The position numbers and the translations under genes were made by a program. This document shows, in pieces, positions 1 to 64,000 of a DNA stretch of 64,000 nt (its first letter is position 1; each line of letters begins with the position of its first letter). The DNA lies in the NCBI RefSeq assembly GCF_041521385.1, contig NZ_CP168006.1, forward strand, positions 3,084,133 through 3,148,132, read 5' to 3'. A model generated the notes under the pieces. The model worked only from the letters and a program-made list of their open reading frames with translations. It was not told the DNA's origin and did no database searches. The DNA comes from Alcaligenes faecalis (GTDB taxonomy: Bacteria > Pseudomonadota > Gammaproteobacteria > Burkholderiales > Burkholderiaceae_B).

Positions 1-189
1 GGAAGCGGGGATGTGCTGGCCGGTCTGGTCTGCGGCTTGTTGACTCAGGGGATGCCGGCCTTTGAAGCGGCAGGGGCGGCTGTCTGGCTACACTCACAAG
101 CTGCCCTGGAGTTTGGCCCTGGCCTGATCCCGGAAGATTTGTTAGCCGTGCTGCCACGCGTTTGGCAGCGCCTTTTGTCCAGGGCCTGA
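1..189 (+). CDS. nnrD: NAD(P)H-hydrate dehydratase, C-terminal end (partial)
   Basis: Only the last 62 residues are present; the gene begins before the window. The frame opens directly with [12 protein letters not shown], the conserved nucleotide-binding and catalytic motif of the ADP/ATP-dependent NAD(P)H-hydrate dehydratase (YjeF C-terminal, ribokinase-like) family, and ends with TGA at 187-189. The enzyme repairs hydrated NADH and NADPH in the cytoplasm. It faces the minus-strand DMT transporter gene across a 3-base gap. Whether the missing part carries an NnrE epimerase domain cannot be seen. Confidence 0.85.
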
Positions 190-192
190 CAC

Positions 193-1116
193 TTATTTGC
201 GTGGGGCGCGCTGATAGGCCAGTGCCACGATCCCGCTCAGGACTACCGCTCCACCCAGCAATTGGGTGGAGTTCAAGGTTTGCTTCAGAATCAGCCAGCC
301 CAGAATCAGGGAGGCCACCGGCTCCATGTTCATGAAGGGCGCATTGCGTGTCATGTCCAGTCGGGGTGCCAGCACAAACAGGGTGACAAAGCCGGTGGTG
401 TACAGCACACAGACCAGCGACAGGGCAATCCAGCCTGTGGCATCGTGGGGCAAGGCAGAACCACCGGGCAGCAGTCCCAGGGGGCTGAGTGCAATCAGGC
501 AGACCAGCGTTTGGCTGATGGTACAGAAACTGCGCACCAGACCAGGCAGAGGGGCCAGTTTATTTTCTGTAACCCACAGACCCATGGCAAACGTCAGGGC
601 CGTCAGCAGGCTACACACCACACCCAGCACCCATTGCCCATCCAGCGTTGCGCCCTGAATCAGGCTGGGAGTGTCCAGCGCCAGCAAGAGGCCAATCAGA
701 ATGGCCACCATGATGATGGAGGCCTTGCGAGTCGGCTTGTGCCCGCCCAGGATCCAGGTCAGCAGGGCCAACAAGATTGGGTACATATTGGCCACCAGCA
801 AGGCCAGGGCGACAGGGATGCGGGCGATGGAGGAATAGATCAGCATGCACTGCATGGTGATCAGCGCGCCCAGCAGCAGTTGCCAGCCTAGATACTGACG
901 CGGCACATGCAAGGCTTGTTTGCGCCAGATGAGCAGCATGCTCAAGGCCAGGGTAGCCACGGCCGAACGAAAAATAACCGAGATGATCAGCCCGGTACCA
1001 TGGTCCAGTGCGACTTTGGCTGCAATATGGTTGGCGGCAAAGGAGCTGCCCAGCATTAACAGCAAAATAATGGCAAGGTGGCGGGGCAGTAAGGCAGGAG
1101 ATGTGGCGGGGGGCAT
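193..1116 (-). CDS. EamA/DMT family transporter
   Basis: 307 residues, almost all hydrophobic, forming about ten membrane helices in two EamA repeats, the standard size and plan of the drug/metabolite transporter superfamily (RhaT/YdcZ-like exporters). The protein starts MPPATSPALL and the first helix covers about residues 13-32. The substrate cannot be told from sequence; family members export amino acids, nucleosides or small metabolites through the inner membrane. It is transcribed away from the cardiolipin-synthase-like gene and converges on nnrD, so it is probably a single-gene unit. Confidence 0.85.
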   Translation of the reverse strand: MPPATSPALLPRHLAIILLLMLGSSFAANHIAAKVALDHGTGLIISVIFRSAVATLALSMLLIWRKQALHVPRQYLGWQLLLGALITMQCMLIYSSIARIPVALALLVANMYPILLALLTWILGGHKPTRKASIIMVAILIGLLLALDTPSLIQGATLDGQWVLGVVCSLLTALTFAMGLWVTENKLAPLPGLVRSFCTISQTLVCLIALSPLGLLPGGSALPHDATGWIALSLVCVLYTTGFVTLFVLAPRLDMTRNAPFMNMEPVASLILGWLILKQTLNSTQLLGGAVVLSGIVALAYQRAPRK

Positions 1117-1268
1117 GCTGCTTATTTCAAGTTTAAAGGACGAGGGCTTGCTTTATTGTTGTCCGCCCAGCCACTTGCTGCAAGTGTTGCTTGCACACCG
1201 TGGTCAATATGCCGTGGGTAGGCGGTGCTACTATGTGGAGCGATGTCCATGACCACAGAGATGCTCCC

Positions 1269-2873
1269 ATGAAAATCGACCCCGCCGATAAGCCGACGAT
1301 ACCCCGTTCTGCGGACCAGGCCCCGTCCATTTTTTGGCGCAGCCTGATTGCGGGTGGAGCCTTGCTGGCCGGCCTGACAGGCTGTGCATTGCCGTCGTTG
1401 GAGGGCCGTAGCCACAGCACGGCTTTGCCGCTGGATCAGGCCCAGGAGACCATGATTGGCCAGGCGGTGACCCCCCTGGTGCAGCAGCATCCTGGCTTGT
1501 CGGGTATTTACCCTTTGTTTGATCCACATGACGCGTATGCGGCCCGTGCCTTGCTGGCCTTCGCCGCTCAGAAAACGCTGGATGTGCAGTATTACATCTG
1601 GCGGGGCGACACCACCGGCACCTTGATGCTGGATACCTTGTTGCAAGCGGCTGAGCGCGGCGTGCGAGTGCGTTTGCTGATTGATGATAATGGTATTACG
1701 GGGCTGGATGACTCCTTATCGGCCTTGAACGCCCACCCCAATATTGAAGTGCGCCTGTTCAACCCTTTTGTGTTGCGCTGGCCTAAATCCTTGGGTTTTC
1801 TGATGGATTTTTCCCGTCTGAACCGGCGCATGCACAACAAGTCCTTTACCGTGGACAACCAGGTCACCATTATTGGTGGGCGCAACGTGGGTGATGAATA
1901 CTTCGGTGCGACCCAGGACGTGTTGTTTGCAGATCTGGATGTGATGGCCATCGGTGCTGTGGTCCAGGATGTCTCCACGGATTTCGATCGCTACTGGGCC
2001 AGCCAGTCGGCCTATCCGGTCGATACTTTGATTAAAACAGGTGATTCGCAAGCACTGGTGACGTTTCAGGCGCAGTTGCAAGAGGCCCAGGGGCAGCCGC
2101 GCGCCAAGGAGTATCAGCAGGTGCTGCGTGAGTCGGATCTGGTCAGCCATTTGGTGCGCGGTGAACTGGATTTCCAGTGGGCGCGTACCACCATGATCAG
2201 TGATGATCCGGCCAAGGCTTTGGGCCCGGTCAATCCGGAGCAGTTGATGGTCTGGCAAATGGACCATGTGCTGGGCAAACCCACCAGTCAGGTTGATCTG
2301 GTGTCCTCTTATTTTGTGCCGACAGCCGCGGGCGTGCGCGCTTTTGAGGAGATGATGAAACGGCCAGGCATGAAGGTGCGTGTTTTGACCAATTCTCTGG
2401 CAGCCACGGACGTGGCAGCGGTGCATGCCGGTTATGCGAAGCGACGCAAAGCCTTGCTGGAAGCGGGTGTGCAGTTGCTTGAGCTGCGGCCCACCACGGA
2501 CACACCTACCCGTCATGGTTCGGGGCCTTTTGGCAGCTCCGGCTCGGCCCTGCATGCCAAGACCTTTGCAGTGGATGGCAAACGCCTGTTTGTGGGGTCC
2601 TTTAATTTTGATCCGCGCTCGGTCAACTTGAATACGGAATTGGGCTTTATTATTGAAAGCCCTGAAATGGCGCAAGCCTTGTCCAAGAGTTTCGAGGAAG
2701 TCTTGCCTTATCGCAGCTATCGTGTCGAACTGGATGAGCAGGGCGATTTGGTATGGATTCAGTTGAACGAAGATGGCACCGAGCGTTTTTTTACCTCTGA
2801 GCCCAATGCCAGTCTTTGGCGGCGGGCCGGGGTCGGTATCTTGTCTGTCTTGCCGATCGAGTGGCTGCTTTAA
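1269..2873 (+). CDS. clsC: Phospholipase D family lipoprotein, cardiolipin synthase C-like
   Basis: 534 residues with two HKD (HxKxxxxD) motifs: HNKSFTVD at His189 and HAKTFAVD at His429, the paired catalytic motifs of phospholipase D enzymes. Size and motif spacing fit the ClsC/YmdC branch, which makes cardiolipin from phosphatidylglycerol and phosphatidylethanolamine. Residues 26-39 (SLIAGGALLAGLTGC) look like a lipoprotein signal with lipobox LTGC and acylated Cys39, so it is probably membrane-tethered on the periplasmic side. An in-frame upstream start at 1191 exists; I prefer ATG 1269 because the longer version puts 26 more residues before the signal. The symbol is by family resemblance; another PLD-family phospholipase is possible. 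Confidence 0.75.
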   Translation: MKIDPADKPTIPRSADQAPSIFWRSLIAGGALLAGLTGCALPSLEGRSHSTALPLDQAQETMIGQAVTPLVQQHPGLSGIYPLFDPHDAYAARALLAFAAQKTLDVQYYIWRGDTTGTLMLDTLLQAAERGVRVRLLIDDNGITGLDDSLSALNAHPNIEVRLFNPFVLRWPKSLGFLMDFSRLNRRMHNKSFTVDNQVTIIGGRNVGDEYFGATQDVLFADLDVMAIGAVVQDVSTDFDRYWASQSAYPVDTLIKTGDSQALVTFQAQLQEAQGQPRAKEYQQVLRESDLVSHLVRGELDFQWARTTMISDDPAKALGPVNPEQLMVWQMDHVLGKPTSQVDLVSSYFVPTAAGVRAFEEMMKRPGMKVRVLTNSLAATDVAAVHAGYAKRRKALLEAGVQLLELRPTTDTPTRHGSGPFGSSGSALHAKTFAVDGKRLFVGSFNFDPRSVNLNTELGFIIESPEMAQALSKSFEEVLPYRSYRVELDEQGDLVWIQLNEDGTERFFTSEPNASLWRRAGVGILSVLPIEWLL

Positions 2874-2903
2874 GCCAGATTCGATTATCTGCGATTGATG
2901 TGA

Positions 2904-2942
2904 AAGGCCCCCAAGGACAAGGCGAAGTCCTCGGGGGCCTTG
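2904..2942. terminator. Strong hairpin between convergent genes
   Basis: A 15-bp stem (AAGGCCCCCAAGGAC with GTCCTCGGGGGCCTT, one mismatch) and an 8-base loop lie between the ends of the clsC-like gene and the large BTAD regulator. It probably terminates both converging transcripts. No long T run follows on either strand. Confidence 0.7.
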
Positions 2943-2966
2943 TCATCAGACCGTGTGGTTTGCTGA

Positions 2967-5900
2967 CTAGACTTTGAGCCGTTGCACGGCCTGTCGGCGT
3001 GTCTGAATCCAGTCTGCGTAGCGGTGCAGGCCATATTTTTCCATGCATTGTTCAGCCAGATTCCACTCCTGCAAGGCTTGTGCATTTTCACCCAGCGCCA
3101 TCCAGGCATCACCACGTACACAGTGCAGTTCTGCGCGCAAACTGTTCGTGTCATAGCGCAGGCCTTGAGCAGCGGCCTTGTCAAGCCAGGGCATGGCCTC
3201 ATTGCTGCGTCCCAGGCGGATCATGGCGCGGGCAATCCGGCACATCAGGCCATCGGCGCTGATGGGCAGCCCGTACTGAGCAGTCTGTACGCAATCGAGC
3301 AGCGATTGCAGGCTGGTTTCCCGACCATGCAGCATCACCTGGCAATAGTGCAGGTAAGAGCGACTAAGCGCAGACCAGGGCTCGGGGTGATGCGATCTTT
3401 GTAGCTCTTGCAGGGACAGCTCGGCCACTTGCTGACAGTGCTCAAGCTGTTCCATCAGATAGTGGGCCTGCATCACGAACAAATGGGTGATGGCGCGCAG
3501 GGAGAAAGTGGTGTCTGAGCGCAGGCTTTGCAAGGCGAGATGAGCGTGCTGCTGTGCCGCCTCCCTATCGCCTTTCAAGGCCAGAGCCACGCTCAGGGTG
3601 CCAAAGGTCATGGATTGCGGAAAGTGCTCGGCAATGGCTTGACGGCTGCTCTGCTCCTTCAGGTCATCAAAGACGGCCAGGCTCAGGTTCAGTGTCTGGA
3701 TGGCATTGGCGACATTGCCTTTCCACAGCTCGTGCTGACCAATGGCATACAAAGCCCAACTGCGGTTTTGATCGTGGCTGGTTTCATTGGCCAGGGCCAG
3801 CAGTTGGCGCGCTTTTTGCAGGGCCTGTTCAAAATTGCCTTGGGCTTGAAGGGCCGTCCAGGCCGTCCATAAGCTGATCATGACCTGATCTGAGTCGTGC
3901 TCATCATGCAGCCCACGCCCCAATTCGTAAGCCATGGCGGTCGATGCCGAGGCCGGGCCATACAGGGACGATTCAATGGCACCTTGCAACATGCGGCATT
4001 CAAACTGCAGGGTTTGGCGTACCTGCAGGTCTTCAATCATATCGCTGCGGTTCAAGGAGCGTTGCAGATATTGGCTGGCCAGACGCAGGTCGTCTTGTGC
4101 CAAGGCCTCGCGGGCAGCGCGTTGCCACCAAAAGGCGGCTTCTGCGCTATCAGCCTCGCACAGGTGCCGAGCAATCAGCTCGGGTGCATGACGGCGGCGT
4201 ATACCGTGCTGGGCAACGGCGTGGTGGGCCTGGCGCAGCTCTTCGTGCATGGCCACGCGTTTCAGTGCCTGGGAGACCAGGGGCAGACAGGCTACCTGCT
4301 TGTCATGCATATCGATCAAATCCAGCGTCGCCAAGGTATCCAAGCCGCCGCTCAAGGTCGTGCTCTCCAGACGCAACATCAGGGCCAGCTCGTCAATGGC
4401 GATGGGCTCCTCCTGCAAGGCAATGCTGGTCAGAATGTGGCGTGTTGCGGGCAAGAGGCTGTGGTATTGGGTGCAGATCAGGTCAGTCAGGCGCAAGGCA
4501 TCGTGGCATTCGTTATTGAGCTCGTGGCAGCGCAGCAGTTCATGAGCGTGACCTGGGTTGCCCGCACTTAACTTGACCAGGCTGCTGCGTTTATCGCGCG
4601 ATAGCCGCTGGCCGCGTTGGTTGCTCAGCAAGCTGTTGATGCTGGAGCGATCCAGCGTCGGCAAGCTCAGGTGTTCGGCACGCTCCAGACCATGGCCAGG
4701 TTTGCGGCTGGTCGTGAGCAATAGCGTCGGGTGACGGGGGGCTGAGTGTGCCAGCAAGCGGATCAGACGTTGTGTAGGCGGGTCAGCCCATTGCACGTTC
4801 TCAATAATCAGCAAGCGACGGCGGGGCGAAGTGCCGGTGCCGCTGAGCAGGTTGAACAGCAAGTCCATATGCGCGGTGGAAGGCTCGTTCAGTTCTTGCT
4901 CTTCAGAGCCATGGCCTAACCATTGGTGCAGGGACTGGGCCTGTTTGGGGCTGGTTTCCAGTGCTTCTTGCAAGATTTGAACGGAGAAAGGGTCGTGCTG
5001 CTTGCCATTTTGCGAGGCAATGTAATCGGCAATCTGCTCGTGCAGCCAGAGACGAATCGGGTGCCAGGCCACACGACGCTTGTCTTCACGACAAGTGAGC
5101 ATAATGCAGGGGTGGTTGGTTTTTTGTACATAGTCCGCCAGAGACTGCACCAGCAGACTTTTGCCAACATGAGCGCGGCCGTGAATGGCGATGTGATGCA
5201 ATGTGCGACTTGAGCCAATCTGCGACCAGGCTTGCACCAGATGATCGAACTCTTGTGACCGGCCATAAACGCGGCTGGTCAAACGCGCGTGGTCTGTTTC
5301 GGAGGGGCTCAGATTCAACCACAGGGCCTCATTTTGGCGACCAGTGGGGGGGTGAGTATCTCTGCTGTCCAGACGCAGGGCGGCCTGCACGCTGATACGT
5401 GGTGCGCCGGGAGTAGCTTCCCAGCTCAAGGGCAAGACAACTTGTGCCAATTGACCCCAGGGGTCCGGACAGGCGCTTTGATCGTCCATGGCCAGATCGG
5501 CATGAAGGGCAACGCTCAGCGTAATGTGCTCATCCATGCGCAAGGTTGCGGCAACGCGTGCCAATATGGCCGCCTGAGTGACGGGTGACTCCAGCAGTTC
5601 TGGATACCCAAAATAGGCGATCAACTGATTGGGGCCCGCTTCACAGGGCCAGGCACCATGCTGTTCGATCAGATGTCGTAACGTCTGGCGGCTTTGTTCC
5701 AGCAGTTGTCCCCCTTTTTCGCGGGCGTGGCGGTGGCCGGGTTCAAAGCGCAGGCACAAACCCACTGCCGCCAAGGGACGCAACTGCAGGCAGACTGTCG
5801 TCGACAAGGATTTGACCGGGCTGGACGACGAGCGTGTCGGCAGATCTACCAAGTTGCGTGTCTGGGCACTGGGTTCGCACCCCAAACGGTCGGCCAGCAA

Positions 5901-6578
5901 GACCGAACACTGCTCATAAGCGTGCAGGGCCGCTTCGTGCTGACCTTCCTGTTTCAGCAGTCGAATCAGCTCTTGATGCAGCTTTTCTTCTTCCGGCCAG
6001 AGCACAAGCCAGCGTTTAAGATGGCTGATCGCTTGTGGTGTAGGTAAAGATTTCAGACCAGACTGGATATAACGGTCACGACATTGAGACAGGGCTTGCC
6101 GAATAGTGTGCTGCGTATCCTGCAACCAGTCTTGCAACTGCTCGCCATGATGCAGCTTCACTTGCCCCAGCAAGGGGCCCTGATACAGATTCAGGCGCTC
6201 TAGATCGCTAAGTGTAGGCTGGCTGGGGTGTTGCAGCAGGCTGAGCACATCCACTTGTGTGCGGTTGGGATCCAGGGCCAGAGTGTCATTGGTAATGTGC
6301 AGGGCCTGGTCACAGCCTTCAAAGGCGCGGCGCAGGGCGTGCAGCGCGTGACGCAAGCGAGCGCGACCCACACTGATAGGATCTTCATGCCAGATCGTTT
6401 CGGCCAGATGGCTGCGGCTGATGGGCTTACCCTGCGCCAAAGCCAACATGGACAACAAAATACGTGCTTTATCGTAATTAATGATTTGTGCACGGCATTG
6501 TCCTTGAACCAGAAGTCGGTAAGGACCGAGCAGGTAAATTTGGGCCAAGTGCGAGGCAGAGGAAGGTAAAACATCCAT
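2967..6578 (-). CDS. Large BTAD-AAA-TPR transcriptional regulator with cyclase-like middle domain
   Basis: 1203 residues. Residues about 10-110 are a winged-helix DNA-binding domain and about 110-245 a bacterial transcriptional activation (BTAD) helical repeat, as in SARP-type regulators. Residues about 255-415 resemble the class III adenylate/guanylate cyclase fold (LIAYFGYP followed by a run like RVAATL...ITLSVALHADLAM), but the metal-binding aspartates and substrate residues are not evident. Next comes an AAA_16-type ATPase with Walker A GRAHVGKS and a Walker B-like LLIIENVQWAD, and the last ~400 residues are TPR-like helical repeats. This is the STAND architecture: a ligand- or protein-sensing ATPase controlling DNA binding. 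It stands alone, transcribed toward clsC; its target is unknown. Confidence 0.8.
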   Translation of the reverse strand: MDVLPSSASHLAQIYLLGPYRLLVQGQCRAQIINYDKARILLSMLALAQGKPISRSHLAETIWHEDPISVGRARLRHALHALRRAFEGCDQALHITNDTLALDPNRTQVDVLSLLQHPSQPTLSDLERLNLYQGPLLGQVKLHHGEQLQDWLQDTQHTIRQALSQCRDRYIQSGLKSLPTPQAISHLKRWLVLWPEEEKLHQELIRLLKQEGQHEAALHAYEQCSVLLADRLGCEPSAQTRNLVDLPTRSSSSPVKSLSTTVCLQLRPLAAVGLCLRFEPGHRHAREKGGQLLEQSRQTLRHLIEQHGAWPCEAGPNQLIAYFGYPELLESPVTQAAILARVAATLRMDEHITLSVALHADLAMDDQSACPDPWGQLAQVVLPLSWEATPGAPRISVQAALRLDSRDTHPPTGRQNEALWLNLSPSETDHARLTSRVYGRSQEFDHLVQAWSQIGSSRTLHHIAIHGRAHVGKSLLVQSLADYVQKTNHPCIMLTCREDKRRVAWHPIRLWLHEQIADYIASQNGKQHDPFSVQILQEALETSPKQAQSLHQWLGHGSEEQELNEPSTAHMDLLFNLLSGTGTSPRRRLLIIENVQWADPPTQRLIRLLAHSAPRHPTLLLTTSRKPGHGLERAEHLSLPTLDRSSINSLLSNQRGQRLSRDKRSSLVKLSAGNPGHAHELLRCHELNNECHDALRLTDLICTQYHSLLPATRHILTSIALQEEPIAIDELALMLRLESTTLSGGLDTLATLDLIDMHDKQVACLPLVSQALKRVAMHEELRQAHHAVAQHGIRRRHAPELIARHLCEADSAEAAFWWQRAAREALAQDDLRLASQYLQRSLNRSDMIEDLQVRQTLQFECRMLQGAIESSLYGPASASTAMAYELGRGLHDEHDSDQVMISLWTAWTALQAQGNFEQALQKARQLLALANETSHDQNRSWALYAIGQHELWKGNVANAIQTLNLSLAVFDDLKEQSSRQAIAEHFPQSMTFGTLSVALALKGDREAAQQHAHLALQSLRSDTTFSLRAITHLFVMQAHYLMEQLEHCQQVAELSLQELQRSHHPEPWSALSRSYLHYCQVMLHGRETSLQSLLDCVQTAQYGLPISADGLMCRIARAMIRLGRSNEAMPWLDKAAAQGLRYDTNSLRAELHCVRGDAWMALGENAQALQEWNLAEQCMEKYGLHRYADWIQTRRQAVQRLKV

Positions 6579-6774
6579 GGGCTCGGGCTCGTATCAAGAG
6601 TTAAGCAATGATTGGGATAATGTATCCGATCCGTTTAATTTGTGTTTGCCAACTTTTGCGAAAATAAACGCTTTGCTTGTTCAAGATTAAATTGTTTTGG
6701 CCTATCAGCAGCTTATTGCATCGCAGGCTATGATGTGGGCTTATCACTTTTTTTGTGCTTGATTGTCTCTTCGT

Positions 6775-6969
6775 ATGGTTGATCCCACACGTTCATCGCT
6801 GCGCAAACAGTCCAAATTGCCTCTGTCGCTCAAAGTGAAATATACCTTGCGAGCGCGCCTGGAGCGTGGCGAGTGGCCGGTAGGAACGCGTATTCCCACG
6901 CTGGAGGAGCTGATGCAGGAATACGGCGCCTTGTGTGGGTGGCCGGGAACACCGCTACACCTGTTCTGA
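6775..6969 (+). pseudogene. Truncated GntR-family regulator (N-terminal remnant)
   Basis: From ATG 6775 the frame gives LPLSLKVKYTLRARLERGEW, then PVGTRIPTLEELMQEYG, a clear match to the start of a GntR winged-helix domain (HutC/FadR type). It then runs into an unrelated tail (ALCGWPGTPLHLF) and stops at 6969. The recognition helix and the whole ligand-binding domain are missing, so it cannot work as a normal GntR regulator. In another frame, about 6937-7049 stays open for some 38 codons without a recognisable match, consistent with a deletion junction. A functional short protein is unlikely. Confidence 0.65.
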
Positions 6970-7098
6970 CCGGCTACCTATTTCTGCTTTCTTCTTTTGA
7001 GGAACTGCATTGCTATCAAGTAGTGAGCCTTCCTGAGGCAACTTCATGAAAAAACTCCGTGCTCTGTCATATCTATGCACTTATGGAGTCCATAAAAA

Positions 7099-7138
7099 AC
7101 ACCCCAAAGGTTGGAAAAGTATCCAATTTTTGGGGTGT
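7099..7138 (-). terminator. Rho-independent terminator of the Bug receptor gene
   Basis: Read on the minus strand: an outer stem CACCCCAAA/TTTGGGGTG, an inner stem TTGGA/TCCAA, then a T-rich run (GTTTTTTATG). It lies 30 bases after the Bug stop codon and ends the sulfatase-Bug transcript. Confidence 0.85.
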
Positions 7139-7168
7139 GGTTCATTTCAGAGTCCGTAACTTCACCAA

Positions 7169-8140
7169 TTACTGATCAGAACGAATATTGTTCTCTCGCA
7201 CAATCTGCTCCCAGCGCGCATTACGCTGCTGTACCCATTGCGCTGGCGAAACCTTGGATGAATCGTAGGCTTGAATATCCAGCATCCGCAAAGTCTCGGC
7301 GGTAGAAGGACGTTTCACGATGTCGCTCAGCAAGTCGTTCCATGCCTTGATCTTCTCTGGAGGTGAACCCTTGGTGGTGAAAACCAGGTACGAGAAGCTC
7401 TCGTCAAAGTTCTCCAGGCCGGGTAACTTTGCTTCGGCCAATGTAGGGACTTCGGGCAATAAAGGATTGCGTTTTCCGCCAGAAGTCGCCAATGGCGTCA
7501 GCAAGCCTTCCTTGATCGGACCCAAAACACCGGCAATGGTCAGGAAACCACTGTCCAGACGCTCGCCATACATGTCATTGACCACGGCGCTATTGCTGCG
7601 ATATGGAATGTGATCCAGCTTGATCCCGCTATCTTGCGTCAAGGCCGACATCATCAAATGTCCTGGCGAGCCCATACCGGCAGAGCCGTAATTCATGGGC
7701 TTGGCGCGGGCACGCTCCAGAAACTCGGCTGGTGTTGTGATACCAGTTTTGCTGGGAACCACCAGGACCTGGTCAAAGGTACCCAGCAAGGATACCAGCT
7801 CCAGGGAGTCCTCGATCTTGAATTTACTGTTGACGTAAATATGGGGATTGGCCGTGGCAACCGTATCCAGAGTCAGCAGCAAGGTATTGCCATCCGGTTT
7901 GGCTCGGCCCACTGCGTCGGCAGCAATCGAGCCTGCCGCACCCGCGCGATTCTCCACCACAATAGTTTGACCAGTGGTTTCAGTAGCCTCGCGGGCCAAC
8001 ATGCGACCCAGGACATCCAGCGGGCCGCCTGCAGCGGAGCTGACGACAAGCGTGGCCACCTCGGCACTTTGGACTGGTGTAGCCAAAGGTAGGATCAGCG
8101 CACAAATGCTTACGTTGCGCAGCAAGGAAAGGATGGGCAT
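7169..8140 (-). CDS. Bug/TctC family periplasmic substrate-binding protein
   Basis: 323 residues with an N-terminal signal peptide (MPILSLLRNVSICALILPLA... cut near PVQSA/EVAT) followed by the Bug fold: VSSAAGGPLDVLGRMLA, VVENRAGAAGSIAADAVG and KPDGNTLLL are the family hallmarks. Bug proteins bind organic acids or other small solutes in the periplasm, often with no dedicated TctAB permease beside them, as here. The gene starts 37 bases after the sulfatase stop, so the two are probably one transcript, and the ligand may be the sulfatase substrate or product. The start is supported by GGAG nine bases upstream. Confidence 0.88.
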   Translation of the reverse strand: MPILSLLRNVSICALILPLATPVQSAEVATLVVSSAAGGPLDVLGRMLAREATETTGQTIVVENRAGAAGSIAADAVGRAKPDGNTLLLTLDTVATANPHIYVNSKFKIEDSLELVSLLGTFDQVLVVPSKTGITTPAEFLERARAKPMNYGSAGMGSPGHLMMSALTQDSGIKLDHIPYRSNSAVVNDMYGERLDSGFLTIAGVLGPIKEGLLTPLATSGGKRNPLLPEVPTLAEAKLPGLENFDESFSYLVFTTKGSPPEKIKAWNDLLSDIVKRPSTAETLRMLDIQAYDSSKVSPAQWVQQRNARWEQIVRENNIRSDQ

Positions 8141-8177
8141 AGAGGTCTCCAGATAGGGGTGGGTAACAGTATCTATC

Positions 8178-9767
8178 TCACGCTATCGCCAAAGGCAGGG
8201 GGCTGGTTTCGCTGTGAGCCATCATGGTGTCGATCAATTGACACAAAAGCGTTGTTTTTAACGTTTGCGCGTCAGGTTCATTCCACAAATTATGTTGTTC
8301 CAGTGGATCGGCTTGCAGATCGTACAGCTCTCCGATGTGACCGCCCTCGTACAGACTGAGACGATGCTGCTGTGTGACCAGCGAGCGCAGCTTGGTGCGA
8401 ATAGGCGTATTGAACAGCTTGCGCTGGTTTTCTTCCTCAATCAATACGCCTGTTCGCCAATCCACGGCTTCGTTCTGTATCACTTTCAGCAAGGAGCGGC
8501 CTTGAATGCCGTTGTAGGGCAACTGGCCTGCGCGCTGCAGAACCGTAGGCGCGACGTCAATGGTAGAACAGACCATCGTGCTTGTGCCTTGAGATTTCGC
8601 ATCCTTTGGGTCAAACCAGATAAAGGGGCTGCGAATAATGCTTTGGTAATGTACAGGGCCTTTGAGCATGAGCTGATGGTCGCCCATGAAATCGCCATGA
8701 TCACTCATGAACATGACAATGGTGTTCTCCGCCTGGCCGGTGTGCTCCAGATGATCCAGAATGCGACCGATCTCGGCATCGATATGCGTGATGGAGCCGT
8801 AATTCAGAGCAATTGCCTCGCGCGCTTCGCGCTCTGAGCAGGCGAACAGCGTGGGCGTGTGCTTGATCGCTTTGCCTTCATCGCGCCGTTTATGGAGCAG
8901 TTGCAGATGGGCTGGCAAGGGATGGGGGCCCAGGTGGAAGGAGTCGGGCAGGCTGACCTCTTCAGGCTTGTACATATCCCAGTATTGACCGTGCGGGGTG
9001 TAGGGGTGATGGGGGTCGGGGAAGGAGCATTGAATGAAGAAGGGCTGTTGTTCCTGGGCATATTTATCCAGCACCGCGCGGGTACGCTCACCAATCCAGG
9101 CTGTGGTGCTGTACTCTTCTGGCACGCGGGTACGCCATGCTTGGCCGATACGACTCAATTCGTAGTCGGGAGTCGGGATGGCATTCTCAGGGCCGGATAG
9201 GGCGGCGATGTCAGGATGTTCATTTTGCAGCCAGCGACCATAGTCACCCCAGACCTGATCGCCGTGGTCAATGGCCAGGTCCACGTGTTCGTAACCGTAA
9301 AAAGGAAGTTGTACGCCGTGATCGGCGCGATCGCGCCACCATTGGCCACACTCCTGGCCGTAATCGTTGGTCGGCAGGGGTGGGCGGGCTTCCCCCTTGG
9401 TCGGTGGATCATCCGGGCGTGGGTAGAGGGGGGGGGTATCCGTTATGTTTTGCAAATGTGCCTTGCCCACCAAGGCAGTGCCCCAGCCTGCCTGACGCAG
9501 TACATCGACAAACGTGGTGGAGTCCAGCGGTAGGGGAACGCCGTTGTGGCGAGCGCCGTGTACCGAAGGCATGCGGCCAGTCATCAGGGAAGCACGGTTG
9601 GGCATGCAGATCGGGGTGGCGACGTAGAATCGCTCCGCACGCCAACCACGAGCGGCCAAAGAGTCCAGATTGGGTGTTTTTATTTCTTTATTGCCGTAAC
9701 AAGCCAAATGGTCTGCACGGAGTTGATCCGCAATGATTAATAAAAAATTGGGTACTGACTGAGCCAT
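8178..9767 (-). CDS. Sulfatase-family hydrolase (formylglycine type)
   Basis: 529 residues. The N terminus NFLLIIADQLRADHLACYGN supplies the metal-binding aspartates, and PICMPNRASLMTGR contains the CxPxR sulfatase signature, whose Cys is converted to formylglycine by a maturase. MFMSDHGDFMGDH is the second metal-binding block. There is no signal peptide, so it should act in the cytoplasm. The family includes arylsulfatases, choline sulfatase and phosphonate monoester hydrolases; the exact substrate cannot be read. It is followed by a Bug receptor and faces a LysR gene, which suggests import and hydrolysis of a sulfate (or phosphonate) ester under LysR control. Confidence 0.85.
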   Translation of the reverse strand: MAQSVPNFLLIIADQLRADHLACYGNKEIKTPNLDSLAARGWRAERFYVATPICMPNRASLMTGRMPSVHGARHNGVPLPLDSTTFVDVLRQAGWGTALVGKAHLQNITDTPPLYPRPDDPPTKGEARPPLPTNDYGQECGQWWRDRADHGVQLPFYGYEHVDLAIDHGDQVWGDYGRWLQNEHPDIAALSGPENAIPTPDYELSRIGQAWRTRVPEEYSTTAWIGERTRAVLDKYAQEQQPFFIQCSFPDPHHPYTPHGQYWDMYKPEEVSLPDSFHLGPHPLPAHLQLLHKRRDEGKAIKHTPTLFACSEREAREAIALNYGSITHIDAEIGRILDHLEHTGQAENTIVMFMSDHGDFMGDHQLMLKGPVHYQSIIRSPFIWFDPKDAKSQGTSTMVCSTIDVAPTVLQRAGQLPYNGIQGRSLLKVIQNEAVDWRTGVLIEEENQRKLFNTPIRTKLRSLVTQQHRLSLYEGGHIGELYDLQADPLEQHNLWNEPDAQTLKTTLLCQLIDTMMAHSETSPLPLAIA

Positions 9768-9873
9768 GAAGTGCCTATTTTGTAGCTTCGGGTATACCCA
9801 TTATGGAAGCAGTAGCCATAATGTTAAATTGAATAACTTGCAGGTATATATACTTCTTTCATATAGGTAAGTC

Positions 9874-10788
9874 ATGAGCTGGAGTGAACGCATTCGCTTG
9901 AAGCATCTGCAGGTTTTAATTCGTTTGTGCGAACAAAAAAGCATGAGCGATGTGGCCCGGCAGTCCAATATGACCCAGCCTGCCTTGTCAAAATGGCTCA
10001 AGGACTTTGAAGACAGTATAGGTATGCCTTTGTTCGAGCGCCATGCGCGCGGTATTGAGCCTTTACCGGCGGCCTTGGCATTGGTCTCCCAGGCTCAAGG
10101 GGTGCTTAATCGCCTTGACCGCATGAATGCGACTTTGGAGCAATACCGGCAGGGATTCCGCCAGCAGTTTACCTTGGGTATTTCGCCGATGGTGGCCGCG
10201 GTTTATTTGCCGCAGTTGCTGGTGTATTTGCATCAGCGCGATCCGCAATGCCATATCCGGATTCAGGAAGGCACGCTGGATATTTTGAGCCGCAATCTGG
10301 AACAGGGTGAGCTGGACCTGGTTATTGGCCGTGTGGATGAAGCAGGCCGGAACCCGGCGATGGCGTATCTGCCGTTGGGCATGGTGCCTTTGGGGGTGGC
10401 CGCTTGCCGCAAGCATCCTTTGGCTCGGCAAGAGGAAGTGACCTGGGAGCAGACGCTGGAGTACCCCTGGGTATTACCGCCCAAAAACAGTCCTATGCGG
10501 CGCAGTTTCGAGTTGAGCCTGGATGCCAAGGGGCTGCCGTATCCCACTTGTGCGATCGAGTCTGCCTACGCGCATACCAATGCACGGGTGGCCGTTGGCA
10601 GTGATTTCCTGGTTCCCATGACGCGCAGTATGGTGCCGGTCTATCCGGAGCTCTGTATCCTGGAGCTGGGCTGGAGCGACCCGCGTTTGCACGGTCAGCT
10701 TGGTCTGTTGTGGCGCCCGCAGGACTCGGGTGAGCCAATGCTGGAAGAGGTCATTAGCTGGATGAGCAAGCAGCCTCACACAGTGTGA
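9874..10788 (+). CDS. LysR-type transcriptional regulator, divergent from the sulfatase gene
   Basis: 304 residues: an N-terminal winged helix (LKHLQVLIRLCEQKSMSDVA, then MTQPALSKWLKDFEDSIG) and a C-terminal type-2 periplasmic-binding-like effector domain. It is divergent from the sulfatase gene with 106 bases between the starts, the classic arrangement for a LysR activator of the neighbouring operon. The AT-rich spacer, which contains GGTATATATACTTC, probably holds the operator. The C-terminal domain resembles the GbpR/CbsR-like branch used for sugar or sulfur-ester regulons, but that is only a suggestion. Confidence 0.88.
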   Translation: MSWSERIRLKHLQVLIRLCEQKSMSDVARQSNMTQPALSKWLKDFEDSIGMPLFERHARGIEPLPAALALVSQAQGVLNRLDRMNATLEQYRQGFRQQFTLGISPMVAAVYLPQLLVYLHQRDPQCHIRIQEGTLDILSRNLEQGELDLVIGRVDEAGRNPAMAYLPLGMVPLGVAACRKHPLARQEEVTWEQTLEYPWVLPPKNSPMRRSFELSLDAKGLPYPTCAIESAYAHTNARVAVGSDFLVPMTRSMVPVYPELCILELGWSDPRLHGQLGLLWRPQDSGEPMLEEVISWMSKQPHTV

Positions 10789-10794
10789 TGTCAA

Positions 10795-10820
10795 TCAGGG
10801 TCAGCAGGGGCTGACCCTGA
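10795..10820 (+). terminator. Terminator after the LysR gene
   Basis: Perfect 11-bp stem TCAGGGTCAGC/GCTGACCCTGA with loop AGGG, seven bases after the LysR stop. A second small hairpin (AGCTgacAGCT) followed by GTTTTTTAAA lies just downstream and may be the actual release point. Confidence 0.75.
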
Positions 10821-10902
10821 AAGAGCTGACAGCTTGTTTTTTAAATGCATGTAACTAAAAATTGCCAGCATGCTATTTTGTTTCTTCTTGGCGAATTGAT
10901 TG

Positions 10903-12015
10903 ATGGGAACTGTTCTGGAAGGTTGGAAAAACTTGCAAGCGATCAGTATCAGCTCGGTGCGCGACACGCTGAGCGGGAAATACCATTCTCGTGACTTCAT
11001 TCATGCCCGAATGGAGTACTTACGCAGCCGCGTCGTATTAGTTGGCTTGTTATTTGCCTTGTTGACGCCCCTTTGGACTGTGATGGACTGGTTGGTTTTG
11101 CCCGGCTGGCCCACACATTTAATGGCGGTGCGAGTGTTCAGTCTGGGGGGGCTGATCGCGTGTGTGTGGTTTGCTTTCAATGGCCACCAGCGTATCACCC
11201 GTATTTATGTGTTAAGTGGCCTGGTTTTTATTTTGCCAGCCTCTTTTTACGCCTATATGCTGCTCACGCTCTCGGGGGCCGGGCATTATGTGGTACTGGG
11301 TTACGGCTTTATCCCTTTTCTGTTGGTGGCGACCTTAAGCATTTTTCCCTTTACCTTGCTGGAGTCTGCGCTGGTAGGGGGCGCGTTAATTGCCTTGCAG
11401 GTATTGGCCAGTGTCAGTTCGGGAACCTGGATGACGGCGAAAGGTTTGCAGGATCTGTGGCTGTTGAGTGCTTTGCTGGTTGTGGCCCTGACCGCCAATT
11501 ACTTTCATCTGGGACTTTTGTTGCGTTTATATCGGCAAGCCACGCACGATACCTTGACTGGGTTGCTGAACCGGGGGGCGGTCAGTCGTCAATTGGGGCA
11601 GGGACCTGTCCAGGAAAAACTGCATGTGTTGATGGTGGATCTGGATCATTTCAAACAGATCAACGATACCCATGGCCATTCGGTAGGGGATGATGTCTTG
11701 ACGCGTACCGCGTCTTTATTCAAGGCGCATTTGGGGCCCCATGACTTGGCGGCACGTTATGGTGGCGAGGAGTTTGTGTTGATTCTGGCCGGGCGTCGTG
11801 ATGAGCAGGCTTTGCGCTTTGCGGATTTGCTTTTGCGTCGGGTGCAGGAACAAACTTTCTACAATCATGACCGCGAGTCTTTTCAGATTACGGCCAGTAT
11901 GGGCCTGGCAGTGTGTCTGCCCGGTCAGGTCATTGAAGAGGCGCTGGTTCAGGCTGATCAACGCCTGTATGACGCCAAGCGTGCGGGTCGCAACCAGGTG
12001 GTGGCGACAGATTAA
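10903..12015 (+). CDS. Membrane diguanylate cyclase (GGEEF)
   Basis: 370 residues from ATG 10903; a TTG directly before it adds one codon. Residues about 40-205 form roughly six membrane helices, and the C-terminal ~160 residues are a GGDEF domain with an intact active-site GGEEF at Gly287 and the usual DLDHFKQINDTHGH metal/GTP block. It should make cyclic di-GMP at the inner membrane. The inhibitory I-site RxxD, normally five residues before GGEEF, reads GPHD, so its arginine is missing and product feedback may be weak. The second cyclase of the window (57388-58530) keeps RQDD. It appears to be a single-gene unit. Confidence 0.9.
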   Translation: MGTVLEGWKNLQAISISSVRDTLSGKYHSRDFIHARMEYLRSRVVLVGLLFALLTPLWTVMDWLVLPGWPTHLMAVRVFSLGGLIACVWFAFNGHQRITRIYVLSGLVFILPASFYAYMLLTLSGAGHYVVLGYGFIPFLLVATLSIFPFTLLESALVGGALIALQVLASVSSGTWMTAKGLQDLWLLSALLVVALTANYFHLGLLLRLYRQATHDTLTGLLNRGAVSRQLGQGPVQEKLHVLMVDLDHFKQINDTHGHSVGDDVLTRTASLFKAHLGPHDLAARYGGEEFVLILAGRRDEQALRFADLLLRRVQEQTFYNHDRESFQITASMGLAVCLPGQVIEEALVQADQRLYDAKRAGRNQVVATD

Positions 12016-12034
12016 ACCTGTCGGGCTACGTCAA

Positions 12035-12075
12035 CCAAGGGGGCCTGGAGTGGCAAAGACTCCAGGCCCCCTTGG
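12035..12075. terminator. Long perfect hairpin between convergent genes
   Basis: A 17-bp perfect stem (CCAAGGGGGCCTGGAGT and its complement) with a 7-base loop lies between the diguanylate cyclase and the convergent penicillin-acylase gene. It probably acts on both strands, although neither side has a T run. Confidence 0.7.
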
Positions 12076-12086
12076 CGATCGACTCC

Positions 12087-14522
12087 TTAGTAGTGCAGGG
12101 TTTGGCTTTCCTGGCTGGCCTTGTCTATGTCCTGATCGCTGATAGCATCGTTCTTGCACTTGAAGGCCGCAAACATTTCAAGCTGATCCGAGTGATGTGC
12201 GTCGGCTTCGCCTTTGGGATTGATGAAACCACTTTGCCCCGGCGCCATGATCGAGCACATGCGCACGCCAGCAGGGTCCAGCACGTACTGGAAGCGGGCG
12301 CTGCCGGTGTTCAGATAAGGCATGAGGCGGCGCTCGAACGCAGGGTCAGACCAAGGCACCCCAATCGCATTACGTGCCGCAAACAACATGGAAACAGAGG
12401 GAGCACGCCATTGCTGAGCTTGTGCGCCCTGCGCTTGCTCCAGCGAGGTGGCCGCTTGTTCCAGCGCATCCAGTACCAGCTCCTGGGCTGGACGACCTTG
12501 CAGGAAATCAATGGTCTGTGGCACACCAGCAGCCGGGCCCTGGATGGCGTTCCAGATCAGCTTGGCTGCCGCAGCGGGTTGGGCGCTGCGTGGATCATCC
12601 ATGGCCGGGTACAGGCCTTGCGTGTAGGTCTGGTAGACGCTGTCAGGCAAACGACCTTTCAGGAATACAGGGACCGCAGCGTGCATCCAGGCCTGCATCA
12701 CAGCCGGAGCACTGCCTTCGTAATGCTTGCCGTTGCTGGCGACGTGCAGCTTGTAGTCCCAGCCTCTCAACTGCTCGGCAGCTTGACGGGCCAGGGCACT
12801 GGCACGTGGCAGCTTGGCGGCTGCCTGGATGAGGGGGGCGAAGTAGCGCGCATTCAGGTCCGAGCGTGCGCCCAGGGAGTCAATGCCCCAGATTTCTTCA
12901 TCGCTCAGGCGCTGCTTGGCTTGCAGCGGTGCCAGTAGTTCCTGCACGCGGTCTACATAGGAGAAGTTGGCATTGTCAGCCAGCAAGGCGCCGTAGGCCT
13001 TGTTGTTCCAACTGGCGATATAGCCTTGCTGCGGGTTCAGCACTTTCGGGTTGTGCTCAAAGCTCAGAAAGCCTTGCCATTCCATGCTGCCGTCTCCTGT
13101 GGCCGGGAACTGGATGGCTTGACTGACAGGGCGTTGTGGCAAGAGGCCCAAGGCAGCGGCACCGATATTGCGCTTGGTATCGGCATAGAACCAGGTAATG
13201 GAGGCGCTGACGCGGGCTGCCTGGGCCATGAATTGATCCCAGTTTTGGGCCTTGGCCGCATGGGCCCAGCCCAGCAGGGTTTCAATTTCCCGACCTTCCC
13301 AGGTACGGCGGTTGGCGTAGGCGGTGTTGTTCTTTTTGTCCCAACTGCTGACATAACCTTGAGCCGCGCGGTAGACGTCCAGCGTGACATCGTCCTGTCC
13401 ACGCACTTTGATACGCACCTGCTTGTGCTCCATGGGACGCCAGGCATTGTTGTACCAGTAGCTATGCGGATCACCGTCTTTCAAGCGCAGTTGGTAAACG
13501 TCGTTGGTGTCCAGTGAACCTACAGTGGAACCCCAGGCAATCTGGCCATTGGTGCCGAACAGAATGGCGGGCAGGGCAACGGCAGTGGTGCCGGTCAGGT
13601 CGTAGCCCGCACCGTGCAGGCCGACGCTATAGGTAATGGACGGGGTGTACCAGCCTTGTTGCGGGCCGTTGTAAAGCACGGCATGGCCGTGGGTCGTCTT
13701 TTCAGGACCCAGCAGCCAGGCATTGCTGGCCGTCGGTGTGCCGGCGGCCACGGTGGGGCCCAGGGCGACAGCCTGCTTGCGCAGATAGTCCTGCGCAGCG
13801 TGTGTGGACAGGGCCTGCAAATGCGTAGGCAAGTCGGCCAGAGCGGTCTTGGCCTCCGGCTGCGCAATGATGGTGGGGGCGGTCGGGTCGTTCAGCCAGC
13901 GTAGTTGTTTGTAAAGCTGTTCGCCGCGTTCCGCGCCCTGGTCTGCTTTCAAGGTTTCCAGCAGATTCAGGTTGGCCACTTCCGCAGTACCGGCAAAGAA
14001 GCGGTTCAGAATCAGACCTACCCAGACCATGGCAATGTCCTCGGGCTGCCATTCAGAAGGTTCAAAGCCTTTGTCCAGAAACTCTTTGGGCATCAAGGTG
14101 TCGCGTTGGGCTTTTACCTCGCGCACACGCTGGGTAAAGCCTGCCGCATAGCCCTCAAACATGGCGCGGTCTTCTTTGGAAAGAGCGGCCAATTGCTTGC
14201 GAATAGAGTCCGGGTCGATGTTGCTGTGGGTGACTTTATCCAGCTCCAGGAAATCCGCTCCCAGAACTTCTGCCACCGTTCCCCAGCCAGAGCGTTTGGC
14301 AATTTCCATCTGATAGAGACGGTCCGTCGCGACGGCATAGGCATAGCCATAGAACAGGCCATAGGTGCTGTCCGCATAGATGTGCGGCGTGCCATAGCTG
14401 TCGCGCTTGATGGTAACGCTGCGATCATTCACGGAAGTGCTGGCACAGGCGGCCAGCAAGATGCTGGTGCTCAGTACGCCAAGGGTCAGTCGGGATGGGA
14501 AGCGACGGGGGAAGTTCAACAT
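12087..14522 (-). CDS. Penicillin-acylase family N-terminal nucleophile hydrolase, lipoprotein
   Basis: 811 residues. It starts with a lipoprotein signal (LTLGVLSTSILLAACAS, lipobox LAAC). The alpha-chain region contains GTPHIYADSTYGLFYGYAYA, and Ser266 in TASNAWLLGP is the expected autocatalytic nucleophile that becomes the N terminus of the beta chain. Asn residues of the oxyanion hole appear later (IASWNNKAYG). Family members (penicillin, cephalosporin and aculeacin acylases; AHL acylases PvdQ/QuiP) hydrolyse amide bonds of acylated small molecules. The closest branch and the substrate are not determinable here; acyl-homoserine lactone is one option. Start: GAGGAGA lies a few bases before ATG 14522. 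Confidence 0.88.
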   Translation of the reverse strand: MLNFPRRFPSRLTLGVLSTSILLAACASTSVNDRSVTIKRDSYGTPHIYADSTYGLFYGYAYAVATDRLYQMEIAKRSGWGTVAEVLGADFLELDKVTHSNIDPDSIRKQLAALSKEDRAMFEGYAAGFTQRVREVKAQRDTLMPKEFLDKGFEPSEWQPEDIAMVWVGLILNRFFAGTAEVANLNLLETLKADQGAERGEQLYKQLRWLNDPTAPTIIAQPEAKTALADLPTHLQALSTHAAQDYLRKQAVALGPTVAAGTPTASNAWLLGPEKTTHGHAVLYNGPQQGWYTPSITYSVGLHGAGYDLTGTTAVALPAILFGTNGQIAWGSTVGSLDTNDVYQLRLKDGDPHSYWYNNAWRPMEHKQVRIKVRGQDDVTLDVYRAAQGYVSSWDKKNNTAYANRRTWEGREIETLLGWAHAAKAQNWDQFMAQAARVSASITWFYADTKRNIGAAALGLLPQRPVSQAIQFPATGDGSMEWQGFLSFEHNPKVLNPQQGYIASWNNKAYGALLADNANFSYVDRVQELLAPLQAKQRLSDEEIWGIDSLGARSDLNARYFAPLIQAAAKLPRASALARQAAEQLRGWDYKLHVASNGKHYEGSAPAVMQAWMHAAVPVFLKGRLPDSVYQTYTQGLYPAMDDPRSAQPAAAAKLIWNAIQGPAAGVPQTIDFLQGRPAQELVLDALEQAATSLEQAQGAQAQQWRAPSVSMLFAARNAIGVPWSDPAFERRLMPYLNTGSARFQYVLDPAGVRMCSIMAPGQSGFINPKGEADAHHSDQLEMFAAFKCKNDAISDQDIDKASQESQTLHY

Positions 14523-14859
14523 CTTGTCTCCTCAAGCGTAGCCATGGGGCTACCGTTTTTTTATCTCTTGAGAATATAACGTCAAAGTTCTTTAGGTATT
14601 GATATTTTCAGGTGAAAGCTTCTAGAGGATTTCCCCAGTACAAAAGCGGCTTGCCGGATATGATGGAGCAGTTTATGAAATCCATGATTCGGCGCGTGCA
14701 GGAACCAGGTAGGGTGGTTGCGTTTTAATCTTTGGGCTTATTAAGTGTAGTCACTGTATATCGGTAGTTATCTTCTTTTCAGGCTATCTACTTTTTCTGC
14801 TCATTTCTTCTCGCTCTCCTTGCTTTAACGGCTTTCTGCCTGACTAGTTGTGTTTTATG
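14523..14859. other. AT-rich intergenic region upstream of the ABC operon
   Basis: No gene is recognised here. One open stretch, 14621-14728 (+), ends PDMMEQFMKSMIRRVQEPGR plus a few residues and stop. It has no clear start and matches no family I know; it may be the tail of a decayed gene or chance. The rest is AT-rich leader DNA. Confidence 0.4.
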
Positions 14860-14935
14860 TTTAAAGTGTTCAAGGGTATATCCCTAGGTCTTGGTCGATT
14901 TACTCGCAAAAATACCATGTGTACACTTTAAATTA
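14860..14935 (+). promoter_or_regulatory. Paired inverted operator-like sites before the ABC transporter operon
   Basis: TTTAAAGTGTTCA (14860-14872) and TGTACACTTTAAA (14920-14932) are inverted copies differing at one position, with a 47-base gap. The right copy includes GTGTACAC, which fits the GTnTAnAC pattern of HutC-type GntR operators. Over 14919-14935 it is 15/17 identical to a stretch between the two nic arms (23979-23995). The arrangement suggests one dimeric or looping regulator controlling both loci. Confidence 0.6.
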
Positions 14936-14992
14936 CTAAAACAAGACAAGTTGCTGAGTCGTGTTTCGCCTTACAAGCCCACGGAGAAGACA

Positions 14993-16210
14993 ATGAACAA
15001 GACATTTGCAGGGGTAGCACTGGCAGGAACGATGATGTTGCAAACTTTGGGGGCCACCGCTGCCGCTGAAGGGGTCATCAAGATTGGAGAGTTGAACAGC
15101 TATAAGTCCCAGCCCGCTTTTTTGGGGCCTTATCGAAACGGGATGGAGCTGGCGGTTGAGCAGATCAATCAGGCTGGGGGGATTCACGGCAAGCAACTGG
15201 AGTTGATTATCAAGGATGACAATTCCAACCCCGGCGATGCCGTACGCGCCGCCGAGGAATTGATCTCGCGGGAAAAGGTCGATGTGCTGACCGGGACCTT
15301 CCTGTCCAATATTGGTCTGGCCATTACCGACTTTGCCAAACACAAAAAAGTATTCTTTCTGGCCAGCGAACCGTTGACCGACAAGATCGTCTGGGCCGAT
15401 GGCAACCGCTACACCTTCCGCCTGCGCAACTCCACCTATATGCAGGTCGCCATGCTGGTGCCGGAAGCCGTCAAGCTGAACAAGAAGCGTTGGGCGATTG
15501 TGTACCCCAACTACGAGTACGGTCAGTCCGCCGTTGCCACGTTCAAGACTCTGATGAAAGAAGCCCAGCCCGATATCGAGTTCGTGGCTGAGCAGGCCAC
15601 GCCGTTGGGCAAGGTCGATGCCGGTGCCGTGGTGCAGGCTTTGTCCGAAGCCAAGCCTGATGCGGTTTTTAACGTACTTTTTGCGTCCGACCTGGCTCGT
15701 CTGGTTCGTGCCGGTAATCAGCGCCAGTTCTTCAGCCCTGCCTTGCCGGTGGTCAGCATGTTGACCGGCGAGCCCGAATACCTGGACCCCTTGGGTGAAG
15801 AAACGCCGGAAGGCTGGATTGTGACGGGCTACCCCTGGTATGCCATCGACACACCCGAGCACAATGCCTTTTTGAAAGCCTATCAGGGCAAGTACAAGGA
15901 GCACCCACGCCTGGGCACGATTATTGGCTACAGCACCATTGTGTCGATTGCCGCCGGTATTGAAAAAGCCGGTTCTACCGACACCGAAGCCATGATCAAA
16001 GCCTTCCGTGGTCTGGATGTGGTCACGCCTTTTGGTCCTATTACTTACCGCACGCAAGATCAGCAGTCCACACAGGGGGCGTATGTGGGTGTGCTGGCCA
16101 AGCAAGACGGCAAGGGCATCATGACTAATATTCGTTATGCCGATGGCAAGGATGTACAGCCTACGGATGAGCAAGTCAGCCAGTGGCGTCCTGCCGCGGC
16201 CAATCAATAA
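14993..16210 (+). CDS. ABC transporter periplasmic substrate-binding protein (LivK-like)
   Basis: 405 residues from ATG 14993, preceded by GGAGAA. A signal peptide (MNKTFAGVALAGTMMLQTLG, then ATAAA) leads into a type-1 periplasmic binding fold: IKIGELNSYKSQPAFLGPYR, then NGMELAVEQINQAGGIHGK, VVQALSEAKPDAVFNVLF. This is the peripla_BP_6 family used for branched-chain amino acids, urea, aromatic acids and other carboxylates. It is first in an operon with a fused permease and two ATPases. Operator-like sites in front are shared with the nic genes, so a pyridine or aromatic carboxylate is a reasonable ligand guess, not a demonstrated one. Confidence 0.88.
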   Translation: MNKTFAGVALAGTMMLQTLGATAAAEGVIKIGELNSYKSQPAFLGPYRNGMELAVEQINQAGGIHGKQLELIIKDDNSNPGDAVRAAEELISREKVDVLTGTFLSNIGLAITDFAKHKKVFFLASEPLTDKIVWADGNRYTFRLRNSTYMQVAMLVPEAVKLNKKRWAIVYPNYEYGQSAVATFKTLMKEAQPDIEFVAEQATPLGKVDAGAVVQALSEAKPDAVFNVLFASDLARLVRAGNQRQFFSPALPVVSMLTGEPEYLDPLGEETPEGWIVTGYPWYAIDTPEHNAFLKAYQGKYKEHPRLGTIIGYSTIVSIAAGIEKAGSTDTEAMIKAFRGLDVVTPFGPITYRTQDQQSTQGAYVGVLAKQDGKGIMTNIRYADGKDVQPTDEQVSQWRPAAANQ

Positions 16211-16277
16211 TTCCAAGAACGCAGTATTTCGTAGATCGGCGCGCCGTCTGGCGCGCCACTTCTGACGCGAGGCAGTA

Positions 16278-18173
16278 ATGGCCTTATCGGGTTTATGGGT
16301 TCAGTTCCTTAACGGACTGGCCGAGGCATCGTCTTTGTTTCTGGTGGCGGCGGGTTTGTCCCTGATCTTTGGGGTGACACGCATCGTCAATTTTGCACAC
16401 GGTTCCCTGTATATGCTGGGCATTTACATGGCGTATTCCACGGTGCAATTCATGGGTGGTTCGGCGCTGGGATTCTGGGCTGGCCTGATTGTGGCGGCCT
16501 TGCTGGTCGGCGCATTGGGGGCCTTGCTGGAAATCGTGCTGTTGCGGCGCATTTATAAAGCGCCCGAGCTGTTCCAGTTATTGGCCACCTTTGCCCTGGT
16601 GCTGGTGATTAATGACGGGGCCTTGGCGGTGTGGGGGCCGGAAGATCTGCTGGGGCCGCTGGCGCCGGGTTTGAGCGGTTCTGTTTCCATTGCAGGACGC
16701 TTCTTCCCGGTTTATGACCTGGTGCTGATCGTGATCGGTCCGGTGGTGCTGGGCTTGCTGTGGCTCTTGTTGACCCGTACCCGATGGGGCGTACTGGTGC
16801 GCGCCGCGACCCACGACAGGCAAATGCTCGGTGCGCTGGGCGTGAATCAGGCCTGGTTGTTTACGGGGGTCTTTGCCTTAGGGGCCTTCCTGGCTGGTTT
16901 GGGTGGTGCCGTGCAATTGCCGCGTCAGCCCGCCAATCTGCTGCTGGATTTGAGCGTGATCGGGGACGCCTTTGTGATTGTGGTGGTCGGTGGCATGGGC
17001 TCCATCCCCGGTGCCTATGTGGCTGCCTTGATCGTCGCTGAGTTGAAGGCCCTGTGTATTGCTCTGGGCACGGTCACCTTCTTTGGCGTGGACTTTGCTT
17101 TTCCCAAGTTGACGCTGGTGGTGGAGTTCATTTTCATGGCGGTGGTACTGGTGTTCCGGCCCTGGGGCTTGTTTGGGCGTGCTCAAGCCGTCAGCCGTAA
17201 CTCGGCCCCGATTGAGGCACCGTTACGAGCCGGAAGCGGAGCTTTCCAGGTCATGGTGCTGGTGGTTCTGGGGGGGATGGCCGCCTTGCCCCTGATGAAC
17301 GAATGGTTCCCATACGCGCCTGTGCTGGCTCTGGATATTCTGGTGTTGTCCTTGTTTGCATTGAGCCTGCATTTCATGATGGGACCAGGGGGGATGAACT
17401 CCTTTGGTCATGCTGCTTATTTTGGTCTGGGCGCCTATGCCGCGGCTCTGCTGTTCAAAGCGGCGGCCTGGTCGATGGGATGGTCTTTGGTCTTGGCTCC
17501 CGCTGTCGCAGGTTTGGGGGCGCTGATCTTTGGCTGGTTCTGCGTTCGTCTGTCCGGCGTCTACCTGGCCATGTTGACCTTGGCCTTTGCGCAGATTATC
17601 TGGTCCATCGTGTATCAGTGGGACAGCTTTACGGGCGGCTCTAATGGTTTGGTCGGAGTCTGGCCAGCCGAATGGTTGTCCGGTGATCGCTATTATTATT
17701 TCGCCTTGTGTGTGGTTGTGGCAGCCGCTTTCTTGTTACGTCGCATCTTGTTTTCGCCCTTTGGCTACGCCATGCGTGCCAGTCGGGATTCGGCCTTGCG
17801 GGCTGAGGCCATCGGCATTCCCGTTAAACGCGTACAGTGGCTGACCTTTATGTTGGCGGGCACATTTGCTGGTCTGTCCGGTGCCTTGTTTGTGTTTTCA
17901 AAAGGCAGTGTCTCGCCTGAGGTGATTGCGGTGAATAAGTCTGTGGATGGCTTGGTCATGGTCTTGCTGGGTGGCTTGCAAACCCTGGTCGGTCCAGTAG
18001 TGGGCGCAGCCGTATTCACCTTGCTGCAGGACTTTTTCCTGGGCATCACTCAGTATTGGCGCGCCTTGTTTGGTGGCGTGATTCTGTTGCTGGTTCTGGC
18101 TTTCCCACAGGGTATTGCCGGCTTTTTCAAACGTTGGGCGCACCGTCGCGTTGCACCGGAGGCATCGTCATGA
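16278..18173 (+). CDS. Fused branched-chain-type ABC permease (LivH-LivM)
   Basis: 631 residues combining two permeases normally encoded separately. Residues 1-~300 are LivH-like (GLSLIFGVTRIVNFAHGSLY, GVNQAWLFTGVFALGAFLAG, VVGGMGSIPGAYVAALIV). Residues ~345-620 are LivM-like (MMGPGGMNSFGHAAYFGLGA, VRLSGVYLAMLTLAFAQIIW, LLGGLQTLVGPVVGAAVF). Both halves keep the EAA-type loop that contacts the ATPases (LVRAATHDRQMLGALGVNQA and AMRASRDSALRAEAIGIPVK). The fusion supplies the whole inner-membrane channel in one chain. It follows the receptor gene by 67 bases and overlaps the next gene by ATGA, so it is translationally coupled to it. Confidence 0.9.
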   Translation: MALSGLWVQFLNGLAEASSLFLVAAGLSLIFGVTRIVNFAHGSLYMLGIYMAYSTVQFMGGSALGFWAGLIVAALLVGALGALLEIVLLRRIYKAPELFQLLATFALVLVINDGALAVWGPEDLLGPLAPGLSGSVSIAGRFFPVYDLVLIVIGPVVLGLLWLLLTRTRWGVLVRAATHDRQMLGALGVNQAWLFTGVFALGAFLAGLGGAVQLPRQPANLLLDLSVIGDAFVIVVVGGMGSIPGAYVAALIVAELKALCIALGTVTFFGVDFAFPKLTLVVEFIFMAVVLVFRPWGLFGRAQAVSRNSAPIEAPLRAGSGAFQVMVLVVLGGMAALPLMNEWFPYAPVLALDILVLSLFALSLHFMMGPGGMNSFGHAAYFGLGAYAAALLFKAAAWSMGWSLVLAPAVAGLGALIFGWFCVRLSGVYLAMLTLAFAQIIWSIVYQWDSFTGGSNGLVGVWPAEWLSGDRYYYFALCVVVAAAFLLRRILFSPFGYAMRASRDSALRAEAIGIPVKRVQWLTFMLAGTFAGLSGALFVFSKGSVSPEVIAVNKSVDGLVMVLLGGLQTLVGPVVGAAVFTLLQDFFLGITQYWRALFGGVILLLVLAFPQGIAGFFKRWAHRRVAPEASS

Positions 18174-18937
18174 GTTTGCTGCAAGTACGAGGTCTTAAAA
18201 AAGCGTTTGGCGGCAATCTGGCCGTAGACGGTATCGAGTTTGATGTGCAGGCCGGGGAGTTTCTGGCCTTGATCGGCCCTAATGGTGCAGGCAAAACCAC
18301 CACCTTCAATATGGTGGGCGGGCAGTTGACGCCAACCGCGGGTTCGGTGCGCTTGGGTGATCAGGAGCTGGTGGGATTGGCCCCACGCAAGATTGCTGCT
18401 TTGGGCGTGGGTCGCACCTTTCAGATTGCCGCGACGTTTGCCTCTTTGACAGTGGTGGAAAACGTGCAGATGGCCTTGCTGGCGCATCAGAAAAAACTGT
18501 TTTCCTTCTGGCGTCGTGCGGCTCAGTTCGAGCGGGCACGTGCGCTGGACTTGCTGGATCAGGTGGGCATGCTGGCTCAGGCTGAACGGCCTTGCAGCGA
18601 GCTGGCCTATGGCGATGTGAAGCGGGTAGAGCTGGCGATTGCACTGGCCAACGACCCCCGTCTGTTGCTGATGGATGAACCCACAGCAGGCATGGCCCCC
18701 AAAGAGCGCAATGAGTTGATGCGCCTGACCAAAAAACTGGTGATCGAACGCAATATGGGTGTGCTGTTTACCGAGCACAGCATGGACGTGGTGTTCGAGC
18801 ACTCGGACCGCATGCTGGTGTTGGCCCGTGGTCGGCTAGTGGCGGAAGGGGATGCGGACTATATTCGCCAGCATCCCAAGGTGCAGGAGGTCTACTTTGG
18901 AACAGGCAAAACATTCGAGAACAAGGAGCCAGCATGA
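18170..18937 (+). CDS. ABC transporter ATP-binding protein (LivG-like)
   Basis: 255 residues. Walker A GPNGAGKTT near residue 38, Q-loop VGRTFQ, signature segment ELAYGDVKRVELAIAL and Walker B LLLMDEPTAGM are all present, with a switch His in FTEHSMDVVF. The C-terminal extension (QEVYFGTGK) is typical of LivG proteins. The signature reads AYGDV rather than the common SYGQQ but keeps the glycine. ATG 18170 overlaps the permease stop by four bases. It is one of two ATPases driving the fused permease. Confidence 0.9.
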   Translation: MSLLQVRGLKKAFGGNLAVDGIEFDVQAGEFLALIGPNGAGKTTTFNMVGGQLTPTAGSVRLGDQELVGLAPRKIAALGVGRTFQIAATFASLTVVENVQMALLAHQKKLFSFWRRAAQFERARALDLLDQVGMLAQAERPCSELAYGDVKRVELAIALANDPRLLLMDEPTAGMAPKERNELMRLTKKLVIERNMGVLFTEHSMDVVFEHSDRMLVLARGRLVAEGDADYIRQHPKVQEVYFGTGKTFENKEPA

Positions 18938-19713
18938 CGCAGGACTTATTAGCCGGTTCTGAGCGAATCGCCGCAGGCGGGGCGGACGCGCAGCCTTTGC
19001 TGAGCGTAGATGGCTTGAATGCCTGGTACGGTGCCGCGCATATTCTGTTTGATCTGTCCCTGACGGTGCAGCGCGGCGAAGTGGTCGCCTTGATGGGGCG
19101 CAACGGCGCGGGCAAGTCCACAACCTTGAAGTCCATTATGGGTTTGATGGAGCGATCCAACGGCCATATCGAATTCATGGGGCAGGCCATTCACGACAAG
19201 CAGCCTTTTGAGATTGCACGTGCCGGTTTGGGCTTTGTGCCCGAAGAGCGCCGTATCTTTAGTGATTTAAGTGTCTCGGAGAATCTGGAAGTAGGCCGTC
19301 AACCAGCACGGCGTTGGCCAGATGGCGCCGCAGCCCCGCACTGGCAGCCTGAACGCTTGTACAGCCTGTTTCCCAATCTGGGGCAGATGCAGGACAGACC
19401 CGGCGGACAGATGAGCGGGGGCGAGCAGCAAATGCTGACGGTAGCGCGCACCTTGATGGGCAATCCCTATCTGGTCTTGCTGGATGAACCGTCCGAGGGT
19501 GTGGCTCCGGTGATTGTCGAGCAGATGGTGCAGATGATTCTGGAGCTCAAGCAGGCCGGTGTCAGTATCTTGCTGTCCGAGCAGAATCTGCATTTTGCCG
19601 AACTGGTGTCGGATCGGGTCTATGTGCTTGAAAAAGGGCAAATACGGTACAGTGGCGTCATGCAGGAGTTAAGCGCCAACGAACACGTGCGGCGCACTTA
19701 CCTGTCCGTTTAA
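18934..19713 (+). CDS. ABC transporter ATP-binding protein (LivF-like)
   Basis: 259 residues: Walker A GRNGAGKST, Q-loop VPEERRIF, signature MSGGEQQML, Walker B YLVLLDEPSEGVAP and switch region LLSEQNLHFA, all diagnostic of LivF ATPases. An N-terminal extension of about 22 residues precedes the ABC core. The ATG overlaps the LivG-like stop (ATGA). It pairs with the preceding ATPase under the fused permease and completes a four-gene transporter operon. Confidence 0.9.
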   Translation: MTQDLLAGSERIAAGGADAQPLLSVDGLNAWYGAAHILFDLSLTVQRGEVVALMGRNGAGKSTTLKSIMGLMERSNGHIEFMGQAIHDKQPFEIARAGLGFVPEERRIFSDLSVSENLEVGRQPARRWPDGAAAPHWQPERLYSLFPNLGQMQDRPGGQMSGGEQQMLTVARTLMGNPYLVLLDEPSEGVAPVIVEQMVQMILELKQAGVSILLSEQNLHFAELVSDRVYVLEKGQIRYSGVMQELSANEHVRRTYLSV

Positions 19714-19760
19714 CGTTGGGCCTCCAGTTAGCGAGGCCGGATCGGCTCCAGGAGAACACC

Positions 19761-20309
19761 ATGACAGATGCACGCCCCAATCCCCAGACCGTCATTGATT
19801 TCTGGGTTGAATCAGGGCCAGAGAAATGGTTTCGCAAGTCTGATGACTTCGACCGGGAATTTCGTGAGCGGTTTTTGGACTGGCACGAACGTGCGGCCAG
19901 GGGCGAACTGGATGATTGGGCACAGACGGCAGAAGGGGCCTATGCCTTGCTGATTCTGCTGGATCAGTTTCCGCGCAACTCTTTTCGCAATACTACGCGC
20001 ATGTATGCGACCGATGAGAAGGGTTTGGCGATTGCCAAGGAAATGGTGGCCAAGGGTCTGGATAAACAAATTCCGGTGGAGCGCCGTGTGTTCTGCTACT
20101 TGCCGTATTCTCATGCGGAGAACTTGGCGGACCAGCAAGAGGCCGTGCGCCTGAATCGGGAAATTGGCCGTCCCTGGCTGGATCATGCCGAAGAGCACCT
20201 GGATGTGGTCGAACGCTTTGGCCGCTTCCCGCATCGCAACTCGATTCTGGGGCGTACTACCACTGCGGAAGAACAGACGTTTCTGGAGGGCGGTGGTTTT
20301 TCCGGTTGA
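19761..20309 (+). CDS. DUF924 family protein
   Basis: 182 residues from ATG 19761, preceded by GGAGAA. It matches the DUF924 family throughout: IDFWVESGPEKWFRKSDDFD, then YALLILLDQFPRNSFRNT, VFCYLPYSHAENLADQQEA and FGRFPHRNSILGR. The fold is all-helical and TPR-like; its biochemical role is unknown to me. It follows the LivF-like gene by 47 bases on the same strand and may be the tail of that transcript, but nothing in the sequence ties it to transport. Confidence 0.88.
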   Translation: MTDARPNPQTVIDFWVESGPEKWFRKSDDFDREFRERFLDWHERAARGELDDWAQTAEGAYALLILLDQFPRNSFRNTTRMYATDEKGLAIAKEMVAKGLDKQIPVERRVFCYLPYSHAENLADQQEAVRLNREIGRPWLDHAEEHLDVVERFGRFPHRNSILGRTTTAEEQTFLEGGGFSG

Positions 20310-20496
20310 TGGGTTTTGAGTCTGGATCTGCAGCAGAAGCTGAGTCTTGATCTTGATTGGGACTGGGCCTAGGCTTTGGCTCCAAACCTAAACCCACACG
20401 TAAGTTCAAGTTTCAGATCAGTCCTTCAGAGTGTTGGCCGAGAGCCTGGCTTGAGGGGGGCTGGCTTAGCCAGGTCTGAATGTGATGAATCAAAAA

Positions 20497-20532
20497 CAAA
20501 GGCGGCCAAGTGAAAACTTGAAGCCGCCTTTG
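20497..20532 (-). terminator. Terminator of the minus-strand nic arm
   Basis: Stem AAAGGCGGC/GCCGCCTTT plus CAAG/CTTG around a TGAAAA loop; on the minus strand it is followed by GTTTTTG. It lies 45 bases after the stop of the cytochrome-fusion gene. Upstream DNA (20310-20496) has no recognisable feature. Confidence 0.8.
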
Positions 20533-20577
20533 CTTCGTTGACCGCGTATCTAAACACAATCTGCGGACAAGCCCCGT

Positions 20578-23418
20578 CTACAGATGCCCCTTCTGCTCCC
20601 GTATGGTCGCAATCTTGTCTTTCAGGCCTGTCCAGGCGGGTTTGTCCGGTGCAAAACGCGCCCGCATATAGTTCAGCAAATCTTCCATCTGCTCGTTATT
20701 CATGCTGTTCTTGAAACCGGGCATGGAGCCCAGGGTGGGCTGTGCCGGACGGGTAATGCCGTGCATCAACACCTGAATCGTATTGTCCGGGTGTTCACTG
20801 TGCAGATTGCTGTTCAAGGCCAGGGACGGGCGAGCCCCAAAGAGCACCGGCCCACCACGTGGGTCATGGCAAACAGCACAAGCGCCGTTGAACAGGTTTT
20901 CGCCTGGCATCACCATCACGTCCTTATTGCTGCGGCTATCTTGCTCCAGCAGCGCGGCCTGGGCGGCGTGTGTTTGTTCTTGTTCGCTCTCGACCGGGTT
21001 CAAACTGCTTAGGTAGTGCGCCATGGCACGGACGTCGGACTCAGGCAGTTCTGCCAAGCCTGCGACGACCGGCCCCATCGGTCCCGCCGCCACGCCATGA
21101 CGGGGCGAGTAGCCGGTACGCAGGTATTGGTACAGCTCCTGTTCTGTCCAGGGGATGGGGGCTTTGGACAGGCTATTGAGCGCAGGCGCTTCCCAGTTAT
21201 CCGCAAAACCACCAGCCAGGAAATTCGCTTTACCGCCTTTTTCCGCGCCCAGCATATTGCGCGGGCTATGGCAGGCCGCACAGTGGCCGCTGCTATTGAC
21301 CAGATAGGCCCCCCGGTTCCATTGCACGGTTTGCGTCGGGTCCGGCACATAGGCATTTGGATCACGGTGAAACAGCAGGTTCCAGCCCGCCACCAAGGGC
21401 CGCATATTCATGGGGAAAGGCAGCTTGGTTTCAGGCACTTCGGACTTCACTGGCTCTTGCGTCATCAGGTAGGCGTACAGGGACTGCATGTCCTCATCGC
21501 TGATCTTGGCAAAGGCCGTGTAAGGGAAGGCCGGGTACAGGTGGCGTCCGTCCTGATGAATGCCCTCGCGCATGGCGCGCTCAAAGGCTTTGTAGCTCCA
21601 GCTACCGATGCCGGTTTCTTTGTCCGGGGTGATGTTGGTGGTGTAGATCGTGCCAAACGGCGTATCCAAACCCAAGCCACCTGCATTGGGTGTGCCGCCC
21701 TCAGCGGTGTGACAGACCATGCAATCGCCTGCAATGGCAACCAGACGGCCACGTTCAATGGCCAGCTCGGAAAAGATGGAGGTATCCACTTGGCCGACTG
21801 GTGCAATGGCGGGCCGCCAGGGCAGGGCGCTCAAGACGGTGCCGGTGGCGACTGCGGCCAAGGCTCCCCACCAGGCTTTGCGTTTTTTGCTGCTGCCTGT
21901 TTTATCGGACTGATAGCCCAGCGCCAGAGACTGTTCGCTAAAAGGCGCACTGGTCAGGCGTATGCCACTGGCATTGAAAATTGCATTGGCAATGGCGGCC
22001 GCGGCAGGCAGTTCCACGCCCTGGTTCCAGGCCAAAGGCTGGCCTACGGCAGACTCTCGTTTGACCAGTTGGACGGCGGGCTTGTCGGCGGTTTCTTTGA
22101 CAGGGCTGTCGCTGCTACCTTCGCCGCCTTTGCCCACGCCATTGTTCAGCAGTTGCTGCGCCCAACGACCCAGTCGGTCAGCCAGGGCGGGCGCAGACTC
22201 CGGAGCGTGATCGGAGTTATTCAGTTCTGTGCTGTCGTGGCCAATGGTTAGCTTGTCTATGCTGAGCGTGCCTTGACGGGTATCGACGCTGACATCCACA
22301 GCCCAGGCGGACCACTGTTCTCGTGCAGCCTGTCCGGGGACGTTTTCAACAATATGGCTGTAGGCCAGCCCGCGACCCTTGCGTAAAGGGCCTTGATGGG
22401 CGGGCAAGGGCTCGGACCAGTCCGATTGCTCGGCAACTCGTTGCAGCAGCTCGCGCCCTTGGGGGCTGCTGACTTGTTCCAGTCGTGCCTCCAAAGGATC
22501 CAGGCCCAGGCTGTGGCAGTCCTGATCGAATTGCGATTCTTGGGCAAAGATGGTGGCCTGGGCCAGGCTGTCGGGGTCACTGCTGGCGGCCGCGCCATCA
22601 TAGTTAGGCGTGGGTGCAGAAAAGTAATCGCTCTTTACGTCCGGACCACGGCTGGGCAAACCTGGCTGGCCACAAAGAATGGCAGCCAGGGAAGGGCGCG
22701 CACCGGACAAAGTGTTCAGTTGCCAGCGGGTCGCCCGCAAATGGGCATTCAAGTCGTTTCGCTCTGCGGTGCCTTTATAGACGCTCAGGCGAAGGGTGAC
22801 TTCGCTGTGGCTGGCACGAACTTGCACGGCCTGGGGGCGGCCAAAGGCCATGACGGCTGCATCCATGGCGCAGTCGTAGGCATCGGCCTGATTGCCGGCA
22901 ATATCCTGCAAATGGATCTGTTCGTTGGGCAGGCCGCTCAAGGCTTGCAGCTCAATCAGCAGGGCAGCGGGGCGCTGCGTATGCGCCCAGACATAAAGCT
23001 GCTTGTCGTGATAACAAGCACGGGCCCAAGCGGTTTCCTGATGCTCGGCGGCAGATCGCCACTCATAGCGTTGATCGGGGGCGCTAAGCGTAGCAGCGAC
23101 ATCCTCATCCGCTGGCAGCGTAGCCTGGTTCGCTGCGACGGGCGTGGCCCAACGCGCATCCAGCAAGGCAGCACCTTGTTGAGCCTGCTCGGCTTGTACC
23201 GCCAACACACCCAGAAAATTGCCCATATGCACACAGGCTACAACGCCGGGTACTTGCAGGGCAGCTTGTTGGTCTACTGTTTGTAATTCAGCGCCCAGAT
23301 ACTGCCCGTTTTCATAGGACCAGTAAGGGGGGCGTACCACAGCGCCATGCAGCAAGCTGGTGCCCGCAGGCAGTTCCGGCCACAGCGTTCGGGAAAGGTC
23401 TTGTGCTGAATGACTCAT
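20578..23418 (-). CDS. nicB: Decayed Mo-hydroxylase domain fused to a triheme cytochrome c (nicotinate dehydrogenase electron-transfer subunit)
   Basis: 946 residues from ATG 23418, which overlaps the nicA stop (ATGA). Residues 1-~530 resemble a xanthine-dehydrogenase-type molybdopterin subunit (SLLHGAVVRPPYWSYENGQY at the start, VELPAAAAIANAIFNASG at the end), but the region is short and the catalytic GxGE loop is compressed, so it probably does not bind active cofactor. A membrane segment (about WWGALAAVATGTVLSALPW) precedes three CXXCH heme motifs at Cys566, Cys713 and Cys847, as in the cytochrome tail of NicB. It likely passes electrons from the NicA/Mo-subunit complex to the respiratory chain. 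The symbol is by analogy with the cytochrome part of Pseudomonas NicB. Confidence 0.75.
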   Translation of the reverse strand: MSHSAQDLSRTLWPELPAGTSLLHGAVVRPPYWSYENGQYLGAELQTVDQQAALQVPGVVACVHMGNFLGVLAVQAEQAQQGAALLDARWATPVAANQATLPADEDVAATLSAPDQRYEWRSAAEHQETAWARACYHDKQLYVWAHTQRPAALLIELQALSGLPNEQIHLQDIAGNQADAYDCAMDAAVMAFGRPQAVQVRASHSEVTLRLSVYKGTAERNDLNAHLRATRWQLNTLSGARPSLAAILCGQPGLPSRGPDVKSDYFSAPTPNYDGAAASSDPDSLAQATIFAQESQFDQDCHSLGLDPLEARLEQVSSPQGRELLQRVAEQSDWSEPLPAHQGPLRKGRGLAYSHIVENVPGQAAREQWSAWAVDVSVDTRQGTLSIDKLTIGHDSTELNNSDHAPESAPALADRLGRWAQQLLNNGVGKGGEGSSDSPVKETADKPAVQLVKRESAVGQPLAWNQGVELPAAAAIANAIFNASGIRLTSAPFSEQSLALGYQSDKTGSSKKRKAWWGALAAVATGTVLSALPWRPAIAPVGQVDTSIFSELAIERGRLVAIAGDCMVCHTAEGGTPNAGGLGLDTPFGTIYTTNITPDKETGIGSWSYKAFERAMREGIHQDGRHLYPAFPYTAFAKISDEDMQSLYAYLMTQEPVKSEVPETKLPFPMNMRPLVAGWNLLFHRDPNAYVPDPTQTVQWNRGAYLVNSSGHCAACHSPRNMLGAEKGGKANFLAGGFADNWEAPALNSLSKAPIPWTEQELYQYLRTGYSPRHGVAAGPMGPVVAGLAELPESDVRAMAHYLSSLNPVESEQEQTHAAQAALLEQDSRSNKDVMVMPGENLFNGACAVCHDPRGGPVLFGARPSLALNSNLHSEHPDNTIQVLMHGITRPAQPTLGSMPGFKNSMNNEQMEDLLNYMRARFAPDKPAWTGLKDKIATIREQKGHL

Positions 23419-23891
23419 TGCCGGGCCTTTGCGACGCGTACGGCGGCTTGCATGATTTCTACGTGCGTGCCGCAACGGCACAGGTTATAGCGTAGTTCGT
23501 CCCGAATTTGCGCTTCGGTGGCTTGCGGATTGCGTTCCAGCAGGGCCTGCACGGTCATGACCATGCCATTGAGGCAGTAGCCGCATTGCGCAGCCTGACA
23601 ATCTATAAAGGCTTGCTGAACATCATTGGGTTGGCCGTTTTGGGCCAAGCCTTCCAGGGTCGTGATCTGACGGTTTTCTACCAGGCTGACCGGCACGACA
23701 CAGGAGCGGGCGGCCACACCATCGACCAGCACCGTACAGGCACCACATTCACCCAGGCCGCAGCCAAACTTGGGGCCATTCAGTTCCAGGTCGTTACGCA
23801 ATACATAAAGCAGTGGCGTATCGGGCTCCACCTCGATGATGTGGGTCTCTTGATTGACCCGCAAGGTATGCGGGCGAGTACAAGGGGGCAT
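23415..23891 (-). CDS. nicA: Nicotinate dehydrogenase [2Fe-2S] subunit
   Basis: 158 residues from ATG 23891, preceded by AAGGTG; an in-frame GTG at 23900 would add three codons. The first [2Fe-2S] cluster is in FGCGLGECGACTVLVDG plus SC, and the second in QCGYCLNGM and LCRCGTH, the two-cluster pattern of small subunits of molybdenum hydroxylases (IorA, CoxS, NicA). Its length is about that of Pseudomonas putida NicA. It carries electrons from the Mo site to the heme subunit encoded by the next, overlapping gene. The catalytic subunit is divergently encoded at 24292. Confidence 0.85.
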   Translation of the reverse strand: MPPCTRPHTLRVNQETHIIEVEPDTPLLYVLRNDLELNGPKFGCGLGECGACTVLVDGVAARSCVVPVSLVENRQITTLEGLAQNGQPNDVQQAFIDCQAAQCGYCLNGMVMTVQALLERNPQATEAQIRDELRYNLCRCGTHVEIMQAAVRVAKARQ

Positions 23892-23975
23892 GGGGTTCAC
23901 CTTGGGTAGATCGCACCTTGTTGTCGGACAGCGTGTGCGGTGCTTTTATCAGCTTGGTATTGATATGCTTAAATT

Positions 23976-23997
23976 AAGTGTATACACTTTAATTTAT
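23976..23997. promoter_or_regulatory. Operator-like palindrome between the two nic arms
   Basis: AAGTGTATACACTT (23976-23989) is a perfect 14-bp palindrome inside a wider AT-rich near-palindrome. The stretch 23979-23995 matches the site before the ABC operon (14919-14935) at 15 of 17 positions. It lies 85 bases upstream of nicA and about 300 bases before the plus-strand Mo-subunit gene, well placed to control at least nicA. The pattern fits GTnTAnAC sites; which regulator binds is unknown, and no complete GntR or MarR gene is in the window. Confidence 0.6.
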
Positions 23998-24291
23998 CGA
24001 GTAAATAGATTCTACTACTCCCTTGAGGTATCAATCAAAGCCTGCTTGGGAAGATGGAAAAGATTCAATCTAATCTTATTTAATATAGGGTTTACACTGA
24101 TTATTAAGCCCTTGATTTTCTCTTTATAGTAGTTGCGATAAATGGGTTTCAGCGCACTGCATTTGATTTTATTAGGGTGTGTACGCTAGTAATCGATGTT
24201 TTGCCTAGGCGCGCTGCAGGCACGCTTTCAGGAGCAAGTCCCTGAGGCCGGCTTTCAGGCCCTTATATAAAAACCCAGCCAGGAGAGTGTG
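23998..24291. other. Intergenic leader of the plus-strand nic arm
   Basis: AT-rich DNA with no gene. It presumably holds the promoter of the plus-strand arm; a GC-richer part from about 24210 includes CTGAGGCCGGCTTTCAG, a short imperfect inverted repeat, and AGGAGAG at 24281-24287 is the ribosome binding site of the next gene. Confidence 0.4.
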
Positions 24292-26550
24292 ATGTCTTAC
24301 GATGCGCCGCGCCACCAGCAGCAAGACTTGCTCAGGGCGTCTGGCACCTTGCTGATTTTAGCGGCACCGGCACGGCCTCCCAAGCCTTCGCCCGGCCAGC
24401 CCGGCGTGGTGTCCGACTACTTGCAGGCGCACGACGATGTCTTTGTCGCCGTGTCCGAACAGGGCTGGGTGCGCGCTTTTCATGGGCACGTGGACCTGGG
24501 CACCGGCATTCAAACGGCGCTCAGTCAGATCGTGGCCGACGAGCTGGATGTGCCCATGGCGCGTGTGCAAATGGTACTGGGCCATACCGATGCGGTGCCC
24601 AATCAGGGGCCCACCATCGCCAGTGCTTCCATTCAGATTCATGCTGTACCGCTGCGCAAGGCAGCGGCTCAGGCACGTCAATTACTGCTGGCACAAGCCG
24701 CAGAACGTTGGGCATTGCCTGCCGCTCAATTACGCGTGGAAGACGGTATCGTCAATGCCCCAGACGGGCGCAGCCTGACGTACTGGCAATTGCTGGAAGG
24801 TCTGGAGCTGCGGGCCTATCTGGATAAAGAAACCTCCACCAAACCGGCCGAGCAATTGCGCATTGTAGGGACAGCCCAGGCGCGTGTCGATATTCCAGGC
24901 AAGGTCGCGGGGCAATGGGTGTATGTACACGACGTGCGCGTGCCTGGCATGTTGCACGGCCGTGTTGTGCGTCCTCCTTATATAGGGCGCGATAGCGGCG
25001 ACTTCATCGGTCGCAGCCTGGACTCCGTGGATGAGGAGTCCATCCGCCATATTGCTGACGATGTGCGTGTTGTGGTGATTGGCGACTTTATCGGTGTGGT
25101 CGCGCGCCGTGAAGAACACGCTATGCGTGCTGCCCGCGAATTGAAAGTGCGCTGGAAAGCGATTCCTCCGTTGGAGGATATGAGCAATCTGGAGCAACTG
25201 ATTCGTCGTCAGCCCATGACGGCGCGTTTGTTGGCCGATACAGGACCGGATTTTGACGAGTTGCCGCCAGAGGGTAGACGCTTGAAGCGTAGCTATATCT
25301 GGCCTTTTCAGTTGCATGCTTCGATTGGCCCGTCTTGCGCGGTGGCGGACTACCAGCCCGGTCATAGCCGGATCTGGTCAGGCTCGCAGAACCCGCATAT
25401 GTTGCGTGTTCATTTGAGCCAATTGCTGGACGAAGATGAGGCCGGTCTGGAGATCATCCGTCACGAAGCAGCCGGTTGTTATGGCCGTAATTGTGCTGAC
25501 GATGTGTGTGCAGATGCCTTGCTCTTGTCCCGAGCCGTCGGTGCGCCGGTGCGTGTGCAACTGACGCGAGAACAAGAACACGGTTGGGAGCCTAAAGGCG
25601 CTGCTCAGTTGATGGATGTCGAAGGCTCCATTGATGCTCAAGGGCAACTGCGTCATTACGATTTCGTGACCCATTACCCCTCCAACGATGCGCCGAACCT
25701 GGCGCTCTTGCTGACGGGGCGGGAGTCGGCGACCCCACGTCAACTGGAAATGGGGGACCGCACGGCTGTACCACCCTACAGCTATCCCAAGCAGCGCATT
25801 GTGTGTCAGGACATGCCCGCGATTGTGCGCGCCTCCTGGTTGCGTGGTGTGTCGGCCATGCCTAACTCTTTTGCGCATGACTGCTTTCTGGACGAGCTGG
25901 CGGTGGAAGCCGGTGTGGACCCCTTGAGTTATCGCCTGCGTTATCTGGATCAGGATGAACGCGCTCAGGAACTGTTACAGGCAGTGGCGGACAAGGGGCA
26001 ATGGCAGATTGGGCATCGAGGTTCTCGCGGGCAGCCGGACGAGCAAGGCTATCTCTATGGCCGTGGTCTGTCGTACGCCCGCTATATACACAGCAAGTTT
26101 CCTGGTTTCGGGGCGGCCTGGTCAGCCTGGCTGCTGGATCTGCGGGTTCATGCGGAGACGGGTGTGATTGAGGTTCAGCAGATTTATGTGGGCCAGGACA
26201 CTGGGCAGATGGTGAACCCGGCGGGAGTGCGCCACCAGATTCACGGCAATGTGATTCAGTCCTTAAGCCGCACCTTGTATGAGCAGGTGCGCTTTAACGC
26301 ACAGGGCGTAGTCAGTGCGGAGTGGGGCGCCTATCCGATTGTGGATTTCCCGCGCATCCCGCCCATTGAGGTGATTTTGATGGACAGGCAGTCCGAGCCG
26401 CCGATGGGGTCGGGCGAATCCGCCTCCGTGCCCTGTGCCTCGGCCATTGCCAATGCTTTGTTTGATGCAACTGGCCGACGTTTTCGGCAGGTGCCTTTTA
26501 CACCGGATGTGGTCCGGGCCGCGCTGGCTACTACGCCCCAAATGGCGTAG
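24292..26550 (+). CDS. nicB: Nicotinate dehydrogenase molybdopterin catalytic subunit, without cytochrome domain
   Basis: 752 residues from ATG 24292. It is a full xanthine-oxidase-family molybdopterin subunit of the IorB/NicB branch: GHVDLGTGIQTALSQIVADE, then VLGHTDAVPNQGPTIASASIQ, IWPFQLHASIGPSCAVADYQ, and the active-site glutamate in MGSGESASVPCASAIANAL. Pseudomonas NicB is about 1190 residues because it continues into a triheme cytochrome; this protein stops right after the Mo domain, and the heme domain is in the divergent gene 20578-23418. With NicA it should hydroxylate nicotinate at C6. Another N-heterocyclic acid is possible, but the following nicD-nicX-nicF genes argue for nicotinate. 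Confidence 0.8.
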   Translation: MSYDAPRHQQQDLLRASGTLLILAAPARPPKPSPGQPGVVSDYLQAHDDVFVAVSEQGWVRAFHGHVDLGTGIQTALSQIVADELDVPMARVQMVLGHTDAVPNQGPTIASASIQIHAVPLRKAAAQARQLLLAQAAERWALPAAQLRVEDGIVNAPDGRSLTYWQLLEGLELRAYLDKETSTKPAEQLRIVGTAQARVDIPGKVAGQWVYVHDVRVPGMLHGRVVRPPYIGRDSGDFIGRSLDSVDEESIRHIADDVRVVVIGDFIGVVARREEHAMRAARELKVRWKAIPPLEDMSNLEQLIRRQPMTARLLADTGPDFDELPPEGRRLKRSYIWPFQLHASIGPSCAVADYQPGHSRIWSGSQNPHMLRVHLSQLLDEDEAGLEIIRHEAAGCYGRNCADDVCADALLLSRAVGAPVRVQLTREQEHGWEPKGAAQLMDVEGSIDAQGQLRHYDFVTHYPSNDAPNLALLLTGRESATPRQLEMGDRTAVPPYSYPKQRIVCQDMPAIVRASWLRGVSAMPNSFAHDCFLDELAVEAGVDPLSYRLRYLDQDERAQELLQAVADKGQWQIGHRGSRGQPDEQGYLYGRGLSYARYIHSKFPGFGAAWSAWLLDLRVHAETGVIEVQQIYVGQDTGQMVNPAGVRHQIHGNVIQSLSRTLYEQVRFNAQGVVSAEWGAYPIVDFPRIPPIEVILMDRQSEPPMGSGESASVPCASAIANALFDATGRRFRQVPFTPDVVRAALATTPQMA

Positions 26551-26610
26551 GCAGCAGCAATTTTCATGGGTCAGGCCCAGGCCTGACGGTTTCAATCCAA
26601 GGACAGATTA

Positions 26611-27435
26611 ATGAGTACCTTTCTTTACGGCGGCCATGTTCATGCCAATGGCATTCGTCAGCATTACTTGCGCTACGGTGGCTCCAGCCAGGGTCGCGAC
26701 CAGCGTCCCGCGGTCATCATCGTTCCCGGCATTACCAGCCCGGCGGTGACCTGGGGCTTTGTGGGCGAGCAGTTCGGCAAGCACTTTGATACCTACATTC
26801 AGGATGTGCGTGGTCGCGGTTTGAGCGAAGCCGCCGAAGGCATGGATTACAGCCTGGATGCCCAGGCGGATGACTTGATCGCCTTGGCTCAAGCCTTGGG
26901 TCTTAACGACTACATCGTGGTCGGCCACTCCATGGGTGCGCGTATTGGTTTGCGTGCGGCTCACAAGAACAGCGATGGCTTGAACCGTCTGGTAATGGTT
27001 GATCCTCCGGTCTCCGGCCCGGATCGTCGTGCCTATCCCTCCAAGTTGCCCTGGTATGTGGATTCCATGGCCATGGCTCGCAAAGGCTGCACCGCAGAAG
27101 ACATGCGTGCTTTCTGCCCGACCTGGACCGAAGAGCAATTGCAATTGCGTGCCCAGTGGCTGCACACCTGCCACGAGCCTGCGATTTTGGCTAGCTTTGA
27201 AGGGTTCCACACCGACGATATCCACGTCGACTTCCCGCATCTGAAAGTACCTGCCTTGCTGATGACCGCCGAGCGTGGTGATGTGGTTCGTGATGAGGAC
27301 GTGGCCGAGATTCAGCAGTTGGCCGCTGGCGTTCAGCACGTACGCGTGCCCAATGCCGGTCACATGATTCCTTGGGATAACGAGGCTGGTTTCTATGAAG
27401 CCTTCGGTGATTTCCTGGGCCAGCGCCTGGTGTGA
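26611..27435 (+). CDS. nicD: N-formylmaleamate deformylase
   Basis: 274 residues, alpha/beta-hydrolase fold: oxyanion region IVPGITSPAVTWG, nucleophile elbow GHSMGA, and the catalytic His in VPNAGHMIPWDNEAGFYEAF. The overall sequence fits NicD, which removes formate from N-formylmaleamate to give maleamate. It sits between the dehydrogenase subunit (60 bases before, no terminator between) and nicX, in the order expected for a nic operon. The ribosome site AAGGA precedes ATG 26611. Confidence 0.88.
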   Translation: MSTFLYGGHVHANGIRQHYLRYGGSSQGRDQRPAVIIVPGITSPAVTWGFVGEQFGKHFDTYIQDVRGRGLSEAAEGMDYSLDAQADDLIALAQALGLNDYIVVGHSMGARIGLRAAHKNSDGLNRLVMVDPPVSGPDRRAYPSKLPWYVDSMAMARKGCTAEDMRAFCPTWTEEQLQLRAQWLHTCHEPAILASFEGFHTDDIHVDFPHLKVPALLMTAERGDVVRDEDVAEIQQLAAGVQHVRVPNAGHMIPWDNEAGFYEAFGDFLGQRLV

Positions 27436-27442
27436 TGTTAAA

Positions 27443-27460
27443 GGGCCGCATGGGCGGCCC
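27443..27460 (+). promoter_or_regulatory. Intercistronic hairpin between nicD and nicX
   Basis: GGGCCGC/GCGGCCC, a perfect 7-bp GC stem with a 4-base loop just after the nicD stop and about 55 bases before nicX. There is no T run, so it is more likely an mRNA-stability or processing element than a terminator. Confidence 0.5.
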
Positions 27461-27515
27461 GTCGTGATGCAGAGGTTCCGCGTCAGTGCCGGGGCCTCTC
27501 ACAAGGAGAGACAAG

Positions 27516-28568
27516 ATGGCAGTGAGTGATTATCAACTTATCGAGGCATGGCAGGAGGTGCTGCGCCTGTCCAAGCTGCAGGCTGGTCAAACTGTGACCT
27601 TGCTGACCAGCTCGACCACCCACCCGCAAACGATGCAGTGTGCGCAGATTGCGGCTCAGTCCATGGGCGCGATTGTGAATCGTCTGGATCTGCTGCCCGT
27701 GAATGCAGAGAAGGCCTTGAGCCGGGACTCGTTGGCGTATTTGGGGACGACCCCGCTGACGGGTAACGAAGCGGCGATTGCCGCTTTGAAGGCCAGTGAT
27801 CTGGTGCTGGATTTGATGACATTGTTGTTCTCGCCCGAGCAGATCGACATTCTGAAGTCGGGTACCAAGATCCTCTTGGCGGTGGAGCCACCCGAAATTC
27901 TGGTTCGCACTGTGCCAACGGAGGCGGATCGTGCGCGCGTGACCGCAGCAGCCGCCTTGATCAAGGCCGCCAAGGAAATGAGCATTACCTCGCCTGCCGG
28001 TACCAATCTGCGTTGCCCGCTGGGAGAGTTCCCCGCGATTCGCGAATACGGTTTTGTGGATGAGCCCGGTCGTTGGGACCACTGGCCTAGCGGTTTTGTA
28101 CTGACCTGGCCGAACGAGCTGGGCACGAACGGCACCATTGTGATCGACAAGGGCGACATCCTGTTGCCGCAGAAGAAATACTCGACCGAGCAGATCATTC
28201 TGACCGTGGAAAACGGCTACGCCACCAAGATTGAAGGTGGTATCGAAGCCGAACTGCTGGACGAATACATGAAGACCTTCAATGATCCCGAAGGTTATGC
28301 GATTTCCCACATCGGCTGGGGTTTGCAGCCACGCGCTCACTGGTCCACCTTGGGTCTGTACTCGCGTGAGAACACCATTGGCATGGATGCACGGGCCTTC
28401 GAGGGTAACTTCCTGTTCTCCCTGGGGCCGAACAATGAAGCGGGTGGCAAGCGTACAACGGCCTGCCACATTGATATTCCTTTGCGCCATTGCACGGTCA
28501 GCCTGGATGGCCGTGCGGTTGTGCGTGATGGCAACGTACTGGACGGAGGCGTGGGTGAGTACGAATGA
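27516..28568 (+). CDS. nicX: 2,5-dihydroxypyridine 5,6-dioxygenase
   Basis: 350 residues from ATG 27516, preceded by AAGGAGAG; this equals the length I recall for Pseudomonas NicX. NicX is a non-heme iron extradiol-type dioxygenase that cuts the pyridine ring of 2,5-dihydroxypyridine to give N-formylmaleamate, the NicD substrate. The sequence shows the family blocks SPAGTNLRCPLGEFPAIREY, ENGYATKIEGGIEAELLDEY and HIGWGLQPRAHWSTLGLYSR, with clustered His, Asp and Glu suited to iron binding. The next gene begins inside its last codons, so translation is coupled. Confidence 0.9.
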   Translation: MAVSDYQLIEAWQEVLRLSKLQAGQTVTLLTSSTTHPQTMQCAQIAAQSMGAIVNRLDLLPVNAEKALSRDSLAYLGTTPLTGNEAAIAALKASDLVLDLMTLLFSPEQIDILKSGTKILLAVEPPEILVRTVPTEADRARVTAAAALIKAAKEMSITSPAGTNLRCPLGEFPAIREYGFVDEPGRWDHWPSGFVLTWPNELGTNGTIVIDKGDILLPQKKYSTEQIILTVENGYATKIEGGIEAELLDEYMKTFNDPEGYAISHIGWGLQPRAHWSTLGLYSRENTIGMDARAFEGNFLFSLGPNNEAGGKRTTACHIDIPLRHCTVSLDGRAVVRDGNVLDGGVGEYE

Positions 28569-29178
28569 AGGAGCGGTGTACGCTCAACAAGGTTTTGGGT
28601 CGACGCTGGAGCCTAAGGCTCCCTACGGTCTGTTGATTATTGATCTGGTGAATGGTTTTGCTGATCCTGCCGTGTTTGGCGGCGGCAATATTCCCGAGGC
28701 CATCGAGAACACGCAGAAATTGCTGGCAACGGCGCGTGAACAAGGCTGGCCAGTTGCTCATACCCGTATCGTGTATGCGGACGATGGCGCTGATAACAAC
28801 ATTTTCAGCATCAAAGTCCCTGGCATGCTGGGTCTGACGGAAGACGCGCACAACAGCCATATCGTGCCGGAACTGGCTCCTGCGCCCGGTGAGTTTGTGG
28901 TTCGCAAGAACGTGCCTTCGGCTTTCTTTGGTACGCCCTTGGCTGCGTGGCTGACGCAGCGGGGTGTGCAAACACTGCTGGTCGCCGGTGCGGTTACCAG
29001 CGGTTGCGTACGTTCCAGCGTGGTCGATGCAATGCAATTGGGCTTTCGCCCCTTGGTGGTGTCGGACTGCGTGGGTGACCGTGCAATTGGCCCGCATGAG
29101 GCCAACTTGTTCGATATGCGTCAGAAGTACGCCACCGTGGCAACGCGTGAAGAGGCGATGAAGTTGATCGGACTTTAA
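28555..29178 (+). CDS. nicF: Maleamate amidohydrolase
   Basis: 207 residues from GTG 28555, with GGAGG five bases upstream inside nicX, overlapping nicX by 14 bases. It is an isochorismatase-like cysteine hydrolase with the expected triad: Asp30 in LLIIDLVNGF, Lys in VVRKNVPSAFFGT, and Cys151 in VTSGCVRSSVVDAM. NicF converts maleamate to maleate plus ammonia. The next pathway enzyme, maleate isomerase (NicE), is not in the window. It is the last gene of the plus-strand nic operon. Confidence 0.88.
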   Translation: MSTNEGAVYAQQGFGSTLEPKAPYGLLIIDLVNGFADPAVFGGGNIPEAIENTQKLLATAREQGWPVAHTRIVYADDGADNNIFSIKVPGMLGLTEDAHNSHIVPELAPAPGEFVVRKNVPSAFFGTPLAAWLTQRGVQTLLVAGAVTSGCVRSSVVDAMQLGFRPLVVSDCVGDRAIGPHEANLFDMRQKYATVATREEAMKLIGL

Positions 29179-29342
29179 AGCGATTCAAGCTCTTGAGTCT
29201 TTGAGAAGAACGATGTGTTTCATCATGGCCTGGATGGGCGTCGGTGCTTGATGAACATGAGTCGTCGTTAACAAGTCTGTTTTGATAGCCTTGTGATTGA
29301 GTATCGATGGTCTGCCGCTTGGGGGCGGGCTATCGGACCTGT

Positions 29343-29378
29343 GCCCCTGGAAGCCGTATGGCTCTCGGGGGTTTTTTT
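29343..29378 (+). terminator. Terminator after nicF
   Basis: Hairpin CCCC...AGCC-gtat-GGCT...GGGG with two internal mismatches, followed by GTTTTTTT. It lies about 165 bases after nicF and ends the nic transcript. The DNA between (29179-29342) shows no gene. Confidence 0.7.
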
Positions 29379-29553
29379 ATTTCTGGCAGCGTCGTGGGTT
29401 TGCAATGATTGCGGTGTCTGGTCTTGATTAAGGGGATGGTTGTTCAGGCGGGCTGTCTTGGGAGTTTTTTTAAGAAGGGTTCTGGAGGCGCTTTTGGGGC
29501 AATAAGGGAGTTCTTCTGGACGTGCCGTTTGGGCTTTGCGTGAGGGTGGCGGA
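29379..29553. other. Intergenic DNA without recognisable feature
   Basis: Low-complexity, T- and G-rich sequence between the nic terminator and the first structured repeat. No coding signal or family match was seen. Confidence 0.4.
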
Positions 29554-29797
29554 TAGTTTTCTTGTGGGGCCCGGGTACGGCTTGTCTTGGCGGGTCTCTT
29601 GCCCACGCTGCGCGTGGGTGCCCTTGTCAGCGTGCCGTTGCGGGCGGGTCGTGAACTCGGAGCGCGGTTTGTCCCCCGGGCAAACCGCAAGCGTGCTCCT
29701 CAAACAGCACGCCCCTTGCATCCCGCCCCAGCACTCTGCCGGCGGCAAGAGCCCTGACTCGCCCGCCAAGCCGTACCCGGGCCCCACAAGAAAACTA
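29554..29797 (-). repeat. Structured intergenic repeat, copy 3 (minus orientation)
   Basis: Bounded by perfect inverted arms 29556-29584 and 29767-29795 (29 bp; two more pairs extend outward). Read on the minus strand it shares with copies 1 and 2 the ordered blocks CTTGCCG, GATGCAAG, TGCTGTTTGAG, GAGTTCA, CTGACAAGGG and GGCAAG. Its hairpins differ but stay paired: CCCACGC-GCA-GCGTGGG (29602-29618) where the others have CCGGTGC-GCA-GCACCGG, and GCGGTTTG/CAAACCGC (29664-29688) where the others have GGTTCGTCC/GGACGAACC. GGAGC/GCTCC replaces GCGGGG/CCCCGC. No open frame is credible here. Confidence 0.75.
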
Positions 29798-30290
29798 ACA
29801 ACACGGGTTAAAGCTCAAACGGCACTGGCAGAGGTGGGACGAAAGGCGGGGGCTCAGATTGGAGGGTTTGAGAAAGGAAGGGAAGGGGATGGGGTTTGCT
29901 TTGGCTGAGGCTGAATGTTCTCGGGGTTTTGGGGTATCAGTTTAGATGTGGTTTTTTTAATTGTTCTTTTGTGTTTAGAGGGAAAGTGAAACGAAGAGTG
30001 GCAGTGGAGTGTGTGTTTAGAGATCCCGTGAATGAGTAGAGTTCTTGGTGTGCTATCAGGGCAGGCCACGCAGTCAATCAGCGAGTTAGTTCTGCTTTCG
30101 GTTTTTGCGTTGTTGATGTGACGAAGTCGATTTAGTGAGTGTAAAAGGGCAAGACAATAGGGTTTTAGGGGGGCAGAAGAGCAGAACGATAGGCGCTTAG
30201 GAAGGGCAGAAGAGCAAGGCAAGAGGCCCTGTTGATTCAAGGGGACCGTCTGTTGGAAGAGATTGGTAGATAAGAAGCCATTGTGAGCCG
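29798..30290. other. Intergenic DNA between two structured repeats
   Basis: No gene recognised. Purine-rich; GGGCAGAAGAGCA occurs twice as a direct repeat (about 30172-30184 and 30201-30213) shortly before copy 1 of the structured element. Confidence 0.4.
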
Positions 30291-30516
30291 TTCAGTCGGC
30301 CTGCTGGGGTGTTGGGGCGGATCAGAGTACTTGCCGCGGTCAGGAGATAGCGTAGGGGTGCAAGCATCCTGCTGTTTGAGCGGGGCGTTTGTGGTTCGTC
30401 CTGGGGACGAACCACCCCGCGAGTTCAGGATGCGCCCGGTAGCTATCTCCTGACAAGGGTACCGGTGCGCAGCACCGGCAAGTGCTCAGCCCGGACACCC
30501 CAGCAGGCCGACTGAA
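30291..30516 (+). repeat. Structured intergenic repeat, copy 1
   Basis: A 226-bp element closed by a perfect 22-bp inverted repeat (30291-30312 with 30495-30516). Nested stems inside: GAGTACTTGC/GCAAGTGCTC (30325-30334 with 30478-30487, one G-U); TCAGGAGATAGC/GCTATCTCCTGA (30340-30351 with 30442-30453); GCATCCTG/CAGGATGC (30364-30371 with 30426-30433); GCGGGG/CCCCGC (30380-30385 with 30415-30420); GGTTCGTCC/GGACGAACC (30393-30413); CCGGTGC-GCA-GCACCGG (30462-30478). TGCTGTTTGAG at 30370-30380 is shared by all copies. It looks like a structured RNA or fold-back element; no protein is encoded. Confidence 0.8.
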
Positions 30517-30658
30517 TGGCGTATTCACAGCGACTTCTTTGGTCCACTAATCACTGCTCTTGGACCATGCTTGTCCCTTCAGGCTTCTTTCTATTAGTCT
30601 AGTGAGCGAAGCAATACGCATTGTCGACGAGACATTATCTAGTTCAAAAGGAGCCAGG

Positions 30659-31273
30659 ATGGCAGGGCAGCAGCATGTATCTGGGGTGACGGGCATTGTT
30701 CTGGCGGCGGGCCTGGGTCGGCGTTTTGACCCATCAGGCCAGCAGTTGAAGCTATTGGCCAAGACTGAAGATGGCAGAGCAATGGTGCGCCGCGTCTGTG
30801 AGACGGCTTTGTCTGTGCTCGATGAAGTGCTGCTTGTTTGTGATGTTCATGAACCGATTTTGCGTCAGGAGCTGGGTGACTTGCCGATCAGCTTCGTTCA
30901 GGCACCTGATGCTATCCGCGGCATGGGTGTCAGTTTGAAGGCCGGGATACAGGCGTGCAGTCCCCGTTATGGTTATGTGGTTTTGCTGGCCGACATGCCT
31001 TGGCTGCGGCCAAGCACCGTAGCGGCAGTGGCTCAGGCGGTGCAGGATGGGGCCGGGATTGTGCGCCCTGTATGTAATGGACAGCCCGGCAATCCTATTG
31101 GCTTTGGGCTTGAATGGCGTCAGCCGCTTCTGGGGCTGCCAGACGAGCAAGGCGCGCGGGCCTTGTTGCAAACCAACAAGGATCAGACCTTGTGGGTGCC
31201 TTTAGTGGATGAAGGGATCTTGCGCGATGTGGACACCCCCAGCGATTTGGGGATGTCCCAGGCATCGAATTAG
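30659..31273 (+). CDS. mocA: MobA/MocA-like nucleotidyltransferase
   Basis: 204 residues from ATG 30659, with AAAAGGAG upstream. The N-terminal GIVLAAGLGRRFDPSG is the nucleotide-binding loop of the MobA/MocA family, and LLADMPWLRPSTV carries the metal-binding aspartate; QPGNPIGF and DVDTPSDL are further family blocks. MocA adds CMP to molybdopterin, making the cytosine-dinucleotide cofactor used by xanthine-oxidase-family enzymes. Closeness to the nic Mo-hydroxylase suggests it matures that enzyme, although about 1.5 kb of repeat-bearing DNA separates them. MobA (GMP transfer) activity is the alternative. Confidence 0.72.
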   Translation: MAGQQHVSGVTGIVLAAGLGRRFDPSGQQLKLLAKTEDGRAMVRRVCETALSVLDEVLLVCDVHEPILRQELGDLPISFVQAPDAIRGMGVSLKAGIQACSPRYGYVVLLADMPWLRPSTVAAVAQAVQDGAGIVRPVCNGQPGNPIGFGLEWRQPLLGLPDEQGARALLQTNKDQTLWVPLVDEGILRDVDTPSDLGMSQASN

Positions 31274-32010
31274 CCGTGACCGCGCTGTTTGGCAATCTGC
31301 TGGCGTTCCAGGCGGCTGATGTAGTGCTGAATGGCCATCTGTGTGGAGGCTGACAGGTCAATGAAGGTACAGCCCAAACGCTGAATCTGTTTGCCATTAG
31401 GCAACTGCTGTGTTTCAGTACGGGCGACTTGTAGTGCGACCACAAAAGAACCGGCCTGCGGCAGTTCCAGTAGGGACTCGGTTTTATGCGTACCGATTAC
31501 CTCTGCCAGGCTTTGCGATTCATCCACCAAGGACAAGCCACCACCGCTGATATCGTGCAGCAGAAAGCTTTTGGATTCGTTATTCAGGCGCAAGATCACC
31601 ATCGCCGGTTCGCTGACAGGCACGTTGACACGGAAAAATTCGCGCCGCTGCAAGCGGCGGATGGAGTCGGGAATTGGGATTGCCAGGGCCGGCTGCCCTT
31701 CGTAGGACACGACCTCCGGAGTAGGCCCTTGAAATGTCACCTTGATCTTGTCTAGCGAGGTCTCGAAACTGGTGTGCTCGGACTGCAGCAGATTGCGGGT
31801 TTTTTCTTCTTTGTTGGCGGTATCGATCACCACCACATTATTGTCCAGATCAATATCCAAAATGGTGGTCACAATCCGGTCATTGCCCCGATTGGCCTCC
31901 ATGTGCAAGAGCAGGCCCCCTTTTTCGATGGCCCGTAAAACACGCAGAATTTCAAACTTGGACTGGATCTGATACGGATCGTCTTCAATAGGAGGCAACG
32001 GAGAGGTCAT
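31270..32010 (-). CDS. ycgR: YcgR-like PilZ-domain c-di-GMP receptor
   Basis: 246 residues. The N-terminal ~110 residues form a YcgR domain, and the PilZ domain begins at LQRREFFRVNVPV (the RxxxR c-di-GMP motif) and continues to LLHDISGGGLSLVDE (the D/NxSxxG motif). YcgR binds c-di-GMP and slows the flagellar motor. No flagellar genes are in the window. It overlaps the end of the mocA-like gene by four bases in convergent orientation. The two diguanylate cyclases in this window are possible sources of its ligand. Confidence 0.88.
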   Translation of the reverse strand: MTSPLPPIEDDPYQIQSKFEILRVLRAIEKGGLLLHMEANRGNDRIVTTILDIDLDNNVVVIDTANKEEKTRNLLQSEHTSFETSLDKIKVTFQGPTPEVVSYEGQPALAIPIPDSIRRLQRREFFRVNVPVSEPAMVILRLNNESKSFLLHDISGGGLSLVDESQSLAEVIGTHKTESLLELPQAGSFVVALQVARTETQQLPNGKQIQRLGCTFIDLSASTQMAIQHYISRLERQQIAKQRGHG

Positions 32011-32121
32011 GGGGAGCGCAGGAAAAGAGATCGGTCAATAACTGTAAGGGATTGTACGCGTCAGATTAACACTCTGGGCTGGTTTGGCGTATGGCGCCAG
32101 TTGATTAGCGCCCTAAGTTAT

Positions 32122-33042
32122 TTAGGCTGGGTGTAGCTGTTGCAAAGCACAGCGTGCTGCCGCCAAATCCCAGGCGGCGGAGCCGACGGATTTGAAGAAT
32201 AGAGGTTTGTCTTTGGGCGCTGGGGTGCGCAGCACTTGGTGAATGCTGTGGACGTGCTCCCAGTCGACATTGGCCTGGATCAGATCCCCCGCCTCGTGGC
32301 GGGCTGCGCAGACATCATCCGCGTAGAGGTGGCTGGCTAGCAGGGTATGGGGCTCGAATTCAGCCATATCAGCCTGGAATGCTCCTACGCCAATCAGCAG
32401 GCGATCCAGGCGGGCGGGCTCGTGATAGACCGGTGTCAGGCTGGAGGTCAGGGCAATCAGGACGTCTGTTTTCTCGGGAATGGCCGCAGCAGCCTGAACT
32501 CGATCTCCAAACTGGTTTTGCAAGGAGGTGGCCACCGTTTGGGCACGGCTAATATTGCGTCCTGTCAGGGTGACGCGGGCCTGAGGGTAGAGCGTCATGA
32601 TGGCATCGCAGTGCGCCAGGGCTTGCTGGCCGTATCCCAGCAAGGTGATGTGTTCGGGGCCATGGGGCCACAGCGCCTGAATACCCAACATGGATACGGC
32701 GGCGGTACGACGTTTGGACAAGGTGGGGGCATCCAGAACCAACAAGGGCAAGCCATGTTGAGCGTCGTACACGCTGACCAGGCCCTGGATGCTTCCAAGA
32801 CCTTGTTGCTGATTGTCCAGCATCACATTGACCAGTTTGTGCACACCGATATCGTGAGAGACCGCAGGCATGGACAACATTTTTCCTGCCGTTGGGTAGC
32901 TTAGAACTTGCCGGGTGGGGGCGACGATCGTGCCAGCGGCATATTGGGCCATGGCTTTGCCTAGCTGGGCGACCAGCTCCGGATAAGGCAGAGCGCGGGC
33001 AGTCTCTTCAGGGGACAGGACGGTATAGCAAGCGTGTGTCAT
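32122..33042 (-). CDS. Ornithine cyclodeaminase / mu-crystallin family protein
   Basis: 306 residues from ATG 33042 (GGAG about nine bases upstream); longer in-frame starts are not supported. The Rossmann motif HITLLGYGQQALAHCDAIM binds NAD(P), and LSKRRTAAVSMLGIQAL holds conserved substrate-pocket residues. Family members include ornithine cyclodeaminase, delta-1-pyrroline-2-carboxylate reductase and alanine dehydrogenase-like enzymes; the exact activity is not determinable here. It is a single-gene unit on the minus strand, with its promoter probably in 33043-33257. Confidence 0.82.
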   Translation of the reverse strand: MTHACYTVLSPEETARALPYPELVAQLGKAMAQYAAGTIVAPTRQVLSYPTAGKMLSMPAVSHDIGVHKLVNVMLDNQQQGLGSIQGLVSVYDAQHGLPLLVLDAPTLSKRRTAAVSMLGIQALWPHGPEHITLLGYGQQALAHCDAIMTLYPQARVTLTGRNISRAQTVATSLQNQFGDRVQAAAAIPEKTDVLIALTSSLTPVYHEPARLDRLLIGVGAFQADMAEFEPHTLLASHLYADDVCAARHEAGDLIQANVDWEHVHSIHQVLRTPAPKDKPLFFKSVGSAAWDLAAARCALQQLHPA

Positions 33043-33257
33043 TCCAGAATCTCCAGAGAGTCGATCTGTGTGGCGTGCCGAACTATCAATCAATTCAGTG
33101 TAGCGTAGGCCCAGCCCAGAGCAATAGGGCTTTGGCGCCCGTGACCTATTGACCCACCTTGACAATTAAGTCGCCCGTCTAACGGTTTGTCACGGCATAA
33201 TGAGAACCGATATCAGCACCCGCGTAGGCGCGGTGCCGTGCATTGGGGAGAAAAATA

Positions 33258-33674
33258 ATGAGTTTGCTTAATTCTGTTGTGTCTGCCTTGTCGGCTACGG
33301 ATGCCAAATCTAAAGAGCAGGGCGCTTTGTTGCCTGCGTTGATTCAGGTTGTCAGCACGTATCCAGGTGGTTTGAGTGGCCTGATCGAACGATTTCGTGC
33401 GGGTGGTTTTGGTGAGGTTGTCTCGTCCTGGATTTCGCAGGGCAGCAATCAGGAAATCGGCCAGCAGGACTTGCTGAGTGTGATGGGTCAACCAGCCATC
33501 AAGCAATTGGAAGATTTGTCGGGTCTGAACCAGCAAAGCGTGCTGGAGAACCTGAAGATCATGTTGCCGTCCTTGATCAATCAAGCCAGCCCGAATGGCC
33601 AGTTTGATCCGTCCCACATTACCGATGCCAGCAGCCTGCTGGGCGGTTTGACACAGTTGTTTCGCAAGTCCTGA
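33258..33674 (+). CDS. yidB: YidB family protein (DUF937)
   Basis: 138 residues from ATG 33258, with GGGGAG just upstream. It matches the YidB/DUF937 family: an N-terminal helix-rich part (LLPALIQVVSTYPGGLSGLI, then ERFRAGGFGEVVSSWISQGS) and the typical LSVMGQPAIKQLEDLSGLNQ. Its function is poorly known; no signal peptide is visible. It is single-gene and ends just before a strong terminator. Confidence 0.82.
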   Translation: MSLLNSVVSALSATDAKSKEQGALLPALIQVVSTYPGGLSGLIERFRAGGFGEVVSSWISQGSNQEIGQQDLLSVMGQPAIKQLEDLSGLNQQSVLENLKIMLPSLINQASPNGQFDPSHITDASSLLGGLTQLFRKS

Positions 33675-33726
33675 TGGGCGTGCGCCAGTAATACGGCCAG
33701 CCTGAAGGCTGGGCTGTGCAAAATGC

Positions 33727-33770
33727 AAAAAAGCCTGGATTCGGTGCGATGCCGATTCCAGGCTTTTTTA
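33727..33770. terminator. Rho-independent terminator after yidB
   Basis: Stem AAAAAAGCCTGGATTCGG paired with CCGATTCCAGGCTTTTTT (one mismatch), 53 bases after the yidB stop. A/T runs on both sides let it act in both directions. Confidence 0.88.
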
Positions 33771-33781
33771 GCTTGATGCAG

Positions 33782-33820
33782 AAAACCCTGTACCGCACTG
33801 TACTGCCTGTACAGGGTTTT
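33782..33820 (-). terminator. Rho-independent terminator after metY
   Basis: Stem AAAACCCTGTAC/GTACAGGGTTTT immediately downstream of the metY stop; the minus-strand end runs into GTTTTC. Confidence 0.8.
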
Positions 33821-33825
33821 GGGCT

Positions 33826-35106
33826 TTAGCCGTGTGCCGCTGCTGCCAGAGCTTGCTCCAGATCAGCCAGAATGTCGTCGATGTGCTCCAGACCAATGGA
33901 CAGACGCACCATGTCCTCGCTCACGCCCACGGCGGCCAGTTCTTCGGCGTTCAGTTGGCGGTGTGTGGTGCTGGCTGGGTGACAGGCCAGGGATTTGGCA
34001 TCACCAATATTGACCAGACGCAGCACCAGGTTCAGTGCGTCGATAAAGCGGGTACCGGCTTCAATACCGCCTTTGATCCCAAAGGACAAAATTGCGGCAG
34101 GTTTGCCACCCATGTAGCGTTTGGCCAGTTCGTGGTCAGGGTGGTCAGCCAGACCGGCGTATTTGACCCAAGACACTTGAGGATGCTTGTTCAGGTACTC
34201 GGCCACTTTCAGGGCGTTTTCGGTGTGACGCTCCATGCGCAAAGGCAGGGTTTCGATGCCTTGCAGAATCTGGAAGGCGCTCAAGGGGGCCAGGGCAGCG
34301 CCGGTATTGCGCAGTGGGGCGACGCGGCAGCGGCCAATGAAGGCGGCTGGACCGAAGGCTTCGGTGTACACCACGCCGTGGTAGGACGGGTCAGGTGTGT
34401 TCAGGATGGCAAAGCGATCTTTGTGCTCGGCCCAAGGGAATTTGCCAGAGTCCACCACCATGCCCGCGATGGTCGTGCCGTGACCGCCCATGTATTTGGT
34501 CAGCGAGTGCACCACGATGTCGGCACCGTGCTCGATAGGACGGCACAGGGCAGGGGAGGCAACGGTATTATCCACAATCAGGGGTACGCCATGACGGTGA
34601 GCCGCATCGGCCAGCGCACGGATATCAATGATGTTGCCCGCTGGATTGCCGATGGTTTCGCAAAATACAGCGCGGGTGCGGTCGTCAATCAGGGCTTCCA
34701 GCGCATCGATATCATTGGGCTGGGCAAATTTGACGGTAATACCTTGGCGCGGGAAGGAGTGCGCAAACAGGTTGTAGGTGCCGCCGTACAGCTTACTGAC
34801 AGACACAATGTTGTCGCCAGCCTCTGCAATCGTTTGGATAGCATACGTGATGGCCGCCATGCCAGAGGCAACGGCCAGGCCTGCAATCCCGCCTTCCAGT
34901 GCCGCAACACGCTCTTCGAGCACGGCATTGGTGGGGTTCATGATGCGGGTGTAAATATTGCCAGGCACTTTCAGGTCAAACAGATCCGCGCCGTGTTGTG
35001 TATTGTCGAAAGCGTAGGAAGTGGTCTGATAAATCGGGACAGCAACGGCTTTTGTGGTCGGGTCTGGCTGATAGCCAGCATGAATGGCAAGCGTCTCTAG
35101 TTTCAT
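33826..35106 (-). CDS. metY: O-acetylhomoserine sulfhydrylase (MetY-type)
   Basis: 426 residues of the Cys/Met-metabolism PLP enzyme family. [20 protein letters not shown], then TTSYAF, is the typical start; [20 protein letters not shown] follows; the cofactor lysine is in [31 protein letters not shown] is the conserved Asp region. Length and motifs fit MetY (OAH + sulfide to homocysteine) rather than MetB or MetC. Some close relatives accept O-acetylserine. It is a single-gene unit; I looked at 35107-35250 for a SAM-type riboswitch and saw none. Confidence 0.88.
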
Positions 35107-35379
35107 AGTTGGTTCTGGAATTGATGGTCAAGTGGCTTATATAGGATAGAGCAAGCATAACCCCTGTATGTCGTGAAATGTATCTAAGGCCGCCGACATT
35201 AATAATATGTCTTTATTTCATTTGGTAATAATGGCGTATTACAGACAACTGACTCTGGTTTTTAGAATACGGGTGGATATTTCTTATTTTCGTTACTTAC
35301 CAATCGCCCGACATGGGTTAGCATTTCGTATCCGGGCAGATGGCGTGTTGCATCCTGCCCCGAGGTCCTAGAGGCTTAC

Positions 35380-38094
35380 ATGAAAGTATGGTTTAAGCGG
35401 GGCTTATTCAGCCTCGTCGTTTTAGCTATTGTCACGGTGGTAGGCGGGGCGATTTTCCTGCTGACATTCAATCCCAATTCGTACAAACAGAAGCTGGCTG
35501 ATATCGTCCAGCAAAAGTATCAACGTACGCTCAAGATTGACGGTGATATCGAACTTTCTTTATTTCCCCGCATCGGCCTGTCCGTGCAGGGGCTGTCCCT
35601 GTCTGACCGTAATTCGGACGATCCCTTCGCCTCTTTGGAAAGCGCCCGCTTTGCAGTGGCCCTTTGGCCTTTGATCAATAACCGTCTGGTGGTGGATCAT
35701 GTCGCTGTTACGGGTTTCAAGGCCTGGATTGTGCGCGATGAAGAAGGCAAGTTGAATTTTGACGACCTGCTGCAAGCGCCACCGGCGGGTCCGCAATTAC
35801 CTGTTGCCCGCTCCGGCGTGTCCTTGTTGCCTGCAGCTCAAGCTGCCGAGGCTCCACAGGAAAAACCCGTTGAGCCTGCACCTGAATCCTTGCCCGTCCC
35901 TGAATTGATTGCCAAGCGTTCCGGCAGCGAAACGGATTTCCAGATTGATATTGCGGGGCTGAGCCTGAAAGGTGGCGAGATCCATTACTTCAGCAAACGC
36001 AGCAATGTGATTGGTCGCCTGTTACAGCTGGAAGTCAATACGGGCCGCATGACCTTTGGGCAACCTTTTGATGTGGCTTTCAAGAGCCGCTTGTCGGGTG
36101 ACTATCCGGTGGCAGATGGTGTGCTGGAAGGGCAGGGGCAGTTAAGCCTGGACCCTGCTTCCAAATCCTATGGCGCACAAAAACTGAATGTGAGCTTTGT
36201 GGGTGATCTGGACGAGCTGCAGGCTCAAAGCCTGACGCTTAAGGGTAATGTGGCTTACAAATCCGCCCAGCGTCAGTTCAGCGCCACCAATCTGGATACA
36301 CAATTGCAAGGTCAGTGGCGGGGCGCTTACCCGGTCAGTGATCTGAGTGCATCATTGATCACCCCCAAGATGCAAATCGATAGCGTCAGCGATCTCGTGT
36401 CTTTTGAGAAGCTGGCTGTGCGAGTCCGTGGCAAGAACGAAGAGCAGGATCTGGATCTGGCCCTGGATGTGCCACGCATTCAGGTATCACCTGCCCAGGC
36501 TGAGGGCTCGCCTGTGGTTGCCAGCCTGAAAGTCAGCGGTCCCCGAGTGTTGGGCCTGGGTTTGACGCTGCAAGGTTTGTCCGGCAACAGCCAGGAACTG
36601 ATCTTTGAGCAGGCCAAGCTGGATGGTGCGATTAAACAAGGCAGCCGTGTCGCCCAGTTGAAAGCAAGTTCCCCCTTGCAGTGGCAACCTTCTAATGAAT
36701 GGCTGCGCTTGCCGGAGATTCAAGCCAATATTCGCGTTGAAGACCAAGCGGATGCAGGTAGTCGTTTTGAAATGCCAGTTACCGGTCAAGCCGACCTGAA
36801 CAAAGGCAAGCAGGAATACAGTGCGCAGTTAAGCAGTAGCACCGATCAGGCTCAAGGCAGTCTTGACGTGACCTTGCAAGACAAAGGCAAGGGGCCGTTG
36901 CTTGATGCCGTGCTGAAAGCTGACAAACTTGACCTGGACGAGCTGCGTTCGATTTTCTGGGCGACGGCCCCTGAGGTGGTGCCCGCAACCGAGCCGGAGC
37001 CCCAGGAGCAGGCACCAGCAGCCGCAGCCGGGCAGGAGTCTGTTGCACAGGATGGTGAGCAAGCCGAGCCGCCTAAGGCCGAACCGGCAGATGCCCAGCC
37101 ACCAGCAGAACAAGAGCCCGAAGTGACTTTGTCCTACGCATGGCTGGACAAGCTCAGTGTTGACCTGCGCTTTGAAATCGAAAAACTGCGCAGTCTGGGC
37201 GTGGTGATGGATCAGGTCAAGGCCCAGGTCAAGAACCAGGGCCAGTTGATTAATTTGTCACAGTTCACGGCACAGGCCTATGAAGGCCAGCTCCAGGCCA
37301 AGGCCAAGGTTGAGCCAGGCAAGCACTTTGAGCTGGGTTTGAAGCTGCAGCAAATGCAGGTCGGATCACTCTTGTTAGACGCTTTCGGCAATGATTATTT
37401 GGCAGGCAAGGGCAATGTGAGCCTGGATCTGAAGGCACAAGGTGCCACGCAACAAGAACGTCTGAATGCACTGCAGGGTGGCCTGACTGTTGATCTGCAT
37501 GATGGCAGTTGGCGCAGCGTAGACCTGGACCAAAGTGTGCGTGATATTAACGAGGCCGTACGCAATGCTTTTAGCGGCCAGATCCCTTTGTTGCTGCCCG
37601 AGTCCGACCCCTTGCGTCGTACGGTGTTGAACCGCTTGCAAGGCAGTTTGGATATCAAGCAAGGGCAAGCCACTTTCCGCAATTTGCGTGCGACGACGCC
37701 AATTTTGACCGTAACCGCGGCCAAAGGTGGCAAGCTGGATCTGGTGTCGCAGCAAGCGGATGTGACCTTGCAGGTGCGCTTGAATCGTAACAATTTAGAT
37801 GCCGAAGAGCGCAAGTCTTTCCAGGATCTGCGCAATGTGCTGATCCCTATCCATATCTCCGGCCCATGGACCGGGCTGTCCTACCAGATTCAGTGGAAGG
37901 ATATTGCCAGCAACTCCATCAAGAATGCACTGCAAGGCGGCTTGCTGGATTTATTGAGTCAGCAGGCCTCGGAAGCTCAAGCAGAACCCAAGGCTGATGT
38001 GAAATCCGAGGTGGAACAGATCATCAAGAAAGAGCTGCAAGATAAGGTCCCGCAGACCGTCGGTGAGGCCATGAAGCAATGGTTCAAGCCATGA
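35380..38094 (+). CDS. asmA: AsmA family protein
   Basis: 904 residues. An N-terminal membrane anchor (LFSLVVLAIVTVVGGAIFLL) is followed by the AsmA N-terminal domain (YQRTLKIDGDIELSLFPRIG, then LSVQGLSLSD). The C-terminal AsmA_2 region includes LDLKAQGATQQERLNALQGG and VTAAKGGKLDLVSQQADVTL. A low-complexity linker rich in Pro, Glu and Ala lies near residues 527-582. AsmA-like proteins are long beta-rich periplasmic proteins linked to outer-membrane lipid homeostasis and phospholipid transport. The next gene starts inside its stop codon (ATGA). Confidence 0.88.
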   Translation: MKVWFKRGLFSLVVLAIVTVVGGAIFLLTFNPNSYKQKLADIVQQKYQRTLKIDGDIELSLFPRIGLSVQGLSLSDRNSDDPFASLESARFAVALWPLINNRLVVDHVAVTGFKAWIVRDEEGKLNFDDLLQAPPAGPQLPVARSGVSLLPAAQAAEAPQEKPVEPAPESLPVPELIAKRSGSETDFQIDIAGLSLKGGEIHYFSKRSNVIGRLLQLEVNTGRMTFGQPFDVAFKSRLSGDYPVADGVLEGQGQLSLDPASKSYGAQKLNVSFVGDLDELQAQSLTLKGNVAYKSAQRQFSATNLDTQLQGQWRGAYPVSDLSASLITPKMQIDSVSDLVSFEKLAVRVRGKNEEQDLDLALDVPRIQVSPAQAEGSPVVASLKVSGPRVLGLGLTLQGLSGNSQELIFEQAKLDGAIKQGSRVAQLKASSPLQWQPSNEWLRLPEIQANIRVEDQADAGSRFEMPVTGQADLNKGKQEYSAQLSSSTDQAQGSLDVTLQDKGKGPLLDAVLKADKLDLDELRSIFWATAPEVVPATEPEPQEQAPAAAAGQESVAQDGEQAEPPKAEPADAQPPAEQEPEVTLSYAWLDKLSVDLRFEIEKLRSLGVVMDQVKAQVKNQGQLINLSQFTAQAYEGQLQAKAKVEPGKHFELGLKLQQMQVGSLLLDAFGNDYLAGKGNVSLDLKAQGATQQERLNALQGGLTVDLHDGSWRSVDLDQSVRDINEAVRNAFSGQIPLLLPESDPLRRTVLNRLQGSLDIKQGQATFRNLRATTPILTVTAAKGGKLDLVSQQADVTLQVRLNRNNLDAEERKSFQDLRNVLIPIHISGPWTGLSYQIQWKDIASNSIKNALQGGLLDLLSQQASEAQAEPKADVKSEVEQIIKKELQDKVPQTVGEAMKQWFKP

Positions 38095-38483
38095 GCATGG
38101 GGGGCGCGGTGAATTTGCCTCTAAAGACGGTTTACCTGTTGCAAGGGGGGCCAGCCCTCAGTGGTGACAAGGCGCTGGCCTGCCAGGGACGTTGGGTGTT
38201 GGGGAACGATCAGGGGCAGGTTCTGACTGCTGACGCGTTGCCTGCTTTGGCTGGGTTAGGCATGGAGTTGCGTTTTGGTCAGTTGGTGCTGCGCGCTCCC
38301 GGCATGCTGCGTCTGGATATTGAGGTGGATGTCATCGAAGATGATCCTGATTCTTTTTCCCTGTGGCAGGAAAATGGTCAGACTGTGCAATTGGTGGACG
38401 AGGGGGATTTGCCGGCACAATGGTTCAGCCGTTACACAGGCCAGCCCTTGCGGTTGCTAAAGCGTTTGCCGCAGGCTGACTAA
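38091..38483 (+). CDS. Stand-alone MOSC N-terminal-type beta-barrel protein
   Basis: 130 residues from ATG 38091, overlapping the asmA stop. The sequence (VYLLQGGPALSGDKALACQG, GQVLTADALPALAGL, LVLRAPGMLRLDI, WFSRYTGQPLRLLKRLP) follows the plan of the MOSC N-terminal domain that precedes MOSC catalytic domains in molybdenum-sulfurase-related proteins. The catalytic MOSC domain with its cysteine is absent and the frame ends normally before a terminator. It may be a small binding protein. The family call is moderate; the link to AsmA is only co-translation. Confidence 0.5.
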   Translation: MSMGGAVNLPLKTVYLLQGGPALSGDKALACQGRWVLGNDQGQVLTADALPALAGLGMELRFGQLVLRAPGMLRLDIEVDVIEDDPDSFSLWQENGQTVQLVDEGDLPAQWFSRYTGQPLRLLKRLPQAD

Positions 38484-38512
38484 GTCTCCTGCGCTGCGAC
38501 CCTACCTACCAC

Positions 38513-38540
38513 AAGCCCTGCTTAGAGCAGGGCTTTTTTA
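38513..38540 (+). terminator. Rho-independent terminator
   Basis: Stem AAGCCCTGC/GCAGGGCTT with loop TTAGA and a following T run, 30 bases after the MOSC_N-like gene and just before the convergent ferredoxin gene. Confidence 0.88.
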
Positions 38541-38546
38541 TTCTGC

Positions 38547-38804
38547 TTATGTCGTAGGTTCGGATTGCAGTCGGTGATAGCGGGCAAGCAGCGTTTCCTG
38601 GCTTTCCTGGTGTTGGGGGTGAACCTCGATGCATTCGACCGGGCACACCACCACGCATTGCGGCTCGTCAAAGTGACCGACGCATTCTGTGCACAGGTTA
38701 GGATTGATCTCGTAGATCTCTTCACCCATGTAAATAGCCAGATTGGGGCACTGCGGCTCACAAACGTCGCAGTTAATGCATTCTTCTGTAATGTGCAGTG
38801 CCAT
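38547..38804 (-). CDS. yfhL: YfhL-type 4Fe-4S dicluster ferredoxin
   Basis: 85 residues with two cysteine sets: CINCDVCEPQCP for one [4Fe-4S] cluster, and CTECVGHFDEPQCVVVCPVEC, with the longer CxxC-x8-CxxxC spacing, for the other. This is the YfhL/Fdx family of small bacterial ferredoxins. It is cytoplasmic and an electron carrier of unknown partner. It lies 85 bases downstream of coaD on the same strand and may share its transcript, as is often seen in beta-proteobacteria. Confidence 0.92.
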   Translation of the reverse strand: MALHITEECINCDVCEPQCPNLAIYMGEEIYEINPNLCTECVGHFDEPQCVVVCPVECIEVHPQHQESQETLLARYHRLQSEPTT

Positions 38805-38889
38805 AGCGCAGTGTCCTGATAAGCGTGGTCCTTGGATTTGACCAGTCGGTCACCCTACAGTGTAGTACGGACCGTTGTACAGGGCGAGT

Positions 38890-40046
<1,157 letters not shown>

Positions 40047-40101
40047 GGGCACTTTGATCGGATAATGTGGTCATTCAACAGAATTTTCTAGTGTAAATCG
40101 T

Positions 40102-41592
40102 ATGTTCAGTTTTTTTAAAAGAAAGAAGGCCAAGCCAGAGCCACAAGTCACTCAAACGGAGCTGACCGAGCCGCTTTCTCCTGCCCCGTCCGAGGTTGAC
40201 GCGGCAGACGCATCCCCTGCGGTATCGCAAGAGCACAGTGCACCGGTTCAAACGCCGGTGACTCCGCCGGCGGTGGCTTTGGATCGCCAGCCAGCCAGCC
40301 AGGCTGAACATCGCGCTGCTCCGGAGTCTACGCCCACACGGTCAGAGGTGCCACAACCGGCCCCGGCCAGTATTCCTACACCAGAGCCTGCACGTGTCTA
40401 CGAGCCGGAAGTACAGCCTGCACCTGAACCCGTTCGTACTCCTGAACCGGAAGTACAGCCTGTGCCGCAGCCAAGTCGTGCTCCGGAGCCCGAGGTCGAA
40501 CCTGTGCCTGAACCCGAGGTGCAGCCGATTCCCGAGCCGGTGCCGCAGCCAGAACCTGAGGTACAGCCGACTCCCGAACCGGAACCAGAGATTGTTCCAG
40601 TTCCTGCTCCACCGCCTGAACCAGTACCTGCTCCGGCTCCAGAGCCAGAAGCCGCCGCGCCTGTGGTGAAAACCTCCTGGATGGCTCGCCTGAAGCAAGG
40701 CTTGTCTCGCACAGGCCAAAGCCTGAGCAGTCTGTTCGTCGGTGCCAAGGTCGATGAAACACTGTTCGAGGAACTGGAAGACGCCTTGCTCATGGCGGAT
40801 GCCGGTGTGGAGGCGACCGAGAAACTGATTACCGCCTTGCGTGCCCGGGTTCGCAAGGAAAAAGTCAGCGATGCGGCCCAGGTCAAACAAATTCTGTGCG
40901 ACATCCTGACCGATCACTTGAAGCCCTTGGAGAAATCCTTTCCTCTGGAATCGAGCAAACCGCTGGTGGTCATGATTGCCGGGGTGAACGGTGCAGGTAA
41001 AACCACGTCTATCGGTAAGTTAGCCCATACTTTCCAGGAGCAGGGGGCAAAGGTCTTGTTGGCTGCCGGTGATACGTTTCGCGCTGCCGCTCGTGAACAG
41101 TTGATTGAGTGGGGTTCGCGCAATAATGTCAGCGTTATTGCTCAAGATGGTGGCGACCCTGCCGCGGTGGCTTTTGATGCTGTACATGCAGGTCGTGCTC
41201 GCGATATGGGGGTGGTCATGGTCGATACCGCAGGCCGCTTGCCCACTCAACTGCACTTGATGGAAGAACTCAAGAAGATCAAGCGTGTCATCGGCAAGGC
41301 CGATGGTCAGGCTCCCCATGAAATTCTTTTGGTTGTGGACGGCAACACCGGCCAGAACGCCATTTCCCAGATTCGTGCCTTTGATGCGGCCTTGGGGCTG
41401 ACTGGCCTGGTTGTCACCAAGCTGGACGGTACGGCCAAAGGCGGTACGCTGGCCGCCGTTGCTGCCTGTGCTCAGGGCGTGCGTCCTATTCCGGTGTACT
41501 GGATTGGTGTGGGCGAGGGCATGCAGGACCTGCAGGCCTTTGTGGCTCGTGAATTTGCATCGGCCTTGCTGGGCATGAACGCATCAGAATGA
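40102..41592 (+). CDS. ftsY: Signal recognition particle receptor FtsY
   Basis: 496 residues. The C-terminal NG domain (about 195-490) has [20 protein letters not shown] (P-loop), [34 protein letters not shown] and [10 protein letters not shown], the SRP GTPase motifs. Residues about 60-185 are an acidic Pro-Glu-Val repeat built on PEPEVQP-like units, in place of the acidic A domain. FtsY docks ribosome-SRP complexes at the inner membrane for co-translational insertion. The repeat region could vary in length between strains. Confidence 0.95.
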
Positions 41593-41597
41593 AACTA

Positions 41598-41636
41598 CAA
41601 GGCCTGAGTCCGGTGCCATACCGAATTCAGGTCTTG
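41598..41636 (+). terminator. Hairpin after ftsY
   Basis: CAAGGCCTGA/TCAGGTCTTG (one G-U) with an inner CGGT/ACCG stem, five bases after the ftsY stop. There is no T run directly after; a second A/T-rich inverted repeat (GCTTTTTT ... AAAAAAGC, about 41684-41719) follows and may assist. Confidence 0.5.
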
Positions 41637-41776
41637 ACTACCTAATCTGTGACCGTCCAACTGATGGGGGAGCCGTTCATATCGCCGCTTTTTTATTTCT
41701 GGATCGTCGAAGAAAAAAGCGTCACGTAGTGGCAAGCAAAGGCACAGTGTGTGTGGGCTTTTAGTGTGTTTGGCGC

Positions 41777-43306
41777 TTAGCGTCGCAGAAGTTCTGTTTG
41801 CGGCTGATGCTGGTCCAGGGCGTTCAGGGCATGCTGTGCATGAGCCGCACGACCTTGGCGGGCGTGGGTCAGCCAGTCCCGTGCAAACTGCGCCTGCTCG
41901 GGGTTGGCCGCATGTTGGGCATACCAATCCAGTGCCACGTCTACATCAGTGACGGCACCAATCAAGGCCTGGCACTCGCGCAGCACTTTGTGCAACCCCT
42001 GTTTATCGGCTGCGCTGGGCAAAAACTCCAGGCAGTAACGCAGGCTCTTGATTCGGTTGCGCAGGCGGTGCTGCTTGTCCTGGCTGATCTGCGCAAAGCG
42101 TTGGCTGCGTAGTTGAATTGTCTGGAACCAGCGGCTGATACGCGCTTCGATCAAATACTCGGGCTGAGGCACACCGTGTAGTTCCAGCGTGGGGCCGCAG
42201 ATCAGGCTTTGCAGGTTACTCAATAGCAAGGACTGGAATTCAGCGGCACTGGCCAGTTGCACCGGGTCGTGCTCCAGGTGGGCTGGCGTTGGCTCGGGGG
42301 CCGGACCGGGCATGCCCGCTTTCAGCAAAAGGGGGGTAATCTCCAGTTGAACCAGATCATGGTCGCGTGCCTGACCAAACAGGCCGAAATAATGCGTTAG
42401 ACGAGTATTGGCATAGCCTTCGCTGGCCGATAGCCACATTTTGAACAACTTGCGGCAAGAGCGCAGGCGGCGCAGACCTACACGCATCAAGGCCAGATAG
42501 TCGGCCTGTCGGGAAGAGTCTGGACGTATGCCATCCACGCCTGCCAGCAAAGCCGCGTTACGAATGACCTGCTCCAGACTCATGGTGGCGCTCAGGCTGT
42601 AGAACTGTTCCAAGTCCTCTGTGTCGACAAAATGCGGTTTGGGTAAATCGTAGGCTTTGCGCGTCAAGGCGGCTGCCACTTTTTCTGGCGACAGATCCAG
42701 GTTTTCGGATTTCGCGCGGCGACGATCCACCAGACTGGCCAGCGCGTCGCCGCGTTCAGATTTACTGCGCATCTCCAGAATCAGGCCATGCTTGTACAGC
42801 CAGCGTTGGCCAACTTCAAACATGGTCAGGCTCTCGCCGCTGATCAGCTCAATTTCCAGCTCGTTCACCGGTAGTGTCAAACCATCGGATTCGATGTGGC
42901 CTACGTCGTAAGCCAGTTCCAGCGTTGACTGGCCTTGTTTGATCAGGGCCAGTTCGCGCTGGATTCGGGTTTGATAGCGGGCTTGAATCTGATCCGCGTA
43001 ACGAGCCAACGGGGCCTGGGCAGGCGTGCCCTGGTACAGATTCAGGTCCAGTTCCGGGCCAGGGCGGGGGTGATTGATTTCTATGCGGGACAGGGTGTCA
43101 GGACCGGGCAGTTTGACGGTTTGAACCCACTGTTCGCCTTCTTTGCGCAGTCTTAGGGCGATACTCGAGCGCGCCAAATCGCGTTCGGGCGTGTCAAAGT
43201 AAATGGCATTTAACGTAATGCTCCCCGTGCGTACCGCGCCAAAGGCGGTCAGCAAACCGGGGCGGGCATTCTCGGGTACAAAAAATTTCAGTTCTTGTTC
43301 TAGCAC
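41777..43306 (-). CDS. CYTH and CHAD domain protein, probable inorganic triphosphatase
   Basis: 509 residues. The N-terminal CYTH domain starts with MLEQELKFFV (the ExExK-type signature appears as EQELK) and continues with NAIYFDTPERDLARSSIALR, then LRKEGEQWVQTVKLPG. The C-terminal ~260 residues are a CHAD helical domain rich in conserved histidines and basic residues (LMRVGLRRLRSCRKLF, THYFGLFGQARDHD, RNRIKSLRYCLEFL). CYTH proteins of this type hydrolyse triphosphate in a metal-dependent tunnel; CHAD domains bind polyphosphate. It is a single-gene unit, convergent with ftsY. Confidence 0.9.
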   Translation of the reverse strand: MLEQELKFFVPENARPGLLTAFGAVRTGSITLNAIYFDTPERDLARSSIALRLRKEGEQWVQTVKLPGPDTLSRIEINHPRPGPELDLNLYQGTPAQAPLARYADQIQARYQTRIQRELALIKQGQSTLELAYDVGHIESDGLTLPVNELEIELISGESLTMFEVGQRWLYKHGLILEMRSKSERGDALASLVDRRRAKSENLDLSPEKVAAALTRKAYDLPKPHFVDTEDLEQFYSLSATMSLEQVIRNAALLAGVDGIRPDSSRQADYLALMRVGLRRLRSCRKLFKMWLSASEGYANTRLTHYFGLFGQARDHDLVQLEITPLLLKAGMPGPAPEPTPAHLEHDPVQLASAAEFQSLLLSNLQSLICGPTLELHGVPQPEYLIEARISRWFQTIQLRSQRFAQISQDKQHRLRNRIKSLRYCLEFLPSAADKQGLHKVLRECQALIGAVTDVDVALDWYAQHAANPEQAQFARDWLTHARQGRAAHAQHALNALDQHQPQTELLRR

Positions 43307-43413
43307 AGCATCGCACTCGAGAAATCACCTGCAACAGGTGGGCGGATAAAACGATTATTTTGCATGTAAACCCGTCAAACTTGAAGTAGCGACACCCCTA
43401 TAAGTGTGTGCAG

Positions 43414-44253
43414 TCATGTCAAGTTTGATAAAGGTGGGGTGCCCAGTGGTTCGCGCCAGCCCAATTGATGCGAAATACTGTTGGCGCATTGTCGCAATTG
43501 GGCCAGGATGGGGCTGTCGATACTGGCATCAAACAATGTGCTGGGGCCCAGGCTGGTCAGGGCCAGCACAATCTGGCCGGAGTGATCAAACACGGGGACG
43601 GACAGGGCATCAATACCGGGCAAGGGGTTGCCCAGTGCCTGTGCCACGCCTTGCTCACGGATTTTTTCCAGCATGGCCGCCAGCTCTTTGGGGCTGGGAC
43701 GCAACGGGCTGATACTGGTGACAACAGCGCTGTCGCCCGCTTCACGTTCAATATAGTGGCGGGCCACTTCCGGGGGCAGCCAGGCGGCAAAGACGTGGCC
43801 GGTGGCCGTATGCAACATGGACATCACCGTGCCGCAGCGCATGTTCACGTGGACCGGGTAGCTGGCTTCGCTGATATGAACCATGGTGGGGCCGTGTGAG
43901 CCCAGCACCGCCAAACCCAGGGTATGCCCAATGCGCGAGGCCCAGGCTTGAACCAGAGGCAGGGCGATCTTGACCGGGTTCTGGCTTTGCAGGCTGACCA
44001 GACCCATCTGCAAGGCAAAAGGTCCCAGCTCGTACAGTCCGGTCGTGGGCGCCTGCTGAACCAGTCCTACATTGGTAAAGCTGACCAGATAAGGGTGGGC
44101 CTTGGCCGAACTCATTCCCGCTTGAGTGGCCAGGTCACGCAACATCATGGGCTGTCCGCTGTCCACCAGTACTTTCAACAGGCCAAAACCTGTTTCAATG
44201 GATTGGATACGACGACGTTTTTCGTCCAGCGCAGGCAAAATGGGGTCGGTCAT
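43414..44253 (-). CDS. IclR-family transcriptional regulator
   Basis: 279 residues: an N-terminal winged helix (IQSIETGFGLLKVLVDSGQP, then MMLRDLATQAGMSSAKAHPY) and a C-terminal IclR effector domain (MLHTATGHVFAAWLPPEVAR; NPLPGIDALSVPVFDHSGQI). It probably senses a small organic acid. It is divergent from ribB with 115 bases between, and no catabolic operon is adjacent, so its target is unknown. TCAAACTTGA and TCAAGTTTGA (43375-43384 and 43419-43428) form an inverted repeat around its 3' end that may act as a terminator. Confidence 0.88.
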   Translation of the reverse strand: MTDPILPALDEKRRRIQSIETGFGLLKVLVDSGQPMMLRDLATQAGMSSAKAHPYLVSFTNVGLVQQAPTTGLYELGPFALQMGLVSLQSQNPVKIALPLVQAWASRIGHTLGLAVLGSHGPTMVHISEASYPVHVNMRCGTVMSMLHTATGHVFAAWLPPEVARHYIEREAGDSAVVTSISPLRPSPKELAAMLEKIREQGVAQALGNPLPGIDALSVPVFDHSGQIVLALTSLGPSTLFDASIDSPILAQLRQCANSISHQLGWREPLGTPPLSNLT

Positions 44254-44368
44254 AGAGGTTGGGGGCGGTTTGGTATGGTCTTCAAGTGTACCGACTAATG
44301 AAGCTGCCCGCCGTGGCCTGGGTGTCGTAAAATGGCCTTAATTATTATCTGTCTGAGCAAAGAGCACG

Positions 44369-45535
44369 ATGAATCAAGAAATTCAGTCCGACGCTGGTCA
44401 ACTGGGCGCCAGTCCAATCGCTCCCGTTCCAGAGATTGTGGAAGAGCTGCGCGCAGGGCGCATGGTTATTCTGGTTGATGAAGAGGACCGTGAAAACGAA
44501 GGTGACCTGGTCATGGCCGCCGAGTTCGTGAATGCCGAAGCGATCAACTTCATGGTGACGCATGGTCGTGGCTTGGTTTGCCTGACCCTGACCGAAGAGC
44601 GTTGCCGCCAACTGGATCTGCCTTTGATGGCCACCCGCAACGGCACGCGTTTTGGCACCAACTTTACGGTATCGATTGAAGCGGCGGAAGGTGTGGAAAC
44701 CGGTATTTCCGCTGCTGACCGTGCCCGCACCGTGCAAGCGGCTGTGGCCCGTGATGCCCGCCCAATTGATCTGGTGCAGCCCGGTCACATTTTTCCGTTG
44801 AAGGCAGCCAAAGGTGGCGTGCTGGTGCGTGCCGGTCATACCGAAGCGGGCTGTGACTTGACGGCGATGGCGGGTTTGACGCCGGCTGCTGTCATTTGCG
44901 AAGTGCTCAATCCTGACGGCACCATGGCGCGCTTGCCGGATTTGCTGGTCTTTGCTCGTGAACATGGCATCAAGGTTGGCACGATTGCGGATCTGATCCA
45001 GTACCGTAGCGAGCACGAGTCCATGATCGAGCGTTTGCACAAGAAACCCGTCAAGACTCCTTATGGCGATTTTGAGTGCCACGCCTACCGGGACCTGTCT
45101 TCCGGTGGTTTGCATCTGGCGCTGGTGCACGGTGAAATCAGCCCCGAAGTGGAAACTCTGGTCCGTGTGCATGAACCGACTACTGTGCTCGATGTCTTGA
45201 TTGAGGGCGATGTGGGCCACAGCTGGACCCTGCCCACTGCGCTGCGTACCGTGGCCAAATCCGACAGCGGTGTGGTGTTGTTGATGAATTGCCAGAACTC
45301 CGAGGAAGAGAGTTTTGAGCAGATCCAGGCTTGGGGGGCAGACAGTCCAGCCCAGGCGCCACGCGGTCGTCCTAGCCGCAACGATCTGCGCACCTACGGA
45401 ATTGGTGCACAAATTTTGCGTGACCTCAATGTCGGCAAGGCCCGTTTGATGTCACGACCACGTAAAATGCCAAGCATGGCCGGGTTTGCATTGACCGTGA
45501 CGGGTTACCATAGCGAACCAGATTCTCAATCCTAA
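44369..45535 (+). CDS. ribB: 3,4-dihydroxy-2-butanone-4-phosphate synthase with decayed GTP cyclohydrolase II domain
   Basis: 388 residues. Residues 1-~220 are a complete RibB domain: [17 protein letters not shown] (active-site acidic loop), [30 protein letters not shown], and [16 protein letters not shown]. Residues ~225-385 align with GTP cyclohydrolase II, but the three zinc cysteines (normally GxxCxSE and RCDC) and the GTP-binding arginines are absent, so only RibB activity is expected. This RibBX form is common in beta-proteobacteria. It makes the four-carbon precursor of riboflavin and is followed 14 bases later by ribH. No FMN riboswitch is visible in the 115-base leader. Confidence 0.9.
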
Positions 45536-45549
45536 GCGGAGCTTCCAAC

Positions 45550-46068
45550 ATGAATCCTTACATTGTTACCCCTGACCTGAATGGGGAAGGTCTGCACATT
45601 GGTATTGTGCGTGCACGTTTCAACGAGTCTATCGGTCTGGCCGAGTTGGAAGCCTGCCTCAAAGAGCTGGAAGCGTTGGGCGTGGACGAGCGCGATGTGA
45701 CCGTTCTGTCCGTACCTGGCGCACTGGAATTGGGTATTACTCTGGGTCAGATGGCCGAAACCGGCGAGTTTGATGCCCTGATCGCTCTGGGCGCTGTTAT
45801 CCGCGGCGACACCTACCACTTTGAAGTGGTCAGCAATGAGAGTGCGTCGGCCATTACTCAAGTCTCGCTGGCAACCGGCATTCCTGTTGCCAACGGTGTA
45901 CTGACCACCAACACAGATGAACAAGCCGAAGTTCGTGCTGCTGAAAAAGGTCGCGATTGCGCCCGTACAGCGGTCGAGCTGGGCAATCTTATCGCTGTCC
46001 TCGAACCCGAGCTGGACGACGATGAGGACGAAGATTACGAGGACGAAGATCTTGACGACGACAAATAA
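45550..46068 (+). CDS. ribH: 6,7-dimethyl-8-ribityllumazine synthase with acidic tail
   Basis: 172 residues. [20 protein letters not shown], then [40 protein letters not shown] and [20 protein letters not shown] are the lumazine synthase blocks, with the catalytic His in DTYHFE. The protein ends in about 20 mainly Asp/Glu residues (starting [18 protein letters not shown]), longer than the usual RibH end. It condenses the RibB product with the ribityl-pyrimidine. GGAG lies nine bases before the ATG. The nusB gene begins within its tail. Confidence 0.95.
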
Positions 46069-46537
46069 AGTCCCGGCCAGCAAGGCCAACGGACGATCCG
46101 CGCGCCGCCGCTCGCGCGAATTTGCCCTGCAGGGCATTTACTCCTGGCTTTTGCGAGGCTCTGATGGCTTGCAGGAGGCCACCTCCATCGACGCTCATAT
46201 TCGGGGCGACGAGGAGTTTGGTGAAGCCGATGCCGCTTGGTTCAAAACCTTGCTGTTTGGCGTCATGCGCGAAGCCCCCGTGCTGCGCGAACGCTTTTTG
46301 CCTTATGTTGACCGCCCTTTGGAAGAGCTCTCTCCCATCGAACACGGCATCTTGCTGATTGGCAGCTACGAACTGGTGCATCACGTTGAAGTGCCTTACC
46401 GCGTTGCCATTAACGAAGCCGTCGAACTGGCCAAGTCCTTTGGCGGTACGGACGGTTTCAAATTCGTGAACGGCGTGCTGGACAAACTGGCCGCCGACGT
46501 ACGCGCACCGGAAGTTGCCAAGCAGGCCCGCCGCTAA
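46052..46537 (+). CDS. nusB: Transcription antitermination factor NusB
   Basis: 161 residues from TTG 46052, overlapping the end of ribH by 17 bases. GAGGA eight bases before the TTG is the best ribosome site; an in-frame ATG at 46022 adds ten residues but has no clear site. [72 protein letters not shown] and [10 protein letters not shown] are the NusB motifs. NusB with NusE binds boxA RNA in rRNA antitermination. The ribH-nusB-thiL order is widely conserved. Confidence 0.9.
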
Positions 46538-46550
46538 AACGGGGCGTGCC

Positions 46551-47513
46551 GTGCTGAACGAGTTCGGTCTTATCCAGCAATATTTCAATCGTCCTACTCC
46601 CGAAGGTTATTTGGGAGTAGGTGACGATTGTGCCCTTTTTACCCCAGCACCCGGCTGGCAACTGGCCAGCAGCGTGGATCTTTTGATCGAAGGGCAACAT
46701 TTCTTTCCCGACGTAGACCCGTTTCTTTTGGGGCATAAGGCGCTGGCCGTGAATCTGTCGGACCTGGGCGCCATGGGGGCCAAACCACGAGCCTGCCTTC
46801 TGGCTTTATCCATGCCCGAAGTCCGGCCCGAATGGCTGGCCGCATTCTCCAACGGTTTGTTCCAACTGGCCGATCAGGCGCAATGCCCCTTGATTGGCGG
46901 TGATACCACGCGCAGCAAACAAGGGGTGGTTATCAGCATTACGGTGCTGGGTGAAGTGCCGGCGGGGCAGGCTTTGCAACGCAGTGCAGCCCAGCCTGGT
47001 GACGATATCTGGTTGACGGGTACCCTGGGGGCGGCAGACATTGCCTTGCGGCTTCTGCAAGGTCGTCTGGCTGCGGATCCGGATCGACTGGCTGCCAGCC
47101 GCCCAGCCCTGGAACAGCCCTGGCCGCCTTACCGCCTGGGCCATGCTCTGGCCGGTTTGGCGCATGCTGCCATTGATGTATCTGATGGTCTGGTCCAGGA
47201 TCTGGGCCATATCGCCAAAGCCAGCCAATGTGCAGCCCATCTGGATTGGGATGCCTTGCCGCTGGACTCTTCCCTGAAAGGCTTGCCTGCCGACTTGCAA
47301 CGTGAGGCGGCTCTGGTGGGAGGCGACGTTTTTCAACTGTGTTTCACCGCAGATCCCCTGCATCGCGAGTCTATCTTGACGCTGGCTCAGCGCGAAGGTG
47401 TGCAGCTCAGCCGTATCGGCTCCATGCATGCCGGTAGCGGGGTGCATGTGCGTGATCAACAGGGACTGCATCCTGCCCCTGCCCAGGGCGGTTTCGATCA
47501 TTTTGGTGGCTGA
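46551..47513 (+). CDS. thiL: Thiamine-monophosphate kinase
   Basis: 320 residues from GTG 46551, preceded by CGGGGC; a TTG at 46515 inside nusB is less likely. NEFGLIQQYFNRP and LGVGDDCALFTP form the start of the AIR-synthase-like fold; SVDLLIEGQHFFPDVDP supplies metal-binding aspartates; PLIGGDTTRSKQGVVISITV and AAIDVSDGLVQDLGHIAKAS are further family motifs. ThiL phosphorylates thiamine phosphate to the active diphosphate. It lies 13 bases after nusB and 9 bases before pgpA, within one operon. Confidence 0.93.
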   Translation: MLNEFGLIQQYFNRPTPEGYLGVGDDCALFTPAPGWQLASSVDLLIEGQHFFPDVDPFLLGHKALAVNLSDLGAMGAKPRACLLALSMPEVRPEWLAAFSNGLFQLADQAQCPLIGGDTTRSKQGVVISITVLGEVPAGQALQRSAAQPGDDIWLTGTLGAADIALRLLQGRLAADPDRLAASRPALEQPWPPYRLGHALAGLAHAAIDVSDGLVQDLGHIAKASQCAAHLDWDALPLDSSLKGLPADLQREAALVGGDVFQLCFTADPLHRESILTLAQREGVQLSRIGSMHAGSGVHVRDQQGLHPAPAQGGFDHFGG

Positions 47514-47522
47514 GTCTGTGTC

Positions 47523-48044
47523 ATGAGCACATTTCCTGATCCTTCCTTGAATCCCATTCAACGTCCTACCCTGGATTGGGTGGTGAAAAAGCCTTGGCGC
47601 TTGATTGCCTTTGGTGGCGGTACCGGCGTATTGCGTCCGGGGCCGGGCACCTGGGGCACGGTGCTGGCCTGGGTCTTGTGGGTCTTGGGTTTGCATGTGC
47701 TGACCGACACGCAAATGGCCATTTTCTTGCCGATCACCTTTTTTATAGGCTGTTGGGCTTGTCACCGCACAGGCTATGATCTTGGCGTGTCCGATCACAG
47801 CGGCATGAACTGGGACGAGATGGTCGCTTTCTGGTTGGTGCTGTGGCTGATTCCTCAGACCTGGCTGGCGCAAGGCATCGCATTCGTTTTATTTCGTTTC
47901 TTTGATATTCTCAAACCACCGCCGATCCGCTATTTTGATCGTCGTCTGCATAATGGTTTCGGTGTTATGTGGGACGATCTCCTGGCGGCAGGCTATACCT
48001 TGTTGCTGATGGCTGTCTTGGTACGTTTTGGAGTGTTCTCATGA
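47523..48044 (+). CDS. pgpA: Phosphatidylglycerophosphatase A
   Basis: 173 residues with membrane helices. LIAFGGGTGVLRPGPGTWGT is the PgpA signature, and GVSDHSGMNWDEMVAFWLVL holds the conserved acidic active-site residues (D...DE); FRFFDILKPPPIRYFDR, then GFGVMWDDLLAAGYTLL, completes the family pattern. It dephosphorylates phosphatidylglycerol phosphate in the inner membrane. Its stop overlaps the pncC start (ATGA). Confidence 0.94.
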   Translation: MSTFPDPSLNPIQRPTLDWVVKKPWRLIAFGGGTGVLRPGPGTWGTVLAWVLWVLGLHVLTDTQMAIFLPITFFIGCWACHRTGYDLGVSDHSGMNWDEMVAFWLVLWLIPQTWLAQGIAFVLFRFFDILKPPPIRYFDRRLHNGFGVMWDDLLAAGYTLLLMAVLVRFGVFS

Positions 48045-48547
48045 GCGATTACGAGCACGGCAATGCCGCCCTGGCCCTGGGGCGAGCCCTTAAAGATCGC
48101 GGCTGGATGGTCGCCTGCGCCGAGTCATGTACCGGTGGCCTACTGGCTGCTGCCTTGACGGACCTGCCCGGTTCCAGCGCCTGGTTCGAGCGCGGTCTGG
48201 TCACCTACAGCAACAAGGCCAAGGTTCAGGAGTTGGGCGTAAACCAGGACACCCTGGATCGTTTTGGCGCAGTCAGCGAAGAAACTGCGATGGAAATGGC
48301 GGCGGGTGCGCTGGAAGCTACCGCAGATGCGGAGCTGGCTATTTCCACGACCGGCATTGCCGGCCCGGACGGAGCCACCGCAGGCAAGCCGGTCGGTCTG
48401 GTGTGCTTTGGTTTTGCGCAGCGCCGTGGTGATGGTATTGTGACCCGCGCCTCTGCCCGTATCTTTGACGGTGATCGTGCTCAAATTCGTCAGCAGGCCG
48501 TGGAGTACGCCTTGACCAGTGCGCTGACCATGCTCAATCCGGCCTGA
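48041..48547 (+). CDS. pncC: Nicotinamide-nucleotide amidohydrolase (CinA C-terminal family)
   Basis: 168 residues from ATG 48041. CAESCTGGLLAAALTDLPGS, then SAWFERGLVTYSNKAK, and AISTTGIAGPDGATAGKPVG match the PncC/CinA C-terminal domain, which deamidates NMN to nicotinate mononucleotide in NAD recycling. No N-terminal CinA domain is present. It is the last gene of the ribB-to-pncC block. Only two bases separate it from the convergent IclR gene, and no terminator hairpin is visible there. Confidence 0.92.
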   Translation: MSDYEHGNAALALGRALKDRGWMVACAESCTGGLLAAALTDLPGSSAWFERGLVTYSNKAKVQELGVNQDTLDRFGAVSEETAMEMAAGALEATADAELAISTTGIAGPDGATAGKPVGLVCFGFAQRRGDGIVTRASARIFDGDRAQIRQQAVEYALTSALTMLNPA

Positions 48548-48549
48548 TT

Positions 48550-49350
48550 TTAGGCCGGTAACATCAAACCCAACTGCCGTGCGCTCGAACGCAGTTCGGG
48601 CAGGCAGCGCCGGATCAACTGTTCTTCCGTGTCCTGCCAGTCTTTGATGCTGATGCTCATCCCCGCGACCACGCGCCCGCTGGCACTACGCACGGGGACG
48701 CCAATTGCCGTCAAGCCCAGCTCCAACTCTTCCTTGATCAAGGAATAATCCTTTTCCTGCACCTGTTTCAATTCGCGCAGCAAGGCCTCGCGGGTATGAG
48801 CGGTGTATTGCGTCATGATTTTGAAGGGAGCCAGTTCCAGATACGCGTCCAGCCTGTTTTGCGGCAACTGCGACAGCAACATCCGTCCGATCGAGGTGCA
48901 GTGAGCAGGCAAACGGCTTCCCAAGCCCAAGGACACGGTCAGAACGCGTTGCCGTTGTGCGCGTGCCAGATACAGAATCTCGTCTCCGTCCAGCAAGGCC
49001 AGTGCACAGGTTTCACCGACGCGGTCACTTAAATCGTCCAGTATGGGTTGCGCCAGACTGACGATGGAGGTCGAGGAAAAATAGGCATGGCCCAGTTGCA
49101 AGATTGCCGGACGCAGTTTCCAGAATGCGCCTTCCTGCTCCGCATAACCCAGGGCTTGCAGGGTGTAGAGGCAGCGTTGCACCACTGCGCGCGCCAGGCC
49201 GGTTTTCAGGGCAATTTCTGCCGCCCGCAAAGGCCGCCTTCTGTCTGAAAAAGCCGTAATCACTTGCAGGCCACGGGCAAGCGATTGCATATAGTCCGGG
49301 TCGCCTTTGTAGTGGTCGGCGGTGGGAGCTGTTTCTTTGTTGATGGTCAT
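48550..49350 (-). CDS. IclR-family regulator (PcaR/PobR-like)
   Basis: 266 residues from ATG 49350. The winged helix (SLARGLQVITAFSDRRRPLR, then AAEIALKTGLARAVVQRCLY) and effector domain (LPAHCTSIGRMLLSQLP; LELGLTAIGVPVRSASGRVV) are typical of the PcaR/PcaU/PobR branch that controls aromatic-acid catabolism. It is divergent from a Bug receptor and CoA-transferase operon. Two GTTCGATTAnCGAAC palindromes in the spacer closely resemble known sites of this branch, so it likely regulates that operon and itself. Confidence 0.9.
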   Translation of the reverse strand: MTINKETAPTADHYKGDPDYMQSLARGLQVITAFSDRRRPLRAAEIALKTGLARAVVQRCLYTLQALGYAEQEGAFWKLRPAILQLGHAYFSSTSIVSLAQPILDDLSDRVGETCALALLDGDEILYLARAQRQRVLTVSLGLGSRLPAHCTSIGRMLLSQLPQNRLDAYLELAPFKIMTQYTAHTREALLRELKQVQEKDYSLIKEELELGLTAIGVPVRSASGRVVAGMSISIKDWQDTEEQLIRRCLPELRSSARQLGLMLPA

Positions 49351-49379
49351 TGCTTGGCAGGGGAGCAAGATTCAGTTTT

Positions 49380-49479
49380 GTTCGATTAGCGAACTGAATG
49401 GGATTTGCAAGAATTATCGATGATAAATTGTAAAAAAAACAAGACTTAGCAATTAAATAATCAAGTTCGATTATCGAAC
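49380..49479. promoter_or_regulatory. Two IclR-type operators between the regulator and the Bug-CoA-transferase operon
   Basis: GTTCGATTAGCGAAC at 49380-49394 and GTTCGATTATCGAAC at 49465-49479 are 15-base inverted repeats (GTTCG-N5-CGAAC) differing at one base. One lies 30 bases before the IclR start, the other 22 bases before the Bug start. They resemble the GTTCGATAATCGCAC-type site known for PcaU/PobR regulators. Confidence 0.8.
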
Positions 49480-49500
49480 AAAATAAGTTTGGAGTGATTC

Positions 49501-50487
49501 ATGAATAAAGTCCTAGCCCGTAAAGTGGCTCCTTTGCTGACCGGCATGGGTTTGTTGTTTTGTTCTCTGGGAGTGCAGGCCGCATACCCGGACAAACCGA
49601 TTCGTCTGGTCGTGCCCTTTACGCCAGGTGGTGTGACGGATGTGATTGCCCGAGGCGTTGCCAAGGAAATGTCCAAAGATCTGGGCCAGACTATTGTTGT
49701 GGAGAACAAGCCCGGTGCCAGTGGCATTATTGCGACGGACTTCGTCGCAAAATCCGCCCCGGATGGTTACACCGTCTTGCTGGCCGCTGTCGGTCAGGCC
49801 GTGGTGAATAATCACCTATACGAGAAACTGCCTTACGACCCGGCGCAGGACCTGACGGCAGTATCCCTGGTGGCCGAAGGACAGAATGTGCTGGTGGTCA
49901 ATGCCCAGCAAAGCCCCTTTAAGACAGGTGAGGAGCTGATTAGCTACGCTCGTTCCAAGCCCGAAGAGCTGACTTACGCCTCCTTTGGTAATGGCTCTTC
50001 CTCGCACCTGTCGGCAGCGGCCTTTACCACGATGGCCAATATCGATGTTATCCATGCCCCTTACCGCGGCAGCGCACCTGCCATGACCGATTTGCTGGGT
50101 GGTCATATCTCTTTCATGTTCGATAGCATGGGCACGGCGATGACACATATCAAGGCCAATACGGTGCGCCCCTTGGCCGTGTCCGGCCCGGAGCGTTCTT
50201 CCTTGTTGCCAGAGGTGCCCACCTTTGCCGAGCTGGGTCTGAATCAGGGCTATAACGTGACGGCCTGGTTTGGTTTCCATGTCAGCAGTGGCACGCCTCC
50301 TGAAATCGTCGAACGCCTGAGCCAGTCCATGAGAACGGTCAGCGAGAACACCGAGTTTGTTGAAACCTTCCGTCGTCAGGGCGTGGATATCATTTCCTCT
50401 ACCCCTGCCGAGTATGTCGAGTTCCTGCGTCAAGAAGACGAGAAGTTGGGCAGCCTGATCAAGCAGGCCAATATCACGCTGGACTAA
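49501..50487 (+). CDS. Bug/TctC family periplasmic substrate-binding protein
   Basis: 328 residues with a signal peptide (LLTGMGLLFCSLGVQAA, cut before YPDKPI). YPDKPIRLVVPFTPGGVTDV, then IARGVAKEMSKDLGQTIVVE, NKPGASGIIATDFVAKSAPD and PYRGSAPAMTDLLGGHISFM are the Bug hallmarks. It binds an organic acid in the periplasm. It is followed 25 bases later by a CoA-transferase gene, so the imported acid may be activated to its CoA thioester. It is transcribed divergently from, and probably controlled by, the adjacent IclR protein. Confidence 0.92.
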   Translation: MNKVLARKVAPLLTGMGLLFCSLGVQAAYPDKPIRLVVPFTPGGVTDVIARGVAKEMSKDLGQTIVVENKPGASGIIATDFVAKSAPDGYTVLLAAVGQAVVNNHLYEKLPYDPAQDLTAVSLVAEGQNVLVVNAQQSPFKTGEELISYARSKPEELTYASFGNGSSSHLSAAAFTTMANIDVIHAPYRGSAPAMTDLLGGHISFMFDSMGTAMTHIKANTVRPLAVSGPERSSLLPEVPTFAELGLNQGYNVTAWFGFHVSSGTPPEIVERLSQSMRTVSENTEFVETFRRQGVDIISSTPAEYVEFLRQEDEKLGSLIKQANITLD

Positions 50488-50512
50488 TCGTCTTTGAATG
50501 GAGCACTGTAAC

Positions 50513-51766
50513 GTGAGCGATCAGCACGTCTCGCAGGCGACGCGTCCTGCCCCTTTGGATGGCATCCGGGTTCTGGATCTGACACGCATTCTGGCTGGCC
50601 CATGGTGCACACAGAACCTGGCCGATCTGGGGGCGAATGTCTACAAGATAGAGCGGCCAGAAACCGGCGACGATACCCGCGCCTGGGGCCCGCCCTTCTT
50701 GCAGACACCTGAAAAAGAAGATACGGCGGAAGCGGCCTATTATCTGTCGGCCAATCGTAACAAGCAGTCGATCAGCCTGGACATTGCCAGCCCGGAAGGG
50801 GCGGATGTGGTGCGTGCCATGGCACGGGAATGCGACATCCTGGTCGAGAACTTCAAGGTGGGTGGCCTGGCCAAGTACGGCCTGGACTACGCCAGCCTGA
50901 AAGAGATCAACCCTCGTCTGATTTATTGCTCGATTACCGGCTTTGGCCAGACAGGCCCTTATGCCGAGCGTCCGGGTTATGACTTCATGATCCAGGCCAT
51001 GGGCGGCATGATGAGTCTGACGGGCGAGCGTGACGACAAGCCCGGCGGTGGCCCCCAGAAAGCGGGGGTGGCGGTGGCGGATTTGATGACGGGCATGTAT
51101 GCCACCAGCAGTATTCTGGCGGCCTTGTTTGAACGCTCACGCAGTGGCTTGGGGCAGCATCTCGACATTGCCTTGCTGGATTGTCAGGTTGCCATGCTGG
51201 CGAACCAGAACATGAACTATCTGGTCAGTGGTCAGGCGCCCAAGCGGGCGGGCAATGCGCATCAGAATCTGGTGCCGTATCAGGTGTTTCCGACGGAAGA
51301 TGGTCACATCATTGTGGCAATTGGCAATAATCGTCAGTTCGCGGCTTACTGTGAGGCGATTGGTCATCCGGAGGTTGTTGAGGATCCGCGTTTTACCATT
51401 AACAGTCAGCGGGTCAGGCACCGGGACGAGTTGGAGCAGATTCTGAGTGCGGCGATGCAAAAACAGCCTAGTGCCTATTGGCTGGAAACTTTGGACAAGA
51501 TTGGTGTGCCAGCCGGGCCTATCAATGATCTGCATGGGGTGTTCTCGCACCCGCAGGTTCAGGCCCGGAATATGCGTATCGAGCTGGCTCACAGCCAGGC
51601 TGGTAAGGTCAGCATGACAGCCAGTCCCATGCGTTTTTCAGATAGCCCGGTGTCCTACCGCATGGCTCCGCCGCAGTTGGGCGAGCATACCGAGCAGGCT
51701 CTGGAGAGTGTGCTGGGGGTCGATTGCCCGGAGCTGCAGCAGTGGCGTAACCGGAGCCAGGCTTGA
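50513..51766 (+). CDS. CaiB/BaiF family III CoA-transferase
   Basis: 417 residues from GTG 50513, with GGAG nine bases upstream; an in-frame ATG at 50498 overlaps that site. PLDGIRVLDLTRILAGPWCT, YYLSANRNKQSISLDIASPE and YDFMIQAMGGMMSLTG are family III CoA-transferase blocks. The catalytic Asp, which forms the mixed anhydride, is in GVAVADLMTGMYA. It moves CoA between carboxylic acids; donor and acceptor are unknown. With the Bug receptor it forms a two-gene uptake-and-activation operon. Confidence 0.92.
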   Translation: MSDQHVSQATRPAPLDGIRVLDLTRILAGPWCTQNLADLGANVYKIERPETGDDTRAWGPPFLQTPEKEDTAEAAYYLSANRNKQSISLDIASPEGADVVRAMARECDILVENFKVGGLAKYGLDYASLKEINPRLIYCSITGFGQTGPYAERPGYDFMIQAMGGMMSLTGERDDKPGGGPQKAGVAVADLMTGMYATSSILAALFERSRSGLGQHLDIALLDCQVAMLANQNMNYLVSGQAPKRAGNAHQNLVPYQVFPTEDGHIIVAIGNNRQFAAYCEAIGHPEVVEDPRFTINSQRVRHRDELEQILSAAMQKQPSAYWLETLDKIGVPAGPINDLHGVFSHPQVQARNMRIELAHSQAGKVSMTASPMRFSDSPVSYRMAPPQLGEHTEQALESVLGVDCPELQQWRNRSQA

Positions 51767-52011
51767 GAGCTAGGATTGAAAACCACAGCCAAACTCAAAC
51801 CAGAATTTGAACCAGCGCCGGCGTCGAAGCACAGGCCTGGTTTAGTGTTTGGGCTTGCGGCGGGGCCAGTGCCGGATTGACACTGCTCCTGCTGCCTGAA
51901 GTACCGCTCAGACCCTGGCCTAGGGCTCGTGACTCAGTAGGGGGAGGTTGCTTCTTACGCTGAAGGTTCAACTGAGCCTGAGTGGGACCTATCGGTCATC
52001 GCTTAATCAAT
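51767..52011. other. Intergenic DNA after the CoA-transferase gene
   Basis: About 245 bases without a recognisable gene or regulatory motif; several short GC-rich inverted repeats are present but none convincing. A terminator and a tandem repeat follow. Confidence 0.4.
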
Positions 52012-52060
52012 AAAAAGCCCCACTCACTTTGGATTGAATCCAAGTGAGTGGGGCTTTTTT
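52012..52060. terminator. Strong bidirectional terminator
   Basis: AAAAAGCCCCACTCACTT pairs with AAGTGAGTGGGGCTTTTT around a GGATTGAATCC region that can itself pair. T runs exist on both sides. It ends the CoA-transferase transcript and could stop read-through from pyrF. Confidence 0.92.
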
Positions 52061-52075
52061 GTATCTACACTAATT

Positions 52076-52137
<62 letters not shown>

Positions 52138-52140
52138 GAC

Positions 52141-52165
52141 CCCCGGACTTGTTTAACAAGCCGGG
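52141..52165 (-). terminator. Hairpin after pyrF
   Basis: CCCGG-a-CTTGT with ACAAG-CCGGG, a 10-bp stem with one bulge, 12 bases after the pyrF stop on the minus strand. It is followed on that strand by the hexanucleotide repeat rather than a T run. Confidence 0.5.
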
Positions 52166-52176
52166 AGGGCCATCAA

Positions 52177-53004
52177 TCAACGCTGCTTGTTGCGTGCGTC
52201 ATTAATCGCATTGCGCGTTGCAATTGCCGCAGCCTGCGCTGCATCACGCCAGTCATCGCCACGGCTGGCGTACAGGATGGCGCGCGAAGAGTTGATCATC
52301 ATGCCATTGCCTTGGGAGTCCATACCGGCGGCAACCGTTGCGACCACATCACCACCTTGCGCTCCAATACCGGGCACCAGCAAAGGCATATCGCCAATAC
52401 GGGCGCGTACTTTGCCAATTTCATCAGGGAAGGTGGCGCCCACCACCAAAGCACATTGGCCGTTGGTATTCCATTTCTCTGCTACCAGGCTGGCAACGTG
52501 CAGGTACAGCGGCGTGCCATCCGCCATTTCCATGAACTGCAGGTCTGAGCCACCAGGGTTGGAGGTGCGGCACAGCACGATCACGCCCTTGTCCTTGTGC
52601 TCCAGATACGGCTCTACCGAGTCAAAGCCCATGTAGGGGCTGACCGTGACGGCATCGGCGCGGTAGCGTTCAAAGGCTTCGCGTGCATATTGCTCGGCGG
52701 TTGAGCCTACGTCGCCACGCTTGGCATCGAGCACGATGGGCAGGTGAGGGTAGCGGCTGCGGATGTAGTCGCACAGGTCTTGCAACTGATCCTCGGCACC
52801 CTGAGCGGCAAAGTAGGCAATTTGCGGTTTGATGCCACAGGTGTAGTCGGCGGTGACGTCCACAATCGCTTTGCAGAACTCATAAATCGCGCCGGGTTTG
52901 CTGGCCAGCTCCAAAGGCAGGCGGGCGGGGTCTGGGTCCAGCCCTACCATCAGCATGGATTGGTTGTCCGTCCAGGCACGGTTCAGTTTTTCTATGAATG
53001 TCAT
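52177..53004 (-). CDS. pyrF: Orotidine 5'-phosphate decarboxylase
   Basis: 275 residues, the longer class-2 form. [34 protein letters not shown] and [20 protein letters not shown] (the DxKxxD catalytic array) are diagnostic, with [20 protein letters not shown] and [13 protein letters not shown] following. It makes UMP, the last step of pyrimidine synthesis. It starts five bases after dgkA ends, so the two may be co-transcribed. Confidence 0.95.
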
Positions 53005-53009
53005 GGGAA

Positions 53010-53393
53010 TCAGGAAAGTAAACGGCTATACAAAAAGCTGAGCCAGACGGCACCAGCAAAAATAAGGGACAGCAGCACGGCAGCACTGGCCAGATCCTTG
53101 GCCCGCCCGATCAAGGGGTGGTGCTCCAGGGTAATGGTGTCAGCCAGGGCTTCCAGGGCTGAGTTCAGTAGCTCCACCACCAGTACAAAAACGAGCGTGG
53201 CCAGCAAGACCAGAATCTCCAGCGGGCTTTGCCCCAGCCAGAAGGCCAGTGGGGTCAGGATGGCAGCCAGCATCAGTTCCTGGCGAAAGGCCGCCTCGTG
53301 GCGCAGGGCAGCGGCCAGGCCCTGGCTGGAATAGCGCAGGGCATTGAACAGGCGACCAAAACCGCCTTTGCTTTTGAATGGAGAGTCTGACAT
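53010..53393 (-). CDS. dgkA: Diacylglycerol kinase
   Basis: 127 residues from ATG 53393. [36 protein letters not shown] and [20 protein letters not shown] form the prokaryotic DgkA signature, with three membrane helices. It phosphorylates diacylglycerol in the inner membrane, recycling it to phosphatidate. A longer frame upstream has no support. It lies next to pyrF on the minus strand and is separated from groEL by a terminator. Confidence 0.93.
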
Positions 53394-53443
53394 GAAGGAC
53401 GCTGCAGATTGAAGTGTCCTGATTATAGGGGTTTGCTTGGACG

Positions 53444-53479
53444 AAAAAAAACCGGATGGAAAAATCCATCCGGTTTTTG
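53444..53479. terminator. Rho-independent terminator after groEL
   Basis: AAAAACCGGATGGA/TCCATCCGGTTTTT with an AAAA loop and further A/T runs on both sides, about 70 bases after the groEL stop. It ends the groES-groEL transcript on the minus strand. Confidence 0.92.
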
Positions 53480-53547
53480 TACTAAAAGCGTGGCGATCCG
53501 GGCAGAAGTGATCAATTTCCGCCCGGATCGGGGTGCTGATGTATGGC

Positions 53548-55516
<1,969 letters not shown>

Positions 55517-55576
55517 GGAGAAACTCCTGTTTAAAGATGACTTTAGTTGTTGGTCCGATTTTGGGGGCGAGGCGTT

Positions 55577-55603
55577 TTAGCACTCAACCCCTTCGAGTGC
55601 TAA
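55577..55603 (-). promoter_or_regulatory. CIRCE element (HrcA operator)
   Basis: TTAGCACTC-N9-GAGTGCTAA, a perfect match to the CIRCE consensus, 60 bases before the groES start. It indicates HrcA repression of groESL, relieved by heat shock. No hrcA gene is in the window. Confidence 0.97.
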
Positions 55604-55630
55604 TTATAGGGACGACTTTTCTAATTTCAA
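55603..55630 (-). promoter_or_regulatory. Sigma-70 promoter of groESL
   Basis: On the minus strand: TTGAAA (55630-55625), a 16-base spacer, then TATAAT (55608-55603), directly before and touching the CIRCE element. This placement lets HrcA block transcription start. Confidence 0.85.
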
Positions 55631-55841
55631 GAGCACCAAGCTCGGGTTGTTACATATTTGTCCTGGGGCGTGATTTGGCTTGTATCCGCTTGGCCGTGGT
55701 GTAGACAAGAACAGGGGAGGCCTTGCGATGGAGATTGGTCGAAAAGAAAACAGGCTAGACTTTCTGAGGAAGCCGGCCTGTTTTTTCAAACTGAAGCTGT
55801 TTTGTGGGCACCGTCATTCAGCTTGCAGCGTTGGCGATGAA

Positions 55842-57269
55842 TTAAGCCGTCGCAGGACGCGGGCTCAAATCGGGCGCAGGTGTCGCTGGCAGCAAAGGAT
55901 CAATCGCCCGGCACAGAGCCAGCAACTGATCATCCGCACCGATGCCCGCTTCAATCAGCATCCCCACGGGCAAACCACCCGACAGGCCGATAGGCAGGGA
56001 AATGCCCGGTGCGCCCAGGTTTGATCCCACGTCGGTGCGCGAAATGTAGGTGTTGAACGTAGGTACCGCCTTGCCGTTCATCATGGTGGTTTCATCATCG
56101 CCAATCGGGCAGGCAGTCAGCGGGCTGGTCGGGAAGATCAAGCCACTCACATTGGACTGGCGCAGCAAGTTTGCATAGGCTTGCTGCATCAGGGGGCGGT
56201 CTACATGCAGCGCCTCTTCGTAGGCTTCCTGGCTGATGGTGTAGTCGCCCGTAATGGCATCGAAGATCTCTTTCACGTCTGGGCTGCGGATACCGGCAAT
56301 CAGCTCGTCCAAGCCAATACCGTACTTATTTTCGGCCAGGTATAAAGGCAGATTCTGCAAGGTTTCGTACAGCACAATCGGCATGCCGACGCGGGCATTG
56401 ATTTTCAGAACCGGAGACAGGTCTACATCGACCAGCGTGACCCCCGCTTTTTGCAAATCATCCAGAAACGCCAGGGTGACGTCTGCCACACCAGCATCCA
56501 TCTCTTTCCAGAAGCTGTCACGGGGTACACCCAGACGCAGTTCCTTCAAAGAAGGAGTGGCAATGATAGAAGGGGCTTTCTGGCAGAGCAGCTTGTCCAG
56601 CAAGTTGATATCCGCCAGGCTGCGAGTCATGGGGCCTGCTGTATCACGGGTAGGGGACAAAGGCACAATGCCTTGGCCCGAGTAACGACCCACCGTAGGG
56701 CGGAACCCATACAGACCGCAAAGCGCCGCAGGCAGACGCACTGATGCGCCGGTATCCGTGCCCAAACCAGCCGGAAATTGACGAGCTGCCACAACTGTTG
56801 CTGTGCCACCGGAAGAACCACCGGGAATGCGGGTAGGGTCATATGGGTTGCGGCTGGGGCCTGTGGTGGCGTTATTGGTCGTAATACCAAAAGCCAGCTC
56901 GTGCATTACGGCCTTGGCGGGCAGCACGGCACCGGCCTTGCGCAATTGTGTGATCACACCCGCATCTTGCAGCGGCAGACGGCCTTGCTGGGCGCCGGTA
57001 CTGGAGGTGGTGGGCATGTCCGTGGTGTTCAGATTGTCTTTCATCACCAAAGGCACCCCGTCCAGTGCCAAGGCTTGGCCACGGGCGCGGCGTGCGTCGG
57101 ACTGATCGGCCTGCTGGTAGAACAGTTCCGAATTCAAGTGTGCCAGACCGCCTAAATGGGCCATTTTGTGGGATTGCTTGAGCAGTTCGTCGGCAATTTC
57201 ACGGGCGCTGAACTGGTTTTTGTCCAGACCTGCCAGTAGTTCGCTGGCGCTAAGTTCGCTAAGTGACAT
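55842..57269 (-). CDS. Amidase-signature family hydrolase
   Basis: 475 residues. The Ser-cisSer-Lys triad is in place: Lys77 (PLVMKDNL), Ser152 (PGGSSGGTA) and Ser176 (GTDTGASVRLP), with spacings of 75 and 24 as in characterised amidases. It hydrolyses a carboxamide; the substrate (malonamide, nicotinamide, aryl amide or other) cannot be told. It stands alone. GGAG lies five bases before the ATG, and a run of 11 C on the coding strand lies just before that. Confidence 0.9.
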   Translation of the reverse strand: MSLSELSASELLAGLDKNQFSAREIADELLKQSHKMAHLGGLAHLNSELFYQQADQSDARRARGQALALDGVPLVMKDNLNTTDMPTTSSTGAQQGRLPLQDAGVITQLRKAGAVLPAKAVMHELAFGITTNNATTGPSRNPYDPTRIPGGSSGGTATVVAARQFPAGLGTDTGASVRLPAALCGLYGFRPTVGRYSGQGIVPLSPTRDTAGPMTRSLADINLLDKLLCQKAPSIIATPSLKELRLGVPRDSFWKEMDAGVADVTLAFLDDLQKAGVTLVDVDLSPVLKINARVGMPIVLYETLQNLPLYLAENKYGIGLDELIAGIRSPDVKEIFDAITGDYTISQEAYEEALHVDRPLMQQAYANLLRQSNVSGLIFPTSPLTACPIGDDETTMMNGKAVPTFNTYISRTDVGSNLGAPGISLPIGLSGGLPVGMLIEAGIGADDQLLALCRAIDPLLPATPAPDLSPRPATA

Positions 57270-57279
57270 GGAGTCTCCG

Positions 57280-57290
57280 GGGGGGGGGGG
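57280..57290. repeat. Homopolymer tract G11/C11 before the amidase gene
   Basis: Eleven consecutive G on the plus strand, i.e. C11 on the coding strand, 11-21 bases upstream of the amidase start, directly before its GGAG ribosome site. Tracts of this kind slip during replication and can alter promoter spacing or translation. Confidence 0.85.
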
Positions 57291-57387
57291 CGTGAACAGC
57301 CCCTGTCTGTGATAGTTCGATCATTCAGCCTCTAAGGGCTGTCTTGAAAAAGAGACTGTCAGGGTACCAGCAAGCAGGCGGAATAAC

Positions 57388-58530
57388 TCAGGAAGCCTTC
57401 CAAATGACCTGGTTGCGGCCAGCATGCTTGGCTTCATACAAAAGTCGGTCGGCTTGTTCAATGGCCTGATTGATGTCGCCATGGCTGTTTAGCTGAACCA
57501 CACCGAAGCTGGCTGTCAGTGTGTGTGATGTGGCGGGGATATGCAGATTCATTACACTGCTGCGTAAACGCTCGGCAATCAGTACGGCGGTATGCAAGCT
57601 GGCGCTGCGTATCAGCAAGACAAACTCCTCTCCCCCAAAGCGGGCCGCCAAATCATCTTGTCGTACCATGCGGGCCAGCAAAGCCCCGAACTCCCTCAAA
57701 GCCCGATCCCCCGCCGCATGGCCCCAGGTGTCATTGACTATCTTGAAGTGGTCCAGATCGCAGATCATGACTGCCCAGCCGTTATGTCCATACAGCTCCA
57801 GGCGTTTTTTGACCTGCTCAAAAAACGCACGACGATTCAGCAAACGGGTCAAAGGATCCCGGCTGCGCTCATGATCCAGGGTCTGCACAATCGACATGGC
57901 CGTACTGGTCAAAATAGCCAGCGCGACCCAGATGCTGATGAACATATTGGCAGCCAGCATCAAGAGCCAAAAACCGGATTGGGTCAGCTCTGGCTGCATT
58001 TCGCGCGGGATAAGTGTGGCCAGCGCAAATACACGCATAAAAGCATAGAGCAGAGCCGTCAGATAAGAGGCTCGCAACAGCGTTGCCAAAGGAATGGTGC
58101 GCCTGCTATATAGAATCGGCCTGGCGGGTAAAGCGACCAGTAGGGCCAAGCTCCAGTTCAGTATCTGTAACCGTAGCCAGAGGTCATCATCTATCTGGGA
58201 GAAATAAAAAAGTAGTCCCAGCGTGATGAACATGATCGCCCAAGCTATTCTGGGAGGAGCGCGCCCGCCAAATCGTAACGCGACACCGTTGGATAACGCC
58301 CAGACACCCAACAAATACATTGCCGACAAGGGCACAGTCCAGCGTGCCAATTGTCCATTGGGCATCAAGCTGTGGATCCCCATAGGGATAGCCGTGAAGA
58401 TATACCCCGAGGCAATCCAGAGCAAGTAACGATGATCACGTAGACGGGTCCAGCAGTAGATCATCACGACGCCCAGCAATGCAGCACAGGCCGGGACGAT
58501 TAGAACAAAGTACTGGCTGGATGAGGACAC
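57388..58530 (-). CDS. Membrane diguanylate cyclase (GGEEF, intact I-site)
   Basis: 380 residues from GTG 58530. About six or seven membrane helices fill residues 1-~210. The GGDEF domain follows, with DLDHFKIVNDTWGHAAGDRA, active-site GGEEF starting at Gly299, and RQDD five residues before it, which fits the RxxD inhibitory site. It should make c-di-GMP with product feedback. The N-terminal helices may sense a membrane or redox signal. It is a single-gene unit. Confidence 0.9.
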   Translation of the reverse strand: MSSSSQYFVLIVPACAALLGVVMIYCWTRLRDHRYLLWIASGYIFTAIPMGIHSLMPNGQLARWTVPLSAMYLLGVWALSNGVALRFGGRAPPRIAWAIMFITLGLLFYFSQIDDDLWLRLQILNWSLALLVALPARPILYSRRTIPLATLLRASYLTALLYAFMRVFALATLIPREMQPELTQSGFWLLMLAANMFISIWVALAILTSTAMSIVQTLDHERSRDPLTRLLNRRAFFEQVKKRLELYGHNGWAVMICDLDHFKIVNDTWGHAAGDRALREFGALLARMVRQDDLAARFGGEEFVLLIRSASLHTAVLIAERLRSSVMNLHIPATSHTLTASFGVVQLNSHGDINQAIEQADRLLYEAKHAGRNQVIWKAS

Positions 58531-58923
58531 GGTGTGTTCGCGTGCATTAAGAAAAATGGAAGATGGGCGTTACAACAATTGTAACGATATTGCTGCAAGG
58601 CAGGCGCTTATCAATTGAGAACAAACAGTTTACCCAGAGAAAAAAAGCGGTTTTGATCTGTTTTATGAGCCGGTTCCCGTTAAGGGAAGGCTGTGCAGAA
58701 TGGGGAGGAGAGACAAAAGGGAGGATTGTTTATCTAGGCTAAACAAAAATCAGAAATACTTTCCAAACCAAGACCAAAAACAGACAGCCGGGCCAGCCCA
58801 CTCCCCGCGACATTTTTCATGGCAAGACACCGGACCATAACCCCCCCCTCCTGAAGCCATCACTAATTAGCCCGAAAAGTGGCATCACCGTTACGTTTCG
58901 CCCTTACTTGGCTTACGATGCCA
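58531..58923. other. Intergenic DNA upstream of structured repeat copy 2
   Basis: Nearly 400 bases, AT-rich near the cyclase start and mixed later. It includes short A-rich and C-rich runs (CCCCCCCTCC at about 58842) but no credible gene or known element. Confidence 0.4.
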
Positions 58924-59155
58924 GCCGTTTGGCGCCCTGTCAGGGTGTTTGGGGCGATTCAGAGTACTTGCCGCGGTCGGTTCTGGAGTCCGGGATGCAA
59001 GCCCTGTGCTGTTTGAGCGGGGCGCTTGTGGTTCGTCCGGGGGACGAACCACCCCGCGAGTTCACAGGGCGCCCGGATTTCAGAACTGACAAGGGCACCG
59101 GTGCGCAGCACCGGCAAGTGCTCAGCCCGGATACCCTGACAGGGCGCCAAGCGGC
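58924..59155 (+). repeat. Structured intergenic repeat, copy 2
   Basis: A 232-bp element with the same plan as copy 1 but a different closing stem: 58924-58948 pairs with 59131-59155 over 25 bp with only G-U exceptions. Inner stems: 58980-58994 with 59072-59086 (GTTCTGGAGTCCGGG/CCCGGATTTCAGAAC, two G-U); GCCCTGTG/CACAGGGC (59001-59008 with 59063-59070); GCGGGG/CCCCGC; GGTTCGTCC/GGACGAACC; CCGGTGC-GCA-GCACCGG. TGCTGTTTGAG is at 59007-59017. Stem sequences differ from copy 1 in three helices yet remain paired. Confidence 0.8.
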
Positions 59156-59382
59156 GTCTTTCTGACAAGGCCGAGTACCGAATAAGCCATCCGCCTGGCT
59201 CTCTACGCGACCTAGCTAGTTTGCTCAATCATTGAGCCGACATATGACATTTAAAAAACAAGCATCTTCTCTTACCCGCGTTTAGTTCTTGAATAACAGA
59301 ACAACAGAACAGCAGAACAAAAAAAGAAAAAGGGGAGAGCCACCCAAGCTCCCCCCTATTTCCCAAGTCACTCGCCAAAGAT
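59156..59382. other. Intergenic DNA downstream of structured repeat copy 2
   Basis: No gene recognised. A purine-rich CAGAAC-type repeat (AACAGAACAACAGAACAGCA, about 59295-59320) precedes the pirin stop codon. Confidence 0.4.
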
Positions 59383-60084
59383 TTACTGCGCTGTCTCAAC
59401 CAGCACCAGCTCAGCATCCTCCAGTGCCAGGATTTCCAGCATGGTTTCATGGCGAACCGCCGCCCCATCACGCGCATTCAGTTCCAGACCATTCACCACA
59501 ACCCGCCCCGTGGCAGGCACCAGATAAGCCAGATGCTCGGCAGACAAAGACAACGTTGTGCTTTGACCTTTTTTCAAGGTCGCTCCCAGCACACGAGCCT
59601 GGGCACGAATCGGCAAAGCCTCCGCGTCACCCTCGAAACCGCTGGCCAGGGCCACAAACTGCCCCGAACGCTCATCCTTGGGGAAAGGCTTGGCTCCCCA
59701 GGCAGGTGGCAAACCACGACGCTCTGGCTGAATCCAGATCTGGAAAATTCGTGTCGTATCGCTTTCCAGGTTGTATTCCGCATGGCGAATACCCGTGCCG
59801 GCGCTCATTACCTGCACATCGCCCGCTTCCGTACGCCCCTTGTTACCCAAACTGTCCTGGTGGCTGATCGCCCCTTCACGCACATACGTGATGATCTCCA
59901 TATCGGCATGATCGTGAGGCGGAAACCCGGTGTTGGATGCAATCGTGTCGTCATTCCAGACACGCAGGGCACCCCAGCTCATGCGAGCGGGATCGTAGTA
60001 ATTAGCGAAAGAAAAATGGTGCTTGGCGTCCAGCCAACCGTGGTTGGCACCGCCCAGTTTATGAAAAGGCCGATGTTCAATCAT
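59383..60084 (-). CDS. Pirin family protein (YhhW-like)
   Basis: 233 residues, two cupin domains. The metal-binding set of the N-terminal cupin is visible in FPPHDHADMEIITYVREG and GTGIRHAEYN (three His and one Glu). FKKL-like starts and IFQIWIQPERRGLPPAW are pirin landmarks. Related YhhW has quercetin dioxygenase activity in vitro; the physiological role is unclear. It is divergent from a LysR gene with 97 bases between, a common pairing. Confidence 0.9.
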   Translation of the reverse strand: MIEHRPFHKLGGANHGWLDAKHHFSFANYYDPARMSWGALRVWNDDTIASNTGFPPHDHADMEIITYVREGAISHQDSLGNKGRTEAGDVQVMSAGTGIRHAEYNLESDTTRIFQIWIQPERRGLPPAWGAKPFPKDERSGQFVALASGFEGDAEALPIRAQARVLGATLKKGQSTTLSLSAEHLAYLVPATGRVVVNGLELNARDGAAVRHETMLEILALEDAELVLVETAQ

Positions 60085-60181
60085 GACGCGCTCCTTAGTA
60101 TTGGATACTGAAAAGAATTCTAGGCGTCTTGCTGATTGAATAAAATAGAATCAATAGCATAGAATTCATTCCATAATTGAC

Positions 60182-61099
60182 ATGAAGACACTTCCTGATC
60201 TGCAAGCATGGGCCATTTTTGCCACCGTGGCGGAAACCGGCTCCTTTGCCCAGGCCGCTGAAGCCCTGGGACTGTCCCAGCCCACTATCTCCAAGGCAAT
60301 CACACGGCTGGAAAAACAACTGCAGGTGTCCCTGTTCCACCGAACCTCTCGACGCTTGTCGCTGACAGAAACCGGGCAAGCCAGTCTGGAACAGGCCCAA
60401 GCCGTTCTGGCTGCCGGGCAAAGCGCCGAAGCCTTGGCACGGGATCAAAAAGAAAGCTTGCAAGGCCGTATCAAGATTGCTGCTCCCATGTCCTTTGGAC
60501 TGGAGCATCTGGCTCCCTTGCTGCCGGCTTTCATGGAAAAGCACCCGGCCGTCCTGCTGGACCTGCACTTTAACGACGCCCAGGTGAACATCGTTGAACA
60601 GGGCTTTGACATGGCCTTGCGCATCTCGGCCATGGATGACTCCAGCCTCCTGGTGCGCCGTCTGTGCAATCTGCGCTTGCGTCTGGTTGCCGCCCCCAGT
60701 TATTTGGCCAAATACGGCAGACCCGCCCACCCCAGCGACCTGGCCCAGCATATGAGCCTGCGCTACGCCTACGAGCGACGCGGCAGTGTCTGGCGCTTTC
60801 AGCAAGGACAGGAGTATTACTCCCAAACCGTGCCATGCGCCTTGCAGGTCAACAACGCCCAGGCTTTGATTCCGCCCTTGCTACAGGGCTTGGGGCTTAG
60901 CGTCTTGCCGCAGTTTCTGCTGGGCGATATGGTCGAGCAAGGTCAGTTGGAAGTTGTGTTGCCACAGTGGCACCTGCCCAGTCTGACCTTGCATTTGCTG
61001 ACCCCACCGAGCCGATCTCGTCCGACGCGTGTGCAAGCCTTTATCGATTTTCTGGTCGCGGGATTTGAACAGGCAACCTGGGCCGATACCGGCCAGTAA
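60182..61099 (+). CDS. LysR-type regulator divergent from the pirin gene
   Basis: 305 residues: winged helix LQAWAIFATVAETGSFAQAA, then EALGLSQPTISKAITRLEKQ, followed by the LysR substrate-binding fold (GRIKIAAPMSFGLEHLAPLL; VDMAL-like FDMALRISAMDDSSL). The divergent arrangement suggests it controls the pirin gene. The spacer contains ATAGAATTCATTCCATAATT, an AT-rich stretch with the dyad GAATTC near the LysR start. It belongs to the large CrgA/AaeR-like branch. Confidence 0.9.
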   Translation: MKTLPDLQAWAIFATVAETGSFAQAAEALGLSQPTISKAITRLEKQLQVSLFHRTSRRLSLTETGQASLEQAQAVLAAGQSAEALARDQKESLQGRIKIAAPMSFGLEHLAPLLPAFMEKHPAVLLDLHFNDAQVNIVEQGFDMALRISAMDDSSLLVRRLCNLRLRLVAAPSYLAKYGRPAHPSDLAQHMSLRYAYERRGSVWRFQQGQEYYSQTVPCALQVNNAQALIPPLLQGLGLSVLPQFLLGDMVEQGQLEVVLPQWHLPSLTLHLLTPPSRSRPTRVQAFIDFLVAGFEQATWADTGQ

Positions 61100-61160
61100 G
61101 AGACTGCTTACGTTTTGCCGCTAGACTGTCTGGTCCACTCTTGTTTTCTAGGAGATCACT

Positions 61161-61628
61161 ATGGATACACGTCCTCCCTTGCCACCTTTCGATCTGGAGA
61201 GTGCCCGCCAGAAAGTGCGTGCCGCCGAGGATGCCTGGAATAGTCGTGACCCGGTCAAGGTTTCGCAGGCATATACCGTGGATACGCGCTGGCGCAATCG
61301 CAGCGAGTTTCCGCAGGGGCGAGATCAGGTTCAATCTTTTTTAGAACGCAAATGGCAAAAAGAGCGTGAATACCGCTTGATTAAAGAAATCTGGGCCTGG
61401 CATGAAAATAGAATTGCCGTGCGCTTTGCTTATGAATGGCAAGATGAATACGGTCAGTGGTGGCGCAGTTACGGAAATGAAAATTGGGAATTTGACGAGC
61501 ATGGCTATATGGCGGTGCGCCATGCCAGCATTAACGATCTGGACATTACCCCATCCGAGCGCAAATTTCATTGGCCCTTGGGCCGACGTCCCGACGAGCA
61601 TCCCAGTCTGAGTGAATTAGGCTTGTAA
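61161..61628 (+). CDS. DUF1348 / NTF2-like protein
   Basis: 155 residues with the NTF2-like fold of the DUF1348 family: [40 protein letters not shown], then [20 protein letters not shown], and [20 protein letters not shown]. The function is unknown; small NTF2-like proteins often bind hydrophobic ligands. It follows the LysR gene by 61 bases and may be part of the same transcript. Confidence 0.9.
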
Positions 61629-61689
61629 CATCCGGCCCGGATACTGGCGGATCTGGGCTATCGTGATGAATAAACAGCCATAAAAATAA

Positions 61690-61726
61690 AAGTCCGGTTT
61701 GCGCTTTGCAAAACCGGATTTTTTTA
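61690..61726 (+). terminator. Rho-independent terminator
   Basis: TCCGGTTT paired with AAACCGGA around a GCGCTTTGCA loop, then a run of seven T, about 65 bases after the DUF1348 stop. Confidence 0.88.
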
Positions 61727-61875
61727 AATCTTGAAGCTTTATCCCTCATTCATTACGTACTTAAAAGAATGATGGGCAAAATGTTGATGTTTCTCTGTTC
61801 GCCATCAAAGACGGGCAGGCTGATAAATGGTTTAGTGTTAGCTTAGCTTCGTTCATCTCCAAGGAGTTCTCTATC

Positions 61876-62865
61876 ATGAATCACCCTGCTGGCCTGGATA
61901 CGGCTGCTATAGATCGCACTGGGCCTTCCAGCCATTATTCCCGATTGATCGAGCAGGCGCGCAAAGAGACCAGTCGAATTTGTGTGGTAGCTCATCCCTG
62001 CGACGATGTGTCTCTGGGAGCTGCCTTGCAGGCACGAGCCCAAGGCCTGTTCGAGATCGTTCTTGTTGGCCCGCAGGCCCGTTTGCATGCCGTGGCGGCA
62101 GAGCATGGTTTCAGCCTGGAAGGGGTGACCTTGATCGATACACCTCATAGTCATGCCTCGGCAGAGCGGGCCGTAGAAGAAGTGCTGGCTGGACGCGCGC
62201 AGTTGTTGATGAAAGGCAGCCTGCATACGGATGAGCTGATTCAGGCCGTGCTCTGCACACAGGGCAAAGGCTTGCGTACGGGCCGTCGTCTGAGCCATGT
62301 TTTCATCATGGATGTACCCAGTTATTCCGAGCCTTTGTTTGTGACGGATGGTGCCATCAATATCTTCCCCGACCTGAGCACCAAGGCAGATATCGTGCAA
62401 AACGCCATTGATCTGCACCACGGTCTGGGCTTGGGTAAGCCGCTGGTCGCTATTTTGTCTGCGGTCGAGCAAGTCACAGAAAAAATTCCGACCACGCTGG
62501 AAGCGGCTGCCTTGTGCAAGATGGCTGATCGCGGTCAGATTACGGGCGGTGTGCTGGATGGCCCCCTGGCGCTGGACAATGCCATTAGCCCCGAAGCGGC
62601 GCGTATTAAAGGGATTGTGTCGCCGGTGGCGGGCAAGGCGCAGATTCTGGTGGCCCCTGATCTGGAGGCGGGCAATATGCTGGCTAAAAACCTGACCTTC
62701 CTGTCCGGTGCGCAGGCCGCTGGTATTGTGATGGGCGCACGCGTGCCGATTATTTTGACCAGCCGTGCCGATAGCGCCCAGACCCGCATGGCCTCCTGCG
62801 CTGTTGCCAGCATTTACGCCGGTTATTTGGAGCGTAAAGTGGCTGTGGAGGCCAGGCACTCATGA
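61876..62865 (+). CDS. pta: Phosphate acetyl/butyryltransferase
   Basis: 329 residues, the short Pta/Ptb form without the N-terminal regulatory domains of the large Pta. LLMKGSLHTDELIQAVL, LSHVFIMDVPSYSEPLFVTD, then GAINIFPDLSTKADIVQNAI, and VGLP-like SGAQAAGIVMGARVPIILTS are family blocks. It converts acyl-CoA to acyl phosphate. The stop overlaps the start of the acetate kinase gene (ATGA), so acyl phosphate is probably passed on to make ATP and acetate, or run in reverse to use acetate. Confidence 0.88.
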   Translation: MNHPAGLDTAAIDRTGPSSHYSRLIEQARKETSRICVVAHPCDDVSLGAALQARAQGLFEIVLVGPQARLHAVAAEHGFSLEGVTLIDTPHSHASAERAVEEVLAGRAQLLMKGSLHTDELIQAVLCTQGKGLRTGRRLSHVFIMDVPSYSEPLFVTDGAINIFPDLSTKADIVQNAIDLHHGLGLGKPLVAILSAVEQVTEKIPTTLEAAALCKMADRGQITGGVLDGPLALDNAISPEAARIKGIVSPVAGKAQILVAPDLEAGNMLAKNLTFLSGAQAAGIVMGARVPIILTSRADSAQTRMASCAVASIYAGYLERKVAVEARHS

Positions 62866-64000
62866 GCGAGCAGATTCTGGTCATCAATGCAGGTAGCTCC
62901 AGCCTGAAGTTTCATATGTACAAGGTTCAGGCGGGTGACCAACTGGATTTTGAATTTGGGGGACAGGTTTCGGGTATTGGCAGCAGCCAGCCTGCGTTCA
63001 AGGTCAAGGATGCGCAAGGTCAATCCATGGTCAAGCAGGACCTGGATGGTGAACAGGCCAAGGACTTGCATACGGCTCAGGCTTTGGTGGCACGCTGGTT
63101 GCTGGAGCATGTGGATGGTCGACCTATTGCGGTGGGCCATCGCATCGTGCATGGGGGCGCTCGCTATGACAGCAGTGTGCCTTTGACGCCGCAGGTGCTG
63201 GAATATCTGGACAGCCTGTCGCCTCTGGCGCCACTGCATCAGCAGAACAATCTGGCCCCTGTTCGCGTAATCTTTGAACATTACCCGGAAATTTTTCAGG
63301 TAGCGTGTCTGGACACGGCCTTCCACCAAGGGCATGTCCCGTATCTACAGCATTTTGCCTTGCCGGAGCGTTTCTTTGAGCAGGGCGTGCGCCGCTACGG
63401 TTTCCACGGTTTGTCCTACCACTATATTTCTCAGCACCTGCGTGGGCAATTCCCCGCGCTAGCCGACGGGCGTGTTGTCGTTGCCCACCTGGGTTCCGGG
63501 GCCTCGGCTTGCGCCCTGAAAGAAGGCCGCAGCGTTCACACCACCATGGGCTTTACGGCGCTGGATGGCTTGCCGATGGGCACGCGTCCAGGGCGTCTGG
63601 ATGCCGGTGTGGTCTTGTGGATGCTGGAGCAGGGCATGGAGCACGACGAGATCCAGTCCGTGCTCTACACCCAATCCGGTCTGAAAGGCTTGTCTGGCGA
63701 TCAAGCCGATATGCGTGCGCTGGAAGCCTCGGATGACCCTCGTGCCAAACTGGCGGTGGACTACTTCTGCTACCACACGGCTGAAAATCTGGCGGGCTTG
63801 TGCGTGGCCTTGAAGGGCCTGGATACCTTGGTGTTCACGGCGGGGATTGGCGAGCACAGTCCATCTATTCGCGCAGGCATCGCCAAGCACCTGGAGTGGA
63901 TGGGCGTGCAGATTGATCCGACGCGTAATCTGTCAGGACAAACCGTCATTTCAACAGACGACAGTCAGGTCAAGGTTCTGGTCATTCCAACCAACGAAGA
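62862..64000 (+). CDS. ackA: Acetate kinase (partial, runs off the window)
   Basis: About 379 residues are visible from ATG 62862; the end lies outside the window. ILVINAGSSSLKFHMY (nucleotide and phosphate binding), VGHRIVHGGARY, CLDTAFHQ, YGFHGLSYHYIS, VVAHLGSGASACALKEG and LDGLPMGTRPGRLDAGVV are the acetate kinase signatures, with FTAGIGEHSPSIR near the visible end. It makes acetate and ATP from acetyl phosphate. It is co-translated with the preceding pta gene. Confidence 0.95.
   Translation, partial: MSEQILVINAGSSSLKFHMYKVQAGDQLDFEFGGQVSGIGSSQPAFKVKDAQGQSMVKQDLDGEQAKDLHTAQALVARWLLEHVDGRPIAVGHRIVHGGARYDSSVPLTPQVLEYLDSLSPLAPLHQQNNLAPVRVIFEHYPEIFQVACLDTAFHQGHVPYLQHFALPERFFEQGVRRYGFHGLSYHYISQHLRGQFPALADGRVVVAHLGSGASACALKEGRSVHTTMGFTALDGLPMGTRPGRLDAGVVLWMLEQGMEHDEIQSVLYTQSGLKGLSGDQADMRALEASDDPRAKLAVDYFCYHTAENLAGLCVALKGLDTLVFTAGIGEHSPSIRAGIAKHLEWMGVQIDPTRNLSGQTVISTDDSQVKVLVIPTNE

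Follow-up and report, generated by a model that had tools for sequence, protein, structure and literature searches.

In our reading, the repeated element described here constitutes a new family of structured-RNA repeats that are dispersed in the genome, with REP-like placement and a conserved multi-helix core. The family is real, strongly structured and apparently undescribed (no description of the element was found in the accessible portions of the open-access literature), and the molecule that folds is probably RNA. The window analyzed, a stretch of 64,000 nucleotides of an Alcaligenes faecalis genome (the own genome, G000), carries three copies, 1 on the minus and 2 on the plus strand, at the positions and in the orientations that a sequence-only reading of this DNA had assigned to them. 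Many single copies at fixed sites maintain their elaborate fold via compensating mutations, and the strand bias of the core points to RNA. Bacterial dispersed palindromes are usually regarded as DNA parasites or terminators. If our reading is true, a large unnamed RNA family in sequenced proteobacteria has been overlooked as repeats, a dispersed-repeat family is simultaneously a true RNA family, and an RNA-level role of intergenic repeats becomes testable. The window copies and their parts are as follows (window positions):

29554..29797, minus strand: element copy 1; covariance model match G000:C1:3113723-3113886 (minus); closing-stem ends of the second type, TTTTCTTGTGGGG...CCCCACAAGAAAA
30287..30520, plus strand: element copy 2, with the closing stem as folded; model match G000:C1:3114457-3114621 (plus)
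30370..30380, plus strand: copy 2 conserved loop block TGCTGTTTGAG, the 5' side of the GA-containing internal loop
30462..30478, plus strand: copy 2 side hairpin CCGGTGC-GCA-GCACCGG (from the fold and pair counts)
58924..59155, plus strand: element copy 3; model match G000:C1:3143094-3143257 (plus)
58924..58953, plus strand: copy 3 closing stem, 5' arm, partner of 59126-59155 (from the fold)
59007..59017, plus strand: copy 3 conserved loop block TGCTGTTTGAG
59058..59064, plus strand: copy 3 conserved loop block GAGTTCA, the 3' side of the GA-containing internal loop
59098..59114, plus strand: copy 3 side hairpin CCGGTGC-GCA-GCACCGG (from the fold and pair counts)
59126..59155, plus strand: copy 3 closing stem, 3' arm (from the fold)
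59291..59320, no strand: short tandem repeat next to copy 3, unit about GAACAACA, x3.8; arrays of this kind are found together with the element family

Fold and core architecture

Folding of copies 2, 3, and 1 gave z-scores of -12.9, -12.5, and -8.8, respectively, against 200 dinucleotide shuffles per copy. The element is about 230 to 290 nt long and is built of several nested helices. The common core is built around an outer helix and a long inner helix, together with helices of 8 bp and of 5 to 6 bp, a side hairpin of the form C-GCA-G, and an apical hairpin whose loop has three bases in most copies; within this core, the minimum-energy and centroid structures of copy 1 disagree. A closing stem encloses the core in the window copies and folds to about 27 to 31 pairs, longer than the 22, 25, and 29 bp proposed before folding. 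These stems had also been described as unrelated in sequence, which does not hold for copies 2 and 3, as they have common ends (AGCCGTT...GGGTGTT and ...GGCGT). Ends like TGTGAGCC...GGCGTCTT occur in most of the 21 own copies listed, and a second end type, like TTTTCTTGAGGGG, is present in copy 1 and at three other sites. Closing stems thus vary in sequence between copies yet stay paired, and only their short ends recur.

The loops of the core were compared in a set of diverse sequences. A pattern scan of other proteobacteria gave at least 123 matches, and many of the 123 that were scored are chance matches judging by their stems; 38 scan matches picked by eye and 12 other loci gave 46 usable sequences, 26 of which entered the alignment (18 from the pattern scan and 8 from relatives or the own genome, chosen for good folding). 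One internal loop is formed by TGTTTGAG facing CGAGTT; both strands of this loop carry GA in each of the 26 diverse sequences, and the T-G-T and G-A loop columns are invariant in this set. In the Alcaligenes type, another internal loop has GATGCAAG opposite CG. With its GA on both strands the first loop may be kink-turn-like and would suit a protein site. Among the ordered unpaired blocks noticed earlier, GAGTTCA indeed lies in a loop, whereas CTTGCC and GGCAAG are not unpaired, both being part of the outer core helix. Inspection by eye gave no support for a pseudoknot joining GCAAG to GCTTG. A coding origin seems unlikely, because the one-base indels and whole-module swaps seen among copies would break a reading frame.

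Covariation within the fold

In 13 own copies, 96.6% of the alignment cells pair and double-sided changes occur in 38 of the 59 structure pairs; neither value was reached in any of 500 shuffles. This bears out on a larger set the claim, made from the three window copies, that the inner helices change in step. Because copies are related, covariation was also assessed against a tree-based null with our own R-scape-like script (not R-scape itself), in which substitutions are re-dealt per branch of a FastTree tree. A set of 100 family loci produced 145 matches and 109 distinct rows, and dropping 47 near-identical or incomplete rows left 62 copies that are <95% identical. Among these, 26 of the 59 structure pairs were significant at E<0.05, and none of the 12,821 other column pairs was; the R-scape-like test thus indicates a conserved structure. 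The 26 diverse sequences have 77.5% of their cells paired, a value that 0 of 500 shuffles reached but that is inflated, since this set was preselected for folding. With the tree-based test over all column pairs, 4 of 39 pairs passed in this set; when the proposed pairs alone were tested, 14 of 39 passed, and no off-structure pairs did.

Strand asymmetry of the core

In a pure DNA palindrome G.T and A.C are expected to be equal, because each is the other on the opposite strand. In the core helices of the 109 distinct aligned copies, pairs with Watson-Crick neighbours on either side included 166 G.T, 23 A.C, and 61 others, which correspond to 64, 23, and 45 distinct column/pair/neighbour contexts, respectively. 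The own copies alone had 39 G.T, 5 A.C, and 12 others. When the long inner helix was recounted in a strand-symmetric way, using an aligner without a G.T preference, it gave 53 G.T versus 5 A.C. The excess of G.T over A.C in the core helices indicates that the plus strand as reported is the selected one. Together with covariation beyond the tree-based null, it upholds the initial proposal that a folded single strand is under selection. Strand-biased deamination could add to the asymmetry. In the closing stems, counted with the aligner that does not favor G.T, the bias is weak (46 G.T versus 24 A.C; 26 versus 21 distinct contexts). The closing stem is therefore not clearly selected as plus strand, and the evidence for it is weaker and fits DNA-level palindrome repair too.

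The strand asymmetry fits RNA and single-stranded DNA alike. On two indirect arguments we favor the view that the selected plus strand acts as RNA: no Y1 transposase was found in 10 genomes of the genus, and single copies lean away from the strand that templates lagging-strand synthesis. Of 44 single copies, 34 are on the G-poor strand, which templates the leading strand, in genomes that are not independent and with the leading strand taken from GC skew.

Size and distribution of the family

The family is not limited to the three copies first noticed. A motif search gave 27 matches in the 4.15-Mb own genome, part of them chance matches within genes. A covariance model was built from 13 own copies, and a genome search with it found 25 full copies and one partial match; 6 of the 25 full copies lie in the three units of a tandem triplication. 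Nine congeners have 14, 24, 33, at least 70, 0 (a 20-contig draft), 25, 29, 29, and 13 copies (G003, 33; G004, at least 70; G006, 25). In a sample of relatives, 16 of 41 genomes contain a match. A core model found matches in at least 12 of the 274 genomes of a class sample and in at least 9 of 90 in an order sample; the own genome is included in all three. Up to 150 candidates per genome were scored in the own genome, 70 in the relatives, 14 in the class sample, and 43 in the order sample. Several distant carriers have from at least 2 to at least 8 matches each, and well-formed members occur in Chromobacterium, Pusillimonas, Pigmentiphaga, Zoogloea, and Parapusillimonas among the matches listed. 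Of 11 class-sample loci, all but L333 and L338 were folded at the match, and eight of these 9 show the nested core in the minimum-energy fold; at one class-sample locus (L334) the core pairs with an adjacent inverted copy instead.

The sequence-only reading had recognized no named family, and this agrees with Rfam: Rfam 15 had no match in the window at gathering scores, and 11 family loci searched at E≤1 gave one sub-threshold miRNA match and no credible family. A comparison of copy 3 with plasmid and phage sequences produced no match of the element.

A number of non-Alcaligenes members are followed by a separate AT-rich hairpin (GGTTACTTTCTTT...AAAGAAAGTAAC), located at 2501-2548 in L352, at 2001-2042 in L353, and in several of the loci L204-L323. 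Plasmid records match this hairpin as well: an Ilyobacter record does so at 6 places, and Caballeronia is also represented. Where one place of each was folded, the AT-rich hairpin was present and the core absent.

Copies at matching sites in congeners

The copy-3 site is occupied in G002, G003, G006, G007, G008, and G009 (in the last, the apical part is missing), whereas G001 has no element there. In G004 the flanks alone matched, separated by a short gap, and in G005 one gene alone matched. A second site is likewise variable between congeners. At a third, judged from match coordinates that were not aligned, there seem to be full copies in some genomes and a truncated copy in the own genome, with G001 and G002 having none. 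None of these sites (two aligned, the third by coordinates) proved to be a clean empty site flanked by a target duplication, and the sequence around the missing element differs too.

Between matching copies, whole helix modules are swapped, with both arms in step. The inner module of G007 at the copy-3 site is nearly equal to one found elsewhere in the own genome, and from this likeness we read helix-module exchange as gene conversion between copies. In 20 comparisons of 12 own copies with G006 and G003, which are not independent of one another, 213 pairs had changed. Of these, 112 differ on both sides and 34 on one side while remaining Watson-Crick, 28 ended in G.U, 14 in A.C, and 25 were broken. 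Replaced or swapped modules seem to underlie the comparisons of 871 with G003, of 915b, and of 3143. Double changes were classified in 10 of the 20 comparisons, and 33 of 54 are transversions, with no G.U step (16 of 27 when one comparison resembling a replaced copy is omitted). The many transversional double changes suggest that templated repair between arms contributes.

Low-scoring, decayed copies account for 6 of 33 in G003 and 3 of 25 in G006, and 2 of the 3 in G006 are cut by insertion sequences. At L198 (G002) the inner part is lost, about 94 bases of palindrome, and both outer arms remain. The insertion sequences inside element copies are IS110-family-like (family assigned by eye from the proteins); one is in the apical hairpin of an own copy (L014), and those at two G006 sites (L182, L175) are in the CGAG/TTC internal loop. 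The flanks of one G003 pair (L172) match two separate G006 places (L174), and the matches end near element sites, as is expected from recombination between copies.

Genomic context

Gene context was obtained for 14 of 19, 19 of 26, and 16 of 22 groups in three genomes (own, G003, and G006, respectively). Flanking genes are convergent at 29 of the 49 sites and divergent at none; as background, the 344 adjacent gene pairs of the own regions include 64 convergent and 64 divergent ones. The 3' side of the element points toward a gene tail 49 times and toward a gene head 9 times in these genomes. All 17 close groups (7, 7, and 3) consist of a minus and a plus copy whose 5' ends face each other; matching sites or triplication units account for several of them. 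Five spacers between paired copies have no sequence in common.

In about 8 of 13 stretches judged by eye, gene and element are separated by a terminator-like hairpin with a T run; none was seen in the others. The closing stem itself is not followed by a run of more than four T in any of the 21 flanks listed, and 3' flanks are like GGCGTCTT. Upstream of the element, a search for sigma-70-like promoters, the only type sought, found none above shuffles; the lack of an own promoter of this type makes dependence on read-through plausible. No clear partner gene emerged when the ORFs within 2.5 kb of the element were compared at 63 loci. The largest ORF cluster (14 loci) consists mostly of frames overlapping the element, with some members 228-669 bases away, and there are also neighbour-ORF clusters of three loci. 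An IscB/TnpB omega RNA would likewise have no clear effector ORF in cis at these loci.

Short tandem repeats lie within about 415 bp of copies in 10 of 15 cases in the own regions. Perfect ones in intergenic DNA number 10 in 9,014 bp near copies versus 4 in 60,770 bp farther away in the own genome, 12 in 10,622 bp versus 1 in 43,474 bp in G003, and 11 in 8,441 bp versus 3 in 54,362 bp in G006; these counts used 21 of 26, 24 of 33, and 20 of 25 elements, respectively, and far regions mostly picked near elements. Repeat units have 3-9 bases, and their sequences vary by site and, at one site, between species. A perfect GCTGTC x10.3 array at window 52076-52137 has no element adjoining.

Comparison with known systems

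REPs are short palindromes (about 20-40 nt) with a conserved tetranucleotide foot and, going by the title of a 2006 paper by Tobes and Pareja, are reportedly targets of insertion sequences. The present element resembles the REP/BIME repeats of E. coli and P. fluorescens in its dispersed palindromic intergenic copies, its position at convergent gene ends, its inverted pairs, and its role as an insertion-sequence target. It differs from them in its length of about 250 nt, its multi-helix core with conserved internal loops and strand asymmetry, its stems, which covary rather than being conserved, and the absence of Y1 in the genus sample. The Y1 (PF01797) TnpA-REP transposase was found in none of the 10 genus genomes (G000-G009) and in 13 of the 41 genomes searched; membership in the REP/TnpA-REP system was rejected on its absence from the genus sample and on the 230-290 nt of nested helices. 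The accessible part of a study of P. fluorescens intergenic repeats describes a Tail-repeat-Tail bias (PMC2718517), and REPs in mRNA can protect 3' ends or stop read-through, according to the portion available of PMC12306157.

With the structured RNA classes of Rfam the element shares a conserved fold, covariation, and conserved loop motifs, but it is dispersed in many copies and has no fixed downstream gene that we could see. Like a MITE it is small, non-coding, and multicopy with inverted ends; unlike one, its ends differ between copies and stay paired, and no autonomous partner, nor any target duplication at the sites examined, was found. Similarly readable on both strands are the palindromic structured-RNA candidates reported from the human microbiome (PMC8040213). 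Going by the description there, the examples given measure 80-132 bp, and most of the 250 candidates have predicted terminators. An intrinsic terminator was rejected, with at most four T in a row after the stem and with terminator-like hairpins being separate where present. A group II intron or other retroelement with a resident enzyme was likewise rejected, there being no reverse transcriptase in the own genome; 7 of the 10 genus genomes have none, and 3 of 11 genomes have one match each.

Interpretation and alternative explanations

Our working model, to which we give somewhat less than an even chance, is that these dispersed intergenic repeats have a plus-strand core selected as a single-strand fold and serve as a read-through 3' plug with a putative protein-binding core. 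Transcripts running past a gene into the intergenic gap would carry the element, which would fold within the transcript into a rigid body. The closing stem, the long inner stem, and the side hairpin might then plug the 3' end, holding off exonucleases or stopping onward (antisense) transcription, and the internal loops TGTTTGAG/CGAGTT and GATGCAAG/CG would provide a putative protein-binding or tertiary-contact site. Copies would be kept alike by gene conversion and probably spread by another route. A plug role alone would not require loops conserved across taxa, which counts against it. Further points against the model are the absence of a sigma-70-like promoter above shuffles, the weak strand bias of the closing stems, the frequent transversions among compensated changes, the decayed copies, and the pass rate of 4 of 39 pairs in the alignment of diverse sequences. 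A broader statement, which we likewise hold as appreciable but short of probable, is that the element represents an unnamed, widespread proteobacterial RNA class that exists as a dispersed repeat with dozens of resident copies per genome, in which one strand is selected for its fold, modules are exchanged by gene conversion, and an invariant GA-type loop is predicted to mediate protein or RNP recognition.

The element might instead be a selfish, non-autonomous mobile element, with the folded plus strand (RNA or single-stranded DNA) as substrate of an enzyme from elsewhere and a host function that is absent or secondary. The range in copy number among congeners, from 0 in the 20-contig draft to at least 70, the variable occupancy of the copy-3 site and two further sites, and the at least 2 to at least 8 matches in several distant carriers would all fit this. 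We nevertheless consider it rather unlikely, as the sites examined include no clean empty one with a target duplication, the 10 genus genomes lack Y1 and 7 of them a reverse transcriptase, distant members have no clear partner ORF nearby, copy 3 has no plasmid or phage match, and many fixed-site copies stay paired after divergence. The pairing could also be a property of DNA, maintained through templated arm repair (quasipalindrome correction) or cruciform selection and involving no RNA role. The strongly strand-asymmetric core helices and the unpaired blocks conserved across diverse sequences make this improbable, because arm-copying predicts neither, even though many compensated changes are transversions (33 of 54, and 16 of 27 once the likely replaced copy is excluded), the closing stems are near strand-symmetric (26 versus 21 distinct contexts), and the clustering of tandem repeats near copies could be the product of a replication-stalling hairpin. 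That the copies are ordinary REP/BIME repeats or intrinsic terminators seems very improbable to us: the tail-to-tail placement and inverted pairs are REP-like, but the element length, the nested multi-helix core, the conserved internal loops, the absence of Y1 in the genus sample, the absence of a T run above four in 21 flanks, and the separate terminator-like hairpins between gene and element in about 8 of 13 stretches all speak against it.

Tandem triplication around copies 1 and 2

The own genome has three tandem units of a 45,250-bp segment (window 1-30540 and G000:C1:3023000-3114672), an arrangement that could be a real amplification or an assembly feature. The homology stops at window 30540, about 20 bases beyond the element, and about 3.3 kb to the left of the first triplicated element pair also match the window at 98-99%. 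Each unit carries the copy-1/copy-2 element pair, and the units are 99.4 to 100% identical over the stretches compared.
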